Position numbers and translations under genes: made by a program
The notes under the pieces: model-generated
What the model saw: only the letters and a program-made list of their open reading frames with translations
Told to the model about the DNA's origin: nothing
Databases searched by the model: none
From: an uncultured Saprospiraceae bacterium
GTDB lineage: Bacteria; Bacteroidota; Bacteroidia; Chitinophagales; Saprospiraceae
Direction: 5' to 3'
Length of the DNA: 59,039 nt
NCBI GenBank assembly: GCA_937981555.1
Contig: CALJOK010000002.1
Location: 1 to 59,039 of the forward strand
Shown: one piece after another, positions 1 to 59,039 of the stretch
Position numbering within the stretch: the first letter of the stretch is position 1
Layout of the letters: the number at the start of each line of letters is the position of its first letter

Positions 1-623
1 AATCTTTTGGACTCGTACAATAACTGTTTAACAACTTGAAGATTTTTAGAGGCATTATTGATGGAATGATTTCGGGGTGAATCATAAAGCCATTGCTCAA
101 ATTCATTTTTGAATCGCCAATCAATATCTTCATAGTTTAATTCTTTTTTTTGCTCTTTAGAAAACTGTTCTAGATGATTATAAATGGTTCTAAATTTTTT
201 CCAAGTGGAGACATCAGGATTTTTAGTTCGGAGCTCGTTAATATATTGTTCTATAAATTGGAATAGGGTAGGGTTGAGGTTTGGTCTATCCAGATTACCA
301 CTTTCATAGGATAATTCATTTTTAAAATCTTTGGGTTCAATTTTACCGAAATCATTTTTTTTAAATATGTTAATGGTGATTTCTTCCAATTTATTAAGGC
401 GTTGATTCATGTCTACATACTCAGGGTGGTTCTTAACATTCTTTGCACGACCCTTTTCTTGATTCCAGTATTTTGGTTTTACTTTCTCCCCAGTTGACCA
501 CACCAACTTTTTTCCTTTATATCGAAAAACCAAAATGATTAATATGTCTATGTTAGAATCGTAGTCTTTATCATGACTCTTTAGGTTAAACCTAACGTTT
601 GGAATTTTTGCCTGTTTGGGCAT
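1..623 (-). CDS. Tyrosine recombinase/phage integrase, N-terminal part (runs off left edge)
   Basis: Reading leftwards from an ATG at 623, the frame stays open for 207 codons to the window edge, so the gene is partial only because the window stops. The protein starts MPKQAKIPNVRFNLKS and contains VFRYKGKKLVWSTGEKV followed by PKYWNQEKGRA, typical of the N-terminal arm DNA-binding domain of Bacteroidetes integrases. A SAM-like core-binding segment follows from about residue 115 (PTLFQFIEQYINEL, then TWKKFRTIYNHLEQF and NASKNLQVVKQLLYES). The catalytic domain with the R-H-R-Y residues lies outside the window, so activity cannot be judged. Site-specific integration or excision of a mobile element is the expected role. 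A tRNA-end-like sequence at 811-836, just behind the gene, fits an attachment site. Family call is firm; the element type is unknown. Confidence 0.85.
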   Translation of the reverse strand, partial: MPKQAKIPNVRFNLKSHDKDYDSNIDILIILVFRYKGKKLVWSTGEKVKPKYWNQEKGRAKNVKNHPEYVDMNQRLNKLEEITINIFKKNDFGKIEPKDFKNELSYESGNLDRPNLNPTLFQFIEQYINELRTKNPDVSTWKKFRTIYNHLEQFSKEQKKELNYEDIDWRFKNEFEQWLYDSPRNHSINNASKNLQVVKQLLYESKR

Positions 624-662
624 AGTTGAAATGAATTTTATTTTTTATTTAAAATATCAGGA

Positions 663-692
663 CAAATATACAAAGTTGTCTTTAAAGTTGTC
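663..692 (-). promoter_or_regulatory. Candidate integrase promoter with duplicated 9-mer
   Basis: On the minus strand, TATATTTG (670-663) matches the Bacteroidetes -7 consensus TAnnTTTG about 40 bases before the integrase ATG. Immediately upstream are two copies of GACAACTTT (plus-strand AAAGTTGTC at 672-680 and 684-692) spaced 12 bp start to start. Direct repeats abutting a -7 element could be an operator. No clear -33 TTG element is seen. Confidence 0.35.
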
Positions 693-810
693 GTTTTTTG
701 TTAATAGATTGTGATGGAAGCATAGATTGGAATGTCTTACTTGTTATTTAAAGTGCTGAAGATCAATTGGTTATGGGTTGAAAAATATTTTTGTGTGATA
801 GGGTATAGTG

Positions 811-836
811 ATAGGTTCATATCCTGCCTCCGCTAC
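811..836 (+). other. tRNA 3'-end-like sequence, probable attachment (att) site
   Basis: ATAGGTTCATATCCTGC followed by CTCCGCT and ACA resembles a T-arm (GGTTCxAxTCC), the 3' strand of an acceptor stem and a discriminator base. No 5' half of a tRNA lies upstream, and the outer T-stem pairs are imperfect. This is what is left at the distal end when an element integrates into the 3' end of a tRNA gene. The order fits: integrase reads away from this site into the element on the left, and a terminator of the original tRNA could be the hairpin just to the right. Which tRNA it derives from cannot be told. Confidence 0.4.
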
Positions 837-838
837 AA

Positions 839-875
839 AAAAAGCCTGGTAATCGTCTGATTATCAGGCTTTTGT
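839..875 (+). terminator. Rho-independent terminator hairpin
   Basis: AAAGCCTGGTAATC and GATTATCAGGCTTT pair into an 11-14 bp stem (one G-T wobble) with a GTCT loop and a T-rich tail. The right arm and tail, TGATTATCAGGCTTTTGT, occur again in the terminator at 8474-8510. It would end transcription of the tRNA-like sequence to its left. Confidence 0.7.
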
Positions 876-1487
876 ATTTTAGAGAAAACAGTTAGCCACT
901 CTTTTTAATGCTTAATCTCTAGCAAAATAATTTTCAATACCTGCTTAGAATTGTCTAATCTTAAAATCCTCAAGCTCTAATTTCTTTTAATAGGTTAACT
1001 ATTATTTTTTACTCCCTTCTTCAAGGCATATATCGCAATAGATAGTTCAACTATAGTTATTATAGTGAACTCTGATTATTTTCGGAATAAAAATTAAAAG
1101 ATTATATTTTACATATGAAAATTAATTAATTTGATATTAATTATATATATTCGTTTTTGCATTTGTTTTGCTGTTTTGGCCTAAGGGTAAATTTAATTTT
1201 GATTTTATTTTTTTTACCTAATAAATACAAACAACTAAATCTTCTTTTTTATCTCTTTTTTACTCCCTTAACCTTTAATCATAATCAAACAGTTTTTTAT
1301 AGAGAATTTACCTCAGGGTATATTGTCAATTCTATTTTATAAAAAAGGAATCGAATTTACAATTTCCAAAAATTTAATTCTTCCAAAGAATTTAAAATAT
1401 TATTCAATCCGCATAGTAGTTTGGTTTCTGAGGAAACCAAATTGAATTGCTATTTCTTAACCTTCTAACGAATAAACTCATTATCTT
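876..1487. other. AT-rich intergenic region without a convincing gene
   Basis: Between the terminator and the first complete gene there is only AT-rich DNA. A 61-codon frame at 1157-1342 is Phe/Leu-rich, has no family resemblance and is probably chance. The only structure noted is a 9-bp hairpin at 1420-1441 (TTTGGTTTC, TGA loop, GGAAACCAA) inside the presumed leader of the metalloprotease gene. No TAnnTTTG promoter was recognised. Confidence 0.5.
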
Positions 1488-4400
1488 ATGCATCACATGA
1501 TTTACAAGTTTTTTGCAACGCTCCTTTTTCTAAGTTGCTTTTTTTTCAATTCAATTGCACAATATGAAGCACATCCTATTGCTTCTAAAATTCAACAAAA
1601 TAATAGTGCCTTTCAAGAATTAGTTCCTGAAAAATTATTCAACTTGACAACAGCACCTATGCATGAGAGTGTTTCTGTTGAAGAAGTAGTTAGTAATGCT
1701 ACATTTTTAAAAGTGCAAGAAAGTAAGGTTAGTCAATTGATGAGTCAACCTGTTGAATTCTTACATTTAGAAATGCCAATTCAAAACTCTGCTCCTATAA
1801 CATTGCAATTGTATCAGGCAGATGTTTTTGCTCCTGGGTTTAAAGTGTATGCTGCATCAAATCCTGATGTAGCGTATCCCTATGAAACGGGAATTTATTA
1901 TTGGGGAATTGCAAATAATGATGAAGAATCTCTAGTCGCTTTATCAATTACCAATGATGAAATCATGGGGTTTATTAGTATTGATGGAGATACATATACA
2001 ATCGGAAAATTAGAAGGGAATGATGAAAACACACATATTCTTTATAAAGATAAAGACATGAAAGTATCACCAAATGTTGACTGTCAAACAAATGATGATT
2101 TACATTATATTGGAAGTGATAATAATAACGGGGCTGAAACAGTAGTCAACTCTCCAGATAATTGTGTACAAATGTATATAGAGGTAGATTATGATATTTT
2201 TGTAGGTAAAGGAGGAATTACTCAAGCTGCTGATTATGTTACAGGAGCATTTAGCCAAGTGGCTATTCTGTATGCTAATGAGTCGATTAATTTTACGATA
2301 AGTGAAATAGTTGTTTGGGATGTTGTTGATCCATATACGGGAACTTCTACTTCAAATTATTTAACTCAATTTAGAGATAATTTAAATGGAAACTACAATG
2401 GAGACCTTGCTCATCTTGTTGGATATAATGGTGGTGGTGGAATCGCTTATGTAGATGTATTGTGTAATAGTTTTTATGGAGTTGGATATAGTGATATTAA
2501 TTCAACTTATAATAATGTACCTACCTATAGCTGGACGGTAGAAGTGCTCACACATGAAATTGGACATAATTTGGGATCGAGACATACTCATGCTTGTGTG
2601 TGGGGCCCAAATAATGATGAACCAATTGATTGCTGTGGATACAATGCAGGGTATTCCGAAAGTTCATGCGGAGCTGGATATGATTGTACCATTCCTAATC
2701 CTACCAATGCTGGGACTATTATGAGTTATTGTCATTTGGTTTCAGGTGTTGGGATTGATTTTAATAATGGATTTGGTACTCAACCTGGAAATAAAATTAG
2801 AGATGAAGTATATAATGCTACTTGTCTAACTACTTGTGGTACTGCAGAAACAGACGATGCTGGTATTGCATCGATTATTTCTCCAACAGGTACTATATGC
2901 GACAATTCTATTTCTCCAATAGTGGAGTTATTTAATTATGGTTCTAATACATTGACATCTGTGACTATCCAATACCAATTAGATGGTGGAACATTAAATA
3001 GTTACAGCTGGACTGGATCAATAGCAAGTAATAGTTCAACTAATGTAACCTTGCCTAGTATAAGTTTCGGTACTGGTTCACATACTTTTGGTGCAAATAC
3101 ATTCAATCCTAACGGTGTTTCAGATACAGATTCTAGTAATGATGCTGATAATTCTAGTTTCAACAGACCTGCTGATAATACCTACTATGCTGATAATGAT
3201 GGAGATGGATATGGTGATCCAGGAAACTCGGTAGTAGACTGTGAGGCACCTTCAGGTTTTGTTTCCGATAATACGGATTGTAATGATAATGATGGAAATG
3301 CCTATCCAGGAGCAACTTGCGATGACGGCGATATTTGCACAACTGGAGATGTATTGGATAACAATTGTGCATGCTCAGGTACTTATCAAGATAGCGATGG
3401 AGATTCAGTATGTGATGGAGAAGATATTTGCCCAGGAGGTGATGATAATGTAGATGTAAATGGGAATGGTGTACCTGATTTTTGTGATTGTAATGAAACG
3501 TTGACGACTATCACACCTAATCCATTGACGCATACTGGTTCAGGTTCTAGTTTGGCTACTGTTACTTTTGGTGCAGGTGATAAAGATCCTTCATTTCTTA
3601 TATCCGATTTGAATTCTAAGCTTAATGGAAATCCTAATAGTAGATATATTGATGAAGTTACAGTAACTTATATTGATGGAAATAATCAATCCCAAACGTA
3701 TGGTACTTTTAGTGGGGATGTTGTTAGTTCGGTTAATGTATCAATAACAGGCGAAGTGGAATCTATTAGTATTGCACTAACGGACGGATATGATAATAAC
3801 TTTGGAGGGACATTATCTGCTTCATTTGGTGAGGTAACATTCTGTCTTGGATGTATCGATTCAGATTCAGATGGAGTTTGTGACCAGGATGATGTATGCA
3901 GTGGATTTGATGATAACCTCATTGGATTACCATGTGATGATTTGGATGACTGTACAGAAAATGATATATGGTCATGTAATCTTTGTGCTGGTACTCCTAC
4001 CGGAGATAGCGATGGAGATGGTGTATGTGATGCTCTTGATGTATGTGACGGTGGCGATGATAATATTGATACGGATGGCGATGGTATACCTGATTTTTGT
4101 GATAACGTCAACTGTACGAATGAAATAACTAGTTCTTTCACACCAAATCCATTAAGTCATTCTGGATCAGGATCTACGTCTTCGTCAGTTAGTTTCCCTG
4201 CAGGAAATGAGGATGCTTCTTTTACAATTAATGAACTTGGATCGAAATTAAATGGTAACCCTAACAAACGTTACATTGATCAAGTAACGATTACATATGT
4301 GGATGGTTCAGGTAGTACGGTAACTTATGGAACATTTACAGGTGATAATCAAAGTTCTGTAAATGTAGAAATTACTGGAGCAGTTCAGTCTATTAGTATT

Positions 4401-4769
4401 CAACTCTCTAATTCATATGGTAGTAATCAAGAGGTTAATGTAAGTATGACAGATGTGAATTCTTGTTTATCTCCTGCATCTATTTTCTCAGGTGGAGGGA
4501 ATGAAGTGAACGTAAAAGTGAACAATGTCAATGTTTATCCAAACCCATCGAAGGATGAAGTTTATTTACAATTTGATGCTGTTCCAGAGAATGCAACTGT
4601 TATTCTTACAGATGTATTGGGACTTCATATTGCTAATTATGAAGTACCAAAAGAATCTATTTTCCGAATTGATTTGGAAGAAGTTCGATTGAATACTCAA
4701 GTTATATTTGTAACAGTATTTATAGATGGACAAAGTCCAATTACAAAACGATTGTTCATTTTGAAATAA
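1488..4769 (+). CDS. Secreted reprolysin-like zinc metalloprotease with thrombospondin type 3 repeats and T9SS type A sorting domain
   Basis: The 1093-aa protein starts with a signal peptide (MIYKFFATLLFLSCFFFNSIAQ; an alternative start is the second ATG at 1497). Residues about 210-450 form a metzincin domain: HEIGHNLGSRHTH gives zinc ligands H356, H360 and H366 with catalytic E357, and GTIMSYCH holds the Met-turn M412. A beta-sandwich segment follows (about 460-560), then Asp-rich calcium-binding thrombospondin type 3-like stretches (DNDGDGYGDP, DSDGDSVCDGEDICPG, DSDGDGVCDALDVCDG). Between and after these lie two homologous ~110-aa modules, each beginning TPNPL and containing SKLNGNPN and YIDxVTxTY. 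The last ~75 residues (NVYPNPSKDEVYLQF to the C-terminus) are a T9SS type A sorting domain. It is expected to be exported through the outer membrane and to cleave external protein. Substrate unknown. Confidence 0.9.
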   Translation: MHHMIYKFFATLLFLSCFFFNSIAQYEAHPIASKIQQNNSAFQELVPEKLFNLTTAPMHESVSVEEVVSNATFLKVQESKVSQLMSQPVEFLHLEMPIQNSAPITLQLYQADVFAPGFKVYAASNPDVAYPYETGIYYWGIANNDEESLVALSITNDEIMGFISIDGDTYTIGKLEGNDENTHILYKDKDMKVSPNVDCQTNDDLHYIGSDNNNGAETVVNSPDNCVQMYIEVDYDIFVGKGGITQAADYVTGAFSQVAILYANESINFTISEIVVWDVVDPYTGTSTSNYLTQFRDNLNGNYNGDLAHLVGYNGGGGIAYVDVLCNSFYGVGYSDINSTYNNVPTYSWTVEVLTHEIGHNLGSRHTHACVWGPNNDEPIDCCGYNAGYSESSCGAGYDCTIPNPTNAGTIMSYCHLVSGVGIDFNNGFGTQPGNKIRDEVYNATCLTTCGTAETDDAGIASIISPTGTICDNSISPIVELFNYGSNTLTSVTIQYQLDGGTLNSYSWTGSIASNSSTNVTLPSISFGTGSHTFGANTFNPNGVSDTDSSNDADNSSFNRPADNTYYADNDGDGYGDPGNSVVDCEAPSGFVSDNTDCNDNDGNAYPGATCDDGDICTTGDVLDNNCACSGTYQDSDGDSVCDGEDICPGGDDNVDVNGNGVPDFCDCNETLTTITPNPLTHTGSGSSLATVTFGAGDKDPSFLISDLNSKLNGNPNSRYIDEVTVTYIDGNNQSQTYGTFSGDVVSSVNVSITGEVESISIALTDGYDNNFGGTLSASFGEVTFCLGCIDSDSDGVCDQDDVCSGFDDNLIGLPCDDLDDCTENDIWSCNLCAGTPTGDSDGDGVCDALDVCDGGDDNIDTDGDGIPDFCDNVNCTNEITSSFTPNPLSHSGSGSTSSSVSFPAGNEDASFTINELGSKLNGNPNKRYIDQVTITYVDGSGSTVTYGTFTGDNQSSVNVEITGAVQSISIQLSNSYGSNQEVNVSMTDVNSCLSPASIFSGGGNEVNVKVNNVNVYPNPSKDEVYLQFDAVPENATVILTDVLGLHIANYEVPKESIFRIDLEEVRLNTQVIFVTVFIDGQSPITKRLFILK

Positions 4770-4846
4770 AATGACTTTTAATTTGTATCAATGTATTTTA
4801 AAGTTTCAATAGGTTTTTAAGAAACTTTAGGATTGTATCTTAGTTG

Positions 4847-4888
4847 AAAGGGCTTTTGAAATAATATTCAAAAGCCCTTTTCTTTTTT
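4847..4888 (+). terminator. Rho-independent terminator of the metalloprotease gene
   Basis: AAAGGGCTTTTGAA (4847-4860), loop TAATA-like, TTCAAAAGCCCTTT (to 4880) form a 14-bp perfect stem followed by TCTTTTTT. The rest of the 4770-5131 gap is AT-rich and shows no gene. Confidence 0.85.
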
Positions 4889-5143
4889 ATTATAAAAATT
4901 ACTTTGTGTTGATTATTAGAGTTAAGTCCTGCCTTTTTAAGTATTTTTACATCTCAAAATCATATTTTTACTTCCCTTGTAAAGCCGATCGAATTTCATA
5001 AAATCTAATTAAAATCTTCTTTTGTTATAATTAAAATATTCTCCAACTGATCTAAGTAGTCAGATTGCTAGGATTGTTTTTTGAATTAGTGTTTTTATTA
5101 TTATAATTTTAGGGATTAAATAAATCAATATATGTATTTAGGA

Positions 5144-8100
5144 ATGAAATATCTTTATCTAATTTTACTTTTTAGTTTGTTTTTTGCGTGCAATGCTGAT
5201 AAAAGTAATAATGTCCCACCAGTAGAAAAATCAGTTAATGAAACTGATAACACTAAAGTTTTTACCGAAACAACTCCCAAGAAAACCAATCTATACTTCA
5301 GTAATCGGATTGTAGAAAATGACAATATTAATTACTTCGGGTATACCTATTTATACAATGGAGGAGGAGTTAGCATTGTTGATATTAATAATGATGACTT
5401 ACCTGATATTTATTTTACTTCTACGCAAAAGGCAGATAAACTATATTTGAACAAAGGAAATTTAAAATTTGAAGATATCAGTAAATCTTCTGGAATAGAT
5501 AAATTCAAAGGATGTAAAACGGGGGTCAGCTTTACTGATGTCAACAATGATGGTTGGACAGATTTTTATGTCTGCCGAGCTGGTTGGTCAAAGAATCCAA
5601 AGGATAGAAAAAATCTTCTCTTCATAAATAATCAAGACAATACTTTTAAAGAGTCAGCTGCCAAATATGGAATTGATGATGAAAGTCGATCAATCCAATC
5701 GGTCTTTTTTGATTATGATAAAGATGGAGATTTGGATATGTACTTGTCGAATCACCCAAAAGTATTTAGACAATCTACCGAGCAAGTCATCGCCAAAATA
5801 AATAATCCGACTGATGAAAATACCGATAAATTTTACATAAAAAACGACGACGGTACATATACTGAATCAGGGAAAAAAGTTGGAATATTTAATCATGGTT
5901 GGGGATTAGGTTTAGTGGCAGGCGATTTGAATAATGATGGTTGGACAGATGTTTATGTCTCCAATGATTTTCAAGCACATGATTATTATTACGTCAATAA
6001 TGGAGATGGAACATTTACCGAATCACTAAAAAAATACTTTCCACACACTTCTTATTTTGCAATGGGGGTAGATTTGGTAGATATCAATAATGATCAGAAC
6101 CTTGATATTTTTGTTGGAGAAATGCTTTCTGAAACTAATGTAAGGCAGAAAACAAATATGGCGCCTATGGATGCCGATTTGTTTAAGCTGTTAGTGGATA
6201 GTGATTTGCATTATCAATATATGCGTAACTCATTTCACTTGAATAATGGAAATGGACACTTTAGTGATATCGCTGAATACGCAGGAATTTCGAAAACGGA
6301 TTGGAGTTGGAGTTCTTTATTTGGAGATTATGATAATGATGGAGACAATGATTTGTTAGTCGTGAATGGTTGGCTGAAAGATACGCAGGATAAGGATTTT
6401 TCTAAAAAGGCAAATGCTTATGCTCAAAAGTATAACAACAAACTCAAATATAATCAAGTCGATTCTTTTTTGAAAAGTACGCCCCTTGAAAACTATGCTT
6501 TTGAATATGAAGGAGATTTGAAATTTAAAAAAGTATCGGATAAATGGGGTTTTAACTTCAAAGGGTTTTCTAATGGAATGGCTTATGGAGATTTGGACAA
6601 TGATGGTGATTTAGATATTGTTGTCAATAATATGAATGCGAATGCTTCTCTATATCAGAATAATTCTATGTCCTCTTTTATCAAGTTAAAATTGAACGGC
6701 CCTTCAAAAAATAAACTCGGAATCAATAGTAAAATTACGCTTACGACCAATGAAGGAATTCAGTACAAAGAATTTATGACGACTAGAGGGTTTCAATCTT
6801 CTTGCGAACCTATGGTACATTTTGGATTGAAGTCAGGTACTCAAATAGAAAGTCTATTAGTTGTTTGGCCAGATGGAAAAGAACAAGTAATCAAAGAGTT
6901 GGCAGTTAATCAAACTCACATAATTGATTATAAAGATGCTCAAAAAAGTACAAGGAAAAAAGAGAAAACTTCTCCAGCATTTAAAGAACTAAATGCTAAG
7001 AAGATAATTGATTTTACGCACCAAGAAGTTTATTACGATGATTATAAGGAAGAGGTTTTATTACCTCATCAATTATCTCAGATGGGGCCAGCTTTGGTAG
7101 TTGGTGATGTGGATAAAAATGGATTGGATGATATTTATATTGGAGGTGCGCATCAGCAAGCAGGTGTTTTGTTTTTGCAGAAGCGGCCTCAAGAATTTGT
7201 AAAAAGTCAGTCCGCGCTTTGGTCAACGGATTCAAAATATGAAGATGTAGATGCATTGTTTTTTGATGCAGATGGCGATCAAGATTTAGACCTTTATGTT
7301 GTGAGTGGAAGTAATGAGTTTTTGAAAAATTCAGCGCTTTTGGTAGATCGACTTTATTTGAATAATGGGAAAGGAGCTTTTGAAAAATCTACCGGATTAC
7401 TTCCTCAATTTACAACTAACGGAGGAACTATTTCTGCTTGTGATTTTGATAAAGATGGCGATCAAGATTTATTTATAGGAGGGGGAGTATTGCCAGGGAA
7501 ATATCCCTATGCCTCCAAAAGTATTTTACTACAAAATAATATAGAGGGATTTAAAAATGTAACTCAAGCACTTGCTCCAGAATTGGAAGAAGCAGGAATC
7601 ATACAATCATCCGTTTGGTCAGATTTTAATAATGATGGTAATTTGGATCTGATCGTCGTAGGAGAATGGACGAGTCCAATGTTTTTTACGAATGATGGAA
7701 CGGAGTTTAGTTTAACCAAAATGGCAGAGGTCGATAAGATGGTCGGTTGGTGGAACAAAGTTACTGCGGTCGATTTGGATAATGATGGAGACGAAGATTA
7801 CTTGTTAGGGAATCTTGGCGAAAATTATAAATACAAAGCGACAGACGAAGAACCATTTGAAATATTTAGTGGTGATTTTGATAATAATGGAAAACAGGAT
7901 ATTGTGTTGGGATATTACTCAGAATCTAACCTGTATCCAGTAAGAGGTTTTCAATGTTCTTCAGAACAAATGCCTGATTTACAAAATCAATTTGATACGT
8001 ATAAATCTTTTGGAACGGCTGATATATTTGAAATTTATGGAGCGGAATTGGAGAATGCATTACATTATAAAGCCAATAATTTTTCTTCCTTAATTCTTTG

Positions 8101-8449
8101 GAATAAAGGAGATGAAGAATTCGATATTGAAAAATTACCAGGCCAAGCACAGCTAGCTCCGATTAAAGATTTCCTTGTTCAGGACTTTGATAAAGATAAT
8201 CATCTCGATATTTTACTTGCAGGAAATTGGTATGTATCCGAAGTGGAAACGCCAAGAGCGGACTCAGGAACAGGACTTCTTCTGACCAATAATAAAAATA
8301 AATTTACGGTTAAAACCATTTCGCAATCAGGTTTCTTTGCCAATAAAGATGTTCGGAAAATGGCTTACATTTCATGTGGACAAAAATCTCCATTGGTCAT
8401 TGTCGCAAATAATAATAATAGTGTTCAAATCTTTGAATACTCCAATTAA
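5144..8449 (+). CDS. VCBS/FG-GAP repeat lipoprotein with ASPIC/UnbV domain
   Basis: An 1101-aa protein from the ATG at 5144; the frame also allows a start at 5132, but the second ATG gives a cleaner lipoprotein signal (MKYLYLILLFSLFFAC, lipobox ending at the Cys). At least fourteen calcium-binding-loop VCBS/FG-GAP motifs are visible, such as DINNDDLPDIYF, DYDKDGDLDMYL, DLDNDGDLDIVV and DFDKDGDQDLFI, and they would build two beta-propellers. Between them, about residues 510-600, is an ASPIC/UnbV module (KLNGPSKNKLGI, GFQSSCEPMVHFGL, VWPDGKEQ). Proteins of this size and layout are common in Bacteroidota and often sit near SusC/SusD transporter genes; none is present here. It is probably a surface-anchored binding protein. 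The ligand is unknown. Confidence 0.88.
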   Translation: MKYLYLILLFSLFFACNADKSNNVPPVEKSVNETDNTKVFTETTPKKTNLYFSNRIVENDNINYFGYTYLYNGGGVSIVDINNDDLPDIYFTSTQKADKLYLNKGNLKFEDISKSSGIDKFKGCKTGVSFTDVNNDGWTDFYVCRAGWSKNPKDRKNLLFINNQDNTFKESAAKYGIDDESRSIQSVFFDYDKDGDLDMYLSNHPKVFRQSTEQVIAKINNPTDENTDKFYIKNDDGTYTESGKKVGIFNHGWGLGLVAGDLNNDGWTDVYVSNDFQAHDYYYVNNGDGTFTESLKKYFPHTSYFAMGVDLVDINNDQNLDIFVGEMLSETNVRQKTNMAPMDADLFKLLVDSDLHYQYMRNSFHLNNGNGHFSDIAEYAGISKTDWSWSSLFGDYDNDGDNDLLVVNGWLKDTQDKDFSKKANAYAQKYNNKLKYNQVDSFLKSTPLENYAFEYEGDLKFKKVSDKWGFNFKGFSNGMAYGDLDNDGDLDIVVNNMNANASLYQNNSMSSFIKLKLNGPSKNKLGINSKITLTTNEGIQYKEFMTTRGFQSSCEPMVHFGLKSGTQIESLLVVWPDGKEQVIKELAVNQTHIIDYKDAQKSTRKKEKTSPAFKELNAKKIIDFTHQEVYYDDYKEEVLLPHQLSQMGPALVVGDVDKNGLDDIYIGGAHQQAGVLFLQKRPQEFVKSQSALWSTDSKYEDVDALFFDADGDQDLDLYVVSGSNEFLKNSALLVDRLYLNNGKGAFEKSTGLLPQFTTNGGTISACDFDKDGDQDLFIGGGVLPGKYPYASKSILLQNNIEGFKNVTQALAPELEEAGIIQSSVWSDFNNDGNLDLIVVGEWTSPMFFTNDGTEFSLTKMAEVDKMVGWWNKVTAVDLDNDGDEDYLLGNLGENYKYKATDEEPFEIFSGDFDNNGKQDIVLGYYSESNLYPVRGFQCSSEQMPDLQNQFDTYKSFGTADIFEIYGAELENALHYKANNFSSLILWNKGDEEFDIEKLPGQAQLAPIKDFLVQDFDKDNHLDILLAGNWYVSEVETPRADSGTGLLLTNNKNKFTVKTISQSGFFANKDVRKMAYISCGQKSPLVIVANNNNSVQIFEYSN

Positions 8450-8473
8450 CTTTAATTAAAATAGCAAAACATA

Positions 8474-8510
8474 AAAGTCTGATAATCATTGATTATCAGG
8501 CTTTTGTTTT
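8474..8510 (+). terminator. Rho-independent terminator
   Basis: AAAAGTCTGATAATC and GATTATCAGGCTTTT pair around a short ATT loop, with one G-T wobble and a T-rich tail. The 3' arm and tail share TGATTATCAGGCTTTTGT with the terminator at 839-875. Confidence 0.8.
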
Positions 8511-8635
8511 TACAACAATATTTTTTTCAAAAAAATCTCTTCCCCCCCTTTACCTTTTCACCGCATTGATCATACCTACCTAAACAGCTTATTGTTTTAG
8601 TATTTCAAAACATTTAATAACTAAATATTTATATC

Positions 8636-10276
8636 ATGAAGACACTTAGTCTGCTTATTTCAATTCTATTTTTATCCCTTTCATTTTCAAGCATGGGACA
8701 AAAAATCAAAGACAAAAAAGTACAATTTCATTATGTTAATCTTCCAACTGAAAAGCTGTCAGATGACTTCCAAACATACTCTGTAAAAGTTTACGGTTCT
8801 GCTATTTCAAAGGCAGGATTGAGTGCACAAAAACTGGCTAAGTCTATTAATATGAATGGTTTTAAAAGATTAAGCGGTTCAGGTAAAGATTATGGACACC
8901 TTCGAGTTTCTGTTTATACAGGATACATTCGTACAGGTAGAGCGGAAGCAAAATCTTCTACGTCTAAGAAAAAAGATAAAAAAACTGGAAAAGAAACGAC
9001 TACTTATTCTTACTGGTATGAAATTCCAATTGAAGGAAATGGTAGTTATAAAATTGTAGACCCTGAAGGAAATGTTTTGGCAGAAGGAAATTCTCCTCAT
9101 AGTCAAAATTTAACTACCAAAAAGTATTCAAGATCTTCTGACCGAAGAAAAAATTATAGCGCTCAGATTAATAAAATAAAAAAAGATTTTGCTAAAACAG
9201 TTGTGAATGGAGTAATGAATGATGCGAGAGCGACCGTTAGACAAAAGTATGATTATGCTCGATCTCAAGAATGGCGCAATCTTTATTTTTTGAAAAAACA
9301 TGATACTGCTGATAAGTTTGACAAGTATTTTGATTTGACCAAAGAAACTTTTGAAACCCTTAAAAAAGGAATCACAAATGAAAAAGTGGCAACGGTAAAA
9401 ACTAAACTTCAACCAGCGATGGATTTTTGGAAAAAAACTGGAGAGATTAAACCTGCTGATAAAAAGTCAAAAAAAGTTTACCGAGCAGCTAATTATAATT
9501 ACGCTTTAGTCAGTTACTTTTTTGGTGATTTAGAAACGGCAAAAGAGTATGCAAATATGGTTTTGAAGTCAGAAGGAAAGGATAAGAAAAGTAAGATCCT
9601 TTTGAAGGATATCGAAGCGACTCAGAAGAAAATGGATTTCCATGGAATCAATACCATGCATTATGTTCGTGATCTTTCTGGTGCAAAAGCTCCTGCGAAA
9701 GTAAAAGAATTCGAAGAAGAGAAAGAAGAATTGGAAGCTGATAATAATACGGTTACCGCAGTTTTGGTGAAGGGTGGAAATGAAATAAAAGGAGCTGTAT
9801 TACAAGCGAAAGGAGCCGATGAAATGTTTTTTGGCCCAAAAGGAAATACAAAATTCATGGTAGAGGAAGATGGAAAAATGAAAGAATATGATTTGACTGC
9901 GGAAGATGTTTCTGAGTTTACTTTGGGAGAACGTAAATTTATTAAAACTAGATTTAATCCATCCGCTAAAGGGAAAGGAGAATCTGCGATGCACATTTTG
10001 GAAGTAGTTTATGATTCTGAAAAAATTAAATTATATAAATACTTCCCTTCTTCTGGAGTTTTGGGAGAGGCGAAAACAGAGTTCGCTTTCCAAAAAGCAT
10101 CAGACGATTTTCCATTGTCAGTTGAGGACACTCAATTTTTATTATGGAAAAAAGGAATCGCAAAATACTTTGGAGATTGCGCAGACTTGAAAGATATGTG
10201 TACGGAAGGAGGCATCAAAAAGAATCAAGATGATTTGGTGAAAGCGGCTAGAATTTACTCTGAATTATGTGAGTAA
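8636..10276 (+). CDS. Exported protein of unknown function
   Basis: The 546-aa product begins with a clear signal peptide (MKTLSLLISILFLSLSFSSMGQ) and has no lipobox Cys and no T9SS sorting domain, so it is probably periplasmic. It is rich in lysine. The first ~200 residues contain YGSAISKAGLSAQKLAKSI and an YKIVDPEGNVLAEG strand. Residues about 215-350 look helical and TPR-like (NYALVSYFFGDLETAKEYANMVL). The C-terminal part (about 365-530) is beta-rich, with AVLVKGGNEIKGAVLQ and KFMVEEDGKMKEYDL, followed by a possible Cys pair (DCADLKDMC). I do not recognise a named family. It is a single-gene transcription unit between terminators at 8474 and 10302. Confidence 0.75.
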   Translation: MKTLSLLISILFLSLSFSSMGQKIKDKKVQFHYVNLPTEKLSDDFQTYSVKVYGSAISKAGLSAQKLAKSINMNGFKRLSGSGKDYGHLRVSVYTGYIRTGRAEAKSSTSKKKDKKTGKETTTYSYWYEIPIEGNGSYKIVDPEGNVLAEGNSPHSQNLTTKKYSRSSDRRKNYSAQINKIKKDFAKTVVNGVMNDARATVRQKYDYARSQEWRNLYFLKKHDTADKFDKYFDLTKETFETLKKGITNEKVATVKTKLQPAMDFWKKTGEIKPADKKSKKVYRAANYNYALVSYFFGDLETAKEYANMVLKSEGKDKKSKILLKDIEATQKKMDFHGINTMHYVRDLSGAKAPAKVKEFEEEKEELEADNNTVTAVLVKGGNEIKGAVLQAKGADEMFFGPKGNTKFMVEEDGKMKEYDLTAEDVSEFTLGERKFIKTRFNPSAKGKGESAMHILEVVYDSEKIKLYKYFPSSGVLGEAKTEFAFQKASDDFPLSVEDTQFLLWKKGIAKYFGDCADLKDMCTEGGIKKNQDDLVKAARIYSELCE

Positions 10277-10301
10277 GATTTTTAGAGAAGTTAGTTTTAT
10301 A

Positions 10302-10343
10302 AAAAATGGCTACGTTGATTTATTTCAGCGTAGCCATTTTTTT
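10302..10343. terminator. Bidirectional terminator between convergent genes
   Basis: AAAAATGGCTACGTTGA and TCAGCGTAGCCATTTTT form a ~15-bp stem (one G-T wobble) with A- and T-runs on both sides. It serves the exported protein gene from the left and the M14 peptidase gene from the right. Confidence 0.88.
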
Positions 10344-10367
10344 ATTAAAATAAAAATTACTCATTCT

Positions 10368-12938
10368 TTATTCCACCGTTCTTCCACCAATAATATTTCC
10401 AAAGAAAATAGCATTAGCAAATAACTTATTTGTTCCATACCAAAATGCTCGGAAGTTAGTATTGTCTGCCATGTTGATCACTTTTCCTTGACCCATTCCA
10501 CTCACGACTATCGAAGCAGAATTACTCAAAGTTTTTAAATTTTGCTTAGAAACATATCCACTCAAAAGAGGAGAGGAAGTATAAACTAAAGGTGTCGCAT
10601 ATGGATTTTTAGCAGGCTCCAAAAATAGTGTTCCACGTCTAAAAATTGGTAAGCTCGAATTATGATATCCAAACCCAAGTGGATGCGTCAAGTCTAATTC
10701 AGTTTGGAAAATAGCTCCTCCGATTACCTCTGCTCCAGCATCAGCTCCTTGTTTTTCGTAAGGCCGTCGCTGCTTGTCTTTTGATTTGTCGTCGCTAGAT
10801 TTCTTAAAAGTAGCCTTAGAAATGCCATTTGATTTTGCCCATCGAATAGCTCGTTTGAATGGAATTAACGTTCCTCCTTTTTGCACCCAAGTTTTTAATT
10901 TTTCAGACTGACTAGAAATACTATTATAACTTCCATCAACCATCACGATCACATTGTATCGACTCAAATCTGCTTGACTAAATCGACTTACATCCATTTT
11001 GGTAATGGGCATATCGTACCGCTGATCGAGCAAATGCCACACCTCTCCTGCATCATAACTATTCACGCCGCTACCCACTAAAAGTAGCACCTCAGGTTTT
11101 TCTAAAACTTCAAAATCACCACTTCCCAGATCACTTCCCATCGGAGTCAAACCAGTATTCACACTATAAATTTTTAATTGATTTTTGCTCGCTACTTTTT
11201 TTACTAAGTCAAATATTTCAGCGGAAGTTCGTCTTTGGTTATTGCTGACTGGAATTTGAATTGTTCCATAGTCGAATATTTTCATGCCTTCCGAAGTTTG
11301 GATTTTAAGTTGCTGAGTACCTACTTTTACAATTAGATTTTCACTCAGTAATTCATTCAAGGCATTGGGAGCATAATATTCATTCCACTCAAAAAGGTAG
11401 GCATATTCACTTTTTCCACCAACAACTTTTCCTTCAGGTTTTCCTAAATATGGCATTGCCTCATTTAATATTTTTTTACCTGTAACTTCTTGATAATCAA
11501 TATTGTAAGCCATTGGAAGTGTGAACGCAGAAACGTCGTAAAATAAACTGTCATCAAATTTAAAAATAGGATCAAAGACAGATTTAATCAATCGATATTG
11601 CGGTTGTTCTAGTGGAACATAGTAAGAATGTTCTTTATCAAATTGCTTTCCGCCGGCTGAAATATTTTGTTGCAAAGTTTGTACTTTGATATCATGTTTT
11701 TGCAAAAGATTGACGAAGTGAGTCAAGCGACTTTTGTCTTTTGGTTCAGAAAAAACAAAACCTTTACGAGTATCTTTTTTTGCTTCCTGTACAGCAGTTT
11801 GATAAAATTCTCGTTGGTAATCTAACAACTCTTCTCGCATACTTGCAGCAGCTCGAAGCGTTGACATCGCAGTTGTCGTTTGGTTCCGAATCGTAAATGG
11901 AAAACTCATCAAACCATTATCAGTCTCTTGCAAATGTCCTCTCGAACTCGCTTGTTCAAACAAAATCCCAACTGACCCATTCGCATCAGGATAGGTCGAA
12001 CCTTTGCCATAATAGTAATCGTCGTAACGTTCTTCGGTAAAATATAAGGAACCGATTTTGTCCAAAGCCTTAGCATGGAACGTTCCGATTTTGGCAGTCA
12101 GTTCTTGATTTTTTTTAGGAGTTAACGGATGAATTCTAGTTTGAATGCCTGGCATGAAAAAGAAAGTTGAGTTCGTTCCCATTTCATGATGATCGGTCAA
12201 AATATTGGGTTTCCACTCTTGGAATTTAGCGACTCGACCTCGACTTTCAGGATGTGCGAGAAGCAACCAATCTCGATTCAGATCAAACCAATAATGATTC
12301 GTTCGACCTCTTGGAAAAACTTCATTATACTCTCGATCATTTGGATCGGAAGACATGTTTTTACTTTTATGAGAATTGGCCCAAGTCGAAAAACGATGAA
12401 ATCCATCTGGATTATAAACTGGATCTAACAATATAATTACATTATCTAAAATATCATTTACCTCGGCACATTTACCTGCCGCCAAATGATAAGCAACGAG
12501 CATACTCGCATTCCCACCACTCGGTTCATTTCCATGAATACTAAATCCTTGATAGACCACCGAAGGCATTTTTGAAATATCCATCTCAGCAGATTGATCA
12601 GGTTGGGATAATTTTCTATGTTCTTTTTGGATGTCGTCGAGGCGAGCATGGTTCGTTTCCGAAGTAATGTAAAGATGATACAAAGGTCGATTTTCGTAAC
12701 TCCTTGCATATTCTTTCATCACGATACGAGGCGAAACTTTTGACAGTTCTCGCAAGTACATCACCACTTGATCATGACTCGCATGCCATTCGCCAACTTG
12801 ATATCCGAGGACAGATTCGGGCGTTGGGATTTTAGCATCGTACTCGCAATCGGGTAAAAAATAATTGATGGAATTTTTTTGGGAAAAAGAAAATACGAAA
12901 GTGAACGCTACAAGTGTGACGGTTAAGATTTTTCTCAT
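10368..12938 (-). CDS. M14-family zinc carboxypeptidase, secreted
   Basis: The 856-aa protein has a signal peptide (MRKILTVTLVAFTFVFSFSQ). The peptidase domain (about residues 50-350) carries the M14 signature: GFSIHGNEPSG gives ligands H135 and E138, DPVYNPDGFHRF and FDLNRDW supply the substrate-binding Asn-Arg region, TDHHEMG (250-251) supplies the third histidine ligand, and GILFEQASSRG holds the probable catalytic E328. The C-terminal half includes a Rossmann/GATase-like segment (LLLVGSGVNSYDAGEVW, then YNVIVMVDGSY) and a final beta domain. This two-part layout is common in large Bacteroidota M14 peptidases. It should remove C-terminal residues from peptides in the periplasm or outside the cell. 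No T9SS tail is visible. It shares a bidirectional terminator with the convergent gene. Confidence 0.9.
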   Translation of the reverse strand: MRKILTVTLVAFTFVFSFSQKNSINYFLPDCEYDAKIPTPESVLGYQVGEWHASHDQVVMYLRELSKVSPRIVMKEYARSYENRPLYHLYITSETNHARLDDIQKEHRKLSQPDQSAEMDISKMPSVVYQGFSIHGNEPSGGNASMLVAYHLAAGKCAEVNDILDNVIILLDPVYNPDGFHRFSTWANSHKSKNMSSDPNDREYNEVFPRGRTNHYWFDLNRDWLLLAHPESRGRVAKFQEWKPNILTDHHEMGTNSTFFFMPGIQTRIHPLTPKKNQELTAKIGTFHAKALDKIGSLYFTEERYDDYYYGKGSTYPDANGSVGILFEQASSRGHLQETDNGLMSFPFTIRNQTTTAMSTLRAAASMREELLDYQREFYQTAVQEAKKDTRKGFVFSEPKDKSRLTHFVNLLQKHDIKVQTLQQNISAGGKQFDKEHSYYVPLEQPQYRLIKSVFDPIFKFDDSLFYDVSAFTLPMAYNIDYQEVTGKKILNEAMPYLGKPEGKVVGGKSEYAYLFEWNEYYAPNALNELLSENLIVKVGTQQLKIQTSEGMKIFDYGTIQIPVSNNQRRTSAEIFDLVKKVASKNQLKIYSVNTGLTPMGSDLGSGDFEVLEKPEVLLLVGSGVNSYDAGEVWHLLDQRYDMPITKMDVSRFSQADLSRYNVIVMVDGSYNSISSQSEKLKTWVQKGGTLIPFKRAIRWAKSNGISKATFKKSSDDKSKDKQRRPYEKQGADAGAEVIGGAIFQTELDLTHPLGFGYHNSSLPIFRRGTLFLEPAKNPYATPLVYTSSPLLSGYVSKQNLKTLSNSASIVVSGMGQGKVINMADNTNFRAFWYGTNKLFANAIFFGNIIGGRTVE

Positions 12939-13130
12939 ATTTAGTATTTGTTGATTTTTCGAAAAATAAAATTTGAAATAAGAAGTTTAAAAGTACAAAA
13001 GGAAAATGTACGAATCTGATTTTTGTAAAAAATAATTCATATTTAAAAGGGAGTAGTTTTCTTTTTTCCAAACAAAAAAAACGAACTTGGGTTTAGAACA
13101 AAAATTAAAGTTTCGAAAAACCATCTTGCT

Positions 13131-14423
13131 ATGCTAACTAAAAAACTCTTTCCTGTATTTATTTTTCTATTTGTAAGTGTATTGTTTTTTTCGTGTAAGA
13201 AAGAAACAGAAAAGGAATTGGAATCATTTGAATTACAAGTCGAAGTGGTAGATGGTAAATATTTATGTTCTTGGACGCAAACTAATATTTCTTCCTTTGA
13301 GCAATATATTTTGGTTTATTCTCCAACTCCTTTTGAAGCGAATATGGATCCTGTGAGTACTACTAATCAAAAAATTATTACCGATAAGCAAAATGAAAAT
13401 AACCATACTTGGAGTCTCCAACCAATTTCAGCTGAATTTTACTTTAAAGTTTTTTCGATTTTTGAAAATAGAATACTGGAATCAAACCAAGTGAAATTTG
13501 TTGATGAAAATATTCAAGAGGTAAGTTTTCACACAGATAGAGTAATTCATTATGAAGATAATAATGCACTTTATTTTTATGATTCAGATGCTCAACGAAT
13601 GCTATTTTATGACTATAAAACAAAAGAAAGAAAAGCGGAAAGAGAAATTGGATTTAATTATTCTAAAACGATATCTGGAGATAATGGATTCGGTAAAGAA
13701 TTATATTTAGTTAGAGGAGGGAATATCATCATGACTCTAGATGCGAATACCTTAGCTGAAAAATCAAGTTATAATGCTTTCCTCACAATTTCTTCCCTTG
13801 ATACGAATGAAAAAGGATTAATTGCTTTGGCTGTTCAACACAGTTTTTATACTGTGCGTATATTAGATAGAAATGATTGGAGTGTGGCTGATGAATTTAG
13901 CACATTTATTAATAACGCTAATCTTCGCGGGATTGCATTTCTTTCTAAGGAGAATAATGAATTAGTAGAAACCGGTATTGATCAATTAAGCTGGTATGAA
14001 ATGGATGATAGTGGAAACCTGATTGATTATAGTTTAATTGGCAATTCCTTTCCCACTTATTCCAATTCTAATTATACCAAATTACTTGTTTCACCTAAAG
14101 GAAGTTATTTTGTAAATTCTAGACATGGTGAGATGTACACAGGAGCTTATGAATCGATGAACAGATTATATCCGATTACGGGAAATACTTATGACTCTTA
14201 TTTATTTAATGAGGAAGAGACTGCAATTTATACGATCACATTACCAAATAGTAATAACTCAGTTTTTATTGAAAAAATATCATTGCCTGATCAAGAGTTA
14301 TTGGAGCAAGTAAAATTCTCAGATTTAGATCCAAAACTACTTTTTTTAGATGAAGGAAAGGTAATGCTAGTTGCAACTGGAGAAACTCCTAACGATGTTA
14401 TTGTTCGTCCACTTGGATTTTAA
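13131..14423 (+). CDS. Lipoprotein, beta-propeller-like, first of a tandem paralogous pair
   Basis: A 430-aa lipoprotein with signal FLFVSVLFFSCKKE and lipidated Cys at residue 22. Residues about 35-120 look like a fibronectin-III-type strand domain (QVEVVDGKYLCSWTQTNISSF). The remainder is beta-rich and propeller-like, without the classic WD motif (RGIAFLSKENNELVETG, LLVSPKGSYFVNSRHGEM, YDSYLFNEEETAIYTI). The next gene encodes a protein of exactly the same length with the same blocks, so this is a gene duplication. The three genes 13131-16446 are separated by only 19 and 18 bases and end at one strong terminator, so they form an operon. The charged residues directly after Cys (KKE) are compatible with export to the cell surface, which is inference. 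Function unknown. Confidence 0.8.
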   Translation: MLTKKLFPVFIFLFVSVLFFSCKKETEKELESFELQVEVVDGKYLCSWTQTNISSFEQYILVYSPTPFEANMDPVSTTNQKIITDKQNENNHTWSLQPISAEFYFKVFSIFENRILESNQVKFVDENIQEVSFHTDRVIHYEDNNALYFYDSDAQRMLFYDYKTKERKAEREIGFNYSKTISGDNGFGKELYLVRGGNIIMTLDANTLAEKSSYNAFLTISSLDTNEKGLIALAVQHSFYTVRILDRNDWSVADEFSTFINNANLRGIAFLSKENNELVETGIDQLSWYEMDDSGNLIDYSLIGNSFPTYSNSNYTKLLVSPKGSYFVNSRHGEMYTGAYESMNRLYPITGNTYDSYLFNEEETAIYTITLPNSNNSVFIEKISLPDQELLEQVKFSDLDPKLLFLDEGKVMLVATGETPNDVIVRPLGF

Positions 14424-14442
14424 AAAATATAAAAGCATTAAA

Positions 14443-15735
14443 ATGAAAACCAAAACATTCTATTATTTTCTCTTTTTCCTATTTGTAAGTGTATTGTTTT
14501 TTTCTTGTAAAAAAGAAGAGGCATTGCCTTTTGCAAAACTCAATTTTCAGGTCGTCAATGTTGCGAATGGACTATACGCTTGTACTTGGGATGCATCTAA
14601 TATTTCTACTTTCAAAAATTATTATATTGTTCACTCGCCTTTTATTCTAGGTATAGATGATGATCCAAAAAATAATTTTTATGAGCGTAAAAGTACTATC
14701 TCAGGACAGACAAGAGATAATGTGGTACTGTCAGTTAATAATATAAATGGCTTGCCATTATATTTTCAACTATTTGTGGACATTGGAGATCGCTATATTA
14801 GATCAGAAGTATTACCCTTTGAAACTCCTAAATCAAAAACGATAGATATTGCTGCAGCAAGTGCCTTGCACTATCCTGAAAAAAATGCTATTTATTTATT
14901 GAATTTTGGACTTAATGAATTGAATTACTATGACATTGGTGATAAGGAAATCAAAGAAAAGGTGGAGGTTGATTTTCCTTTTAATTCATTCACAGCTCAA
15001 GTGGGGAATAATGGGTTTGGAGAGGAAATCTATGCGATAGATGGGAACGACTTAATTATTTTTGATGCGGAGACCTTAGAGGAAAAGGATAAATATTCGA
15101 CGAATGGAGTGATCTATTCAGTAACCACAAATGATAATGGTTTGATTGCTATTACGGTAAGGAAATCGGGTAATTCAATTCAAATTTTATCAAGAGAAAA
15201 TTTGACTCTATTGAATAACTTAAGTTCTTTTAATTCATATAATGAACCTCGAGGAATCGCATTTTTGTCTAAAGAAAATAACGAACTAATTGAAGTCGGT
15301 AAGGATTATTCAAAATATTTCAAATTGGATGCGGATGGAATAGTAGTAGAAAGTAGCTATGCAGGTAATCCATTTGATTCACCTGGGATAAATGAAATTA
15401 TAACCGTTTCTCCTTCGGGGAATTATTATGTCTACAGTAAGAGAGGGCAAATATTTGACTCTGAGATGAATGGGATAAAAGATTTACTTTCAACTCAAGG
15501 GAATTCTTATTCAAGTTACTTTTTTAATAAGGAAGAGACTTTTTTGTATGCGATCTTATCAGGTGTTTCAGGGAATTTTATTGATAAATTTTCAATTCCA
15601 AACTTTGAATGGGTAGGTCGAAAAGAATTTGCAAATGGATCTTCTCTAGAATTATTTTATCAAGACAATGAAATACAATTGGTAAGATTTACAGATGATT
15701 TTCGTTGTACATTTATTTATCCACTAAATTTTTAA
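14443..15735 (+). CDS. Lipoprotein, beta-propeller-like, second of a tandem paralogous pair
   Basis: The frame is open from 14371 but that start would overlap the previous gene. The ATG at 14443 gives a lipoprotein signal (MKTKTFYYFLFFLFVSVLFFSC) with Cys at residue 22, matching its neighbour, and a length of 430 aa identical to it. Shared blocks include FLFVSVLFFSCKKE, RGIAFLSKENNEL, SPSGNYYVYSKRGQ and SYFFNKEETFLYAI. It has the same N-terminal strand domain (NVANGLYACTWDASNIST) and a propeller-like remainder. Sequence elsewhere has diverged, so the copies probably bind related but different ligands. It is the middle gene of the operon ending with a beta-barrel protein. Confidence 0.8.
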   Translation: MKTKTFYYFLFFLFVSVLFFSCKKEEALPFAKLNFQVVNVANGLYACTWDASNISTFKNYYIVHSPFILGIDDDPKNNFYERKSTISGQTRDNVVLSVNNINGLPLYFQLFVDIGDRYIRSEVLPFETPKSKTIDIAAASALHYPEKNAIYLLNFGLNELNYYDIGDKEIKEKVEVDFPFNSFTAQVGNNGFGEEIYAIDGNDLIIFDAETLEEKDKYSTNGVIYSVTTNDNGLIAITVRKSGNSIQILSRENLTLLNNLSSFNSYNEPRGIAFLSKENNELIEVGKDYSKYFKLDADGIVVESSYAGNPFDSPGINEIITVSPSGNYYVYSKRGQIFDSEMNGIKDLLSTQGNSYSSYFFNKEETFLYAILSGVSGNFIDKFSIPNFEWVGRKEFANGSSLELFYQDNEIQLVRFTDDFRCTFIYPLNF

Positions 15736-15753
15736 AAAACAAAAAATAAAACT

Positions 15754-16446
15754 ATGCTTAAAACTATTTGTATTTGTATTGTTATGACGTTTTCTTTTTT
15801 TGGGAAATCACAATCTGAAGTGGCGGTGAGTATCACTATTAATTCGGAAGAAGAAACCAAAAAGGAGCGACAAATCTTTAATGAAATAGGAATTGGAACT
15901 TCGATTATTACCCAGTTTTTAAAAACAGAGGAAAACGCAATTAATCAGAATCCATATTTTTTAACGTATAAATTAATCTATCGTGATTTTGCTTTGCGTG
16001 CTGGTGTTGGAGGAAAGTTAGATGAGTCCGAAAGTTTTATCGATGGAACAACTGATAAGTTGACGCTGAAAAAATCAAATTTTGATTGGCGAGTAGGCAT
16101 GGAGTATCGAATGTCAATTGGGGAAAAATGGTTGGGTACTTTTGGTGCAGACTATGTTGCGAATAAAACATTTGATGAAAGGATTTCTAATTCTGGATTT
16201 GATAAAGTAGTGATAGCAGACAATCAAGTTGGAAGTGGTGGTGGATTGGCGATAGGTGTACAATATGCTTTGACTCCAAAATTAATGTTAGGTACAGAAG
16301 CGGCATTTTATTATTTAAATGTGGAAAGAAGGCAAACGACTACTTTTGAAAACTTACCTGAATTTGATACTGATCCTGAAATAAATAATAGTCGAGTTAC
16401 GCAAAGTTTATTGCCATCTTCGATTTATTTGATTTTTCATTTTTAG
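15754..16446 (+). CDS. Outer-membrane beta-barrel protein (porin family)
   Basis: A 230-aa protein with a signal peptide (MLKTICICIVMTFSFFGKSQ). The rest shows alternating amphipathic strands typical of small outer-membrane barrels (DFALRAGVGGKL, WRVGMEYRMSIGEKWLGTFGADY, GGGLAIGVQYALTPKLMLGTEAAFYYL), and it ends in the aromatic strand SIYLIFHF expected for BAM-dependent insertion. It follows the two lipoprotein genes by 18 bases and shares their terminator, so the three products probably act together at the outer membrane. The barrel could anchor, export or partner the lipoproteins. No specific family recognised. Confidence 0.75.
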   Translation: MLKTICICIVMTFSFFGKSQSEVAVSITINSEEETKKERQIFNEIGIGTSIITQFLKTEENAINQNPYFLTYKLIYRDFALRAGVGGKLDESESFIDGTTDKLTLKKSNFDWRVGMEYRMSIGEKWLGTFGADYVANKTFDERISNSGFDKVVIADNQVGSGGGLAIGVQYALTPKLMLGTEAAFYYLNVERRQTTTFENLPEFDTDPEINNSRVTQSLLPSSIYLIFHF

Positions 16447-16465
16447 AAAAAACGGAACTTTTGTA

Positions 16466-16513
16466 AAATGTAAAAGCGTTGTTTGGGAAGTCCCAAACAA
16501 CGCTTTTACATTT
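16466..16513. terminator. Very strong terminator hairpin, 22-bp perfect stem
   Basis: Positions 16466-16487 and 16492-16513 are perfect reverse complements (core AAAGCGTTGTTTGGG) around the 4-base loop AAGT. It ends the lipoprotein/beta-barrel operon and, read leftwards, can serve the convergent gene at 16653. The stem is longer than the others in the window. Confidence 0.8.
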
Positions 16514-16534
16514 CTAAAATCTTTAAGAAAAAAA

Positions 16535-16623
16535 AACGCACGGCCAACAATTTCTTGTAAAATGATACTTAATATCAGTCTTTGGAATGTACATTGAAAT
16601 TGTTAATGCCGTGCTAGTGCGTT
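16535..16623. repeat. Imperfect inverted repeat, MITE-like or structured RNA
   Basis: AACGCACGGCCAACAATTTC (16535-16554) pairs with a right arm at 16596-16623 (GAAATTGTTAATGCCGTGC then TAGTGCGTT) with two small bulges, leaving a ~41-base loop. It sits between the operon terminator and the end of the convergent HYR-like gene. The long, spaced arms are unlike a simple terminator. A short non-autonomous element or a dispersed intergenic repeat is possible. Confidence 0.5.
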
Positions 16624-16652
16624 AGGTGTTTTCTCATTAAAGGTCTGTATGT

Positions 16653-19600
16653 TTAATTTATTAAAATCATTTTTTTACTTGCCGAAAATGATGGAGTAAT
16701 TAATCTATATAGATAAACTCCTGGCGAAGGAAAAATGTATTCATCTATATTAATTCGATGTATTCCTTTGGCGTATGGCGTGTGATAAGTGTGTATGGTT
16801 TTTCCCGAAATATCTAAAATCTGAAGTTCTATATTTGTGAATTGGGGTAAATAAAATTTTATTTCGGTGGACGTCGTAAATGGATTCGGTTGATTTTGAA
16901 ATAATAGAACTTTATCCGAATGACTAATTAAATCTACATCATTTTTTTCAAATAAGAAATCAATTGCATATATTTTATTTTTTATATTATATGCTTCAGC
17001 TGATGTATATTTGGAATTTATCCATAAATTATTTTCTAAAAACAAGTCGCTTTTTGCGCTGAAATTCAAGTAAAATAAAGGATTTTGTGAGGAGATTTTA
17101 TCTTCATTTTTCTTAATCCAACTACATGTTATTGCTCCTTCTTCTTGAAATTTAAGTCCGAAATTTTCTTTTTCTAATATGTTATTTTCAATATTTAATA
17201 GCTCAATTTGATCAGAATTAAAATTAAGGGTGAATTGAAATCCATTAATCTCATCTAGATTTTTTGCATAAATAGGAATCTGTGATATCTTGTTTTTTTC
17301 CAATAAAACATTGTTGGTTTGCAAAATAACTTCACCTTCTTCATTCCGTGTATCTATTGTTGTAAAATTATTTGGAGAAGCAGTTCCATTGACATCACCG
17401 ACTTTTATTCCGATAAAATCCATCCCTAATTCACTTTCTGTTAGATTTAGGCATTCCATACTTTCAGGGAAATTTTCCGAAAGCGGAAGCATTGGATTAT
17501 CAAATTCGTAATGTGCATCTACAAATCTCCATGATTTGTTATTGGGTAATTCATCAATCGAAAATAAAATAAGAGAACGCAATGCAACTAAATCCAATGC
17601 AGTCACACTTCCTGAACGATTGGCATCTGCTGCGATAATTTTGTAAGGAGAATCTAATAATTGAGTTCCGAGGATATGTTTTGAAATAAGTACTAGATCA
17701 TAAGTCGTGACCCCATTTAATGGATTAATATTTTTAGAAGGAGTGATGGTATAGTTATTTCCCATCGTCAAATCATCATTTACATAAAATCCATTGGGCG
17801 AATAATTCATGATAGAATCTGGAGAAGACATTATTTTTACCATTACATCATCTACGGATTCATTTTGCTCTGATTCAATTTTGCCTGCAAGTGCTAAATT
17901 GGAAGCACAGATATAGCGGAGTCTGGTTACGTTACAACCATTACTATTCCCCGCAGCATCAGTTGTCGTTATTATTATGTTGTCATCATAAAATTGGTTA
18001 GGAAAATCTGTACAACTAACAATTGTTCCAAAATCCAAACTGCTTTCATCTAAAATTGGTGGTGCAGGATTAGAGCAATTTTCTACAGTATAGATTCGGT
18101 CAGGATAATCATTTATATCAATTGTTGCCATTCCTAAAATTGGTGTAATTTGAATTTGAACTACTCCAGGACAAAAAATATCTGGAGGAGTAATATCTTC
18201 TACAATAACTACAGTTTTGCAAGTCGCCTCGTTTCCACAATAATCAGAAGCATTAAAAGTAACAGTAGTTTCTCCTACTGGAAAATTACCTGCAACTGAA
18301 AATCCTAATGGAGAAAAGGAAGGTGTATAATCATTGGTGATAGTGTCAACTCCAGAACAACTATCAACAGCTGTAGCTATAAATCCAATAAATTCTAGGC
18401 AGTTGTCATTGAAGTCAGGACTTGTATATAACGTATCCTGACATGTCATGACAGGTGCTTCTAAATCTGCAATAAAAATAATTTGTGTTGCAGTATCTAA
18501 CAGAAAAGTATCTGCACAATTATCATAAAATCCCCATTTGATAAAAAGTTTTTCCTTGCAATCTTCTACATTCAATCTAACTGAGTCAAGAACTGTTTCG
18601 ACAAGATTGTTGCAACCACCTGTGACTGTTGGCCGGCCTGTAATACTTGGATCAAAAGTCGCTGAACAAGAAATGGTATCATTTTCGGGAAATGTAAAAA
18701 CTAGTGTTGCATTATCTTCTACCGTTAAAGTCTGGGTGCAACTATCAATGAGTCCTCCCAAATCAATGGCAAACCACTCTCTTAAAATAAATCCAGTCAT
18801 ATTGCAAGTATTAAGACCAGAAGAATCATCGACAAAATACATTGAGTCTAATCCACAATTATCCATTAAGGTTGGAGGCGTAAAAATAGTGTTAGCTAGT
18901 TCGGTGCATTCAATGGTTAAATCATCAGGGCAGCTAATTGTTGGAGGAAGTTTGTCATCCACAATTGCTTCGACCATACACTCATTATAATTACCACATT
19001 CATCGACTACTCGTAGCACTACGATCACAGTATCTCCGACATCACTACAATCAAAATTAACACAAGCTGAAAAATCTGTATCATCCATTCTCCGAACTAA
19101 GAAAGTATCAATGCCACAATTGTCTGTACTTCCATCATCAAAAGTAAAGGCACATACCTGCGCAGTCCCATCTGTACCAATAGAAACTTGAGTAGGATTA
19201 TCACATATTGCAATTGGTGAAATCAAATCTTTGATGATAACATTGAAGGTGCAAGAAGAAGTATTGCCACAATCATCTGTAGCAGTATAAGTGACGGGAT
19301 GAGTACCGGCTGGAATATTAGAATAAATATTTCCTGAAAGAGGAAAATCAAAATCAACCGTAACAGTAAAGTTAGAACAATCATCACTAACCGTTGGCGT
19401 TGGCAAAATAACACTCCCAGTACAATCATTGCTCGATGTACTTGTGCTGAAATCATTCGGACAAATTATACTAGGTGGAGTAGTGTCTTTAACTTCAATA
19501 GTTTGATTGCCAGTTATGACTTCATTTGTACACCAATCCACTACAATCCATTCTCTAAAAAATTTATAACCGCCTCCACAAGTTGGAAAAGGATTTCCGT

Positions 19601-20330
19601 CGACTTTTGTAAATGTTAAATTGCAACTAGTTCCAATCGAAATTCCATTGACCATCGGCTCACCCGTGATGGATGGATCTAAGTTTAGGTTATCACAATC
19701 AGCCATAGTCGCTGGAGGAAACATAACTTGTGAGATGTCTAGGTTTTTTATAAAAATATTTTGTTCACAACTATTGATATTTCCATTAACATCGGAGACT
19801 GTCCAAGTTCTTTTGATGACTGCTTTGAACTGTGGATCTGCGCAATCTAAACTTTCCATAACATCAACATAGGTTGGGTTAGGTAGAGCAAAACAGTTAT
19901 CTGATATACTTGGAATTCCTGTATTTGCAGGACTTGTATCTTCGTTACAATTAATCTCAATATCAACACAATTGATCGTTGGTTTTAATTTGTCTTCCAC
20001 TAAAATGGTTCCCCAACAACTATTTCCTGAAGCAGGATGAACTACGGAGACCATCAAAATTTGTCCAACATAATTACAGTCCAAGGTGTTACCAATGTCA
20101 ACCCCATTTGCATCCATAATATGAACTTCCAGTATTCCAGAACAACTAGAAACGGAGGACATCATGCTAGGTGTGACGATAGCAAAACCTGTTTCAGGTA
20201 AAGATAAATTAACTTGACCATTACAGTCTAATGAACAAAAAGTAGTTGAATTATTTTCAGAAAATGAAAATGAATTGAAGGAAAGGCATACAAGCAGAGT
20301 TGTACACATGAGGGTGCAAAGTGTTTTCAT
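16653..20330 (-). CDS. Large T9SS-secreted protein with HYR-like repeats and dockerin/cohesin-like modules
   Basis: The 1225-aa protein begins with a signal peptide (MKTLCTLMCTTLLVCLSFNSFS). Residues about 30-860 are Cys-rich HYR-like immunoglobulin-fold repeats, recognisable by DTTPPSIICPNDFS, VSDDCSNFTVT, TYTATDDCGNTSSCTF and VDDKLPPTISCP. About 875-935 is a dockerin-like segment with two Asp/Asn-rich calcium loops (LLDSPYKIIAADANRSGS, VTALDLVAL). A cohesin-like beta domain follows (KISQIPIYAKNLDEINGFQF), and a T9SS type A sorting domain (NQPNPFTTSTEIKFYL) occupies the last ~85 residues. It is predicted to be exported and attached at the cell surface, with an adhesive or scaffold role. The dockerin-like block is nearly the same as that in the metalloprotease at 54697. 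No enzyme domain seen. Confidence 0.87.
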   Translation of the reverse strand: MKTLCTLMCTTLLVCLSFNSFSFSENNSTTFCSLDCNGQVNLSLPETGFAIVTPSMMSSVSSCSGILEVHIMDANGVDIGNTLDCNYVGQILMVSVVHPASGNSCWGTILVEDKLKPTINCVDIEINCNEDTSPANTGIPSISDNCFALPNPTYVDVMESLDCADPQFKAVIKRTWTVSDVNGNINSCEQNIFIKNLDISQVMFPPATMADCDNLNLDPSITGEPMVNGISIGTSCNLTFTKVDGNPFPTCGGGYKFFREWIVVDWCTNEVITGNQTIEVKDTTPPSIICPNDFSTSTSSNDCTGSVILPTPTVSDDCSNFTVTVDFDFPLSGNIYSNIPAGTHPVTYTATDDCGNTSSCTFNVIIKDLISPIAICDNPTQVSIGTDGTAQVCAFTFDDGSTDNCGIDTFLVRRMDDTDFSACVNFDCSDVGDTVIVVLRVVDECGNYNECMVEAIVDDKLPPTISCPDDLTIECTELANTIFTPPTLMDNCGLDSMYFVDDSSGLNTCNMTGFILREWFAIDLGGLIDSCTQTLTVEDNATLVFTFPENDTISCSATFDPSITGRPTVTGGCNNLVETVLDSVRLNVEDCKEKLFIKWGFYDNCADTFLLDTATQIIFIADLEAPVMTCQDTLYTSPDFNDNCLEFIGFIATAVDSCSGVDTITNDYTPSFSPLGFSVAGNFPVGETTVTFNASDYCGNEATCKTVVIVEDITPPDIFCPGVVQIQITPILGMATIDINDYPDRIYTVENCSNPAPPILDESSLDFGTIVSCTDFPNQFYDDNIIITTTDAAGNSNGCNVTRLRYICASNLALAGKIESEQNESVDDVMVKIMSSPDSIMNYSPNGFYVNDDLTMGNNYTITPSKNINPLNGVTTYDLVLISKHILGTQLLDSPYKIIAADANRSGSVTALDLVALRSLILFSIDELPNNKSWRFVDAHYEFDNPMLPLSENFPESMECLNLTESELGMDFIGIKVGDVNGTASPNNFTTIDTRNEEGEVILQTNNVLLEKNKISQIPIYAKNLDEINGFQFTLNFNSDQIELLNIENNILEKENFGLKFQEEGAITCSWIKKNEDKISSQNPLFYLNFSAKSDLFLENNLWINSKYTSAEAYNIKNKIYAIDFLFEKNDVDLISHSDKVLLFQNQPNPFTTSTEIKFYLPQFTNIELQILDISGKTIHTYHTPYAKGIHRINIDEYIFPSPGVYLYRLITPSFSASKKMILIN

Positions 20331-20495
20331 AATAACCGTTTTTGATAAGGAAGAAACCTTATCTGTTCTAATTTAGATATGGAGTATCTAAACTGAAGTA
20401 AATTGTGTTAAAAAATTAGTGTAAATAAATTTTTTTGTATTTGTATTCCTTTGCTAAAACTACAAAAGCGGCTTTTTTAAATATTACGAAAAATT

Positions 20496-20503
20496 TATAT
20501 TTG
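20496..20503 (+). promoter_or_regulatory. Candidate -7 promoter element for the small membrane protein
   Basis: TATATTTG matches TAnnTTTG about 75 bases before the start at 20578. No convincing -33 TTG was found at the usual spacing, so this is tentative. Confidence 0.3.
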
Positions 20504-20577
20504 TGTGACAGGGCAGAAAAGAAAGGAATTATTTTTAACAAATTAATTACCTTTATTTTTTTTGGTAGAAAATAGAT

Positions 20578-20898
20578 ATGAAAAATATGTTTGTATTATT
20601 AGTTTCCATTGTTGTGACGTTATTTGTGGCGATGCTTTTTTTGAATGTTTACTTTCGAGTAAAAGTATTTAAAGCTTATAAAGTGCTGACACAAAATGAT
20701 GTTAAGTTTAATTCAACCCATTTCTTTAATAAAGAGAAAATGGAAAAAGAAGTCATTGCTCATCATCCTGAACATCGAGAGTCGATTGAATTATTTGTCA
20801 AGCATATGAAGAATTCGATTAACATGGCAACGGTGTTAATTGCTTTGATTACTATTTTTGGAGGGATCTTGATGTATTATCGAAATGGGATCGAGTGA
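20578..20898 (+). CDS. Small membrane protein, two transmembrane segments
   Basis: A 106-aa protein with an N-terminal transmembrane helix (MFVLLVSIVVTLFVAMLFL), a positively charged stretch (VYFRVKVFKAYKVL), a hydrophilic helical loop rich in Glu and His (EKEVIAHHPEHRESIELF) and a second membrane helix near the end (ATVLIALITIFGGILMYY). It stands alone, upstream of a bidirectional terminator. No family recognised. It looks real because of the clear topology, the Lys-rich start and the adjacent promoter and terminator. Confidence 0.7.
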   Translation: MKNMFVLLVSIVVTLFVAMLFLNVYFRVKVFKAYKVLTQNDVKFNSTHFFNKEKMEKEVIAHHPEHRESIELFVKHMKNSINMATVLIALITIFGGILMYYRNGIE

Positions 20899-20920
20899 GT
20901 TTTTTGTGATATCTAAAATG

Positions 20921-20956
20921 AAAAAACCTTTTGGCAATTAAGCCAAAAGGTTTTTT
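20921..20956. terminator. Bidirectional terminator
   Basis: AAAAAACCTTTTGGC, loop AATTAA, GCCAAAAGGTTTTTT is a 15-bp perfect stem with A/T runs at both ends, between two convergent genes. Confidence 0.9.
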
Positions 20957-20982
20957 ATTTTAGGTGATATTTTATTTTAAAA

Positions 20983-22992
20983 CTAGTCCACCACTTTTTG
21001 AAATTTATGAACATAAGCTCCACTTGGAGCATTAAATATTTTGATAAAATAAGTGCCAGGTAAAAATGAACCTACTTCATTTAAATAAATTACGTGCAAT
21101 TTATTTTCAATATTTGTTTGTTGTCTTAAAATTTCTTTTCCATAAATATTATAAATAGCAAATTCAATTTTCTCTTTTTCAAAATCTGCGAACGAAATAT
21201 TTATCTCATTAATCACAGGATTAGGGAAGGCATTTATTTTTCCATCGAGAATCTTTACCGCTTCAATATTACTGAGTGAACTCGTTCCATCAAAATCAGT
21301 TTGCTTTAATCGATAATAATTAATTCCTCTCACCGGTTCTTTGTGAAAAGAAAAATAAGATTGAATAATAGTACTATTCCCAGCCCCATTTATATCTTCT
21401 ACATCTTGAAAATTAACTCCATCAATAGAATGTTGAATCGTAAAATATTCATTATTGATTTCATTAGCTGTCACCCAAGAGAGTTCCACTTTATCTTGTT
21501 GGTAAGTTGCTCTAAAAGAAATTAATTCGATTGGAAGACCACCTAGGTTTTCAAATTCATATGCTCCAAGATCAATAATCGTATTGCTCACGCGATCACC
21601 ACCAATTAAATCTAAAGGTTCAGAGTTGACACTATTGAGTCCTTTGTCAACTGCTGCTGAACTAGTAGAAGGAAGAGTTAAATCACCATTAGCTAAGTTC
21701 GTAAAGGGTGAATTTTGATCATAAATCATACCTGCACCACAAGTGATATTTGGCCCACTTTGAAGTTCTAAACAACTTGTCACATCTACTAGGCAATAAC
21801 TGAAAACAGGTGCGCCATCTACCGATCTAATGATTTCAGAGTTATTGGCATTTTGAGTCAAATTACCAAAGAAAATGCAATTCGTTATAATTGGATTACT
21901 TGTGCCACTTTGACTTCCATTGGCATAAATTGCCCCACCATTTCCACCTGAATTAATTGTATAATTTGCTACAAATGTACAGTTGGTAATCGTAGGACTA
22001 CTCACTCCTCCAATGGTTCCATTATTATAAATTCCTCCAGCAGAGTTTCCACTATTATTATAAAATCGACAATTGATGATGGTAGGGCTAGATGAACCAG
22101 AATTGGTTCCTAAGTTATACATTGCTCCTCCATGCTGACCAACTGCATTATTTGAATCAAAATTACATTGTTTGAAAATTGGACTTGTACTCCCAGAAAC
22201 TCCTCCATGATTAAAAACAGCTCCTCCTGATGATCCAGCAATATTATTTAAAAAATCACAATTGTTAAAAGTGGTTGTAATATTTCCATTGGCATAACCA
22301 CTATGGTAAACAGCTCCACCACTTGAGCCTGCTTCATTATTTTGAAAAACACAATGATCAAATTTAGGAAAAGCAACTCCTCCGTTTCCAGCTTCAACAT
22401 AAATAGCTCCTCCTTGACCTTTAGAAAAATTATTTTGGAAAGTACAATTATTAAAAATCGGAGCACTTCCTGTAGGCGTAGAATATGCATTAATATTAAC
22501 CGCTGCACCATTAAGTGTACCTCCGCCGCCTTGTCCATTTGCATTTCCATCTTTGATAATAAATCCGTCCAAAGTAAGAGTAGTCACACTTTGAGCTATG
22601 GAAAAGACGCAAAAAGAATTACCTAAAGTATCATTATCCATATTAATATCGCCACTCAAGATAGTTGGGTTATTTGCCCAATTTCTTTGAGCAAGACTAG
22701 TTTGCCCACTTTGGAAACCACCGTAAATTTTAACTCCTTGAACAGAAACGTTTAATGAAATAGTCTTGTTAGCACTTGAAGTTGGATAGTAAGAACCTTG
22801 AGCTACCCAGAATTCTTCACCTGCGCCTGCATTAGCCAAAGCTGCAGCTAGATCAGCGTAAGCATTGCTCCAAGAAGAACCATTGTGTGAGCCACCGCTA
22901 ACACTTGCGTCTACATAGGTTTGAGCTTGGGAAAAATTAATATTAAGCAATAGCAGCAAAGTGCAACAGATGTGTAAATGATTAAATTTCAT
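20983..22992 (-). CDS. T9SS-secreted right-handed parallel beta-helix protein
   Basis: A 669-aa protein with a signal peptide (MKFNHLHICCTLLLLLNINFSQAQ). The N-terminal block YVDASVSGGSHNGSSWSNAY, then EEFWVAQGSYYPT, is typical of Bacteroidota beta-helix proteins. Residues about 150-420 contain repeating coils of the type FNNCTFQNN..GGAIY, FDHCVFQNNEAGSSGGAVY and ITNCTFVANY, each about 35-40 residues and built from Asn/Gly/Ser turns. A FnIII-like linker follows (LISFRATYQQDKVELSW), then a T9SS type A sorting domain (INAFPNPVINEINISF). Parallel beta-helices of this type often bind or cut polysaccharide, but no catalytic residues could be identified. A relative lies at 57125. Confidence 0.88.
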   Translation of the reverse strand: MKFNHLHICCTLLLLLNINFSQAQTYVDASVSGGSHNGSSWSNAYADLAAALANAGAGEEFWVAQGSYYPTSSANKTISLNVSVQGVKIYGGFQSGQTSLAQRNWANNPTILSGDINMDNDTLGNSFCVFSIAQSVTTLTLDGFIIKDGNANGQGGGGTLNGAAVNINAYSTPTGSAPIFNNCTFQNNFSKGQGGAIYVEAGNGGVAFPKFDHCVFQNNEAGSSGGAVYHSGYANGNITTTFNNCDFLNNIAGSSGGAVFNHGGVSGSTSPIFKQCNFDSNNAVGQHGGAMYNLGTNSGSSSPTIINCRFYNNSGNSAGGIYNNGTIGGVSSPTITNCTFVANYTINSGGNGGAIYANGSQSGTSNPIITNCIFFGNLTQNANNSEIIRSVDGAPVFSYCLVDVTSCLELQSGPNITCGAGMIYDQNSPFTNLANGDLTLPSTSSAAVDKGLNSVNSEPLDLIGGDRVSNTIIDLGAYEFENLGGLPIELISFRATYQQDKVELSWVTANEINNEYFTIQHSIDGVNFQDVEDINGAGNSTIIQSYFSFHKEPVRGINYYRLKQTDFDGTSSLSNIEAVKILDGKINAFPNPVINEINISFADFEKEKIEFAIYNIYGKEILRQQTNIENKLHVIYLNEVGSFLPGTYFIKIFNAPSGAYVHKFQKVVD

Positions 22993-23088
22993 GGATTGTA
23001 GGTGATGATTGTTGTTTAAAATAGATCTAAAACGGAAGGGAATTAACGAAGAGGGGTTAGAGCATAAAATGAACCATAAAGATACAAT

Positions 23089-23121
23089 CCCTAGTGGTAT
23101 TACAACATACCACTATTAGGG
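23089..23121. repeat. Intergenic hairpin with 3-base bulge
   Basis: CCCTAGTGGTAT, loop TACAAC, ATACCACTATTAGGG form a 12-bp stem in which the right arm has three extra bases. It lies between two minus-strand genes. Without a T-run it may be a terminator remnant or a protein-binding palindrome. Confidence 0.4.
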
Positions 23122-23216
23122 TAATTTAACAATTGTAAAAGATGTTATATGTTTAAATCTAATGAGTGTTTAGTGCCAAAATACTTGTAAATATATTGTT
23201 TATGTACTTATTTAAA

Positions 23217-23606
23217 TTAAACCATAGCAACCAACAATTCTTCTACTTGGTTAGTGGAAAATGCATTTTCGAAAAGAGCGAATTCTCTTTTGTTTTCAAA
23301 ACCTGAAGCGGTGATTAATGCTTCATTTTCTTCAGCCATAATTTCTACTTTTGCTGCAATAAAGAAAATTAAATCACGAACGGTTAACCCTTTTTCGATT
23401 TTCTTGATAGTCTTGATTTTGCCTCCGCTTTGAGCATTGGTGATAGCGATTTGCCACTCTTGGATTTTAGTATTTAACTTTAATGTTGTTGGTTGTAATT
23501 TCCGAAAACGAATGTCTGAGTTCATCTTCTTGACAATAGTTTTTGCGAAACGAATTTGTTGGGTAACATTCATTTGTTTGAATGGAAGTGCGATAGAGGG
23601 AATCAT
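23217..23606 (-). CDS. Small helical protein of unknown function
   Basis: A 129-aa soluble protein without signal peptide, predicted almost entirely alpha-helical (VTQQIRFAKTIVKKMNSDI, LRKL-like and LIFFIAAKVEIMAEENEAL). No named family recognised. The pattern of a central helix plus FIAAKVEIMAEENEALI...GFE resembles LLAAFVEYDSRLNEAIL...NFE in the 213-aa protein at 53083. That protein also has a similar leader (GGTATT-type tract and ATAAATAAAAA just before the start codon on the minus strand). The two may belong to one lineage-specific family. Confidence 0.6.
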   Translation of the reverse strand: MIPSIALPFKQMNVTQQIRFAKTIVKKMNSDIRFRKLQPTTLKLNTKIQEWQIAITNAQSGGKIKTIKKIEKGLTVRDLIFFIAAKVEIMAEENEALITASGFENKREFALFENAFSTNQVEELLVAMV

Positions 23607-23750
23607 AAGGTATTATTTTAAATAAGTAAAAAATATTTATCGCGTGCGTCGAATGGTTGTTTTTTATATATCAAATATTATACCATATGATTTTGAATTA
23701 TTAAGATTTAGCCAAAAAATATTTGTCAAAAGAAAGTATTTGCAATTAAT

Positions 23751-24662
23751 TTACCATTGATCAGATTCTTGGTAAGCTTTAATTACAGCTAATTCTCCTT
23801 TTTTTCCTTTGGTAGAATTGCCATGCTCCATACCTAAGATTCCATCAAATCCTCGATTATGAATATATTTAAAAATGTTTTTATAATTGATTTCACCAGT
23901 AGTTGGTTCTTTTCTGCCAGGGTTATCACCCATCTGAAAATAAGCAATTTCGTCCCAACACTTTTCGATATTTGGAAGAATATTTCCTTCCTGAATTTGT
24001 TGATGATAAATGTCAAATAAAATTTTGCAAGAAGGACTATTGACACCTTTACAAATGGCATAAGTTTGAGCAGCTTTGGTCAAAAATAAACCTGGGTGAT
24101 CCCTAAAATTAAGTGGTTCCAATACCATTGTAATTTTATGTGGTTCCAAAATTTCACAAGCTCTCTTCAGCGTGTCTACTACATTGATTGTTTGGTAACC
24201 CATGTCTAATTTTAAATCTAAATGTCCTGGAACGACTGTCATCCATTTCGCATTTACTCGTTTGGCAACGTCTACAGAATCTTTAATGTTTTGTAGAAAT
24301 TCTGTTCGCCATTCCTCTTTTCCAGAAGCTAAATTGGGTTCATTCCAATAAATTTTATGTGCCACAAATACACCCATTTTGATGCCTAGTTGAGTCATCA
24401 TTTTGGCCATTTTTTCTTGCAACTCGATTGGACGATTTCTCATCTCATTATCTTCAAAAGCAGTAAACCCTTGATCCGCCATAAACTTCAATTGATCAAT
24501 CGGATCATCTCCTGCATGGTGTTTAAACATGCCCAAATGTGGCGCATATTTTAATCGGTAATCATATTTGGGAATATCTTGGGATGTAGCACTAGCGGAG
24601 GTTGCTACCGCAAGAGTAGGAGATGCGAGGAGGCTAGTTTTAACGAAGTTTCTTCTTTTCAT
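23751..24662 (-). CDS. Tat-exported sugar phosphate isomerase/epimerase-like (hydroxypyruvate isomerase family) TIM barrel
   Basis: The 303-aa protein starts MKRRNFVKTSLLASPTLAVA, with the RRxFxK twin-arginine motif (R3, R4), so it is probably exported folded by Tat. The rest fits the AP-endonuclease-2/xylose-isomerase-like barrel: QLKFMADQGFTAFEDNEM, MTVVPGHLDLKLDMGYQ, TMVLEPLNFRDHPGLFL (metal-binding Glu), KILFDIYHQQIQEGN (Asp/His) and FDGILGMEHGNS (last Glu). These are the usual acidic and histidine metal ligands of hydroxypyruvate isomerase-like enzymes. Reaction and substrate cannot be fixed from sequence. It lies 76 bases downstream of the BNR protein gene on the same strand, separated by a palindrome. 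Confidence 0.82.
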   Translation of the reverse strand: MKRRNFVKTSLLASPTLAVATSASATSQDIPKYDYRLKYAPHLGMFKHHAGDDPIDQLKFMADQGFTAFEDNEMRNRPIELQEKMAKMMTQLGIKMGVFVAHKIYWNEPNLASGKEEWRTEFLQNIKDSVDVAKRVNAKWMTVVPGHLDLKLDMGYQTINVVDTLKRACEILEPHKITMVLEPLNFRDHPGLFLTKAAQTYAICKGVNSPSCKILFDIYHQQIQEGNILPNIEKCWDEIAYFQMGDNPGRKEPTTGEINYKNIFKYIHNRGFDGILGMEHGNSTKGKKGELAVIKAYQESDQW

Positions 24663-24698
24663 AATAGTATGTTTTTTGGAAAATTAGTGGAGAAAAGA

Positions 24699-24730
24699 AT
24701 TCGTGCCAAGGTTCCAACCTTGGCACGAAT
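24699..24730. repeat. 32-base palindrome, terminator-like or REP-like element
   Basis: ATTCGTGCCAAGGTT and AACCTTGGCACGAAT are perfect 15-base reverse complements separated by CC. The palindrome lies directly after the stop of the BNR gene and before the isomerase gene on the same strand, followed on that strand by TCTTTTCT. It could terminate or attenuate read-through. Its GC content is high for this genome, so a dispersed repeat is also possible. Confidence 0.6.
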
Positions 24731-24738
24731 CAGTCTGT

Positions 24739-27700
24739 TTAATTCATTTTTATCTGCTTATAGTTTTTAAAAACTGGTGTTTGCGCAGCTTCTACTTTTG
24801 TTCGGTAATCTTTCCAGTCAATCTCAAAAAATGCATTCAATTTGATTAAAGCGTCTTTCACTTTCTCCTCTGCTTTGGTCGTTGCGAATTGAGCCATTTG
24901 ACTTGGTTCTCCAGGCGAGTCATATATGTAACCAGCTGCGGTGAAAAGATAAGAATTGATCCGGTCATCTCTCCGTTGAATTCCTTTCGCATCTCTTGGC
25001 GAAGTGAAAAGATGTTGAATTTGAGAAATAGAATCAGTCAATGATTTCCCAATTTTTTTAATTTCAGTTTTGACAGAATCAGGTGCGTTGACCATTTGAT
25101 CGTTGACTAATCCAATGGTTTTCTTAGCCTCTTTTAATCGCTCAAAACCATCATAGGCAGTTGTTACTAATTTTGAAAAATCATTGATCGCTTTCTCTTG
25201 TTGTCGCATTTGTTCAGCAGTCATTTTTCGTCTAGGGTCAAGGTTGACATTGACCATGGTAGAGTCTTTAAAATCACCATAAATACAAACCATTTTATAA
25301 GTACCTGGCAAGATACTAGGGCCACCGCCAGGAGGGTCAGCATCTGGTTTTGTAGTTCTCCAAGAAGGATAACGAACGCCATTTCGATTCATTCTCCAGC
25401 CAATTCGATTCATGCCTGGATCTAATTTTCTAGAAAAAGTTCGAAGGGTGTCACCAGCCATGTCCATCACATGGATTTTTACTTTTCCATCTTTTGCACC
25501 TGCTTTTTTCTTTGGTTTGTCATCGGTCATTTTATTATCATCGTCTTTCTTACTTTTTTTCTTTTTGGATTTTTTACCCTTTTTCTCTTCTTTTGCTTTC
25601 TCCTCTTTTTTCTTTTTTTCTTCTTTTTTTACCCAAATAGAAATCATAGGACTAGCCCCTTTATTATCTCCAAGGAAAGTTGCGTCAGCTGTAAATCGAA
25701 CACCATCAACTGATCGGAAAGAAGCTAAATATCCATCCGTTGCAGAAATTACATCGAAGTCTTTTTTCAATAAACCACCTTTCGTCTTAGCCAATTCTCG
25801 GAAGACTCTAAGGTCATCAAAAATCCAAGCTGCTCGCCCAAAACTTCCCACAATTAAATCATGATCTCTCGGATGAATTTTTAAATCACGCGTCGAAACA
25901 GAAGGATAATCTTTCATCCATTTATTCCAATTTTGACCTTTGTCAATAGAAAAATACAAACCGTAATCAGTTCCTAAAATCAATAAATTTTCTTCCACAG
26001 GATCTTGTACAATCGAAAGTGTATGACCTTTTACAGTTTTGCCATTCGCTAATCTTTTGAAAGTTTGACCAAAATCTGTGGTGTGATAAAGGTAAGTTCC
26101 CCAATCATTTTGACGATAATTATTTAAGATGATAAATGCTTCTCCAGCATTTCTTTTATTCACTTCGATGTAAGGAATCCAAGCATTTTTTGGAGCACCT
26201 GGAAGACGACTAGAAAGGTTCGACCAGTTTTTTCCACCATCCCGAGTGATTTGCAAATTACCATCATCAGTTCCTACCCAGATGGTATTTTTATCAGTTG
26301 GACTTGGAAGAATTGCCAAGATAGTTGCGTGATTTTCAGCACGAGTTACATCTGGTGTCAGCCCTCCTGTTTTGAATCCAGCATTAATTTTTGCCGTATC
26401 GTTAGTCGTCAAATCCGGAGAAATAATTTCCCAACTCATTCCTGAATCAGCACTTTTATGTACGAATTGACTTCCAAAATAAAGTCCATTTTCATTAAAT
26501 GGATTTTGTGCAATCGCAGCATTCCAGTTAAATCTCAATTCCAATCCATCAGGGTGAAGTGGCTTGATGGAAGTGGTGTGACCAGTTTCTCGATCCACCA
26601 AACCAACAAATCCACCTTGCGACATGGACCATAAATATCTGCTATCTCCTTTTTTGAAAATCATATCAAAACCATCGCCAAACATCACTTCTTGAAAGTC
26701 TTGATTTCGAATACCTCCACGTTTCCAAATCGAACTTGGGCCAACCCACGAACCATTGTCTTGCATTCCACCACCGATGTTGTAAGGGATTTCCATATCA
26801 TAATTTATATGATAAAATTGCGCAACAGGAAGGTTTTCTACGAACCTCCAATTCACGCCATTGTCTCTCGAAATATTTACCCCTCCATCGTTTCCTTCAA
26901 TCATAAAATTAGGGTCAGTTGGATGTTGCCAAAATGCATGATGATCAGGATGTACTCCTTTCCCATAATCTAAAATCACTTCAAAAGATTTCCCTCCATC
27001 TTCACTTTTGGAAACATAAGTGTATAAATTCCAAAGTCGATTTTCATTGCCTGAATCCACAAAAATATCTGCATAATAAAATGGACGACCTCCAATATCC
27101 TTTTTCGAAACTAGTTTCCATTTCTCTCCTCCATCAGTAGATTTGTACAAACCATTTTCTTTTGCTTCAATCAAGGAGTACATGATATTTGGCTTGCTTG
27201 GAGAAAAAGCAAGACCGATTCGACCCAAATTTCCTTTAGGCATTCCGTTATCTTTTGCGTTTAATTTTTTCCAAGTTTCACCTCCATCATAAGTGATGTG
27301 CATGCCGGAACCTTCGCCTCCGGAATTAAAAGTCCAAGGCTTTCGACCGAACTCCCACATGGCTGCGACTAATTTATTTGGGTTGGAAGGATCCATTACA
27401 AGATCCGCAATTCCAGTTGATTCGTTGGTGTATAAAATTTTCTTCCAAGTCTTTCCACCATCGGTCGTTTTGAAAACACCTCGTTCAGAATTGTTTCCCC
27501 AAGCTTGACCTTGCACACCTGCATATACGATATTTGGATTATCTTTATTGATTAAAATTCTATGGATGACTCGTGTTTTTTCTAAACCCATTCGCTTCCA
27601 AGTTTTACCTCCATCGATAGTTTTAAAAATTCCTTCGCCACTATTTTGAGAATTCCGAGGATTTCCTTCTCCAGTTCCTACCCAAATTTCAGCGGTGTTT

Positions 27701-27987
27701 TTTTGATTGATGGCAATGCTTCCAATTGATTGCAAAGGTGCATCATCAAAAATCGGTTCCCAGCGAATTCCGCCACTTTCAGATTTCCAAACACCACCCG
27801 AAGCAGTACCGACATAAATGATCTGAGGATTAGACAAATCAACATCAATGGAAGTGACTCGACCACTCATTCCTGCTGGGCCAATATTTCGCATTTCGAG
27901 ATTTTCAAGATCTTCGACATTTATTTTTTGGGAAAAACAAAAGAGTGGAAAAAGAAGAAGGAAGAGAAAAGTGAATAGGTTTCTCAT
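24739..27987 (-). CDS. Sortilin/BNR-type beta-propeller protein (VPS10-like, glycosyl-hydrolase-related), exported
   Basis: A 1082-aa protein with a signal peptide (MRNLFTFLFLLLFPLFCFSQ). It contains many BNR/Asp-box blade motifs such as ISRDNGVNW, TTDGGKTWK, STDGGEKWK and SIDKGQNWN, plus IIYVGTASGGVWKSESGG near the N-terminus, giving a long tandem beta-propeller to about residue 760. Residues about 785-835 are a very lysine- and glutamate-rich stretch (KKEEKKKKEEKAKEEKKGK and more) that looks like an inserted linker. After it come a FlgD-like beta domain (HVMDMAGDTLRTFSRKLDPG) and a helical C-terminus. The family is often annotated as glycosyl hydrolase, but no catalytic acid was identified here. 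No lipobox and no T9SS tail; likely periplasmic. A downstream isomerase gene may be co-transcribed. Confidence 0.85.
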   Translation of the reverse strand: MRNLFTFLFLLLFPLFCFSQKINVEDLENLEMRNIGPAGMSGRVTSIDVDLSNPQIIYVGTASGGVWKSESGGIRWEPIFDDAPLQSIGSIAINQKNTAEIWVGTGEGNPRNSQNSGEGIFKTIDGGKTWKRMGLEKTRVIHRILINKDNPNIVYAGVQGQAWGNNSERGVFKTTDGGKTWKKILYTNESTGIADLVMDPSNPNKLVAAMWEFGRKPWTFNSGGEGSGMHITYDGGETWKKLNAKDNGMPKGNLGRIGLAFSPSKPNIMYSLIEAKENGLYKSTDGGEKWKLVSKKDIGGRPFYYADIFVDSGNENRLWNLYTYVSKSEDGGKSFEVILDYGKGVHPDHHAFWQHPTDPNFMIEGNDGGVNISRDNGVNWRFVENLPVAQFYHINYDMEIPYNIGGGMQDNGSWVGPSSIWKRGGIRNQDFQEVMFGDGFDMIFKKGDSRYLWSMSQGGFVGLVDRETGHTTSIKPLHPDGLELRFNWNAAIAQNPFNENGLYFGSQFVHKSADSGMSWEIISPDLTTNDTAKINAGFKTGGLTPDVTRAENHATILAILPSPTDKNTIWVGTDDGNLQITRDGGKNWSNLSSRLPGAPKNAWIPYIEVNKRNAGEAFIILNNYRQNDWGTYLYHTTDFGQTFKRLANGKTVKGHTLSIVQDPVEENLLILGTDYGLYFSIDKGQNWNKWMKDYPSVSTRDLKIHPRDHDLIVGSFGRAAWIFDDLRVFRELAKTKGGLLKKDFDVISATDGYLASFRSVDGVRFTADATFLGDNKGASPMISIWVKKEEKKKKEEKAKEEKKGKKSKKKKSKKDDDNKMTDDKPKKKAGAKDGKVKIHVMDMAGDTLRTFSRKLDPGMNRIGWRMNRNGVRYPSWRTTKPDADPPGGGPSILPGTYKMVCIYGDFKDSTMVNVNLDPRRKMTAEQMRQQEKAINDFSKLVTTAYDGFERLKEAKKTIGLVNDQMVNAPDSVKTEIKKIGKSLTDSISQIQHLFTSPRDAKGIQRRDDRINSYLFTAAGYIYDSPGEPSQMAQFATTKAEEKVKDALIKLNAFFEIDWKDYRTKVEAAQTPVFKNYKQIKMN

Positions 27988-28200
27988 ATCGTACGTGGTT
28001 TTAGATTTTTGTTAAGAATTAAAAAGTCGGCTAATTTATTGAAAAAAAATGGAAGCAAGGAAGAATGGAGAGGTGATGATCTAGAGAAGACATTTGGAGG
28101 TTTTATTGAAAAAAAAGCAAACCGATGTTTTGATTGTCTTTTTTGAGATAAAAAATGAAAACAAGATTACTTATTTTTGGCCACTTAAAAATTCAACATC

Positions 28201-28416
28201 GTGAAATTATATTATCCAGTTTTAGATGAAAAAATAAAAACGCTCGAAGAAAAAATGATCGAGATGGTGGTGTCGCATAAGTTAGTTTTGCGAAAAAAGA
28301 TTAAACAACCATTCTTGGAATTTGGTGAAGATAGGGTAGAAGGGGCGGATGAGATTATGACTTACTTGGAAGATTTGCATCGAGATATGCAGAAGGGATA
28401 TTTTTGTGCGTGCTAA
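28201..28416 (+). CDS. Small conserved-looking protein, possible thioredoxin-fold fragment
   Basis: A 71-aa frame with a GTG start (MKLYYPVLDEKIKTLEEKMIEM). The segment FLEFGEDRVEGADEIMTYLEDL resembles the last strand and helix of glutaredoxin/GST-like N-terminal domains, and the protein ends in CAC. A TATTTTTG element at 28172-28179 could be its -7 promoter. The stop lies 28 bases before the LRR gene, so the two may be co-transcribed. No family recognised and the fold idea is speculative. Confidence 0.5.
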   Translation: MKLYYPVLDEKIKTLEEKMIEMVVSHKLVLRKKIKQPFLEFGEDRVEGADEIMTYLEDLHRDMQKGYFCAC

Positions 28417-28443
28417 TTTTTGCGAAAAAATAAAAATAGAATT

Positions 28444-29295
28444 ATGGATGAGTTGAATATGGATAGTCAGAATTTATCGATGATTGAGGTACTTGGGGGA
28501 AATAAAAATTATCAAGTGATCAGTTTTTATAACAATAGATTTACAGAGGTGCCAAAATTCATCTGGAAGCAGAAGGATTTGGAAATACTTAATCTAGGTG
28601 GGAATGAAATTAAAGTAATTTCGAAGAAGATTGGTGAATTGCAAAGATTGAGCATGTTGGATTTAGGACATAATGAAATCAAGCAATTACCTAACGAAAT
28701 TGGGCAATTAAAATCGTTGGATGGGTTTTTATATTTGAGTAATAATCGGTTAAAAGAATTACCTGATTCGATTGATAATTTGAGGAAGTTGAGATATCTG
28801 AATGCGACGGATAATCAATTGACTGCGCTTCCAAAAGAAATTGGAAAAATGAAAAAATTGGTAGAGTTGCGTTTTTATAACAATAGAATTACAAAGTTGC
28901 CGAAATCGATTGTGGAGTTGTCAAAATTAAGAGAATTACATTTAATGAATAATGCGTTGTGTTTTTTACCTAAAAAAGTTGGGAAGTTGGGCGCACTCCG
29001 AATCTTGGATTTGGAGAAAAACGAAATTGAAAAGTTGCCAGAATCAATTGGTGAATTAAAGAAAATTCGTATTTTTAATTTAAGATTTAATAAAATTGTC
29101 TCCCTTCCCAAATCTATAGGAAAATTAACTTCACTTATTCATTTAGATTTACGTGCTAACCGATTAGAAACTTTACCCAAATCTATATTGAAATTAAATA
29201 AATTGGAAAAACTAGACTTGCGTTGGAATAATAATTTGAAGATTCCAAAGTGGATTTTTCTCTTGGAAAAGAGAGGTTGTTTGGTTTATGTTTAG
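28444..29295 (+). CDS. Leucine-rich-repeat protein, cytoplasmic
   Basis: The frame opens at a TTG at 28420, but the first ATG (28444) gives a plausible 283-aa product. It has about nine to ten 23-residue leucine-rich repeats of the type L..LxxLDLGHNEIKQLPNEIG, for example LRYLNATDNQLTALPKEIG, LRILDLEKNEIEKLPESIG and LIHLDLRANRLETLPKSIL. This is the SDS22/plant-resistance-like bacterial LRR class with LPxxI endings. There is no signal peptide, so it should stay in the cytoplasm and bind another protein through its curved face. Repeats fill nearly the whole chain and no enzyme domain is attached. Partner unknown. Confidence 0.88.
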   Translation: MDELNMDSQNLSMIEVLGGNKNYQVISFYNNRFTEVPKFIWKQKDLEILNLGGNEIKVISKKIGELQRLSMLDLGHNEIKQLPNEIGQLKSLDGFLYLSNNRLKELPDSIDNLRKLRYLNATDNQLTALPKEIGKMKKLVELRFYNNRITKLPKSIVELSKLRELHLMNNALCFLPKKVGKLGALRILDLEKNEIEKLPESIGELKKIRIFNLRFNKIVSLPKSIGKLTSLIHLDLRANRLETLPKSILKLNKLEKLDLRWNNNLKIPKWIFLLEKRGCLVYV

Positions 29296-29622
29296 ATTTT
29301 TTAGATCAACATATGTGTGAAATAATAATGTTTTGCATTTTGTGATTAAGGCGAGGCATCATTTTGCTTCAAATGTGTATCTTTATATTTTTAAGCGAAT
29401 TATTGTTTTCACCCTTATTAAAAAAGAAGTTCATTCTTGTTGAGAAAGGAAAAATACCTTTTTAGTTATTTTTTTTGCAAAATGAATTTCAACCTATTTA
29501 TCTTCCTTACATATCCCACATGTCAAATTAAAAAACCTAAATATATATTAGGTATATCATAGCTATGCAAAATTGAGACGATTTTTAGTTAACACTATTT
29601 ACTTAACTTGAACGACTCAAAA
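29296..29622. other. Intergenic region upstream of the giant adhesin gene
   Basis: 327 AT-rich bases with no gene. Around 29536-29555 there is a small near-palindrome (ACCTAAATATATATTAGGT) about 70 bases before the start of the giant gene, which could be a protein-binding site. No consensus promoter with correct spacing was recognised. Confidence 0.4.
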
Positions 29623-32600
29623 ATGAAAAGATTTTTACTCCCTACAACCACTATTTTAATTCTATTTCTCTCGATGGCTTTCACTTCTGAGCCTGATTCC
29701 GACAATGATTTTCTCAATTGTACAGTTGACGATGTGATATTAAATCTGTCTGAACCAGTAGAGCGGATCAAGTTTGTTTTGCCAGAAGGGGGGATAAATA
29801 ATGTGGTATTATGTGATTTAGAAGTTGGAAAAAAGTATGATTTATATTTGGCTGATGTGACGAGTGCTTGTGGTATTCCAGCTGAATTTGAAGGCAATGA
29901 TATTGGTAGTGAGACTTATCTACAGATTACAGCAATGGCTACCTGCTATGATTTAAGTATTCATAATTTTTGTGATTTCAAAAAACCAATTATACTTTCA
30001 GTTTCAGAATTAGGGTTGGATGGTAGCAATAATGGGCAGATGGTATTGGGGACTGAAATGGTTCCAATTACGACAAGTACAAGTAATACAATTACGGAAT
30101 TGATTGAGGATGTATTTATTGGAGGAGGATGTTTTGATGTGACGAATGTACAGTTGATTGGTTCTTCTCAAGGAGTTGGAGCTTTTGCTAATGGTTCAAC
30201 TTCCATTGGTTTTGATGAAGGAGTAGTATTATCTTCTGGAGCAATTAATTTAGTCTCAGGACCCAATAATCAAGAAGGATCAGGAAGTAATACAGGAGGA
30301 GGATCTGATTCAGATTTACAACTTCTTACCGCACAAGGTATAAATGATGCTGCAGGGATTGAGTTTGATTTTTCACCAACATTATCTACGATTGATTTTC
30401 GATTTGTTTTTGGATCAGAAGAGTACTGTGAATGGGTGAATTCAAATTTTAATGATGTATTTGGTTTCTTTATTAGTGGGCCAGGAATTACTGGACCATT
30501 TTCAAATAATGGAGCTAACATTGCTTTGATTCCTGGAACTACAAATCCAGTTACTATAAATAGTGTTAATAATCTTACGAATACTGGTTTTTTTATACCT
30601 AATAGTTCAAATTGTGGAGCTGTAACTAATGCACTTGATATTCAATTTGATGGTTATACAACAGTAATGGCAGCAACCGCTAATGTGATTCCTTGTGAAA
30701 CATATCATATTCGATTAGTGGTAGGGGATGGAACTGATTCAGCATTTGATTCAGCAGTATTTTTAGAAGCAGGGAGTTTTAGTGCAGGTGGACAGGCAAC
30801 AGTAAGTGCGATAAATGCATCCACAGGTACTAGTTTAGTATATGAGGATTGTGGAGATGCGTTTATTACTTTTACTAGACAGACAGGAGATCTAAGTCTT
30901 CCTTTGATTATTACTTACACTATTGATCCATCAAGTACTGCAACTAATGGAGTTGATTATACAGGTCTTCCACCTTCGATTACAATTCCTGCAGGACAAA
31001 CAGAAGTAACTGTTCCTTTGACAATATTTTCGGATGGAATTCCAGAAGGGTTAGAAACGATTATTATTAATATGGATAATTCTTGTTCTTGTAATAATAG
31101 TACTGCTGTAATAGAAATACAAGATGTGCCTCCTTTGATAGTTGACCCAATGTTAGATCAAGTGTTGTGTGGCCCTGAAACAGTAACGCTGACCTCAGGG
31201 ATCTCGGGAGGAGTTGCGCCTTTAACTTATAATTGGAGTACGGGAGCAACGACAGCTACTATTTCAGAGTTTGTGGGTGCGACTATGACTTATACTGTGA
31301 CTGTTATGGATGCCTGTGGAAACTCAGCTCAAGATGATATAATGATTGAAGTGGGAGAGACTGCAACTGCATTTATAAGTGGAATTGGAGATATCTGTCC
31401 TCCGGGGAATCCAGTTGCAGTTATACAAATAGATTTTACTGGTCCTGGTCCTTGGGATGTTCTTTATGCAATTGATGGAGTTACTCAAGCACCAATAATA
31501 GGGATAGTGGATAATCCATATTTCTTACCAGTATCGGAAGTTGGAACATATACAATTACACAAATAATGGTAAATGGGTGTCCTGGACTTGGGTCAGGGA
31601 TTGCAGTTATTACGGAAACGGTAGTTGCTCCAATAGCAGTTGGAATGGATGTAAGTTGTTGGGGATTTAATGACGGTTCTATCAATGTTTTTCCAACCGG
31701 AGGACAAGGGCCATATATTTATTCTTGGAGTAATCCATTTGCAAGTGGAGAGAACCCAACTAATTTGCCAGCTGGAGATTACACAGTAACGGTATATGAT
31801 GACAATGGATGTACAGGATTGACAAGTGTTACTCTAGAAGAACCAGACCCTATCATTTTGATGGCGGTAGGAAGTCCTGTTGATTGTGGGGATCCAAATA
31901 GTGGTAGTATTGATTTGACAATAGATGGTGGAACATTTCCTTATTCTACCATTTGGAGTAATGGTTCGACTAGCGAAGATCCAACTGGTTTAGCAGTAGG
32001 AGCCTATACCGTAACAGTTACAGATTTAGGTGGATGTTTTATAACAACAACTGCAATTATAGAAGATAATAATGATCCGCCAACAGCGGTTGCAAATGCA
32101 CCTGATCCATTAAGTTGTACCAATACTCAAGTAACTATTAATGGAACTGGCTCAAGTACAGGAGGTGATTTTACCTACCTTTGGACTACTTCGGATGGTA
32201 CAATTCTTTCCGGAGAAAATAGTCTGACTCCAACTGTGGGGTCAAGTGGTACTTATCAGATCCTAGTGACTAATACGATAAGTGGATGTACTGAAATAGC
32301 AACGGTAACCGTTACAGAAAGTTCAGATTTGCCAGATGCATCCGCGAATGCACCCATAGGATTAGATTGTAATAATACACAGATTTCTATTGATGGAAAT
32401 GGCTCGAGTACGGGGAGTGATTTTACGTATTTGTGGACCACTTTGGATGGAAATATAGTTTCAGGAAATACTTCGCTTAATCCAACTATTGATCAAGCAG
32501 GAACTTATCAAATTCAAGTGACTAATTCGATTAATGGTTGCTCTCAGATTGCTATAGTTATGGTTGGAGAAAATACCACTCCACCGCTTGCAGATGCTGG

Positions 32601-35600
32601 AGACAATCAAATGTTAGATTGTAACACGACAACGGTTTCTTTATCAGGAGCAGGATCTAGTTCTGGCCCAAATTTCACTTATTTATGGACGACTTCCAAT
32701 GGCTTAATTGTGGATGGTGAAACTACTCTTTTCCCAAATGTAGAAGCAGCAGGGACTTACCAAATAGAGGTAACTGACCAGAGTAATGGATGTACTTCGG
32801 TTGCAACAGTTGAAGTAACTTCAGATTCGAATGTGCCTGTGGCTGTAGCTGGAACTGCGGTAGACTTAACTTGTACAACGTTGGAAATTACTCTTGATGG
32901 AACGGGGTCAAGTTCGGGTACTGGATATACTTACTTGTGGACAACTGGGAATGGAACGATTGTCAATAATGAGACAACTCTAAACCCAACTATTAGCGCG
33001 ATAGGGACTTATCAAATAATGGTAATTGCTCCAAACGGTTGTACTCAGATTTCGACGGTTACTGTAGGAGAAAATACCACTCCACCACTTGCAGATGCGG
33101 GGTTGGATATGACCATAGATTGTGGGGCTACATTAATTTCACTTGATGGAAGTAATTCAAGTTCAGGAAGTGGTTTTACATATCAATGGACCACTTCTGG
33201 AGGAAACATTGTTTCTGGAGAGACGACTTTAAATCCTTCTGTTGATGCAGCGGGAGGTTATATTTTAACCGTAACAAATACCGCTAATGGTTGTACGTCA
33301 ACTGCAACTACCAATGTAAACAGCTCGGCGGATTTACCTGTTGCAAATGCAGGAGCTCCCCAAACGTTGAACTGTGGAATATTAGAGATTACTCTAGATG
33401 GTTCAGGTTCTGAAACTGGAGCGAATATTACTTACCTCTGGACGACTTCAGATGGTAATATTGTTTCTGGAAATAACGGAATAAATCCAATTGTAAATGA
33501 AGATGGAACATATCAGATTTTAGTAACAAATACGGATAATGGATGTACTGCAATTTCAACTGTGATAGTTGATTTAGATAGTCAAACTCCAGTAGCAATT
33601 GCGAATGCACCAACTCCATTGTCATGTACATCTTCATCTGTTTCATTAGATGGAAATGGATCAAGTTCAGGTGGTAATTTCACTTACTTTTGGACGACTT
33701 CAACGGGGAATATATTGTCTGGAGAAAATTCACTTACGCCAGAAGTCAATGCAGCAGGGACATATCAAATTTTAGTAACCAATACTGATAATGGATGTAC
33801 AGAAATTGCTACGGTGGATGTTTTAGTTAATGGAGATTTGCCGAGTGCAGATGCAGGGATTGCTGATGATCTAACTTGCGTTACTAATCAAATTACTCTT
33901 AATGGAAGTGCTTCAACAGGAACTAATTTTACCTATCTGTGGACTACCAATGATGGGAGTATAGTTTCAGGAGATAATAGTTTAACTCCAATTGTAAATG
34001 GAGCTGGAACTTACCAATTATTGGTAACGGATATTGATAATGGATGTACTGCAATTTCAACCGTTTTGGTGGAAGAAGATTTGGAATCACCAGATGTTTT
34101 GGCAGATACTCCTTCTTCCTTGACCTGCGTTGTCTCGACAGTAAATTTAAGTGCTACAAATAATGGAACGGGAAATAATTATAGCTACCTCTGGACTACA
34201 TCAAATGGTAATATTGTCTCAGGTGAAAATGGCTTAACACCAACTGTAAATGCTACAGGAAACTATGTTTTAGAAATCACAAATACAACGAATGGATGTA
34301 CTTCCACAATTTCTGTTGATGTGCCAATTGATGATCAAGAACCAATGGCTGACGCAGGTGCAAATATGGAAGTAACCTGTGCCGAAACGGAAGTTACTTT
34401 AGATGGAAGTGGTTCTGCCTCAGGCACTAATTTTACTTATCTATGGACAACTTCAACTGGAACTATTATTTCAGGAGAAGATAGTTCAAATCCTCTTGTT
34501 GGGGCAACTGGAACTTATCAATTATTGGTTACCAATACCTTGACTGGATGTACTTCAATTGCAGATGTTTTTGTAGATGAAAATATAGCAGATCCAACTG
34601 CTGTTGCAGGATTACCTCAAACCTTAAGTTGTGCTTCAACAACTGCACAATTAAATGGAAATGGAAGTAGCTTTGGTTCAAACTTCACATATGAATGGAC
34701 AACCTCAAATGGCAATATTGTTTCAGGTGAAAATACACTTACACCAGAAATTAATGCTGCAGGAGATTACCAAATTCAAGTAACAAATACAGATAATGGA
34801 TGTGTTGCAACAGAGGTGGTAACGGTATCTCAAGATAGCAATGCACCAATTGCGGAAGCAGGATTGGACGATCTTTTAAACTGTAATATTACGAGCTTAA
34901 CGTTAGATGGAAGTGGTTCATCACAAGGTCTGGAGTTCACATACGAATGGACAACTTCAAATGGAAACATTGTTTCAGGGGGAACAACTTTAAATCCAGA
35001 AATTAATGCAGCAGGAGACTACCAACTAGTCGTTTCAAATATAGCTAATGGATGTTCTACTATTTCTTCATTAGTTATTGATATTGATGATATAACACCA
35101 ACTGCTGAGGCAGGTCTTTCTCAGTTTTTAAGTTGTACAAATAGTACACTTTCACTTGATGGAACTGGTTCGAGTTCAGGAACAGATTACACTTATCAAT
35201 GGGTAACTGCAAATGGAAATATTGTTTCTGGAGAAAATTCTCTTAATCCAGAGGTTAATGCAACAGGTACTTATGAGTTAATTGTTACGTCATTGATTAA
35301 TGGATGTACGATTTCAGATGAAGTAGAAATCACACAAGACAGTAGTTTGCCAGTAGCCAATGCAGGAGATGGATTTGAAATCACTTGCCAAGTTTTCGAT
35401 GGTACTTTAGATGGATCAGCTTCGACGATAAATAGTGATATTACTTTTACATGGACGACTACTGATGGGAATATTGTTTCAGGGGCAAATTCATTGACCC
35501 CTTTCGTAAATGCACCAGGTGTTTACCAATTAACTTTGACAAATGCCACGAATGGATGTACCGCTATTTCATCAGCAACTGTTGTCGAAAATAATGATGA

Positions 35601-38400
35601 ACCAGATGTTGAAGCAGGTGCAACGATGGAACTAAATTGTAATAATGAAAACCTTTCAATCGTAGGTTCAACTTCGAATGTTAGTACCAACCTTATTTAT
35701 GAATGGACAACAGGAGATGGGAATATTATTTCTGGAAATAATGATCTTGCTATTGACGTAGATAGTGCGGGAACTTATCAATTAATGATCACTAATACTG
35801 TGACAGGTTGTGTCTCGACTGATGAAGTAATAATTACTTCTAATTTTACAGAACCAACAGCAGATGCTGGTGCGACAGATGAATTAAATTGTACGCAAGC
35901 ATTTGCTACTTTGGATGGAAATGGAAGTAGCCTAGGAGCGAATTTTATTTACCAATGGACTACTTCTAATGGTAACATTGTTATAGGAGACAATACTTTA
36001 AATCCTGAAGTAAATATGATTGGAGATTATCAAATTTTAGTAACGGATTTAATCAATGGGTGTACTGCAATTGAAAGTGTATTTATTTCTCAAAACATTA
36101 CTCCTCCTATTGCGGATGCAGGAATGGCAAATGATTTAACGTGTACCGATGTGTCATTTGATTTGGATGGAAGTAATTCGAGTGTAGGAACCGATTTTGA
36201 ATATGTCTGGACAACGAATAATGGAAATATTTTGATGGGGAATAATACCCTGAACCCTACAATTGATGAACCTGGAACTTATGAGATTCAAGTAACCAAT
36301 ACTACTAACAATTGTGTTTCAACTGCTGAGATTACAGTTGATCAAAATATCGATACACCAATAGCAGATGCGGGGCTACAAGCACAATTGACTTGCACTA
36401 TAACTGAAACTCAGCTAGATGGAAATAACTCAAGTTCTGGCAATAATATTACTTACCAATGGATCACTTCTAACGGGAGTATAATTAGTGGTGAAAATAC
36501 TACGACTCCAACTATTGGAGGAACTGGGACTTATGAATTAATCGTTACCAATACCATTTCAGGATGTACGGCAAATGCATTAGTGGAAGTTGTTACAGAT
36601 GGAAATATCCCAAATGCAGAAGCGATTCCAATGGGCGTTTTGACTTGTGATGAAAATACAGTTTCACTAAATGGAAATGGTTCTTCAACTGGAACTAATT
36701 TCATATATGAATGGTCAACAACTAATGGAAATATTATTTCAGGTGAAACATCTATATCGCCAGTTGTAGATCAAATCGGACAGTACACTTTGTTGGTTAC
36801 GAATACTAATAATGGATGTAGTAATGAAACAACAATTACTGTTGGTGAAGATACTTCACCTCCAGTAGCAACGATTGACCAAACAGGAAATACTAGTTTA
36901 GATTGTGATTTGTCAAGTATCATTTTGGATGGATCTGGTTCTCAACCGATTGGAAATGTTTCTTATTCTTGGACAACTATAGGCGGGAATATTCTTTCAG
37001 GAGCAAATACTGCGAATCCAGAAGTTGATGATGATGGAGAGTACATCTTAATGGTAACTAATTTGATTAATGGATGTACTGAAACACAATCAATTTTTAT
37101 AGAACAAGATATCTCCGTCCCACAAGTTAATATTACCACTCCTTTGATTCTGACTTGTGATATGACACAGACAACTTTGGACGCAGGAAATTCATCTCAA
37201 GGAAATTATTCTTATCAATGGACAACAACAAATGGAAGCATCGTTTCAGGTGCAACTTCTTTGACTCCAATAGTCAATCAAATTGGAACTTATCAATTGT
37301 TCATTACTGATTTAGGAAGTAATTGTACAAATGAAGCTTCGATAATTGTTTTAGAGAATACAACACCTCCAATCGCCGAAGCAGGAATTGCAGATATGTT
37401 AGATTGCCAAACTACTTCAGTTTCATTAAATGGTTCAGGATCATCATCCGGGCCAAATTTCATTTACGAGTGGAGTACAAGTAATGGTAATTTTATTGGA
37501 GGAACAACTACTGTTTCTACAGAAGTAGATTTTGCTGGAAATTATAACTTAGAAGTTACGAATACTCAAAATGGATGTACTGCAACTGATTTTGTTATAG
37601 TTGAAGAAGATATAAACACACCTAGTGGAATTATTTATGATATCGATCTACCGGAATGTCATGGAGATCAAGGGAGTATTATCATTGAAACAGTAGATGG
37701 CGGAACAGCGCCTTATGTTTACTCAATCGATGGAGTCAATTATTACAGCGGGCATATTTTTACTACAGAAGCTGGAAATTACACATTATATGCACAAGAC
37801 GCATTAGGATGTGAAACTCAAATCGATTTTGAAATTCCAGAATTAGCTCCTCTTGAAATACTTTTGGATAGCGAAGTAACAATAGATTTAGGAGATGATT
37901 ATCAAATTGAAGCATTTACTAATATCCCCGCAAGTGATATAGCTAGTATCAGTTGGACACCATCTCATCATTTATCTTGTGATGATTGTTTGAATCCAAA
38001 AGTAGAAGAATTGTTTGATGATGCAATTTACACCTTAACTATCGTCAATAATAATGGGTGTAAAATCAAGGCCAAAATCAATGTTAATGTAGACAAAGCC
38101 AGAGCTATTTATATTCCAAATGTATTTACTCCGAATGGCGATGGAGAAAATGATATATTTATGATTTATGCAGGTGATTTAAGTCAAATTAAACAGATTA
38201 ATACTTTCATGATTTATGATCGTTGGGGAGAAACCATTTTTAAAGCAGCTGATTTTGGACCAATGGATCCTCAAAATGGTTGGGATGGAACATTTAAAGG
38301 AGAAACAATGAATCCACAAGTATTGGTTTATTGGGCGGAGATTGAGTTTATCGATGGACTTAAAGTTATGTACAAAGGAGATGTTGCATTGAGAAAATAG
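29623..38400 (+). CDS. Giant adhesin-like T9SS type B protein: choice-of-anchor L, Calx-beta, SprB and 22 PKD-like repeats
   Basis: The frame extends to a TTG at 29608, but the ATG at 29623 starts a proper signal peptide (MKRFLLPTTTILILFLSMAF), giving 2925 aa. Order of domains: choice-of-anchor L (about 160-385; VFIGGGCFDVTNVQLIG, FRFVFGSEEYCEWVN), Calx-beta-like (about 400-500; ATNGVDYTGLPPSITIPAGQ), two SprB-like modules (about 670-812; WGFNDGSINVFPTGGQGPY), then 22 degenerate PKD/Ig-like repeats of about 84 residues (817-2666) each with TYxWTTSNGNIVSGE and a C-pair, another SprB-like module, and a CHU_C/gliding-associated type B sorting domain (IPNVFTPNGDGENDIF, YDRWGETIF). It should be secreted by T9SS and held on the surface, acting in adhesion or gliding. 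SprB is known as the mobile gliding adhesin of Flavobacterium; equivalence here is not implied. Single-gene unit with its own terminator. Confidence 0.9.
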   Translation: MKRFLLPTTTILILFLSMAFTSEPDSDNDFLNCTVDDVILNLSEPVERIKFVLPEGGINNVVLCDLEVGKKYDLYLADVTSACGIPAEFEGNDIGSETYLQITAMATCYDLSIHNFCDFKKPIILSVSELGLDGSNNGQMVLGTEMVPITTSTSNTITELIEDVFIGGGCFDVTNVQLIGSSQGVGAFANGSTSIGFDEGVVLSSGAINLVSGPNNQEGSGSNTGGGSDSDLQLLTAQGINDAAGIEFDFSPTLSTIDFRFVFGSEEYCEWVNSNFNDVFGFFISGPGITGPFSNNGANIALIPGTTNPVTINSVNNLTNTGFFIPNSSNCGAVTNALDIQFDGYTTVMAATANVIPCETYHIRLVVGDGTDSAFDSAVFLEAGSFSAGGQATVSAINASTGTSLVYEDCGDAFITFTRQTGDLSLPLIITYTIDPSSTATNGVDYTGLPPSITIPAGQTEVTVPLTIFSDGIPEGLETIIINMDNSCSCNNSTAVIEIQDVPPLIVDPMLDQVLCGPETVTLTSGISGGVAPLTYNWSTGATTATISEFVGATMTYTVTVMDACGNSAQDDIMIEVGETATAFISGIGDICPPGNPVAVIQIDFTGPGPWDVLYAIDGVTQAPIIGIVDNPYFLPVSEVGTYTITQIMVNGCPGLGSGIAVITETVVAPIAVGMDVSCWGFNDGSINVFPTGGQGPYIYSWSNPFASGENPTNLPAGDYTVTVYDDNGCTGLTSVTLEEPDPIILMAVGSPVDCGDPNSGSIDLTIDGGTFPYSTIWSNGSTSEDPTGLAVGAYTVTVTDLGGCFITTTAIIEDNNDPPTAVANAPDPLSCTNTQVTINGTGSSTGGDFTYLWTTSDGTILSGENSLTPTVGSSGTYQILVTNTISGCTEIATVTVTESSDLPDASANAPIGLDCNNTQISIDGNGSSTGSDFTYLWTTLDGNIVSGNTSLNPTIDQAGTYQIQVTNSINGCSQIAIVMVGENTTPPLADAGDNQMLDCNTTTVSLSGAGSSSGPNFTYLWTTSNGLIVDGETTLFPNVEAAGTYQIEVTDQSNGCTSVATVEVTSDSNVPVAVAGTAVDLTCTTLEITLDGTGSSSGTGYTYLWTTGNGTIVNNETTLNPTISAIGTYQIMVIAPNGCTQISTVTVGENTTPPLADAGLDMTIDCGATLISLDGSNSSSGSGFTYQWTTSGGNIVSGETTLNPSVDAAGGYILTVTNTANGCTSTATTNVNSSADLPVANAGAPQTLNCGILEITLDGSGSETGANITYLWTTSDGNIVSGNNGINPIVNEDGTYQILVTNTDNGCTAISTVIVDLDSQTPVAIANAPTPLSCTSSSVSLDGNGSSSGGNFTYFWTTSTGNILSGENSLTPEVNAAGTYQILVTNTDNGCTEIATVDVLVNGDLPSADAGIADDLTCVTNQITLNGSASTGTNFTYLWTTNDGSIVSGDNSLTPIVNGAGTYQLLVTDIDNGCTAISTVLVEEDLESPDVLADTPSSLTCVVSTVNLSATNNGTGNNYSYLWTTSNGNIVSGENGLTPTVNATGNYVLEITNTTNGCTSTISVDVPIDDQEPMADAGANMEVTCAETEVTLDGSGSASGTNFTYLWTTSTGTIISGEDSSNPLVGATGTYQLLVTNTLTGCTSIADVFVDENIADPTAVAGLPQTLSCASTTAQLNGNGSSFGSNFTYEWTTSNGNIVSGENTLTPEINAAGDYQIQVTNTDNGCVATEVVTVSQDSNAPIAEAGLDDLLNCNITSLTLDGSGSSQGLEFTYEWTTSNGNIVSGGTTLNPEINAAGDYQLVVSNIANGCSTISSLVIDIDDITPTAEAGLSQFLSCTNSTLSLDGTGSSSGTDYTYQWVTANGNIVSGENSLNPEVNATGTYELIVTSLINGCTISDEVEITQDSSLPVANAGDGFEITCQVFDGTLDGSASTINSDITFTWTTTDGNIVSGANSLTPFVNAPGVYQLTLTNATNGCTAISSATVVENNDEPDVEAGATMELNCNNENLSIVGSTSNVSTNLIYEWTTGDGNIISGNNDLAIDVDSAGTYQLMITNTVTGCVSTDEVIITSNFTEPTADAGATDELNCTQAFATLDGNGSSLGANFIYQWTTSNGNIVIGDNTLNPEVNMIGDYQILVTDLINGCTAIESVFISQNITPPIADAGMANDLTCTDVSFDLDGSNSSVGTDFEYVWTTNNGNILMGNNTLNPTIDEPGTYEIQVTNTTNNCVSTAEITVDQNIDTPIADAGLQAQLTCTITETQLDGNNSSSGNNITYQWITSNGSIISGENTTTPTIGGTGTYELIVTNTISGCTANALVEVVTDGNIPNAEAIPMGVLTCDENTVSLNGNGSSTGTNFIYEWSTTNGNIISGETSISPVVDQIGQYTLLVTNTNNGCSNETTITVGEDTSPPVATIDQTGNTSLDCDLSSIILDGSGSQPIGNVSYSWTTIGGNILSGANTANPEVDDDGEYILMVTNLINGCTETQSIFIEQDISVPQVNITTPLILTCDMTQTTLDAGNSSQGNYSYQWTTTNGSIVSGATSLTPIVNQIGTYQLFITDLGSNCTNEASIIVLENTTPPIAEAGIADMLDCQTTSVSLNGSGSSSGPNFIYEWSTSNGNFIGGTTTVSTEVDFAGNYNLEVTNTQNGCTATDFVIVEEDINTPSGIIYDIDLPECHGDQGSIIIETVDGGTAPYVYSIDGVNYYSGHIFTTEAGNYTLYAQDALGCETQIDFEIPELAPLEILLDSEVTIDLGDDYQIEAFTNIPASDIASISWTPSHHLSCDDCLNPKVEELFDDAIYTLTIVNNNGCKIKAKINVNVDKARAIYIPNVFTPNGDGENDIFMIYAGDLSQIKQINTFMIYDRWGETIFKAADFGPMDPQNGWDGTFKGETMNPQVLVYWAEIEFIDGLKVMYKGDVALRK
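32071..37620 (+). repeat. 22 tandem degenerate ~252-bp coding repeats
   Basis: I count 22 copies of the WTT..GNI.SG motif, spaced about 252 bases. Each repeat has the pattern ADAG..L.C....L.GSGS..G..TY.WTTS.GNIVSGE..L.P.VN..GTYQI.VTNT.NGC, with one Cys near the start and one near the end that could pair. The copies are clearly related but none is identical at DNA level, which suggests old duplication with divergence, not recent expansion. Confidence 0.85.
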
Positions 38401-38422
38401 AAAAGTACAGGTGTTAATTTTG

Positions 38423-38472
38423 AAAAAAAACGGGTTTATTTTGATTAAAAATAAACCCGTTTTTTTTTTTTT
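38423..38472 (+). terminator. Strong terminator after the giant adhesin gene
   Basis: AAAAAAAACGGGTTTATTTT, loop GATTA, AAAATAAACCCGTTTTTTTT form a 20-bp stem that runs into a long T-tract. It insulates the downstream tRNA/tuf operon. A 64-codon frame at 38411-38605 runs through the terminator and is dismissed. Confidence 0.92.
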
Positions 38473-38660
38473 CGGTAAAAAAGATGAATTTCAAAAATTA
38501 GATGAGAAAAAGATGAATTTTTTTGAAACTAAAATAGGTCTAAAAACGATACAAAATAGGTCCTTTTTGAGAGATTTAGAATTGATTTTAACTTTCGTCC
38601 TTTGATTTTTAAGTTATTTTCAAAAAAAAGTAAAAAAAGACTTAAAAAAAAGAGTTTTCG

Positions 38661-38691
38661 TTTGCCAGTTTCTTTAAAAAATGTATCTTTG
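38661..38691 (+). promoter_or_regulatory. Bacteroidetes-type promoter of the tRNA-tuf operon
   Basis: TTTGCC at 38661-38666 and TATCTTTG at 38684-38691 match the known Bacteroidetes -33 (TTTG) and -7 (TAnnTTTG) elements, with a spacer near the usual length. Transcription would start about 38698, some 80 bases before the first tRNA. This is the best promoter match in the window, fitting a highly expressed operon. Confidence 0.75.
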
Positions 38692-38776
38692 CAATCGTTT
38701 TTAGAGAAAAGCCCAGAAAAACAGTTTTTTGGTAACTCTTTTGAAAAGATAATTTATAATAAATTATAATGTGTAA

Positions 38777-38850
38777 GCCGATGTAGCTCAGTTGGCCAGA
38801 GCAGCTGATTTGTAATCAGCGGGTCGGCGGTTCGAATCCGTCCATCGGCT
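38777..38850 (+). tRNA. tRNA-Thr (anticodon TGT)
   Basis: A 74-base cloverleaf: acceptor GCCGATG pairs with CATCGGC, D-arm GCTCAGTTGGCCAGAGC, anticodon stem GCTGA/TCAGC around TTTGTAA (anticodon TGT), T-arm GGCGGTTCGAATCCGTC. Discriminator is T and no CCA is encoded, so CCA must be added by the nucleotidyltransferase. First gene of the tRNA-tuf operon. An imperfect hairpin at 38888-38973 separates it from the next tRNA and may guide processing. Confidence 0.97.
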
Positions 38851-39004
38851 CATTTTAGTTCTAATTTGACATAATTTTTTTTGACCCTTTTGTGGTTTAG
38901 ATTCTTTAAATAAAAAGAAAATTTTCAAAGGAAAATTTATTTTATTTTTTATCTAAATACCAACTCCACAAAGTTGTTAGAAAATCAAAAATAAAATATC
39001 ATTG

Positions 39005-39087
39005 GGGGATGCGCCGGAGTTGGAGAGCCGGGACGGACTGTAAATCCGTTGCTTATAGCTGAGTAGGTTCGATTCCTACCATCCCCA
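39005..39087 (+). tRNA. tRNA-Tyr (anticodon GTA)
   Basis: An 83-base class II tRNA: acceptor GGGGATG/CATCCCC, anticodon stem ACGGA/TCCGT around CTGTAAA (anticodon GTA), a long variable arm (TGCTTATAGCTGAG) and T-arm TAGGTTCGATTCCTA. Discriminator A; CCA not encoded. Confidence 0.97.
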
Positions 39088-39171
39088 CTTGATAATTTAA
39101 TAATGACACTTATATATCCAATAAAAAATCATACCTTCGGGCGATTTTTAAACTATAAGAATCATTTATAA

Positions 39172-39244
39172 GCGGGAGTAGCTCAGTTGGTAGAGCGACA
39201 GCCTTCCAAGCTGTAGGTCGCCGGTTCGAGCCTGGTCTCCCGCT
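39172..39244 (+). tRNA. tRNA-Gly (anticodon TCC)
   Basis: A 73-base cloverleaf with acceptor GCGGGAG/CTCCCGC, anticodon stem ACAGC/GCTGT around CTTCCAA (anticodon TCC) and T-arm CCGGTTCGAGCCTGG. Discriminator T; CCA not encoded. Confidence 0.97.
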
Positions 39245-39366
39245 CATTTATTTATGTATTTATTTTTGAAACAACCGTGGAGTGGTTTGAAATTCTATCC
39301 ACCCTCACATTTGATGAAATAAAAATGAGTAATTAATTAATTTTAATTTCTTTTTTTTATTAAAAA

Positions 39367-39438
<72 letters not shown>

Positions 39439-39499
39439 CTGGACTAATTTTAAAAAGATTTGTTAACCTTATTATTCATAAAATTAAAAACTTTTAACG

Positions 39500-40696
39500 A
39501 TGGCTAAGGAAACCTTTGAAAGAAATAAGCCTCACTTAAATATTGGCACCATTGGTCACGTTGATCACGGTAAAACTACTTTGACAGCTGCAATTACATT
39601 TGTTTTGTCTGAGAAGGGTTTAGCGGAGAAACAAGATTATAGTAACATTGATGCTGCTCCTGAGGAGAAAGAGAGAGGTATTACTATTAATACTGCTCAC
39701 GTTGAGTACGAAACGGAAAAACGTCACTACGCACACGTAGATTGTCCAGGTCACGCGGATTATGTGAAAAACATGGTTACGGGAGCTGCACAGATGGACG
39801 GTGCTATTATTGTTGTTGCTGCTACAGATGGTCCTATGCCTCAAACTCGTGAGCACATTTTGTTGGCACGTCAGGTAGGTGTACCTGAGTTAGTTGTTTT
39901 TATGAACAAAGTTGATTTAGTGGATGATGAGGAAATGTTAGAACTTGTAGAAATGGAAGTTCGTGAGTTGTTAAGTTCATATGAATTTGATGGAGATAAT
40001 ACCCCAATTATTATGGGATCTGCATTGAAGGCTTTGGAAGGAGAAGCAGGTGCTCAAGCAAAAATTATGGATTTAATGGATGCTTGCGATAGTTATATTC
40101 CAGAACCAATACGTTTAACTGATAAACCTTTCTTGATGCCTATCGAGGATGTGTTTTCAATCACAGGTCGTGGAACTGTTGCTACAGGTCGTATCGAGCG
40201 TGGAGTTATTAATACTGGTGATGCTGTAGAAATTATTGGTATGATGTCAGATGATGCTAAGCCATTAACTTCAGTTGTGACAGGAGTTGAAATGTTCCGA
40301 AAAATATTGGCAAGAGGAGAAGCTGGTGATAATGCTGGTATTCTTTTAAGAGGTATTGCTAAAGAAGATATTAAGCGTGGAATGGTAATTTGTGCGCCAA
40401 AATCTGTTAATCCACATAAACATTTCAAAGCTGAAGTTTATGTGTTGTCAAAAGATGAAGGTGGACGTCACACTCCATTTTTTAACGGATATAGACCACA
40501 ATTTTACTTCAGAACTACAGATGTAACTGGTGATGTGAATTTGCCAGCAGGGGTAGAAATGGTAATGCCTGGTGATAATGTATCTTTAGAAGTGAAATTA
40601 ATCAACACTATTGCAATGGAGAAAGGTCTTCGATTTGCGATTCGTGAAGGTGGTCGAACTGTAGGTGCAGGTCAGGTAACTGAAATTATCGAGTAA
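39500..40696 (+). CDS. tuf: Translation elongation factor Tu
   Basis: A 398-aa protein, full length for EF-Tu. It carries aminoacyl-tRNA to the ribosomal A site as a GTP complex. All GTPase motifs are present: GHVDHGKT (residues 19-26), the switch region with [28 protein letters not shown] and SALKALEG. Domains 2 and 3 follow ([18 protein letters not shown]; the end is [15 protein letters not shown]). It is the first protein gene after four tRNAs and is followed by a small terminator and tRNA-Trp, the arrangement known from several bacterial tRNA-tufB clusters. Start is the only sensible ATG, giving the canonical [12 protein letters not shown]. Confidence 0.99.
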
Positions 40697-40738
40697 GACG
40701 TATTTGATTTCCAATCAAATCGTTTCTAATAAACGTGC

Positions 40739-40771
40739 AAAATTAAGTATTCGAAAGGGTACTTAATTTTT
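40739..40771 (+). terminator. Hairpin between tuf and tRNA-Trp
   Basis: AAAATTAAGTA, loop TTCGAAAGGG, TACTTAATTTTT forms an 11-bp AT-rich stem ending in Ts. It probably gives partial termination after tuf, lowering transcription of tRNA-Trp, secE and nusG relative to tuf. Confidence 0.65.
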
Positions 40772-40777
40772 GCATAC

Positions 40778-40850
40778 ACGGGTATAGCTCAGCTGGTAGA
40801 GTGGCGGATTCCAAATCCGTAGGTCGTGGGTTCGATCCCTACTGCCCGTG
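40778..40850 (+). tRNA. tRNA-Trp (anticodon CCA)
   Basis: A 73-base cloverleaf with acceptor ACGGGTA/TGCCCGT, D-arm GCTCAGCTGGTAGAGT, anticodon stem GCGGA/TCCGT around TTCCAAA (anticodon CCA) and T-arm GTGGGTTCGATCCCTAC. Discriminator G, as expected for Trp; CCA tail not encoded. It lies 17 bases before secE. Confidence 0.97.
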
Positions 40851-40867
40851 CAAAATTTTTAAAAATA

Positions 40868-41068
40868 ATGGATAGAATTCAACTTTATTTAAAAGAAAGT
40901 TATAACGAGCTTGTGAACAAAGTAACTTGGCCAACATGGTCTAAGTTGTTACAAGATTCTCGTTTGGTATTAGTTGCTTCTTTGATTTTGTCATTAATCA
41001 TTTTTTTGATGGATATGGCTGCTCAAGGACTTTTAGGATTAGTTTATCCTGAATCTGGAATCAGATAA
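40868..41068 (+). CDS. secE: Preprotein translocase subunit SecE
   Basis: A 66-aa membrane protein, the short single-helix form of SecE. It starts at the ATG at 40868; the longer open frame runs back into tRNA-Trp and is not coding. The amphipathic N-terminus has the conserved NKVTWPTW motif, followed by one transmembrane helix (LVLVASLILSLIIFLMDM). SecE stabilises SecY in the SecYEG channel. The gene position between tRNA-Trp and nusG is conserved in bacteria and supports the call. Confidence 0.96.
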   Translation: MDRIQLYLKESYNELVNKVTWPTWSKLLQDSRLVLVASLILSLIIFLMDMAAQGLLGLVYPESGIR

Positions 41069-41127
41069 TATTTGAAACTTAAGTCTAAGTTGCTGGTTAT
41101 CAGAAAATTAGAATAAAAAATACCCTC

Positions 41128-41994
41128 ATGTCAGAAGATCACAATTTGCCAGAAGAAGAGAATACAAACTCTTCTGAGGAGAATTTAAGCCCAGAAGAAC
41201 AAGTTTCCAAAGAAGCTTCAGATTTATCAGAAGAGGTAAATGCTGAGGTTAGTGACGTAAATGAAGATTCAATTGAAAACGATTCTTCAGAGGATGTATT
41301 TGGTGATGATGGGGAAGAAGATGTATTTGGAGGTAATGAGACAGAGGAGGTAAGTGAGAATACCGAAGTTGATGAGGCAGTAGAAGTAAGTGATTCTGTA
41401 GAACAACCTGCCGTTGACGAGGCACTTGCTCCAGTAAAAAAGAAAGTTGAAGATTCAAGAAGATGGTATTCTTTAAGAGTGATTAGTGGGAAAGAAAGAA
41501 AAATTAAAGAAAGAATTGAGTTAGAAATTAGTCGAAATAAGTGGGGCGATTTTGTAACTCAAATCCTTGTTCCATCTGAAAAAGTTTATAAGATAAGAAA
41601 TGGTAAAAAAGTAATATTAGAGAGAAATATTTTACCTGGATACATACTGGTAGAGGCTGATCCAACAAGGTTTACAGGAGAAATGGTTCAAGCAATTGCA
41701 AATGTTCCTAATGTTATTCATTTTTTAGGAAAAAACAATCCAATCCCGATGCAGCAGTCAGAAGCGAATCGGATGTTAGGAAAAGTGGATGAGTCACAAT
41801 CACTTAGCGAAGCAATGGTCGAACCATTTATCGTTGGAGAAACTGTCAAAATTATTGATGGACCATTCAATGAATTTGTCGGAGATATTCAAGAAGTGAA
41901 TGAAGAGAAAAAGAAATTAAAAGTTATCGTGAAAATATTTGGTCGAGGAACAGAAGTAGAGTTGAACTTTATGCAAGTTGAAAAACAGCAATAA
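41128..41994 (+). CDS. nusG: Transcription termination/antitermination factor NusG with acidic N-terminal extension
   Basis: The 288-aa product has a standard NusG core from about residue 111: NGN domain (RRWYSLRVISGKERKIKERI, ILPGYILVEAD, NVPNVIHFLG) and KOW domain (FIVGETVKIIDGPFNEFVGD). It binds RNA polymerase and supports processivity, Rho action and coupling to ribosomes. Bacterial NusG is usually about 180 aa. Here ~110 residues precede the core; in the first 100 I count 38 Asp/Glu and one Lys, including a doubled EDVFG motif. No other start codon in frame gives a short protein without the acidic tract except those inside the core, and the ATG at 41128 fits the 59-base gap after secE. 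The extension looks disordered; its function is unknown. Confidence 0.96.
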   Translation: MSEDHNLPEEENTNSSEENLSPEEQVSKEASDLSEEVNAEVSDVNEDSIENDSSEDVFGDDGEEDVFGGNETEEVSENTEVDEAVEVSDSVEQPAVDEALAPVKKKVEDSRRWYSLRVISGKERKIKERIELEISRNKWGDFVTQILVPSEKVYKIRNGKKVILERNILPGYILVEADPTRFTGEMVQAIANVPNVIHFLGKNNPIPMQQSEANRMLGKVDESQSLSEAMVEPFIVGETVKIIDGPFNEFVGDIQEVNEEKKKLKVIVKIFGRGTEVELNFMQVEKQQ

Positions 41995-42002
41995 CTGAGA
42001 AT

Positions 42003-42043
42003 GGTTAAAAATAAATAATGCTTCCTACATTTCATTTTTAACC
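42003..42043 (+). promoter_or_regulatory. Leader hairpin upstream of rplK
   Basis: GGTTAAAAAT (42003-42012) and ATTTTTAACC (42034-42043) form a 10-bp stem 40 bases before rplK. Ribosomal protein L1 is known to regulate L11-L1 mRNA through a leader site in other bacteria; whether this hairpin is such a site is inference. Confidence 0.4.
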
Positions 42044-42082
42044 TTCCAATATTTAAATAGATTTTAAAAATACATACCAATA

Positions 42083-42526
42083 ATGGCTAAAGAAATAGGT
42101 GGTTTCATCAAACTTCAAGTAAAAGGTGGCGCTGCAAATCCATCACCTCCAGTAGGACCTGCATTAGGTGCGAAGGGTGTGAACATCATGGAATTTTGTA
42201 AGCGATTTAACGCTAAAACAGAAGATCAAAGAGGTAAAGTATTACCTGTTGTGATTACTGTTTATACTGATAAATCTTTTGATTTTGAAATTAAAACTCC
42301 GCCAGCTGCTGTGCAGTTGCTGGAAGCTGCAAAACTTAAAAAAGGATCTCCTGAGTCTAATCGTCAAAAAGTAGGATCAGTAACATGGGATCAAATTAGA
42401 GCAATTGCAGAACAAAAAGCACCAGATCTGAATTCTTTTAAAGTAGAATCAGGAATGAAAATGGTGGCAGGTACTGCAAGAAGTATGGGATTAACTGTAA
42501 AAGGAACTCCGCCTTGGGAGGCTTAA
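42083..42526 (+). CDS. rplK: 50S ribosomal protein L11
   Basis: A 147-aa protein of normal L11 length. The N-terminal domain has [23 protein letters not shown]-type sequence (the proline-rich region contacting thiostrepton-like antibiotics and release factors), and the C-terminal 23S-rRNA-binding domain has [17 protein letters not shown] and [12 protein letters not shown]. It forms part of the GTPase-associated centre with L10 and L7/L12, which are encoded just downstream. Confidence 0.98.
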
Positions 42527-42622
42527 GCAGAAATTATCAAAAAGAATTTAGAATACATTTTATATAACAAAGGGAGTTTAGCTAAAAAATAGCTAAAACG
42601 TTTGAACCTTAAAATTTTGACC

Positions 42623-43318
42623 ATGGGAAAAATTTCCAAAAAAAGAGCAAAGGCTAACGAGAAAATCGATAGCGAAAAGTTCTACAACGTTAAAGAGGCA
42701 ATGGCTTTGGTTAAACAAGTCAACACTACGAAATTTGATGCATCTGTTGATGTTCATATTCGCCTCGGAATTGATCCTCGTAAAGCTGACCAAGCACTTA
42801 GAGGAACAGTAAACTTACCAAACGGTACTGGAAAAAATAAAACTGTTTTAGTTTTATGTACTCCTGACAAGGAAGAAGAAGCGAAAGCTGCCGGTGCTGA
42901 TTATGTTGGATTAGATGATTATATTCAAAAAATATCTGGCGGTTGGACTGACGTAGATGTGATTATTGCTACGCCAAATGTTATGGCAAAAGTAGGTCGT
43001 ATAGGTCGTACACTTGGGCCAAGAGGTTTGATGCCTAACCCTAAGACTGGAACAGTAACTCCTAATGTAGGTGCTGCAGTTGCAGATGTAAAAGGTGGTA
43101 AAATTGCTTACCGAGCTGACAAATTTGGAATCATTCATAATTCAGTTGGACGAGTATCATTTACTCCTGAGAAATTAGCTGAAAATGTTAATGAATTGCT
43201 TTTTACAATTATAAAAATTAAACCTTCCTCTGCAAAAGGTACTTACATGAAATCGGTAACGATTGCAAGTACAATGAGCCCAGGAATTAAGATAGATATT
43301 AAATCAATTAAGGAATAG
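42623..43318 (+). CDS. rplA: 50S ribosomal protein L1
   Basis: Starting at the ATG at 42623 (not the TTG at 42602), the protein is 231 aa, the family norm. Signature regions are [20 protein letters not shown] near the start and [20 protein letters not shown] in the middle, and [10 protein letters not shown] follows. L1 forms the stalk near the E site and often represses its own operon. A small hairpin (GTTTAGCTA, AAAAA, TAGCTAAA) at 42576-42597 lies 26 bases before the start and could influence translation. Confidence 0.98.
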
Positions 43319-43334
43319 ATTAAACTATACAATC

Positions 43335-43862
43335 ATGACCAGAACAGAAAAAGGCGAGCAAATCGCTGAATTGAAGGAAAAGTTTAGTAACAGTTCATTC
43401 TTTTACTTAACTGATTCATCAACATTAACCGTTGAACAAGTCAACGAACTTCGAGGAAAACTTTATGAGCAAAATATTGAAATGAGAGTTGTGAAAAACA
43501 CTCTAGCTCAAAAAGCACTTGAAGCTGCAGATGCTGACAAAGGCTATGCAGGATTATTTGAAGCATTAAAAGGCCCAACAGCTGTACTTTTTACAGAAGT
43601 TGCTAATTCTCCTGCTAGAGTAATCGAAGAATTTAGAAAAACAGCAGAAAAACCTGTTTTAAAAGCTGCATATATTGATTCATCAATATATCTAGGCGAT
43701 GATCAACTTAAAGCTTTGGCTGCATTGAAGTCAAAAGAAGAATTAGTTGGAGAAATTATCTCATTATTACAATCTCCTGCGAAAAACGTTATCAGCGCGC
43801 TTAAATCTAGTGGTTCTACCATTTCAGGTTTGTTGAAAACATTAGAAGAAAGAGGAGAATAA
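43335..43862 (+). CDS. rplJ: 50S ribosomal protein L10
   Basis: A 175-aa protein typical of L10: N-terminal rRNA-binding domain (LKEKFSNSSFFYLTDSSTL, MRVVKNTLAQKAL, GPTAVLFTEVANSPARVI) and a C-terminal helix that carries L7/L12 dimers (PAKNVISALKSSGSTISGLL). It follows rplA by 16 bases, so the two are probably translationally linked. Confidence 0.97.
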   Translation: MTRTEKGEQIAELKEKFSNSSFFYLTDSSTLTVEQVNELRGKLYEQNIEMRVVKNTLAQKALEAADADKGYAGLFEALKGPTAVLFTEVANSPARVIEEFRKTAEKPVLKAAYIDSSIYLGDDQLKALAALKSKEELVGEIISLLQSPAKNVISALKSSGSTISGLLKTLEERGE

Positions 43863-44001
43863 AACGGTTGATGAATAATGGTTACTCTTGGGTAAAAATG
43901 CTCATCATTAAACTATTAACAATCTTCCGTTCAAAAAACACGGCTTCCAAGCTCATTCGCATATATTAAATTATTGCAAAACATTAAAAAAAAACTGTAA
44001 C

Positions 44002-44379
44002 ATGGCAGATTTAAAAGAATTCGCAGAACAACTCGTAAACCTTACTGTTAAAGAAGTAAGTGAGTTAGCAACTATATTGAAAGATGAGTACGGCATTGAG
44101 CCTGCTGCTGCAGCTGTAGCTGTTGCTGCTGGACCAGGTGCTGGTGGCGGCGGAGAAGCTGCTGCTCAAACTGAATTTGATGTAATATTAACTTCAGCAG
44201 GTGGTACTAAACTTCAAGTAGTTAAAGAAGTTAAAAACTTATTAGGTGTTGGCTTAAAAGAAGCTAAAACATTGGTAGACGGAGCTCCAGGCCCAATCAA
44301 AGAAGGTGTATCTAAGGAAGATGCTGAATCTATCAAAGCTTCTTTAGAAGCAGCTGGTGCTAGCGTTGAATTAAAATAA
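44002..44379 (+). CDS. rplL: 50S ribosomal protein L7/L12
   Basis: A 125-aa protein: N-terminal dimerisation helix ([19 protein letters not shown]), an Ala/Gly-rich hinge ([19 protein letters not shown]) and the conserved C-terminal factor-binding domain ([45 protein letters not shown]). It recruits elongation factors including the EF-Tu encoded upstream. The 139-base gap after rplJ contains no gene. Confidence 0.98.
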
Positions 44380-44454
44380 GACGTTTATTGTATTGACCAA
44401 AATCCCTCAATGATTATTCAGAGAGACCTATTAATACATTACTAGAAAACAAGG

Positions 44455-44488
44455 AGGCTTAACCGATATTTATTTATCGGTTAAGCCT
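44455..44488 (+). terminator. Attenuator-like hairpin between rplL and rpoB
   Basis: AGGCTTAACCGATA, loop TTTATT, TATCGGTTAAGCCT is a 14-bp perfect stem within the 349-base rplL-rpoB gap. The tail (ATTGTTGCTTTTATTATTTTG) is only partly T-rich. In many bacteria a partial terminator here lowers rpoBC transcription relative to rplL, and this is the likely role. No consensus promoter was seen in the rest of the gap. Confidence 0.7.
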
Positions 44489-44728
44489 ATTGTTGCTTTT
44501 ATTATTTTGCATTTTGTTGATTCCTAATTCATATTTTTCAACTAGGCAAAATACAAAAAACAGACAAGCAAAGACGACAGTAAATTATCGAATACCGAGT
44601 ATTTATTTTATTGCTAATTACAGAAGGTAATATATAATTAATTAGCAAAAACTATGAAACAATAAAATGACATCTTCCTTTGCCTTGGAACTTTTGTTTT
44701 ATCGTTTCCAAATAACATCTCACTACAA

Positions 44729-47700
44729 ATGGCATTAAGTACGGTACTAAAGAATTCCGCAGAATACTTACGACAAAGTTTTAGTAAAATTAAACTTTCC
44801 TCAGAATATCCTGATTTACTTGAGATTCAACTTAAGTCGTTCCGAGAGTTTTTCCAATTAGAAACGACTCCCGAGAATAGAACTAATGAAGGGTTATATC
44901 GAGTTTTTCAAGAAAACTTCCCAATAACGGATGCTAGAAACATATTCGTTCTTGAGTTTTTAGATTATTTCGTAGATCCACCACGTTACGACATTCCTGA
45001 ATGTCAACAAAGAGGTTTGACTTACAGCGTTCCGTTGAAAGCAAAACTTCGTTTGTCTTGTAATGATGAGGAGCATGTTGATTTCCAAACAATTGTACAG
45101 GATGTATTTTTGGGAAATATTCCATACATGACTCCAAAAGGAACGTTTGTAATCAATGGAGCTGAAAGAGTGATCGTTTCTCAATTACACCGTTCACCAG
45201 GGGTTTTCTTTGGACAAAGCTTCCACCCGAATGGAACTAAGTTATATTCTGCTAGAATTATTCCTTTCAAGGGGGCTTGGATGGAATTTGCAACTGATAT
45301 TAATACGGTAATGTATGCATACATTGATCGTAAGAAAAAATTCCCAGTAACTACATTGTTAAGAGCAATTGGTTATGATTCAGATAAATCTATCTTGGAT
45401 TTGTTCAACCTTGCAGAAACAATTCAGGTTGATAAGAAAACGCTTAATAAAGCTATCGGTAGAAAATTAGCTGCCCGTGTCTTGAAGAAATGGACAGAGG
45501 ATTTCGTAGATGAAGATACAGGAGAGGTAGTAACTATCGAGCGAAATGATATTATCCTTGAGCGTGATATTGTTTTGGATGAAGAAAATATTGAACTCAT
45601 CATCGAAACTGGTGGTGTAGAAGATATTATTCTCCAAAGAGAAGATATTGAAGAGGATTACTCTATCATTTACAATACATTACAAAAAGATCCTTCAAGT
45701 TCTGAAATAGAAGCAGTTCAATATATCTATCGTCAATTACGTGGAACTGATCCACCAGATGAGGAGACTGCCAGAGGGATCATTGATAAATTATTTTTCT
45801 CAGATAAGCGATACAATTTAGGGGAAGTAGGTCGATACAAAATCAACCGAAAGCTTAAATTAGAAACGGATATGGACGTTTTGGTTTTGACCAAAGAAGA
45901 TATCATTTCTATCGTAACTTATTTGGTAAGTTTAATGAACCAACGTGCTGAGATCGATGATATCGATCACTTGAGTAACAGACGGGTACGTACAGTTGGT
46001 GAGCAATTATATGCTCAATTCGGAGTTGGTTTAGCTCGTATGGCTAGAACAATTCGGGAGAGAATGAACGTTCGTGACAATGAGGTATTTACACCTATTG
46101 ATTTGATTAATGCACGTACACTTTCATCCGTAATTAACTCTTTCTTTGGAACGAGTCAATTATCTCAATTCTTAGATCAAACAAATCCACTTTCTGAAAT
46201 CACGCACAAACGTCGTATCTCAGCTTTAGGACCTGGTGGTCTTTCAAGAGAGCGTGCAGGTTTCGAAGTTCGAGATGTTCACTATTCTCACTACGGTCGT
46301 CTTTGTACAATTGAAACGCCGGAGGGGCCGAATATTGGATTGATTTCTACTCTTTGTGTTCACGCAAAAGTGAATAAAATGGGATTCTTAGAAACTCCAT
46401 ACCGAAAAGTGAAAGATGGTGTAGTTGATATTAAGAAAGCACAATATCTTTCTGCAGAAGGAGAAGATTTCAAAAAAATCGCACAGGCTAATACTCCAAT
46501 TGAAGAAAAAGGAGCATTTAAAACAGATAGAATTAAATGTAGAGAACATGGTGAATTTCCAGTATTAACCCCAAATGAGGTTGAATACATGGATGTTGCT
46601 CCTAACCAAATTGTTGGGGTTTCTGCTTCATTGATTCCTTTTTTAGAGAATGATGATGCCAATCGTGCCTTGATGGGATCGAACATGCAGCGTCAAGCAG
46701 TTCCTTTGATTAAGCCAAGTTCTCCAGTTGTGGGAACAGGACTAGAAGGAAAAGTCGCGAGAGATTCTCGAATGTTGATTAATGCAGAAGGAAACGGAGT
46801 TGTTGAATATGTTGATGCTAACGAAGTAGTTATTCGATATGACCGTTCGGAGGCTGACATGATGGTTTCTTTCGAGGACAATAGAAAATCATACAAGTTG
46901 ACTAAGTTCCGAAGAACAAATCAAGGAACTTGTATCAACTTGAAACCTATTGTTAGAAAAGGAGATCGAGTAAAAGAAGGAATGATTCTTTGTGACGGTT
47001 ATGCAACTGAGAAAGGAGAATTAGCACTTGGACAAAACTTGAAAGTGGCATTTATGCCTTGGAAAGGTTACAACTTTGAGGATGCAATTGTATTGTCAGA
47101 GCGGGTAGTTCGAGAAGACATTTTTACTTCGTTACATATTGAACACTTCGAATTAGATGTACGTGATACGAAACTAGGAGAAGAAGAATTAACCAATGAT
47201 ATTCCAAACGTAAGTGAGGATGCAACTAAAGATTTGGATGAAAACGGAATTATCCGAGTAGGAGCTTGGGTAAAAGAAGGAGACATCATCATTGGTAAAA
47301 TTACTCCGAAAGGAGAATCAGATCCTACTCCAGAGGAAAAATTATTACGGGCAATCTTTGGTGATAAAGCAGGTGATGTAAAAGATGCATCATTAAAAGC
47401 GCCTCCTTCAACTAAAGGTATTATCATCAAAAAGCAATTATTTGCGCGAGCGAAAAAAGATAAAGATCAAAAGTCTAAAGAAAAAGATTTATTGACTGCT
47501 TTGGATGATCAACATGCTATTGCATTAAATGAGTTAAAAACGATTTTAGTGGATAAGTTGATGGTTTTATTGAAAGGTAAAGCATCAAAAGGTGTTAAAT
47601 CAATCTATAACGAAAACATTTTCCCAGAAGGTACTAAGTACAATAGTCGAATGTTGAAAGACATTAATTATACTACTATTGATTATAGTAACTGGACGGA

Positions 47701-48553
47701 TGATGATAAGTTAAATAAGCTTGTAGCTCGATTGTTACATAATTACACAATCAAAGTCAACGAAGAGGTTGGAAAATATAAACGTGAAAAATTCAATATT
47801 TCAATTGGTGATGAGTTACCAGCAGGTGTATTGAAATTAGCTAAAGTTTATTTGGCTAAAAAACGTAAACTGAAAGTAGGTGATAAGCTTGCGGGACGTC
47901 ACGGTAACAAAGGAATTGTATCTAGAATTGTGCGTGCAGAAGACATGCCATTCTTAGAAGATGGAACTCCTGTAGATATCGTGTTGAATCCACTTGGTGT
48001 ACCTTCTCGGATGAACCTTGGGCAGATTTTCGAAACAGTACTAGGTTGGGCTGGTGAACGATTAGGCGTAAAATACGCAACTCCAATTTTTGATGGTGCG
48101 AAAGCATCTGAGATTGCGGATAAAGTAATCGAAGCTGGTTTACCTCAGTTAGGTCAAACATACTTGTCAGATGGTGAAACGGGAGATCGTTTCCACCAGC
48201 AAGCAACAGTAGGTGTGATTTACATGTTGAAATTATCTCACATGGTTGATGACAAAATGCATGCTCGTTCAATTGGACCATACTCGTTGATTACTCAACA
48301 ACCATTAGGTGGTAAGGCACAGTTCGGGGGACAGCGTTTTGGAGAGATGGAAGTTTGGGCTTTGGAGGCATTTGGAGCAGCGAATATTCTACAAGAGTTA
48401 TTGACACTTAAGTCAGATGATATTGTAGGTAGAGCTAAAGCTTACGAAGCAATTGTCAAAGGTGACAATCTTCCAGAATCTAATATTCCTGAATCATTTA
48501 ATGTATTGATTCACGAGTTACGTGGACTAGCGCTTGATGTAAAATTTGATTAA
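44729..48553 (+). CDS. rpoB: DNA-directed RNA polymerase beta subunit
   Basis: A 1274-aa protein covering the whole beta subunit. Conserved landmarks in order: the lobe region [19 protein letters not shown], the rifampicin region [20 protein letters not shown] and [31 protein letters not shown], the catalytic region [35 protein letters not shown], and the C-terminal clamp [20 protein letters not shown]. The residues contacted by rifampicin (Q, D, H, R, S positions) look wild-type, so sensitivity is predicted. It is co-transcribed with rpoC, with an 81-base gap that contains a hairpin. Confidence 0.99.
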
Positions 48554-48568
48554 ACTTTTGTTTGAAAT

Positions 48569-48610
48569 AACTCACAAGATGACTTTTAGTCAGCTTGTGA
48601 GTTGAATTTT
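48569..48610 (+). terminator. Terminator-like hairpin between rpoB and rpoC
   Basis: AACTCACAAG pairs with CTTGTGAGTT, and TGACT/AGTCA extend the stem past an A-G mismatch around a TTT loop; the tail is TGAATTTTTTT. This is a good intrinsic terminator in form, yet it lies inside rpoBC, so it must be leaky or controlled. It could instead be an RNA-processing site. Confidence 0.7.
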
Positions 48611-48634
48611 TTTCAAACAATAAAACTATAAAGT

Positions 48635-51600
48635 ATGCCATTTAAGAAAAATCACAAGCAGCAAAAAGCTAACTTCGACAGCATCACTATTAGTTTGGCT
48701 TCTCCAGATCAAATTCTGGAACGGTCGTATGGTGAGGTGTTGAAACCTGAAACGATTAATTATCGGTCGTATAAGCCTGAAAGAGATGGTTTGTTTTGCG
48801 AACGAATTTTCGGTCCAGTAAAAGATTATGAATGCTATTGTGGAAAATATAAACGTATCCGTTACAAAGGTATCGTGTGTGATAGATGTGGTGTAGAAGT
48901 AACTGAGAAGAAAGTACGAAGAGAGCGAATGGGACATATCAAGTTGGTAGTTCCTGTTGTTCACATTTGGTTTTTCAAATCATTACCAAACAAGATTGGA
49001 TACATGTTAGGTCTTTCTTCTAAGAAGTTAGAGTCTATCATTTATTACGAACGATATGTAGTGATTCAGCCAGGTATTTTGGAAGAATCAGGTACAGCTG
49101 CTCACATGGATTTGTTGACAGAAGAAGAGTATTTGGATATTTTGGAAAACCTTCCAAAAGAAAACCAACAGTTGGAAGATGATGATCCACAAAAGTTCAT
49201 CGCTAAGATGGGAGCGGATGCAGTTCGAGATTTGTTGAACAGATTAGAGTTGGATTCATTATCATACAACTTACGTTACCAAGCGGCTAATGAAACTTCT
49301 CAACAAAGAAAATCAGAAGCCCTTAAAAGATTAAGAGTTGTTGAAGCATTTCGAGATGGACAAACACGTTGCGAAAACCGACCTGAATGGGCAGTTATTC
49401 AATATTTACCAGTTGTTCCACCTGAGTTACGTCCATTAGTTCCATTGGATGGTGGTCGTTTCGCAAGTTCGGATTTGAATGATCTATACCGAAGAGTTAT
49501 TATTAGAAATAACCGGTTGAAACGTCTTTTGGAAATCAAAGCACCAGAGGTGATTTTGAGAAACGAAAAAAGAATGTTGCAAGAGGCGGTGGATTCGTTA
49601 TTTGATAACTCAAGAAAATCTAACGCAGTAAAAGCGGAAGGTGGACGTGCGTTGAAATCATTATCTGATGTATTAAAAGGTAAGCAAGGACGTTTCCGTC
49701 AGAATCTTTTAGGAAAACGGGTGGATTACTCTGGTCGTTCAGTTATCGTGGTAGGACCTGACTTGAAATTACACGAATGTGGTATTCCAAAAGGAATGGC
49801 TGCTGAGTTGTTCAAGCCTTTTATCATTCGAAAATTAATCGAAAGAGGTATTGTAAAAACAGTAAAATCTGCTAAGAAATTAGTTGATCGTAAGGATCAA
49901 GTAATCTGGGAGATTTTGGAAAATATTCTTCGAGGACACCCAATCATGTTGAATCGGGCTCCTACGTTGCACAGACTTTCAATTCAGGCTTTCCAACCTA
50001 AATTGATTGAAGGAAAAGCAATTCAATTGCACCCACTTGTTTGTGGTGCCTTCAATGCCGATTTTGATGGTGATCAAATGGCGGTACACGTACCGTTAGG
50101 TCATGCAGCAATTTTGGAAGCACAAGTATTGATGCTTTCTGCTCACAATATGTTGAATCCACAGGATGGTTCTCCAATTACTTTGCCTTCTCAGGATATG
50201 GTATTGGGACTTTACTATTTGACAAAAGAAAGAATTGGAACAAAAGCAGTTCCTGTAAAAGGAGAAGGAAGAACTTTCTACTCAGCAGAAGAAGCAGTTA
50301 TTGCTTACAATGAAGGTGTAGTAGATTTACATTCAGCAGTTACAGTAAGAGGAAGAGTAGAAGGAGAAGATGGGAAAATGACTACTGGTCGTGTAAAAAC
50401 TACTATGGGAAGAATTCTCTTTAATCAAGCAGTTCCTGAGTCAGTTCCTTATGTAAATGAGTTGTTGACTAAGAAAAATTTGAAAAAAGTAATTCAAGGA
50501 ATTATCAACCGTACAGATTTTAATATTACGGCTACCTTCTTGGATAAAATTAAAAACTTAGGATTTAACTGGTCATTCAAAGGTGGTCTTTCGTTCAATT
50601 TAGGAGATTTGATTACTCCTACTCTGAAAGAATCTACACTTATAACTGCACAAGAAGAAGTAGATGGCGTTTGGGAAAATTACAATATGGGATTGATTAC
50701 CAACAATGAGCGGTACAATCAAATTATTGATAAATGGACTTTTGCGGATAATACAATTACTGAAAACTTGATGGTTGAGTTAGCTGAGCATAAGCAAGGT
50801 TTTAACTCGGTATACATGATGTTGCACTCAGGTGCTCGGGGATCTAAACAACAAATTAAGCAGTTGTGTGGACTTCGGGGATTGATGGCAAAACCTAGAA
50901 AATCAGGTGATACAGGTGCGGCGATTATCGAGAATCCGATTTTGGCAAACTTCGTAGATGGATTGTCAGTATTGGAATACTTTATCTCTACTCACGGTGC
51001 TCGTAAAGGTTTGGCCGATACAGCATTGAAAACTGCCGATGCGGGTTACTTGACTCGTCGTTTGGTAGATGTTTCTCAAGATGTAGTAATTAACGAAAGA
51101 GATTGTGATACTTTAAGAGGTATCGAAACGACATCGTTAAAAGATAATGAAAAAGTGATTCAAAGTTTATCAGACCGAATTAGAGGACGATATACTTTGC
51201 ATGAAATTGTTCACCCAGTTACAGATGAGGTTCTTTTGGGAGCAGGAGAATATATTGATGAAGAAATGGGTAACAGTATAGATGAAATCGGAATTGAAGC
51301 AGTTACCATTCGATCAGTATTGACTTGTGAAACTAAGCGAGGAGTATGTTTGAAATGTTATGGTAAAAACTTAGCAACTGGAAGAATCGCTGAACAAGGT
51401 GATGCAGTAGGAATTATTGCAGCACAATCAATCGGTGAGCCAGGAACACAGTTGACACTTCGTACTTTCCACGTTGGGGGTACTGCATCGGTAACAAAAA
51501 CAGAGAATCAGTTGATTGCCAAATTTGACGGTCTACTTGATTTTGATGGTATCCGAACAGTAACTTCAAAAAATGAAGAAGGTAAAAAAATAGATATTGT

Positions 51601-52951
51601 TCTTTCACGAACTGGTGAGTTAAGAATTGTTGATCCTGAGAATGTGAATAAGACTTACTCAAACTTACATATGCCGTACGGTGCTATCTTATCTGTAAAA
51701 GATAAGAAGATGGTTAAGAAAGGTGATGTAATTTGTGAGTGGGATCCATACAACGCAGTTATCGTTTCTGAATTCCCAGGTATTGCTCAATTTGATTCTG
51801 TAATCGAAGGGGAAACTTTCCGAGTAGAAAGAGATGATCAAACTGGATTTGCTGAAAAGGTAATCGTCGAATCTAAGAAGAAACGAATGATTCCAATCAT
51901 TAAGATTGTAAAACCAAATGGTGATGAGTTGCGAAGCTACAACTTGCCAGTAGGATCTTACATTTCTATTGATGAAGGTCAGGAAATCAAAGCAGGTCAG
52001 ACGATCGTGAAAATTCCACGTAACCTTGGTAAGATCCAAGATATTACGGGTGGTCTTCCACGGGTTACTGAATTGTTTGAAGCACGTAATCCTTCTAATC
52101 CAGCAGTTACTGCAGAGATTGATGGTATTACTTCTTTCGGAAAAATCAAGCGTGGTAATCGTGAGGTTATCATTACAGCTAAAGATGGTCAAATTAGAAA
52201 ATACTTAATTGGATTATCTAAGCACATCTTGGTTCAAGAAGGTGATTTCGTGAGAGCAGGAACACAACTTTCTGATGGAGCGACTTCTCCTAGAGATATA
52301 TTAAATATCAAAGGGCCATTCGCTGTTCAGTACTACTTAGTAAATGGAGTACAGGAAGTATATCGTTCTCAAGGTATTACGATTAATGATAAACACATCG
52401 AGGTGATCGTTCGCCAAATGATGCGTAGAGTTCAAATCGAAGATGCTGGAGATACAACATTCTTGGAAGGAGAAGCAGTTGAAAAATATGATTTCTTAGA
52501 GCAAAATGACTGGATTTTTGATAAAAAATTCGTGACTGAGCCAGGCGATTCTAATAAACTAAAAGCAGGTCAATTAGTAACTTTACGTCAAGTGAGAGAA
52601 GAAAATTCTTTCTTGAAACGAGAAGATAGAAAACCTGTTGAGTTTAGAGATGCCGTTCCAGCGACGTCAAGTCCATTGCTACAAGGTATTACTAAATCAT
52701 CTTTAGGAACATTCAGTTGGATTTCAGCTGCATCATTCCAGGAGACGACCAAAGTATTGAGTACAGCTGCTATCGGTGCGAAACGTGATTACTTAACAGG
52801 ATTGAAAGAGAATGTAATTGTTGGAAAACGAATCCCAGCAGGTACAGGATTACGTAAGTACGATGAATTAATAGTAACTAATAAAGCGGACTTTGATGCA
52901 TTCCGAGCAAGAGAGCAAATGCTCGAAGAAGAGGAAATGATCGAAGATTAA
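48635..52951 (+). CDS. rpoC: DNA-directed RNA polymerase beta' subunit
   Basis: A 1438-aa protein. It has the N-terminal zinc ribbon ([20 protein letters not shown]), the switch/rudder region ([20 protein letters not shown]), the catalytic magnesium loop [15 protein letters not shown] with three Asp residues, the bridge helix/trigger-loop region ([20 protein letters not shown]), the second zinc site ([17 protein letters not shown]) and the C-terminal regions [19 protein letters not shown] and [10 protein letters not shown]. It ends with an acidic tail (EEEEMIED). It is the last gene of the conserved operon and is followed by two tandem terminators. Confidence 0.99.
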
Positions 52952-52973
52952 AAATCGTTTTATTCAAAATATT

Positions 52974-53010
52974 AAATCCCTAGCAAGTCATATTGCTGGG
53001 GATTTTTTTT
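52974..53010 (+). terminator. First terminator after rpoC
   Basis: AAATCCCTAGCAA, loop GTCATA, TTGCTGGGGATTTTTTTT: an 11-13 bp stem with a T-run, 23 bases after the rpoC stop. Confidence 0.93.
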
Positions 53011-53026
53011 GGAGAGAATAAAATTT

Positions 53027-53065
53027 AAAAGCCCCTAGCAAGTTAGTTTGCTAGAGGCTTTTTTG
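53027..53065. terminator. Second, bidirectional terminator after rpoC
   Basis: AAAAGCCCCTAGCAA, loop GTTAGT, TTGCTAGAGGCTTTTTT lies 17 bases after the first terminator and shares the core CCCTAGCAAGT...TTGCT with it, so the pair probably arose by duplication. It also serves the convergent gene ending at 53083. Confidence 0.9.
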
Positions 53066-53082
53066 AAATGAAGCGAGATTCA

Positions 53083-53724
53083 TTAATTATGAATACTTGC
53101 CACAACATTAGGTACTCCAATCATTCCAATAACTGATTTACTCCAAGGACTATACCCATGAGAATTTTCTAATCTCATTTGTACAAATAGCTTTACACCA
53201 TTAGGCAAGTCAGTTACTTTGATTGTACGAGAATTATTCGCACCAAACCATTGCCAATTAATTTCATCCGTAGAAATACGAACATTATAAATAGTCGCAT
53301 TCGAGTCAGCATCACATGATACCATCATCATCTGATTGATACCATTTACTGCTAATGAAATATTTTTAGGAAAACCGACTAAACCTTTAGCTTGAGGTTT
53401 GTCAACAGTTTCGAAGTTAGAGGACTTTAGAATCGCTTCATTTAATCTAGAATCATACTCAACAAAAGCAGCCAAAAGAATCGCTTCTAGATTTGCTTCA
53501 ATTCGATTCTCTTTTTTGATCGCAGAATTCACCATGTTTCGCATATTGCGAGGAGGAATAGAAGCGACAAATTTGTCAAAGGCCGTTTTAAAATTTGCCA
53601 AAGGTGCGGCAATGTTAGGAAGACCAGCGTTGTCAGTACAACCCTGAATTACGCCATTCATAAAGTCAATAAACTTTGCATCTGGGTAACCTGTGAAAGA
53701 ACGTTTTAATCTTGAAAAAGACAT
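53083..53724 (-). CDS. Helical protein with C-terminal fibronectin-III-like domain, unknown function
   Basis: A 213-aa soluble protein without signal peptide. The N-terminal ~115 residues are helical (FIDFMNGVIQGCTDNAGLP, LANFKTAFDKFVASIPP, NLEAILLAAFVEYDSRLNEA). The C-terminal ~90 residues look like a fibronectin-III domain (NQMMMVSCDADSNATIYNV, EINWQWFGA, VKLFVQMRLENSHGYSPWS). The helical part is similar in layout to the 129-aa protein at 23217. No known family is recognised, and the absence of an export signal is odd for an FnIII protein. Bidirectional terminator shared with rpoC. Confidence 0.7.
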   Translation of the reverse strand: MSFSRLKRSFTGYPDAKFIDFMNGVIQGCTDNAGLPNIAAPLANFKTAFDKFVASIPPRNMRNMVNSAIKKENRIEANLEAILLAAFVEYDSRLNEAILKSSNFETVDKPQAKGLVGFPKNISLAVNGINQMMMVSCDADSNATIYNVRISTDEINWQWFGANNSRTIKVTDLPNGVKLFVQMRLENSHGYSPWSKSVIGMIGVPNVVASIHN

Positions 53725-53993
53725 AGGTATTGGTATTTTGGATAAATAAAAACGGGGGTGTCGTATATGCTTAGTTCATAAATTATTCCAAATGTTATTT
53801 CGCTTTTAAAAATTATGCATTGTTTTAATGTCGTAAAAAGCTAAAAACGTAAGCTTGATAAGGGTTTGATAATGTTTTTCTCACTTTAAAAAATAATTAT
53901 ATATTTTTTAATCAGCATGCCTTAATTGAAAATTTGGGAGCTAACTTTTTCTTTTTTACCCAAAAAAAACTCTTTTCAAATCAAAAAATGAAA

Positions 53994-54246
53994 GGGGAGT
54001 CCTATGCCGCAAGCGGAAAGTTATGTCAACCAAAGGGAAAGTCCTATGCCGCAAGCGGAAAGTCATAGCAACCAAAGGGAAAGTATTATGACTCAAACGG
54101 AAAGTTATGTCAACCAAAGGGAAAGTTCTATGCCGCAAGCGGAAAGTTATGTCAACCAAAAGGAAAGTTCTATGCCGCAAGCGGAAAGTTATGTCAATCA
54201 AAGGGAAAGTTCTATGACCTAAACGGAAAGTTATAACACCTAAAAC
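53994..54246. repeat. Minisatellite: 12 tandem 21-bp units in alternating 42-bp pairs
   Basis: Twelve units of about 21 bases, each starting GGAAAGT, alternate between GGAAAGTTATGTCAACCAAA(G) and GGAAAGTTCTATGCCGCAAG(C), so the higher-order period is 42. Units 1, 5, 11 and 12 are the most diverged. The second type contains the palindrome CCGCAAGCGG at the junction. Because 21 is divisible by three and the units lack stops in several frames, the array is open on both strands (54004-54222 plus, 53956-54201 minus), but neither frame has a recognisable gene start or context, so I treat it as non-coding. Confidence 0.9.
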
Positions 54247-54431
54247 GGAATTAATAGAAAGTCCTTTATCAGCATGGAGGCCAACCTAATTTTCTTTTAG
54301 AAATGAGTATATTAAATAGACAAACTGAAGATGAAATGGAAGTGCTATAATATTGATTCTATGAGGTCATTGAAATAAGTCTAAATAGCAATGTCATTGA
54401 CAGAAGGAATTTAGTTTAGGCTGTAACTTAT

Positions 54432-54498
54432 AGTTACCTCCTAAATTGTTGGTATTCAATAGATTTAATTTAGGAGGTTACTCGAAGTAACCGCCTAA
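54432..54498 (+). repeat. Three-arm inverted repeat with mutually exclusive hairpins
   Basis: Arm A AGTTACCTCCTAAATT (54432-54447), arm B AATTTAGGAGGTTACT (54467-54482) and arm C AGTAACCGCCTAAA (54485-54498). B can pair with A (15 of 16 bases) or with C (13 of 14, tight CGA loop), not both. The array is about 200 bases upstream of the frameshifted metalloprotease gene. It may be a regulatory RNA switch or the debris of a small element. Confidence 0.6.
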
Positions 54499-54696
54499 AA
54501 TCGCTGAGAAGTATGATGCGAGTGTTCAACTTTTATTCTGGTGGTGGGCATGTTCAATGTCAAACACATACACATATTGTTTTAGTAAATATTAAGACGG
54601 TTGGATTATTTAACATTTGATATTGTGATTCTTGACATTTGTTTTTTAGGTTGCGGGTGATAATAATTTATTTATTTACCCTAAACCGTTTTAGTT

Positions 54697-57064
54697 ATGA
54701 AAAAAATAATAGTTTTCTTTCTTTCTTTCTTTCTTTGCATCCCCATTAAATGCTCAAGGTGATGTATCAGTCTCACATGGCGATGATGGTGATCCTAACC
54801 TAGAGCTATCAACATCAAGCTGTGGATTTAGCATTTCTGATGCGGAATATTTATCTTTTCTACAAAGTATTTCTTTTGATTTAACTAGTTCTAATCCAGT
54901 TCCTACCACAGTTGTTGATTATCAAATTCCTATTCATTTAACATATGTTGTACATGATGATGGAGTTTTTTTTTCAGATAATTTTGATTTTGATGCGGGA
55001 GTTGAGGCAGCTAATGAGGTTTTTGCTCCAGCAGGTATCTCTTTTTATATTTGTGATGTAACTATTCTTCCTAGTACTGATTATACAATATGGGAAGATA
55101 CTGATGGAGATTTAATGGGATTGTATAATTCTCATCATGTGGATGATGCTATTAATGTCTATCAAGTTGAGACTATTACGTATTCTGGTCTAGGAGCTGA
55201 TGGTTTAGCCTGGTACCCTAACTCTAATTTTAATAAAATATTAATTAGGTCAAGTAGTAATATTCCAGATGTGTTAACACACGAATTAGGTCATTATTTT
55301 GGACTAGTACATACATTTCAAGGAGGACAGTCTAAACAATTTGTAAACTATCCTGCAATAATAAATGGAGTTGAATTTGGTTGTAATGAAATTGGGGATC
55401 TCTTATGTGATACTCCTGCAGATCCAGGTAATTGCTCAGGAGGGTGTCTTAGTGGGAGTCTTGGACTACCTATTACTTGTCCTAATTTAGATCCTGCAGG
55501 AGATATCTATATGCCTGATTTTGAAAATGCAATGAATGATAGTTATTGTGAGGATGCTCATTTTTCTCCTATGCAATTAGCTATTACAAACACAACCTTG
55601 ACAACTCATCCAAATCGTATTTTTTTGACTACAACTGAACGAGTTTGTAATTATGTTAATATTGCAGAAAAAGGAAAGGTGGAGTATTATGATTGTGATA
55701 ATGTTCTTAAACCAATTAGGACAATTATTGATTATGAAAATGTGACTGAGTCTTTATCCGGTACAGTACCAAGTTCAGGAAACGATGGATCTTACATTTT
55801 AGGACAATGTGGTATTTTTATCCAGATGGATCATGATTTCATTTTAACTCCTCGAAGAGAACATCCTTCTTGGCCTCATATGCACCATAATAATGGTATT
55901 GACATGTTTGACCTTATTGCATTTCAGGATCATATTTTTGGACTAGACTTATTAGACTCTCCTTATAAAGTAATAGCAGGAGATGTAAATGGGAGTGGTT
56001 GGCTTACAGCATTAGATTTATTAGATATACAAAAAATGATAAATGATAATACGAATACATTTACATTTTCTGTTGGCTCGTATCGTTATGTTCCTAAATA
56101 TTACTTGGAATCTGATCCTAATTTCAATAATGATTTTTTTGATGATTATGATCCATTTAGCGCTGTTTGGACACACCCTACAAGCAATATAACATTGGGG
56201 TATCCCGATTATATGGATAAATTAAATATTAATTTACTGAATCCAGATGTAGTAAATACTTCAACATGGGATTTTATTGCATTAAAAGTAGGAGATGCAA
56301 ATTGTACTGTTTATACTGATCCAAATCAATTTCAAAATACAGTAGTGGAAGATCGATCATCAGAGTATTCTTATGAACAATTAGCCTATTGTCCAAAAGA
56401 AGGAGAAACACTTGATATTACGATAGAATTGAAAAGTAAAGACTTTAGAGCTTACCAACTAGGTCTAAAGTTGGATACTGAAAAGGTGGATTTTCTAGAA
56501 GTAGTAAAGGCGGATATACAAGTAAGTTCTAAAGATTTTGGATTTGGAAATATTGAGGAAGGAAATATTAGAACCTCGTGGTATAGTTCAACTGGGGATA
56601 AAGCAAATGTTGGTAATGATGCCACATCAACCTTATTCAAATTAAGATTGAAAGTTTTAAAGGATTTTTGCAAGTTAAGTGATGTAATCCAATTAGATCA
56701 TCAAGTTCTTCAAAGTCAAGTAATTTCTAGTGTTGGGAATAGGAATTATGATTATCAAATTGTTTTTGGAATTGATGAAACGCGTAGAGGAGATAAATTA
56801 GTCGATCAAAAATTGGAGTTATTTCCTAACCCTTTTCTCAATGAAATTTTCTTACAATTGAATTTAGAAAAAGACACACAAGTTGAATTTATTTTTTCAG
56901 ATGTATATGGACATGTCGTTAATAATATAAAGCAATTGCCAAAAGGAAAGCAAAGCCATAGATTTGAAATGAATTCTTTAAATGATGGAATTATATTTTA
57001 TAACATAATAGTTGATGGAAAAATCTACAATGGAAAATTAGTTAAATTAGCCCAAGATAAATAA
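54697..57064 (+). CDS. T9SS pappalysin-like metalloprotease, frame disrupted at a TTTC repeat (probable phase-variable gene, OFF)
   Basis: From the ATG at 54697 the frame reads MKKIIVFFLSFFLCIPIKCSR and stops at 54762. From 54737 a second frame is open to 57064 with no start codon and a TAG just before it. Deleting one TTTC unit joins them into MKKIIVFFLSFFASPLNAQG, a textbook signal peptide, on a 787-aa protein. That protein has the zinc motif HELGHYFGLVH (H194, E195, H198, H204), then CDTPADPGNC and a likely Met-turn NAMNDSYC, as in M43 pappalysin-like proteases. A dockerin-like module (LLDSPYKVIAGDVNGSG), a cohesin-like domain (GETLDITIELKSKDFRAYQL) and a T9SS type A sorting domain (LELFPNPFLNEIFLQL) follow. 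Everything after the repeat is intact, which argues against an old pseudogene. A sequencing error in the repeat is the main alternative. Confidence 0.85.
54713..54736 (+). repeat. Tetranucleotide tract (TTTC)5 in the signal-peptide codons
   Basis: T + five TTTC + TTT, 24 bases, inside codons 6-14 of the metalloprotease. Repeat number sets the reading frame: four units (or seven) give the full protein, the five seen here do not. Slipped-strand mispairing at such tracts drives on/off switching of surface genes in Haemophilus, Neisseria and others. Confidence 0.9.
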
Positions 57065-57075
57065 TTGTATATTAG

Positions 57076-57108
57076 AGGGACATTCATTGTTGAGTGTCCT
57101 TCTTTTTG
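57076..57108 (+). terminator. Terminator after the metalloprotease gene
   Basis: AGGGACATTCA, loop TTGT, TGAGTGTCCTT pair with two G-T wobbles, followed by CTTTTTG. It ends 17 bases before the next ATG. Confidence 0.7.
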
Positions 57109-57124
57109 TAAAAATCTTATTCCC

Positions 57125-59039
57125 ATGAAAAAATTAAACATACCTCTTCTTATTTTATTATCAATATTTTTATTTGGAAATAATTTAAGTGCAAAAATAA
57201 TCTATGTTGATGCCGATATCACCAATGGTAATCAAGATGGCACTTCATGGGAAAATTCCTATTCCATATTACAATTTGCGATTATCGAAGCCGAATATGG
57301 TGATACTATCTGGGTAGCAGAAGGTACTTACAAACCCACTAACAGTTCATTCCGTACTATTTCTTTTTCTTTAGATAATGGGGTGAAATGGTTTGGCGGA
57401 TTTCAAGGAAATGAAACGGAGTTGTCAGAAAGAGATTATGAACTATACCCAACTATTTTAAGTGGTGACATTGGAATACAAGGTGACAGTACAGATAATA
57501 GTTATCATGTGATTTACTCTTCGGATGCAGATTCTACTACAGTTTTGGATGGTTTTCAAATAAGAGAAGGGCAAGCAGATTTTGGTATATTCAATGATCC
57601 TTTAAGTTTTGGAGGAGGATTGTTGATAGAAGGAGCAATAGGTATTCAAAGTATTCAAATAAAAAACTGCCATTTCTATAAAAATTATGCTTTATTTGGA
57701 GGAGCAGTAAATTGTTCTAACCTTTCTCCTAATTTCGATAATTGTCAGTTTACCGAAAATATAGCAGAACATTCTGGTGGTGCTATATGGAAAAGTGGAA
57801 ATTTTATAGATTCTTCCCAACCATTTATATTTGATTGTTTTTTTGAGAAAAATATAGGAAGAGGAGCTGCTGTGTTTTTTGACAACGTTACAGGTATACA
57901 TAAAGTGATAGATTCTGATTTTTATGAAAATATGAAAATAGATGGCAATGGATTAGGTGGTACTATCGCATTTGATGGTAATCTAACTTCAGAGAATAGT
58001 GATCTAGAAATTGAAGGTTGTCATTTTGAGGGAAGTAAAGCTAGTTATGGAGCAAGTATTTATTATGGTATAATCCCTAATTATTCAGAGGCAATCTTCA
58101 ATTTTAAAATCTATGATTGTTTATTTATGGCGAATCAAAGTAACAGAGGTGTAGTTTCTATAACTAATTTTGGTAACTGTTCTATTAATTTAAAAATTGA
58201 GAATTCAGGATTCGTTCAAAATTGTGTTGATACTACAGGTAGTGTGGTTTATATAGAAAATTCTAGTGATGGAGAAGGAGCATGTAATGTTGATATAGAT
58301 AAAAGTGTCTTCCTAGAAAATGGGTTTTCAGAGCCACAATTGGCGGTAATCGCAGTAATACATAACCGAGCTGATTCTCTAATAATTTCCAATTCTGTTT
58401 TTGAAAAAAATAATCAGAAAATTCTTTATTCTGAAGAAGACGTAGATATAATTAACTCTACCTTTTATAAAAATGGAAATCGAATCATCAGAAAAGTATG
58501 GGATAAAGAGATAAACATCATCAACTCCATTCTTTGGGAAGACCTGCTTCTTGAGGAAATGTTTGATAATGGACCCACATTAATTGATTCAACAAAAGCA
58601 ATGTTAGGTTTTAATATCAAAAATACTTTGCTAAAAAATGATAATTGTTTTTTCAACGGCATCGACTACTGCGGCGACGGCATGCTCTATAACCTCTACC
58701 CAGAATTCCGCGACACCATGAATAACGACCTCTCCCTCCGTTCCTGTTCCCCTGCCATCAACCAAGGCGAGAACATATCTATCGACAGCTTAGGCATTTT
58801 TTTCGACATCGAAGGCAATCCACGTATCTTGGATAATGCGGTAGATTTGGGAGCGTATGAGACGCAAGCATTTGAAGTATTAGTTCCACAGACACAAGAT
58901 GTCAAATGCAACGGCGGAGCAGATGGAGCGATTACTTGGGTGCAACATGGAACTCCACCATTTATTTTTGAGTGGGATAATGGAGTGGTGGCGGGGACAG
59001 CATTTACAGGACTAAGTGCAGGAACATATTCGATAGCGG
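57125..59039 (+). CDS. Secreted parallel beta-helix protein with SprB-like repeat (runs off right edge)
   Basis: From the ATG at 57125 the frame is open to the window end (638 codons, partial). It begins with a signal peptide (MKKLNIPLLILLSIFLFGNN) and the block IYVDADITNGNQDGTSWENS, then DTIWVAEGTYKPT, matching the N-terminus of the beta-helix protein at 20983. Coils such as IKNCHFYKNYALFGGAV, FDNCQFTENIAEHSGGAIW and IEGCHFEGSKASYGAS continue to about residue 500. After ACNP-type choice-of-anchor Q-like sequence (SCSPAINQGENI, DLGAYET) an SprB-like module starts (CNGGADGAITWVQHGTPPF). A T9SS sorting domain is expected beyond the edge. Codon usage changes sharply at about 58650-58830, with many C-ending codons. 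Confidence 0.85.
   Translation, partial: MKKLNIPLLILLSIFLFGNNLSAKIIYVDADITNGNQDGTSWENSYSILQFAIIEAEYGDTIWVAEGTYKPTNSSFRTISFSLDNGVKWFGGFQGNETELSERDYELYPTILSGDIGIQGDSTDNSYHVIYSSDADSTTVLDGFQIREGQADFGIFNDPLSFGGGLLIEGAIGIQSIQIKNCHFYKNYALFGGAVNCSNLSPNFDNCQFTENIAEHSGGAIWKSGNFIDSSQPFIFDCFFEKNIGRGAAVFFDNVTGIHKVIDSDFYENMKIDGNGLGGTIAFDGNLTSENSDLEIEGCHFEGSKASYGASIYYGIIPNYSEAIFNFKIYDCLFMANQSNRGVVSITNFGNCSINLKIENSGFVQNCVDTTGSVVYIENSSDGEGACNVDIDKSVFLENGFSEPQLAVIAVIHNRADSLIISNSVFEKNNQKILYSEEDVDIINSTFYKNGNRIIRKVWDKEINIINSILWEDLLLEEMFDNGPTLIDSTKAMLGFNIKNTLLKNDNCFFNGIDYCGDGMLYNLYPEFRDTMNNDLSLRSCSPAINQGENISIDSLGIFFDIEGNPRILDNAVDLGAYETQAFEVLVPQTQDVKCNGGADGAITWVQHGTPPFIFEWDNGVVAGTAFTGLSAGTYSIA

Follow-up and report, generated by a model that had tools for sequence, protein, structure and literature searches.

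TTTC repeats in signal-peptide codons as a candidate on/off switch of exported proteins in Saprospiraceae

Could genes for exported proteins be switched on and off at random by a short tandem repeat in Saprospiraceae, a free-living family? The repeat-based phase variation found in our literature search is mostly that of host-associated bacteria. As far as the available portions of the sources describe them, the opa genes of Neisseria carry CTCTT repeats in the codons of the leader peptide, where a change in unit number alters the reading frame of a surface protein (PMC3960869), and in Haemophilus influenzae tetranucleotide repeats mediate phase variation, chiefly of surface structures such as lipopolysaccharide (PMC2651432). 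The accessible part of a 2025 review lists repeat-mediated phase variation for the NanH3 sialidase of Gardnerella, and attributes the phase variation of Bacteroides mainly to DNA-inversion systems (PMC11868660). The search found no paper that deals with phase variation in Saprospiraceae, nor any that treats TTTC tracts like those described below, most subscription papers being beyond its reach.

Here, we analyse a stretch of 59,039 bp (the window), which is the whole of contig C2 from the draft genome G000 of an uncultured Saprospiraceae bacterium. The genome comprises 7.25 Mb in 117 contigs, with a completeness of 96.95% and a contamination of 0.66%. Near its end, the window contains a protease gene whose leader and body are in different frames on the two sides of a TTTC tract. 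We consider it likely that this is a contingency (phase-variable) locus, and the TTTC tract at exported-protein genes looks like a recurrent random on/off switch.

The protease locus and its paralogue

The features of the locus are listed in Table 1. The leader frame begins with ATG 54697-54699, reads MKKIIVFFLSFFLCIPIKCSR and ends at TGA 54760-54762. The body frame, with which this ATG is out of frame, ends at TAA 57062-57064. The tract contains no mismatch in its 5.75 units. Its 23-mer occurs only once in the whole window and in none of 100 dinucleotide-preserving shuffles, and a chance origin was thus rejected. As assembled, the body frame has neither a start codon nor a signal peptide, since it is closed by a TAG upstream of the tract and its earliest ATG, GTG or TTG is the internal ATG at 55115; an alternative start was rejected, there being none 5' of that ATG. 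Two of the features by which a contingency locus is recognized are found here, namely a short tandem repeat in the 5' coding region with a unit that is not a multiple of three, and a body that is intact apart from the tract according to the alignment with a paralogue.

Table 1. Features of the protease locus in the window (positions of the window; body residues counted in the protease body).
Feature	Position	Strand	Remarks
Upstream region and leader	54567..54732	+	89% identical to the C60 paralogue
Leader frame	54697..54762	+	ATG, MKKIIV, FFLSFFL core, out-of-frame stop
TAG closing the body frame	54710..54712	+	directly 5' of the tract
TTTC tract	54714..54736	+	23 bp, 5.75 units; codes hydrophobic core of signal peptide; proposed switch
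Protease body	54737..57064	+	775 codons and stop; no start codon before 55115
Peptidase M43-like region	55151..55429	+	body residues 139-231; PF05572, E 6.4e-9, 36.3 bits, cut-off 23
HExxHxxGxxH zinc motif	55280..55312	+	HELGHYFGLVH
Weak dockerin-like stretch	55976..56053	+	body residues 414-439; PF00404, E 0.026, under cut-off
T9SS type A sorting-domain-like C-terminus	56819..57046	+	body residues 695-770; just under curated cut-offs
Next gene	57125..59038	+	off the contig end; SprB-repeat-like, 22.3/28 bits; paralogue of the gene that follows the C60 protease

The body combines a peptidase M43 profile match above the cut-off with the HExxHxxGxxH motif, the two marks of the M43 family (pappalysin-like metzincins). 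On the reading proposed here, the window carries such an M43-type metalloprotease in the off state. At the C-terminus, the T9SS sorting domain is aligned at nearly full length, with 22.7 bits against a cut-off of 27 for PF18962, and 20.6 bits against 23 for TIGR04183 (positions 1-71 of 72). The T9SS component SprA_N is detected in G000 with 494.6 bits and in none of 14 control genomes. The product would probably exit the cell by Sec and then by T9SS. A sequence search against the PDB returned no solved-structure relatives of the body at E <= 0.01.

The original prediction had described two frames meeting inside TTTC repeats, a startless body frame closed by the TAG, a 775-codon body with its lesion only in the tract, and a protease with an intact zinc motif, all of which hold. 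It had also described dockerin/cohesin-like modules, which are not borne out: Dockerin_1 reaches 15.1 bits against a cut-off of 22.9, a weak hint, and the profile search of the body found no cohesin family at E <= 0.1.

A full-length paralogue with 39% protein identity is present on contig C60 of the same genome. It starts with MKKTIVFFLSFFVNPLNSQ and is in frame. A single 4-bp gap at the tract distinguishes the leaders of the two copies, along with substitutions, of which one falls on the tract edge, and the uninterrupted TTTC run is 23 bp in the window and 18 bp in C60. Over the 166 bp that lead to the tract and extend into it, the identity is 89%, despite the diverged bodies. Between the bodies, dN/dS is estimated at 0.545 (0.44-0.68), at a synonymous divergence of about 1.1 changes per site. 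Aligned end to end, the two proteins reveal no further lesion in either body.

The protease gene and the SprB-repeat-like gene behind it form a duplicated two-gene cassette (window 54540-59039 versus L040 on C60). Within this cassette, islands with 75-90% DNA identity per 100 bp are located at about 54540-54740, 57240-57540 and 58640-58940, and the identity between them is only 24-72%, a pattern that gene conversion or diversifying cores might explain. Among 39 other genomes, the listed matches of the window gene are of domain level, with one exception in G022, a distant homologue that aligns at full length (24% identity across 837 columns). Around the earliest ATG of the open frame of this homologue, the 95 bases inspected contain no TTTC tract. 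An alignment scan of the genome_contigs collection, which may omit records near the window's genome, found no orthologue of the window gene.

Other repeats are also present near the locus. In the intergenic region 5' of the protease gene, a 42-bp unit, in turn composed of roughly 2 x 21 bp, is repeated 5.8 times at 53991-54250, and an inverted repeat with arms of 33 nt is located at 54415-54499, similar copies of which (72-92% identity, some partial) occur on contigs C13, C17, C19, C34, C36, C43, C44 and C59.

How could such a tract act? By the genetic code, a TTTC repeat gives the cycle F-F-L-S in all three frames and contains no stop. It is the tract that encodes the hydrophobic FFLS core of the signal peptide, and the switch and the export signal would be one and the same element. 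Gain or loss of units, presumably by slippage, would shift the frame of the remainder of the gene and keep the core, which would survive any number of units because the repeat is stop-free and reads F-F-L-S in every frame. In one frame out of three, the start would read into the protease and yield a product with a signal peptide; otherwise, translation would soon end. We infer that the changes would be reversible in living populations, and that switching would occur within one population of the window organism.

TTTC tracts in Saprospiraceae and their relatives

The setting is not confined to the window. A TTTC tract of at least 22 bp is present in 39 of 398 family genomes, and a tract of at least 15 bp shortly downstream of ATGAAA in 19 of 298. 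The frame survey covered 52 distinct tracts of at least 20 bp among the matches listed or fetched (the window and L001-L128, with alleles kept separate), the 39 genomes having at least as many, and most sequence sources being metagenome assemblies. The tract of the window is among the shorter ones of the long tracts surveyed. On the TTTC strand, and among the matches listed, 36 of the 52 tracts run into an open frame that spans 100 aa or more, compared with one of 52 on the reverse strand. These 36 come from 26 genomes, and 14 of their bodies are cut by the end of the extracted stretch. The other 16 tracts have no long frame behind them, and some of these are located at contig or locus ends.

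An ATG is located within 40 bp upstream of the tract in 29 of the 36 cases, the remainder being three bodies without an open ATG in this range and four stretches that start at the tract. This ATG is in frame with the body in 3 of the 29 and out of frame in 26, equally divided between +1 (13) and +2 (13). By tract length, in-frame cases number 2/7 for 20-24 bp, 1/10 for 25-34 bp and 0/12 for 35 bp or more. Compared with the one in three expected, 3/29 is low (P = 0.004, ATG starts only). However, at five of the 26 off loci a GTG or TTG located 51-72 bp upstream is in frame with the body, and 8/29 are in frame once these are counted (P = 0.33). Consequently, the excess of off alleles is weakened as a finding, since it disappears when the upstream starts are included. 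Among six tracts of only 15-18 bp, four are in frame (C60, G078, G084, G133), L128 is off, and that of G243 is not at a start.

Other units that are likewise hydrophobic and stop-free were rejected as equivalents, having no tie to long frames. In 130 family genomes, TTTA gives 8 distinct tracts with one long frame, and TTTG gives 6 with two long frames, compared with four on the reverse strand. Among the same 130 genomes, 17 contain a TTTC tract (among the matches listed), while 6 contain a TTTA tract and 5 a TTTG tract.

The ends of the signal peptides and the cargo were examined in an earlier set of 34 bodies rather than the 36, in which alleles and contig ends sharing a flank had been merged and L065, L095, L163 and L166 are absent. 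In 32 of them, the stretch after the tract fits a lipobox-like (7) or an A-x-A-Q-like (25) pattern, compared with 17% of 1,700 control stretches taken elsewhere in these proteins; note that both patterns were written by ourselves after viewing examples. For the cargo, several of the 34 bodies being cut at the stretch end, L130 was used in place of its shorter copy L066 and matches were tallied by E-value instead of curated cut-offs. In this way, a T9SS tail is found in 6/34 bodies by Pfam (E <= 0.001) and in 7/34 by NCBIfam (E <= 0.01). The peptidase matches are M43 (2), reprolysin-like (3), M4 (1) and S8 (1), and the others include an ExeM-like nuclease (1), a tyrosinase (1), NosD-like matches (2) and PKD domains (3).

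Some tracts deserve mention in their own right. Those of G251:C71, G019:C250, G019:C254, G091:C34, G269:C773 and G269:C268 are at a contig end or no more than 30 bases from it, which might reflect a mixed unit number in the sample or tracts repeated in the genome. On contig C13 of G000, an 11.5-unit tract (L039:7333-7379) after ATGAAACTT is followed by a 55-aa DUF4249-like fragment (18/28.5 bits), with a LytTR fragment at its flank on the opposite strand; this locus looks like a decayed gene of the same class as the window gene.

In the genome_contigs collection, a search for ATGAAA located 3-30 bases upstream of a tract of at least 22 bp found 39 stretches, which record titles and matching loci assign to Saprospiraceae (17), other Bacteroidota (10) and other phyla (12). 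Long bodies follow 25 of the 39, 7 in frame and 18 not. Outside Saprospiraceae, in-frame cases prevail among the ten long bodies, six against four.

Homologous loci in different frame states are the third feature of a contingency locus. Two Chitinophagaceae stretches, L131 and L163, are 99.9% identical over 6,739 aligned bp and differ by three substitutions and one 4-bp gap. This sole indel is one TTTC unit in the tract: the 29-bp allele is in frame and reads into a 100-codon gene, which the 25-bp allele fails to do. For Phaeodactylibacter xiamenensis, whose genus we take to belong to Saprospiraceae, the tract of 26 bp is in frame, whereas that of 22 bp in the congener G312 is out of frame. 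A contig of P. xiamenensis KD52 matches the family genome G252 with full identity over 3,033 bp. The off body of G312 is open over 142 + 800 codons on two contigs, and dN/dS for this intact off/on pair is 0.215 (0.15-0.30) over 799 codons. In addition, two related genes in one Bacteroidales genome (MAG Tobar13.5m-G9; L151 and L166) carry tracts of 44 and 31 bp, both in frame.

Unit numbers and frame states thus differ between homologous loci, as found for the paralogue, for congeners and for near-identical assemblies of another family. The claim of a phase-variable protease under TTTC control is supported by these differences, and a uniform unit number in relatives, which the original prediction had named as speaking against it, was not encountered. 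The other objection it had named, a lone assembly error, is countered by the recurrence of the same tract setting in other genomes.

Alternative explanations and the decay of off genes

The tract might instead be a hypermutable weak point, where slippage occasionally breaks a gene that then decays, the window gene being a fresh pseudogene. We regard this explanation as unlikely, although decay does occur. Compared with their homologues, the off genes L120, L127 and L122 have an additional in-frame stop, an additional frame change, and an additional frame change plus a missing stretch, respectively, and L115 probably changes frame close to its end; such lesions, which indicate that some off genes decay, were judged solely where a locus had a homologue in the surveyed set. 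Moreover, the second long tract of the window's genome, on C13, precedes a mere gene fragment, and the window gene could be dispensable given its paralogue on C60. The weak-point explanation fits less well with the absence of any other lesion in the window body relative to C60, and with the congener G312, which is off and yet open over all codons examined under the low dN/dS given above. It is also at odds with the Chitinophagaceae pair, nearly identical and differing by a single unit, and with the recurrence of long tracts in signal peptides of genes that are unrelated to one another, where they persist, at varying length, at homologous positions.

The dN/dS values of pairs in which both genes are off, 0.11 (0.07-0.17) for L120/L123 and 0.24 (0.13-0.43) for L127/L122, may reflect selection before loss. 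Since both pairs include further-broken genes (L120, L127 and L122), their low dN/dS was rejected as proof of switching. The other pairs give 0.19 for L065/L130 (134 codons), and 0.27, 0.48 and 0.36 for L115/L116, L071/L084 and L117/L099, the synonymous divergence exceeding 1.5 changes per site in each of these three; L120/L059 is saturated.

Could the off alleles be expressed anyway, by ribosomal frameshifting, transcriptional slippage or unseen GTG and TTG starts further upstream? Such expression would suit the 26 of 29 loci that are out of frame by ATG, and the five with upstream GTG or TTG starts. It is nevertheless very unlikely, since the shift required is +1 in 13 loci and +2 in 13, so that no fixed recoding event fits, and recoding in a fixed direction was rejected on this ground. 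In-frame alleles are also present at homologous loci, and the body frame of the window is shut by the TAG just 5' of the tract.

An assembly or sequencing error in the repeat, with the real gene in frame, is hardly credible. The assembly is a draft of 117 contigs, and several tracts of other genomes lie at contig ends, as would suit an error. But a 23-bp tract is short relative to usual read lengths, and its flanks are unique. An error would also have to account for off alleles at 26 of 29 loci, divided evenly between the two wrong frames, and for TTTA and TTTG tracts lacking such a pattern. The chance that the tracts are meaningless by-products of codon bias in ordinary F/L/S-rich signal peptides is practically negligible, because at most long tracts the ATG is out of frame with the body and TTTA and TTTG behave differently, even if four of the six tracts of 15-18 bp are in frame.

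Meaning and comparison with known systems

If the TTTC tract is a switch, it would operate in a family with large genomes, on exported enzymes and lipoproteins, and the tract itself would be the export signal. The benefit might lie, for example, in sharing the cost of secreted enzymes or in escape from phage or grazers. A broader reading is that environmental Bacteroidota share a lineage-wide phasome, one that is frequent in Saprospiraceae and where TTTC serves as export signal and switch for hydrolases, lipoproteins and surface proteins, labour is divided by slippage, genes that stay off too long decay, and new recruits replace them. Because the same FFLS core arises in every frame, a gene for an exported protein could gain the switch by mere growth of the repeat. 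We hold this broader reading to be evenly poised between right and wrong. The stochastic switching of secreted enzymes becomes testable in a named strain, Phaeodactylibacter xiamenensis KD52. In practice, genes with such a tract are easily misannotated as pseudogenes or assigned an internal start.

As far as the accessible parts of the published accounts allow a comparison, the closest likeness is to the opa genes of Neisseria, where a coding repeat is likewise located in the leader region and the frame is set by the number of units. The TTTC loci differ from opa in the phylum, in the four-base unit, and in serving several unrelated cargo families instead of one adhesin family. With the contingency loci of H. 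influenzae they share a tetranucleotide unit; to our knowledge, a tract that is itself the core of the export signal is not the rule there, unlike at the TTTC loci. The nanH3 locus of Gardnerella, which belongs to a phylum other than Bacteroidota, places an enzyme under repeat-mediated switching, as is proposed for the window locus. Bacteroides, according to the available part of the review, offers phase variation within Bacteroidota as well, but by recombinase-driven inversion, whereas repeat slippage is proposed for the TTTC loci. By analogy, the principle of the mechanism would therefore be that of Opa switching in Neisseria, and what appears to be new is the lineage and the variety of exported proteins.
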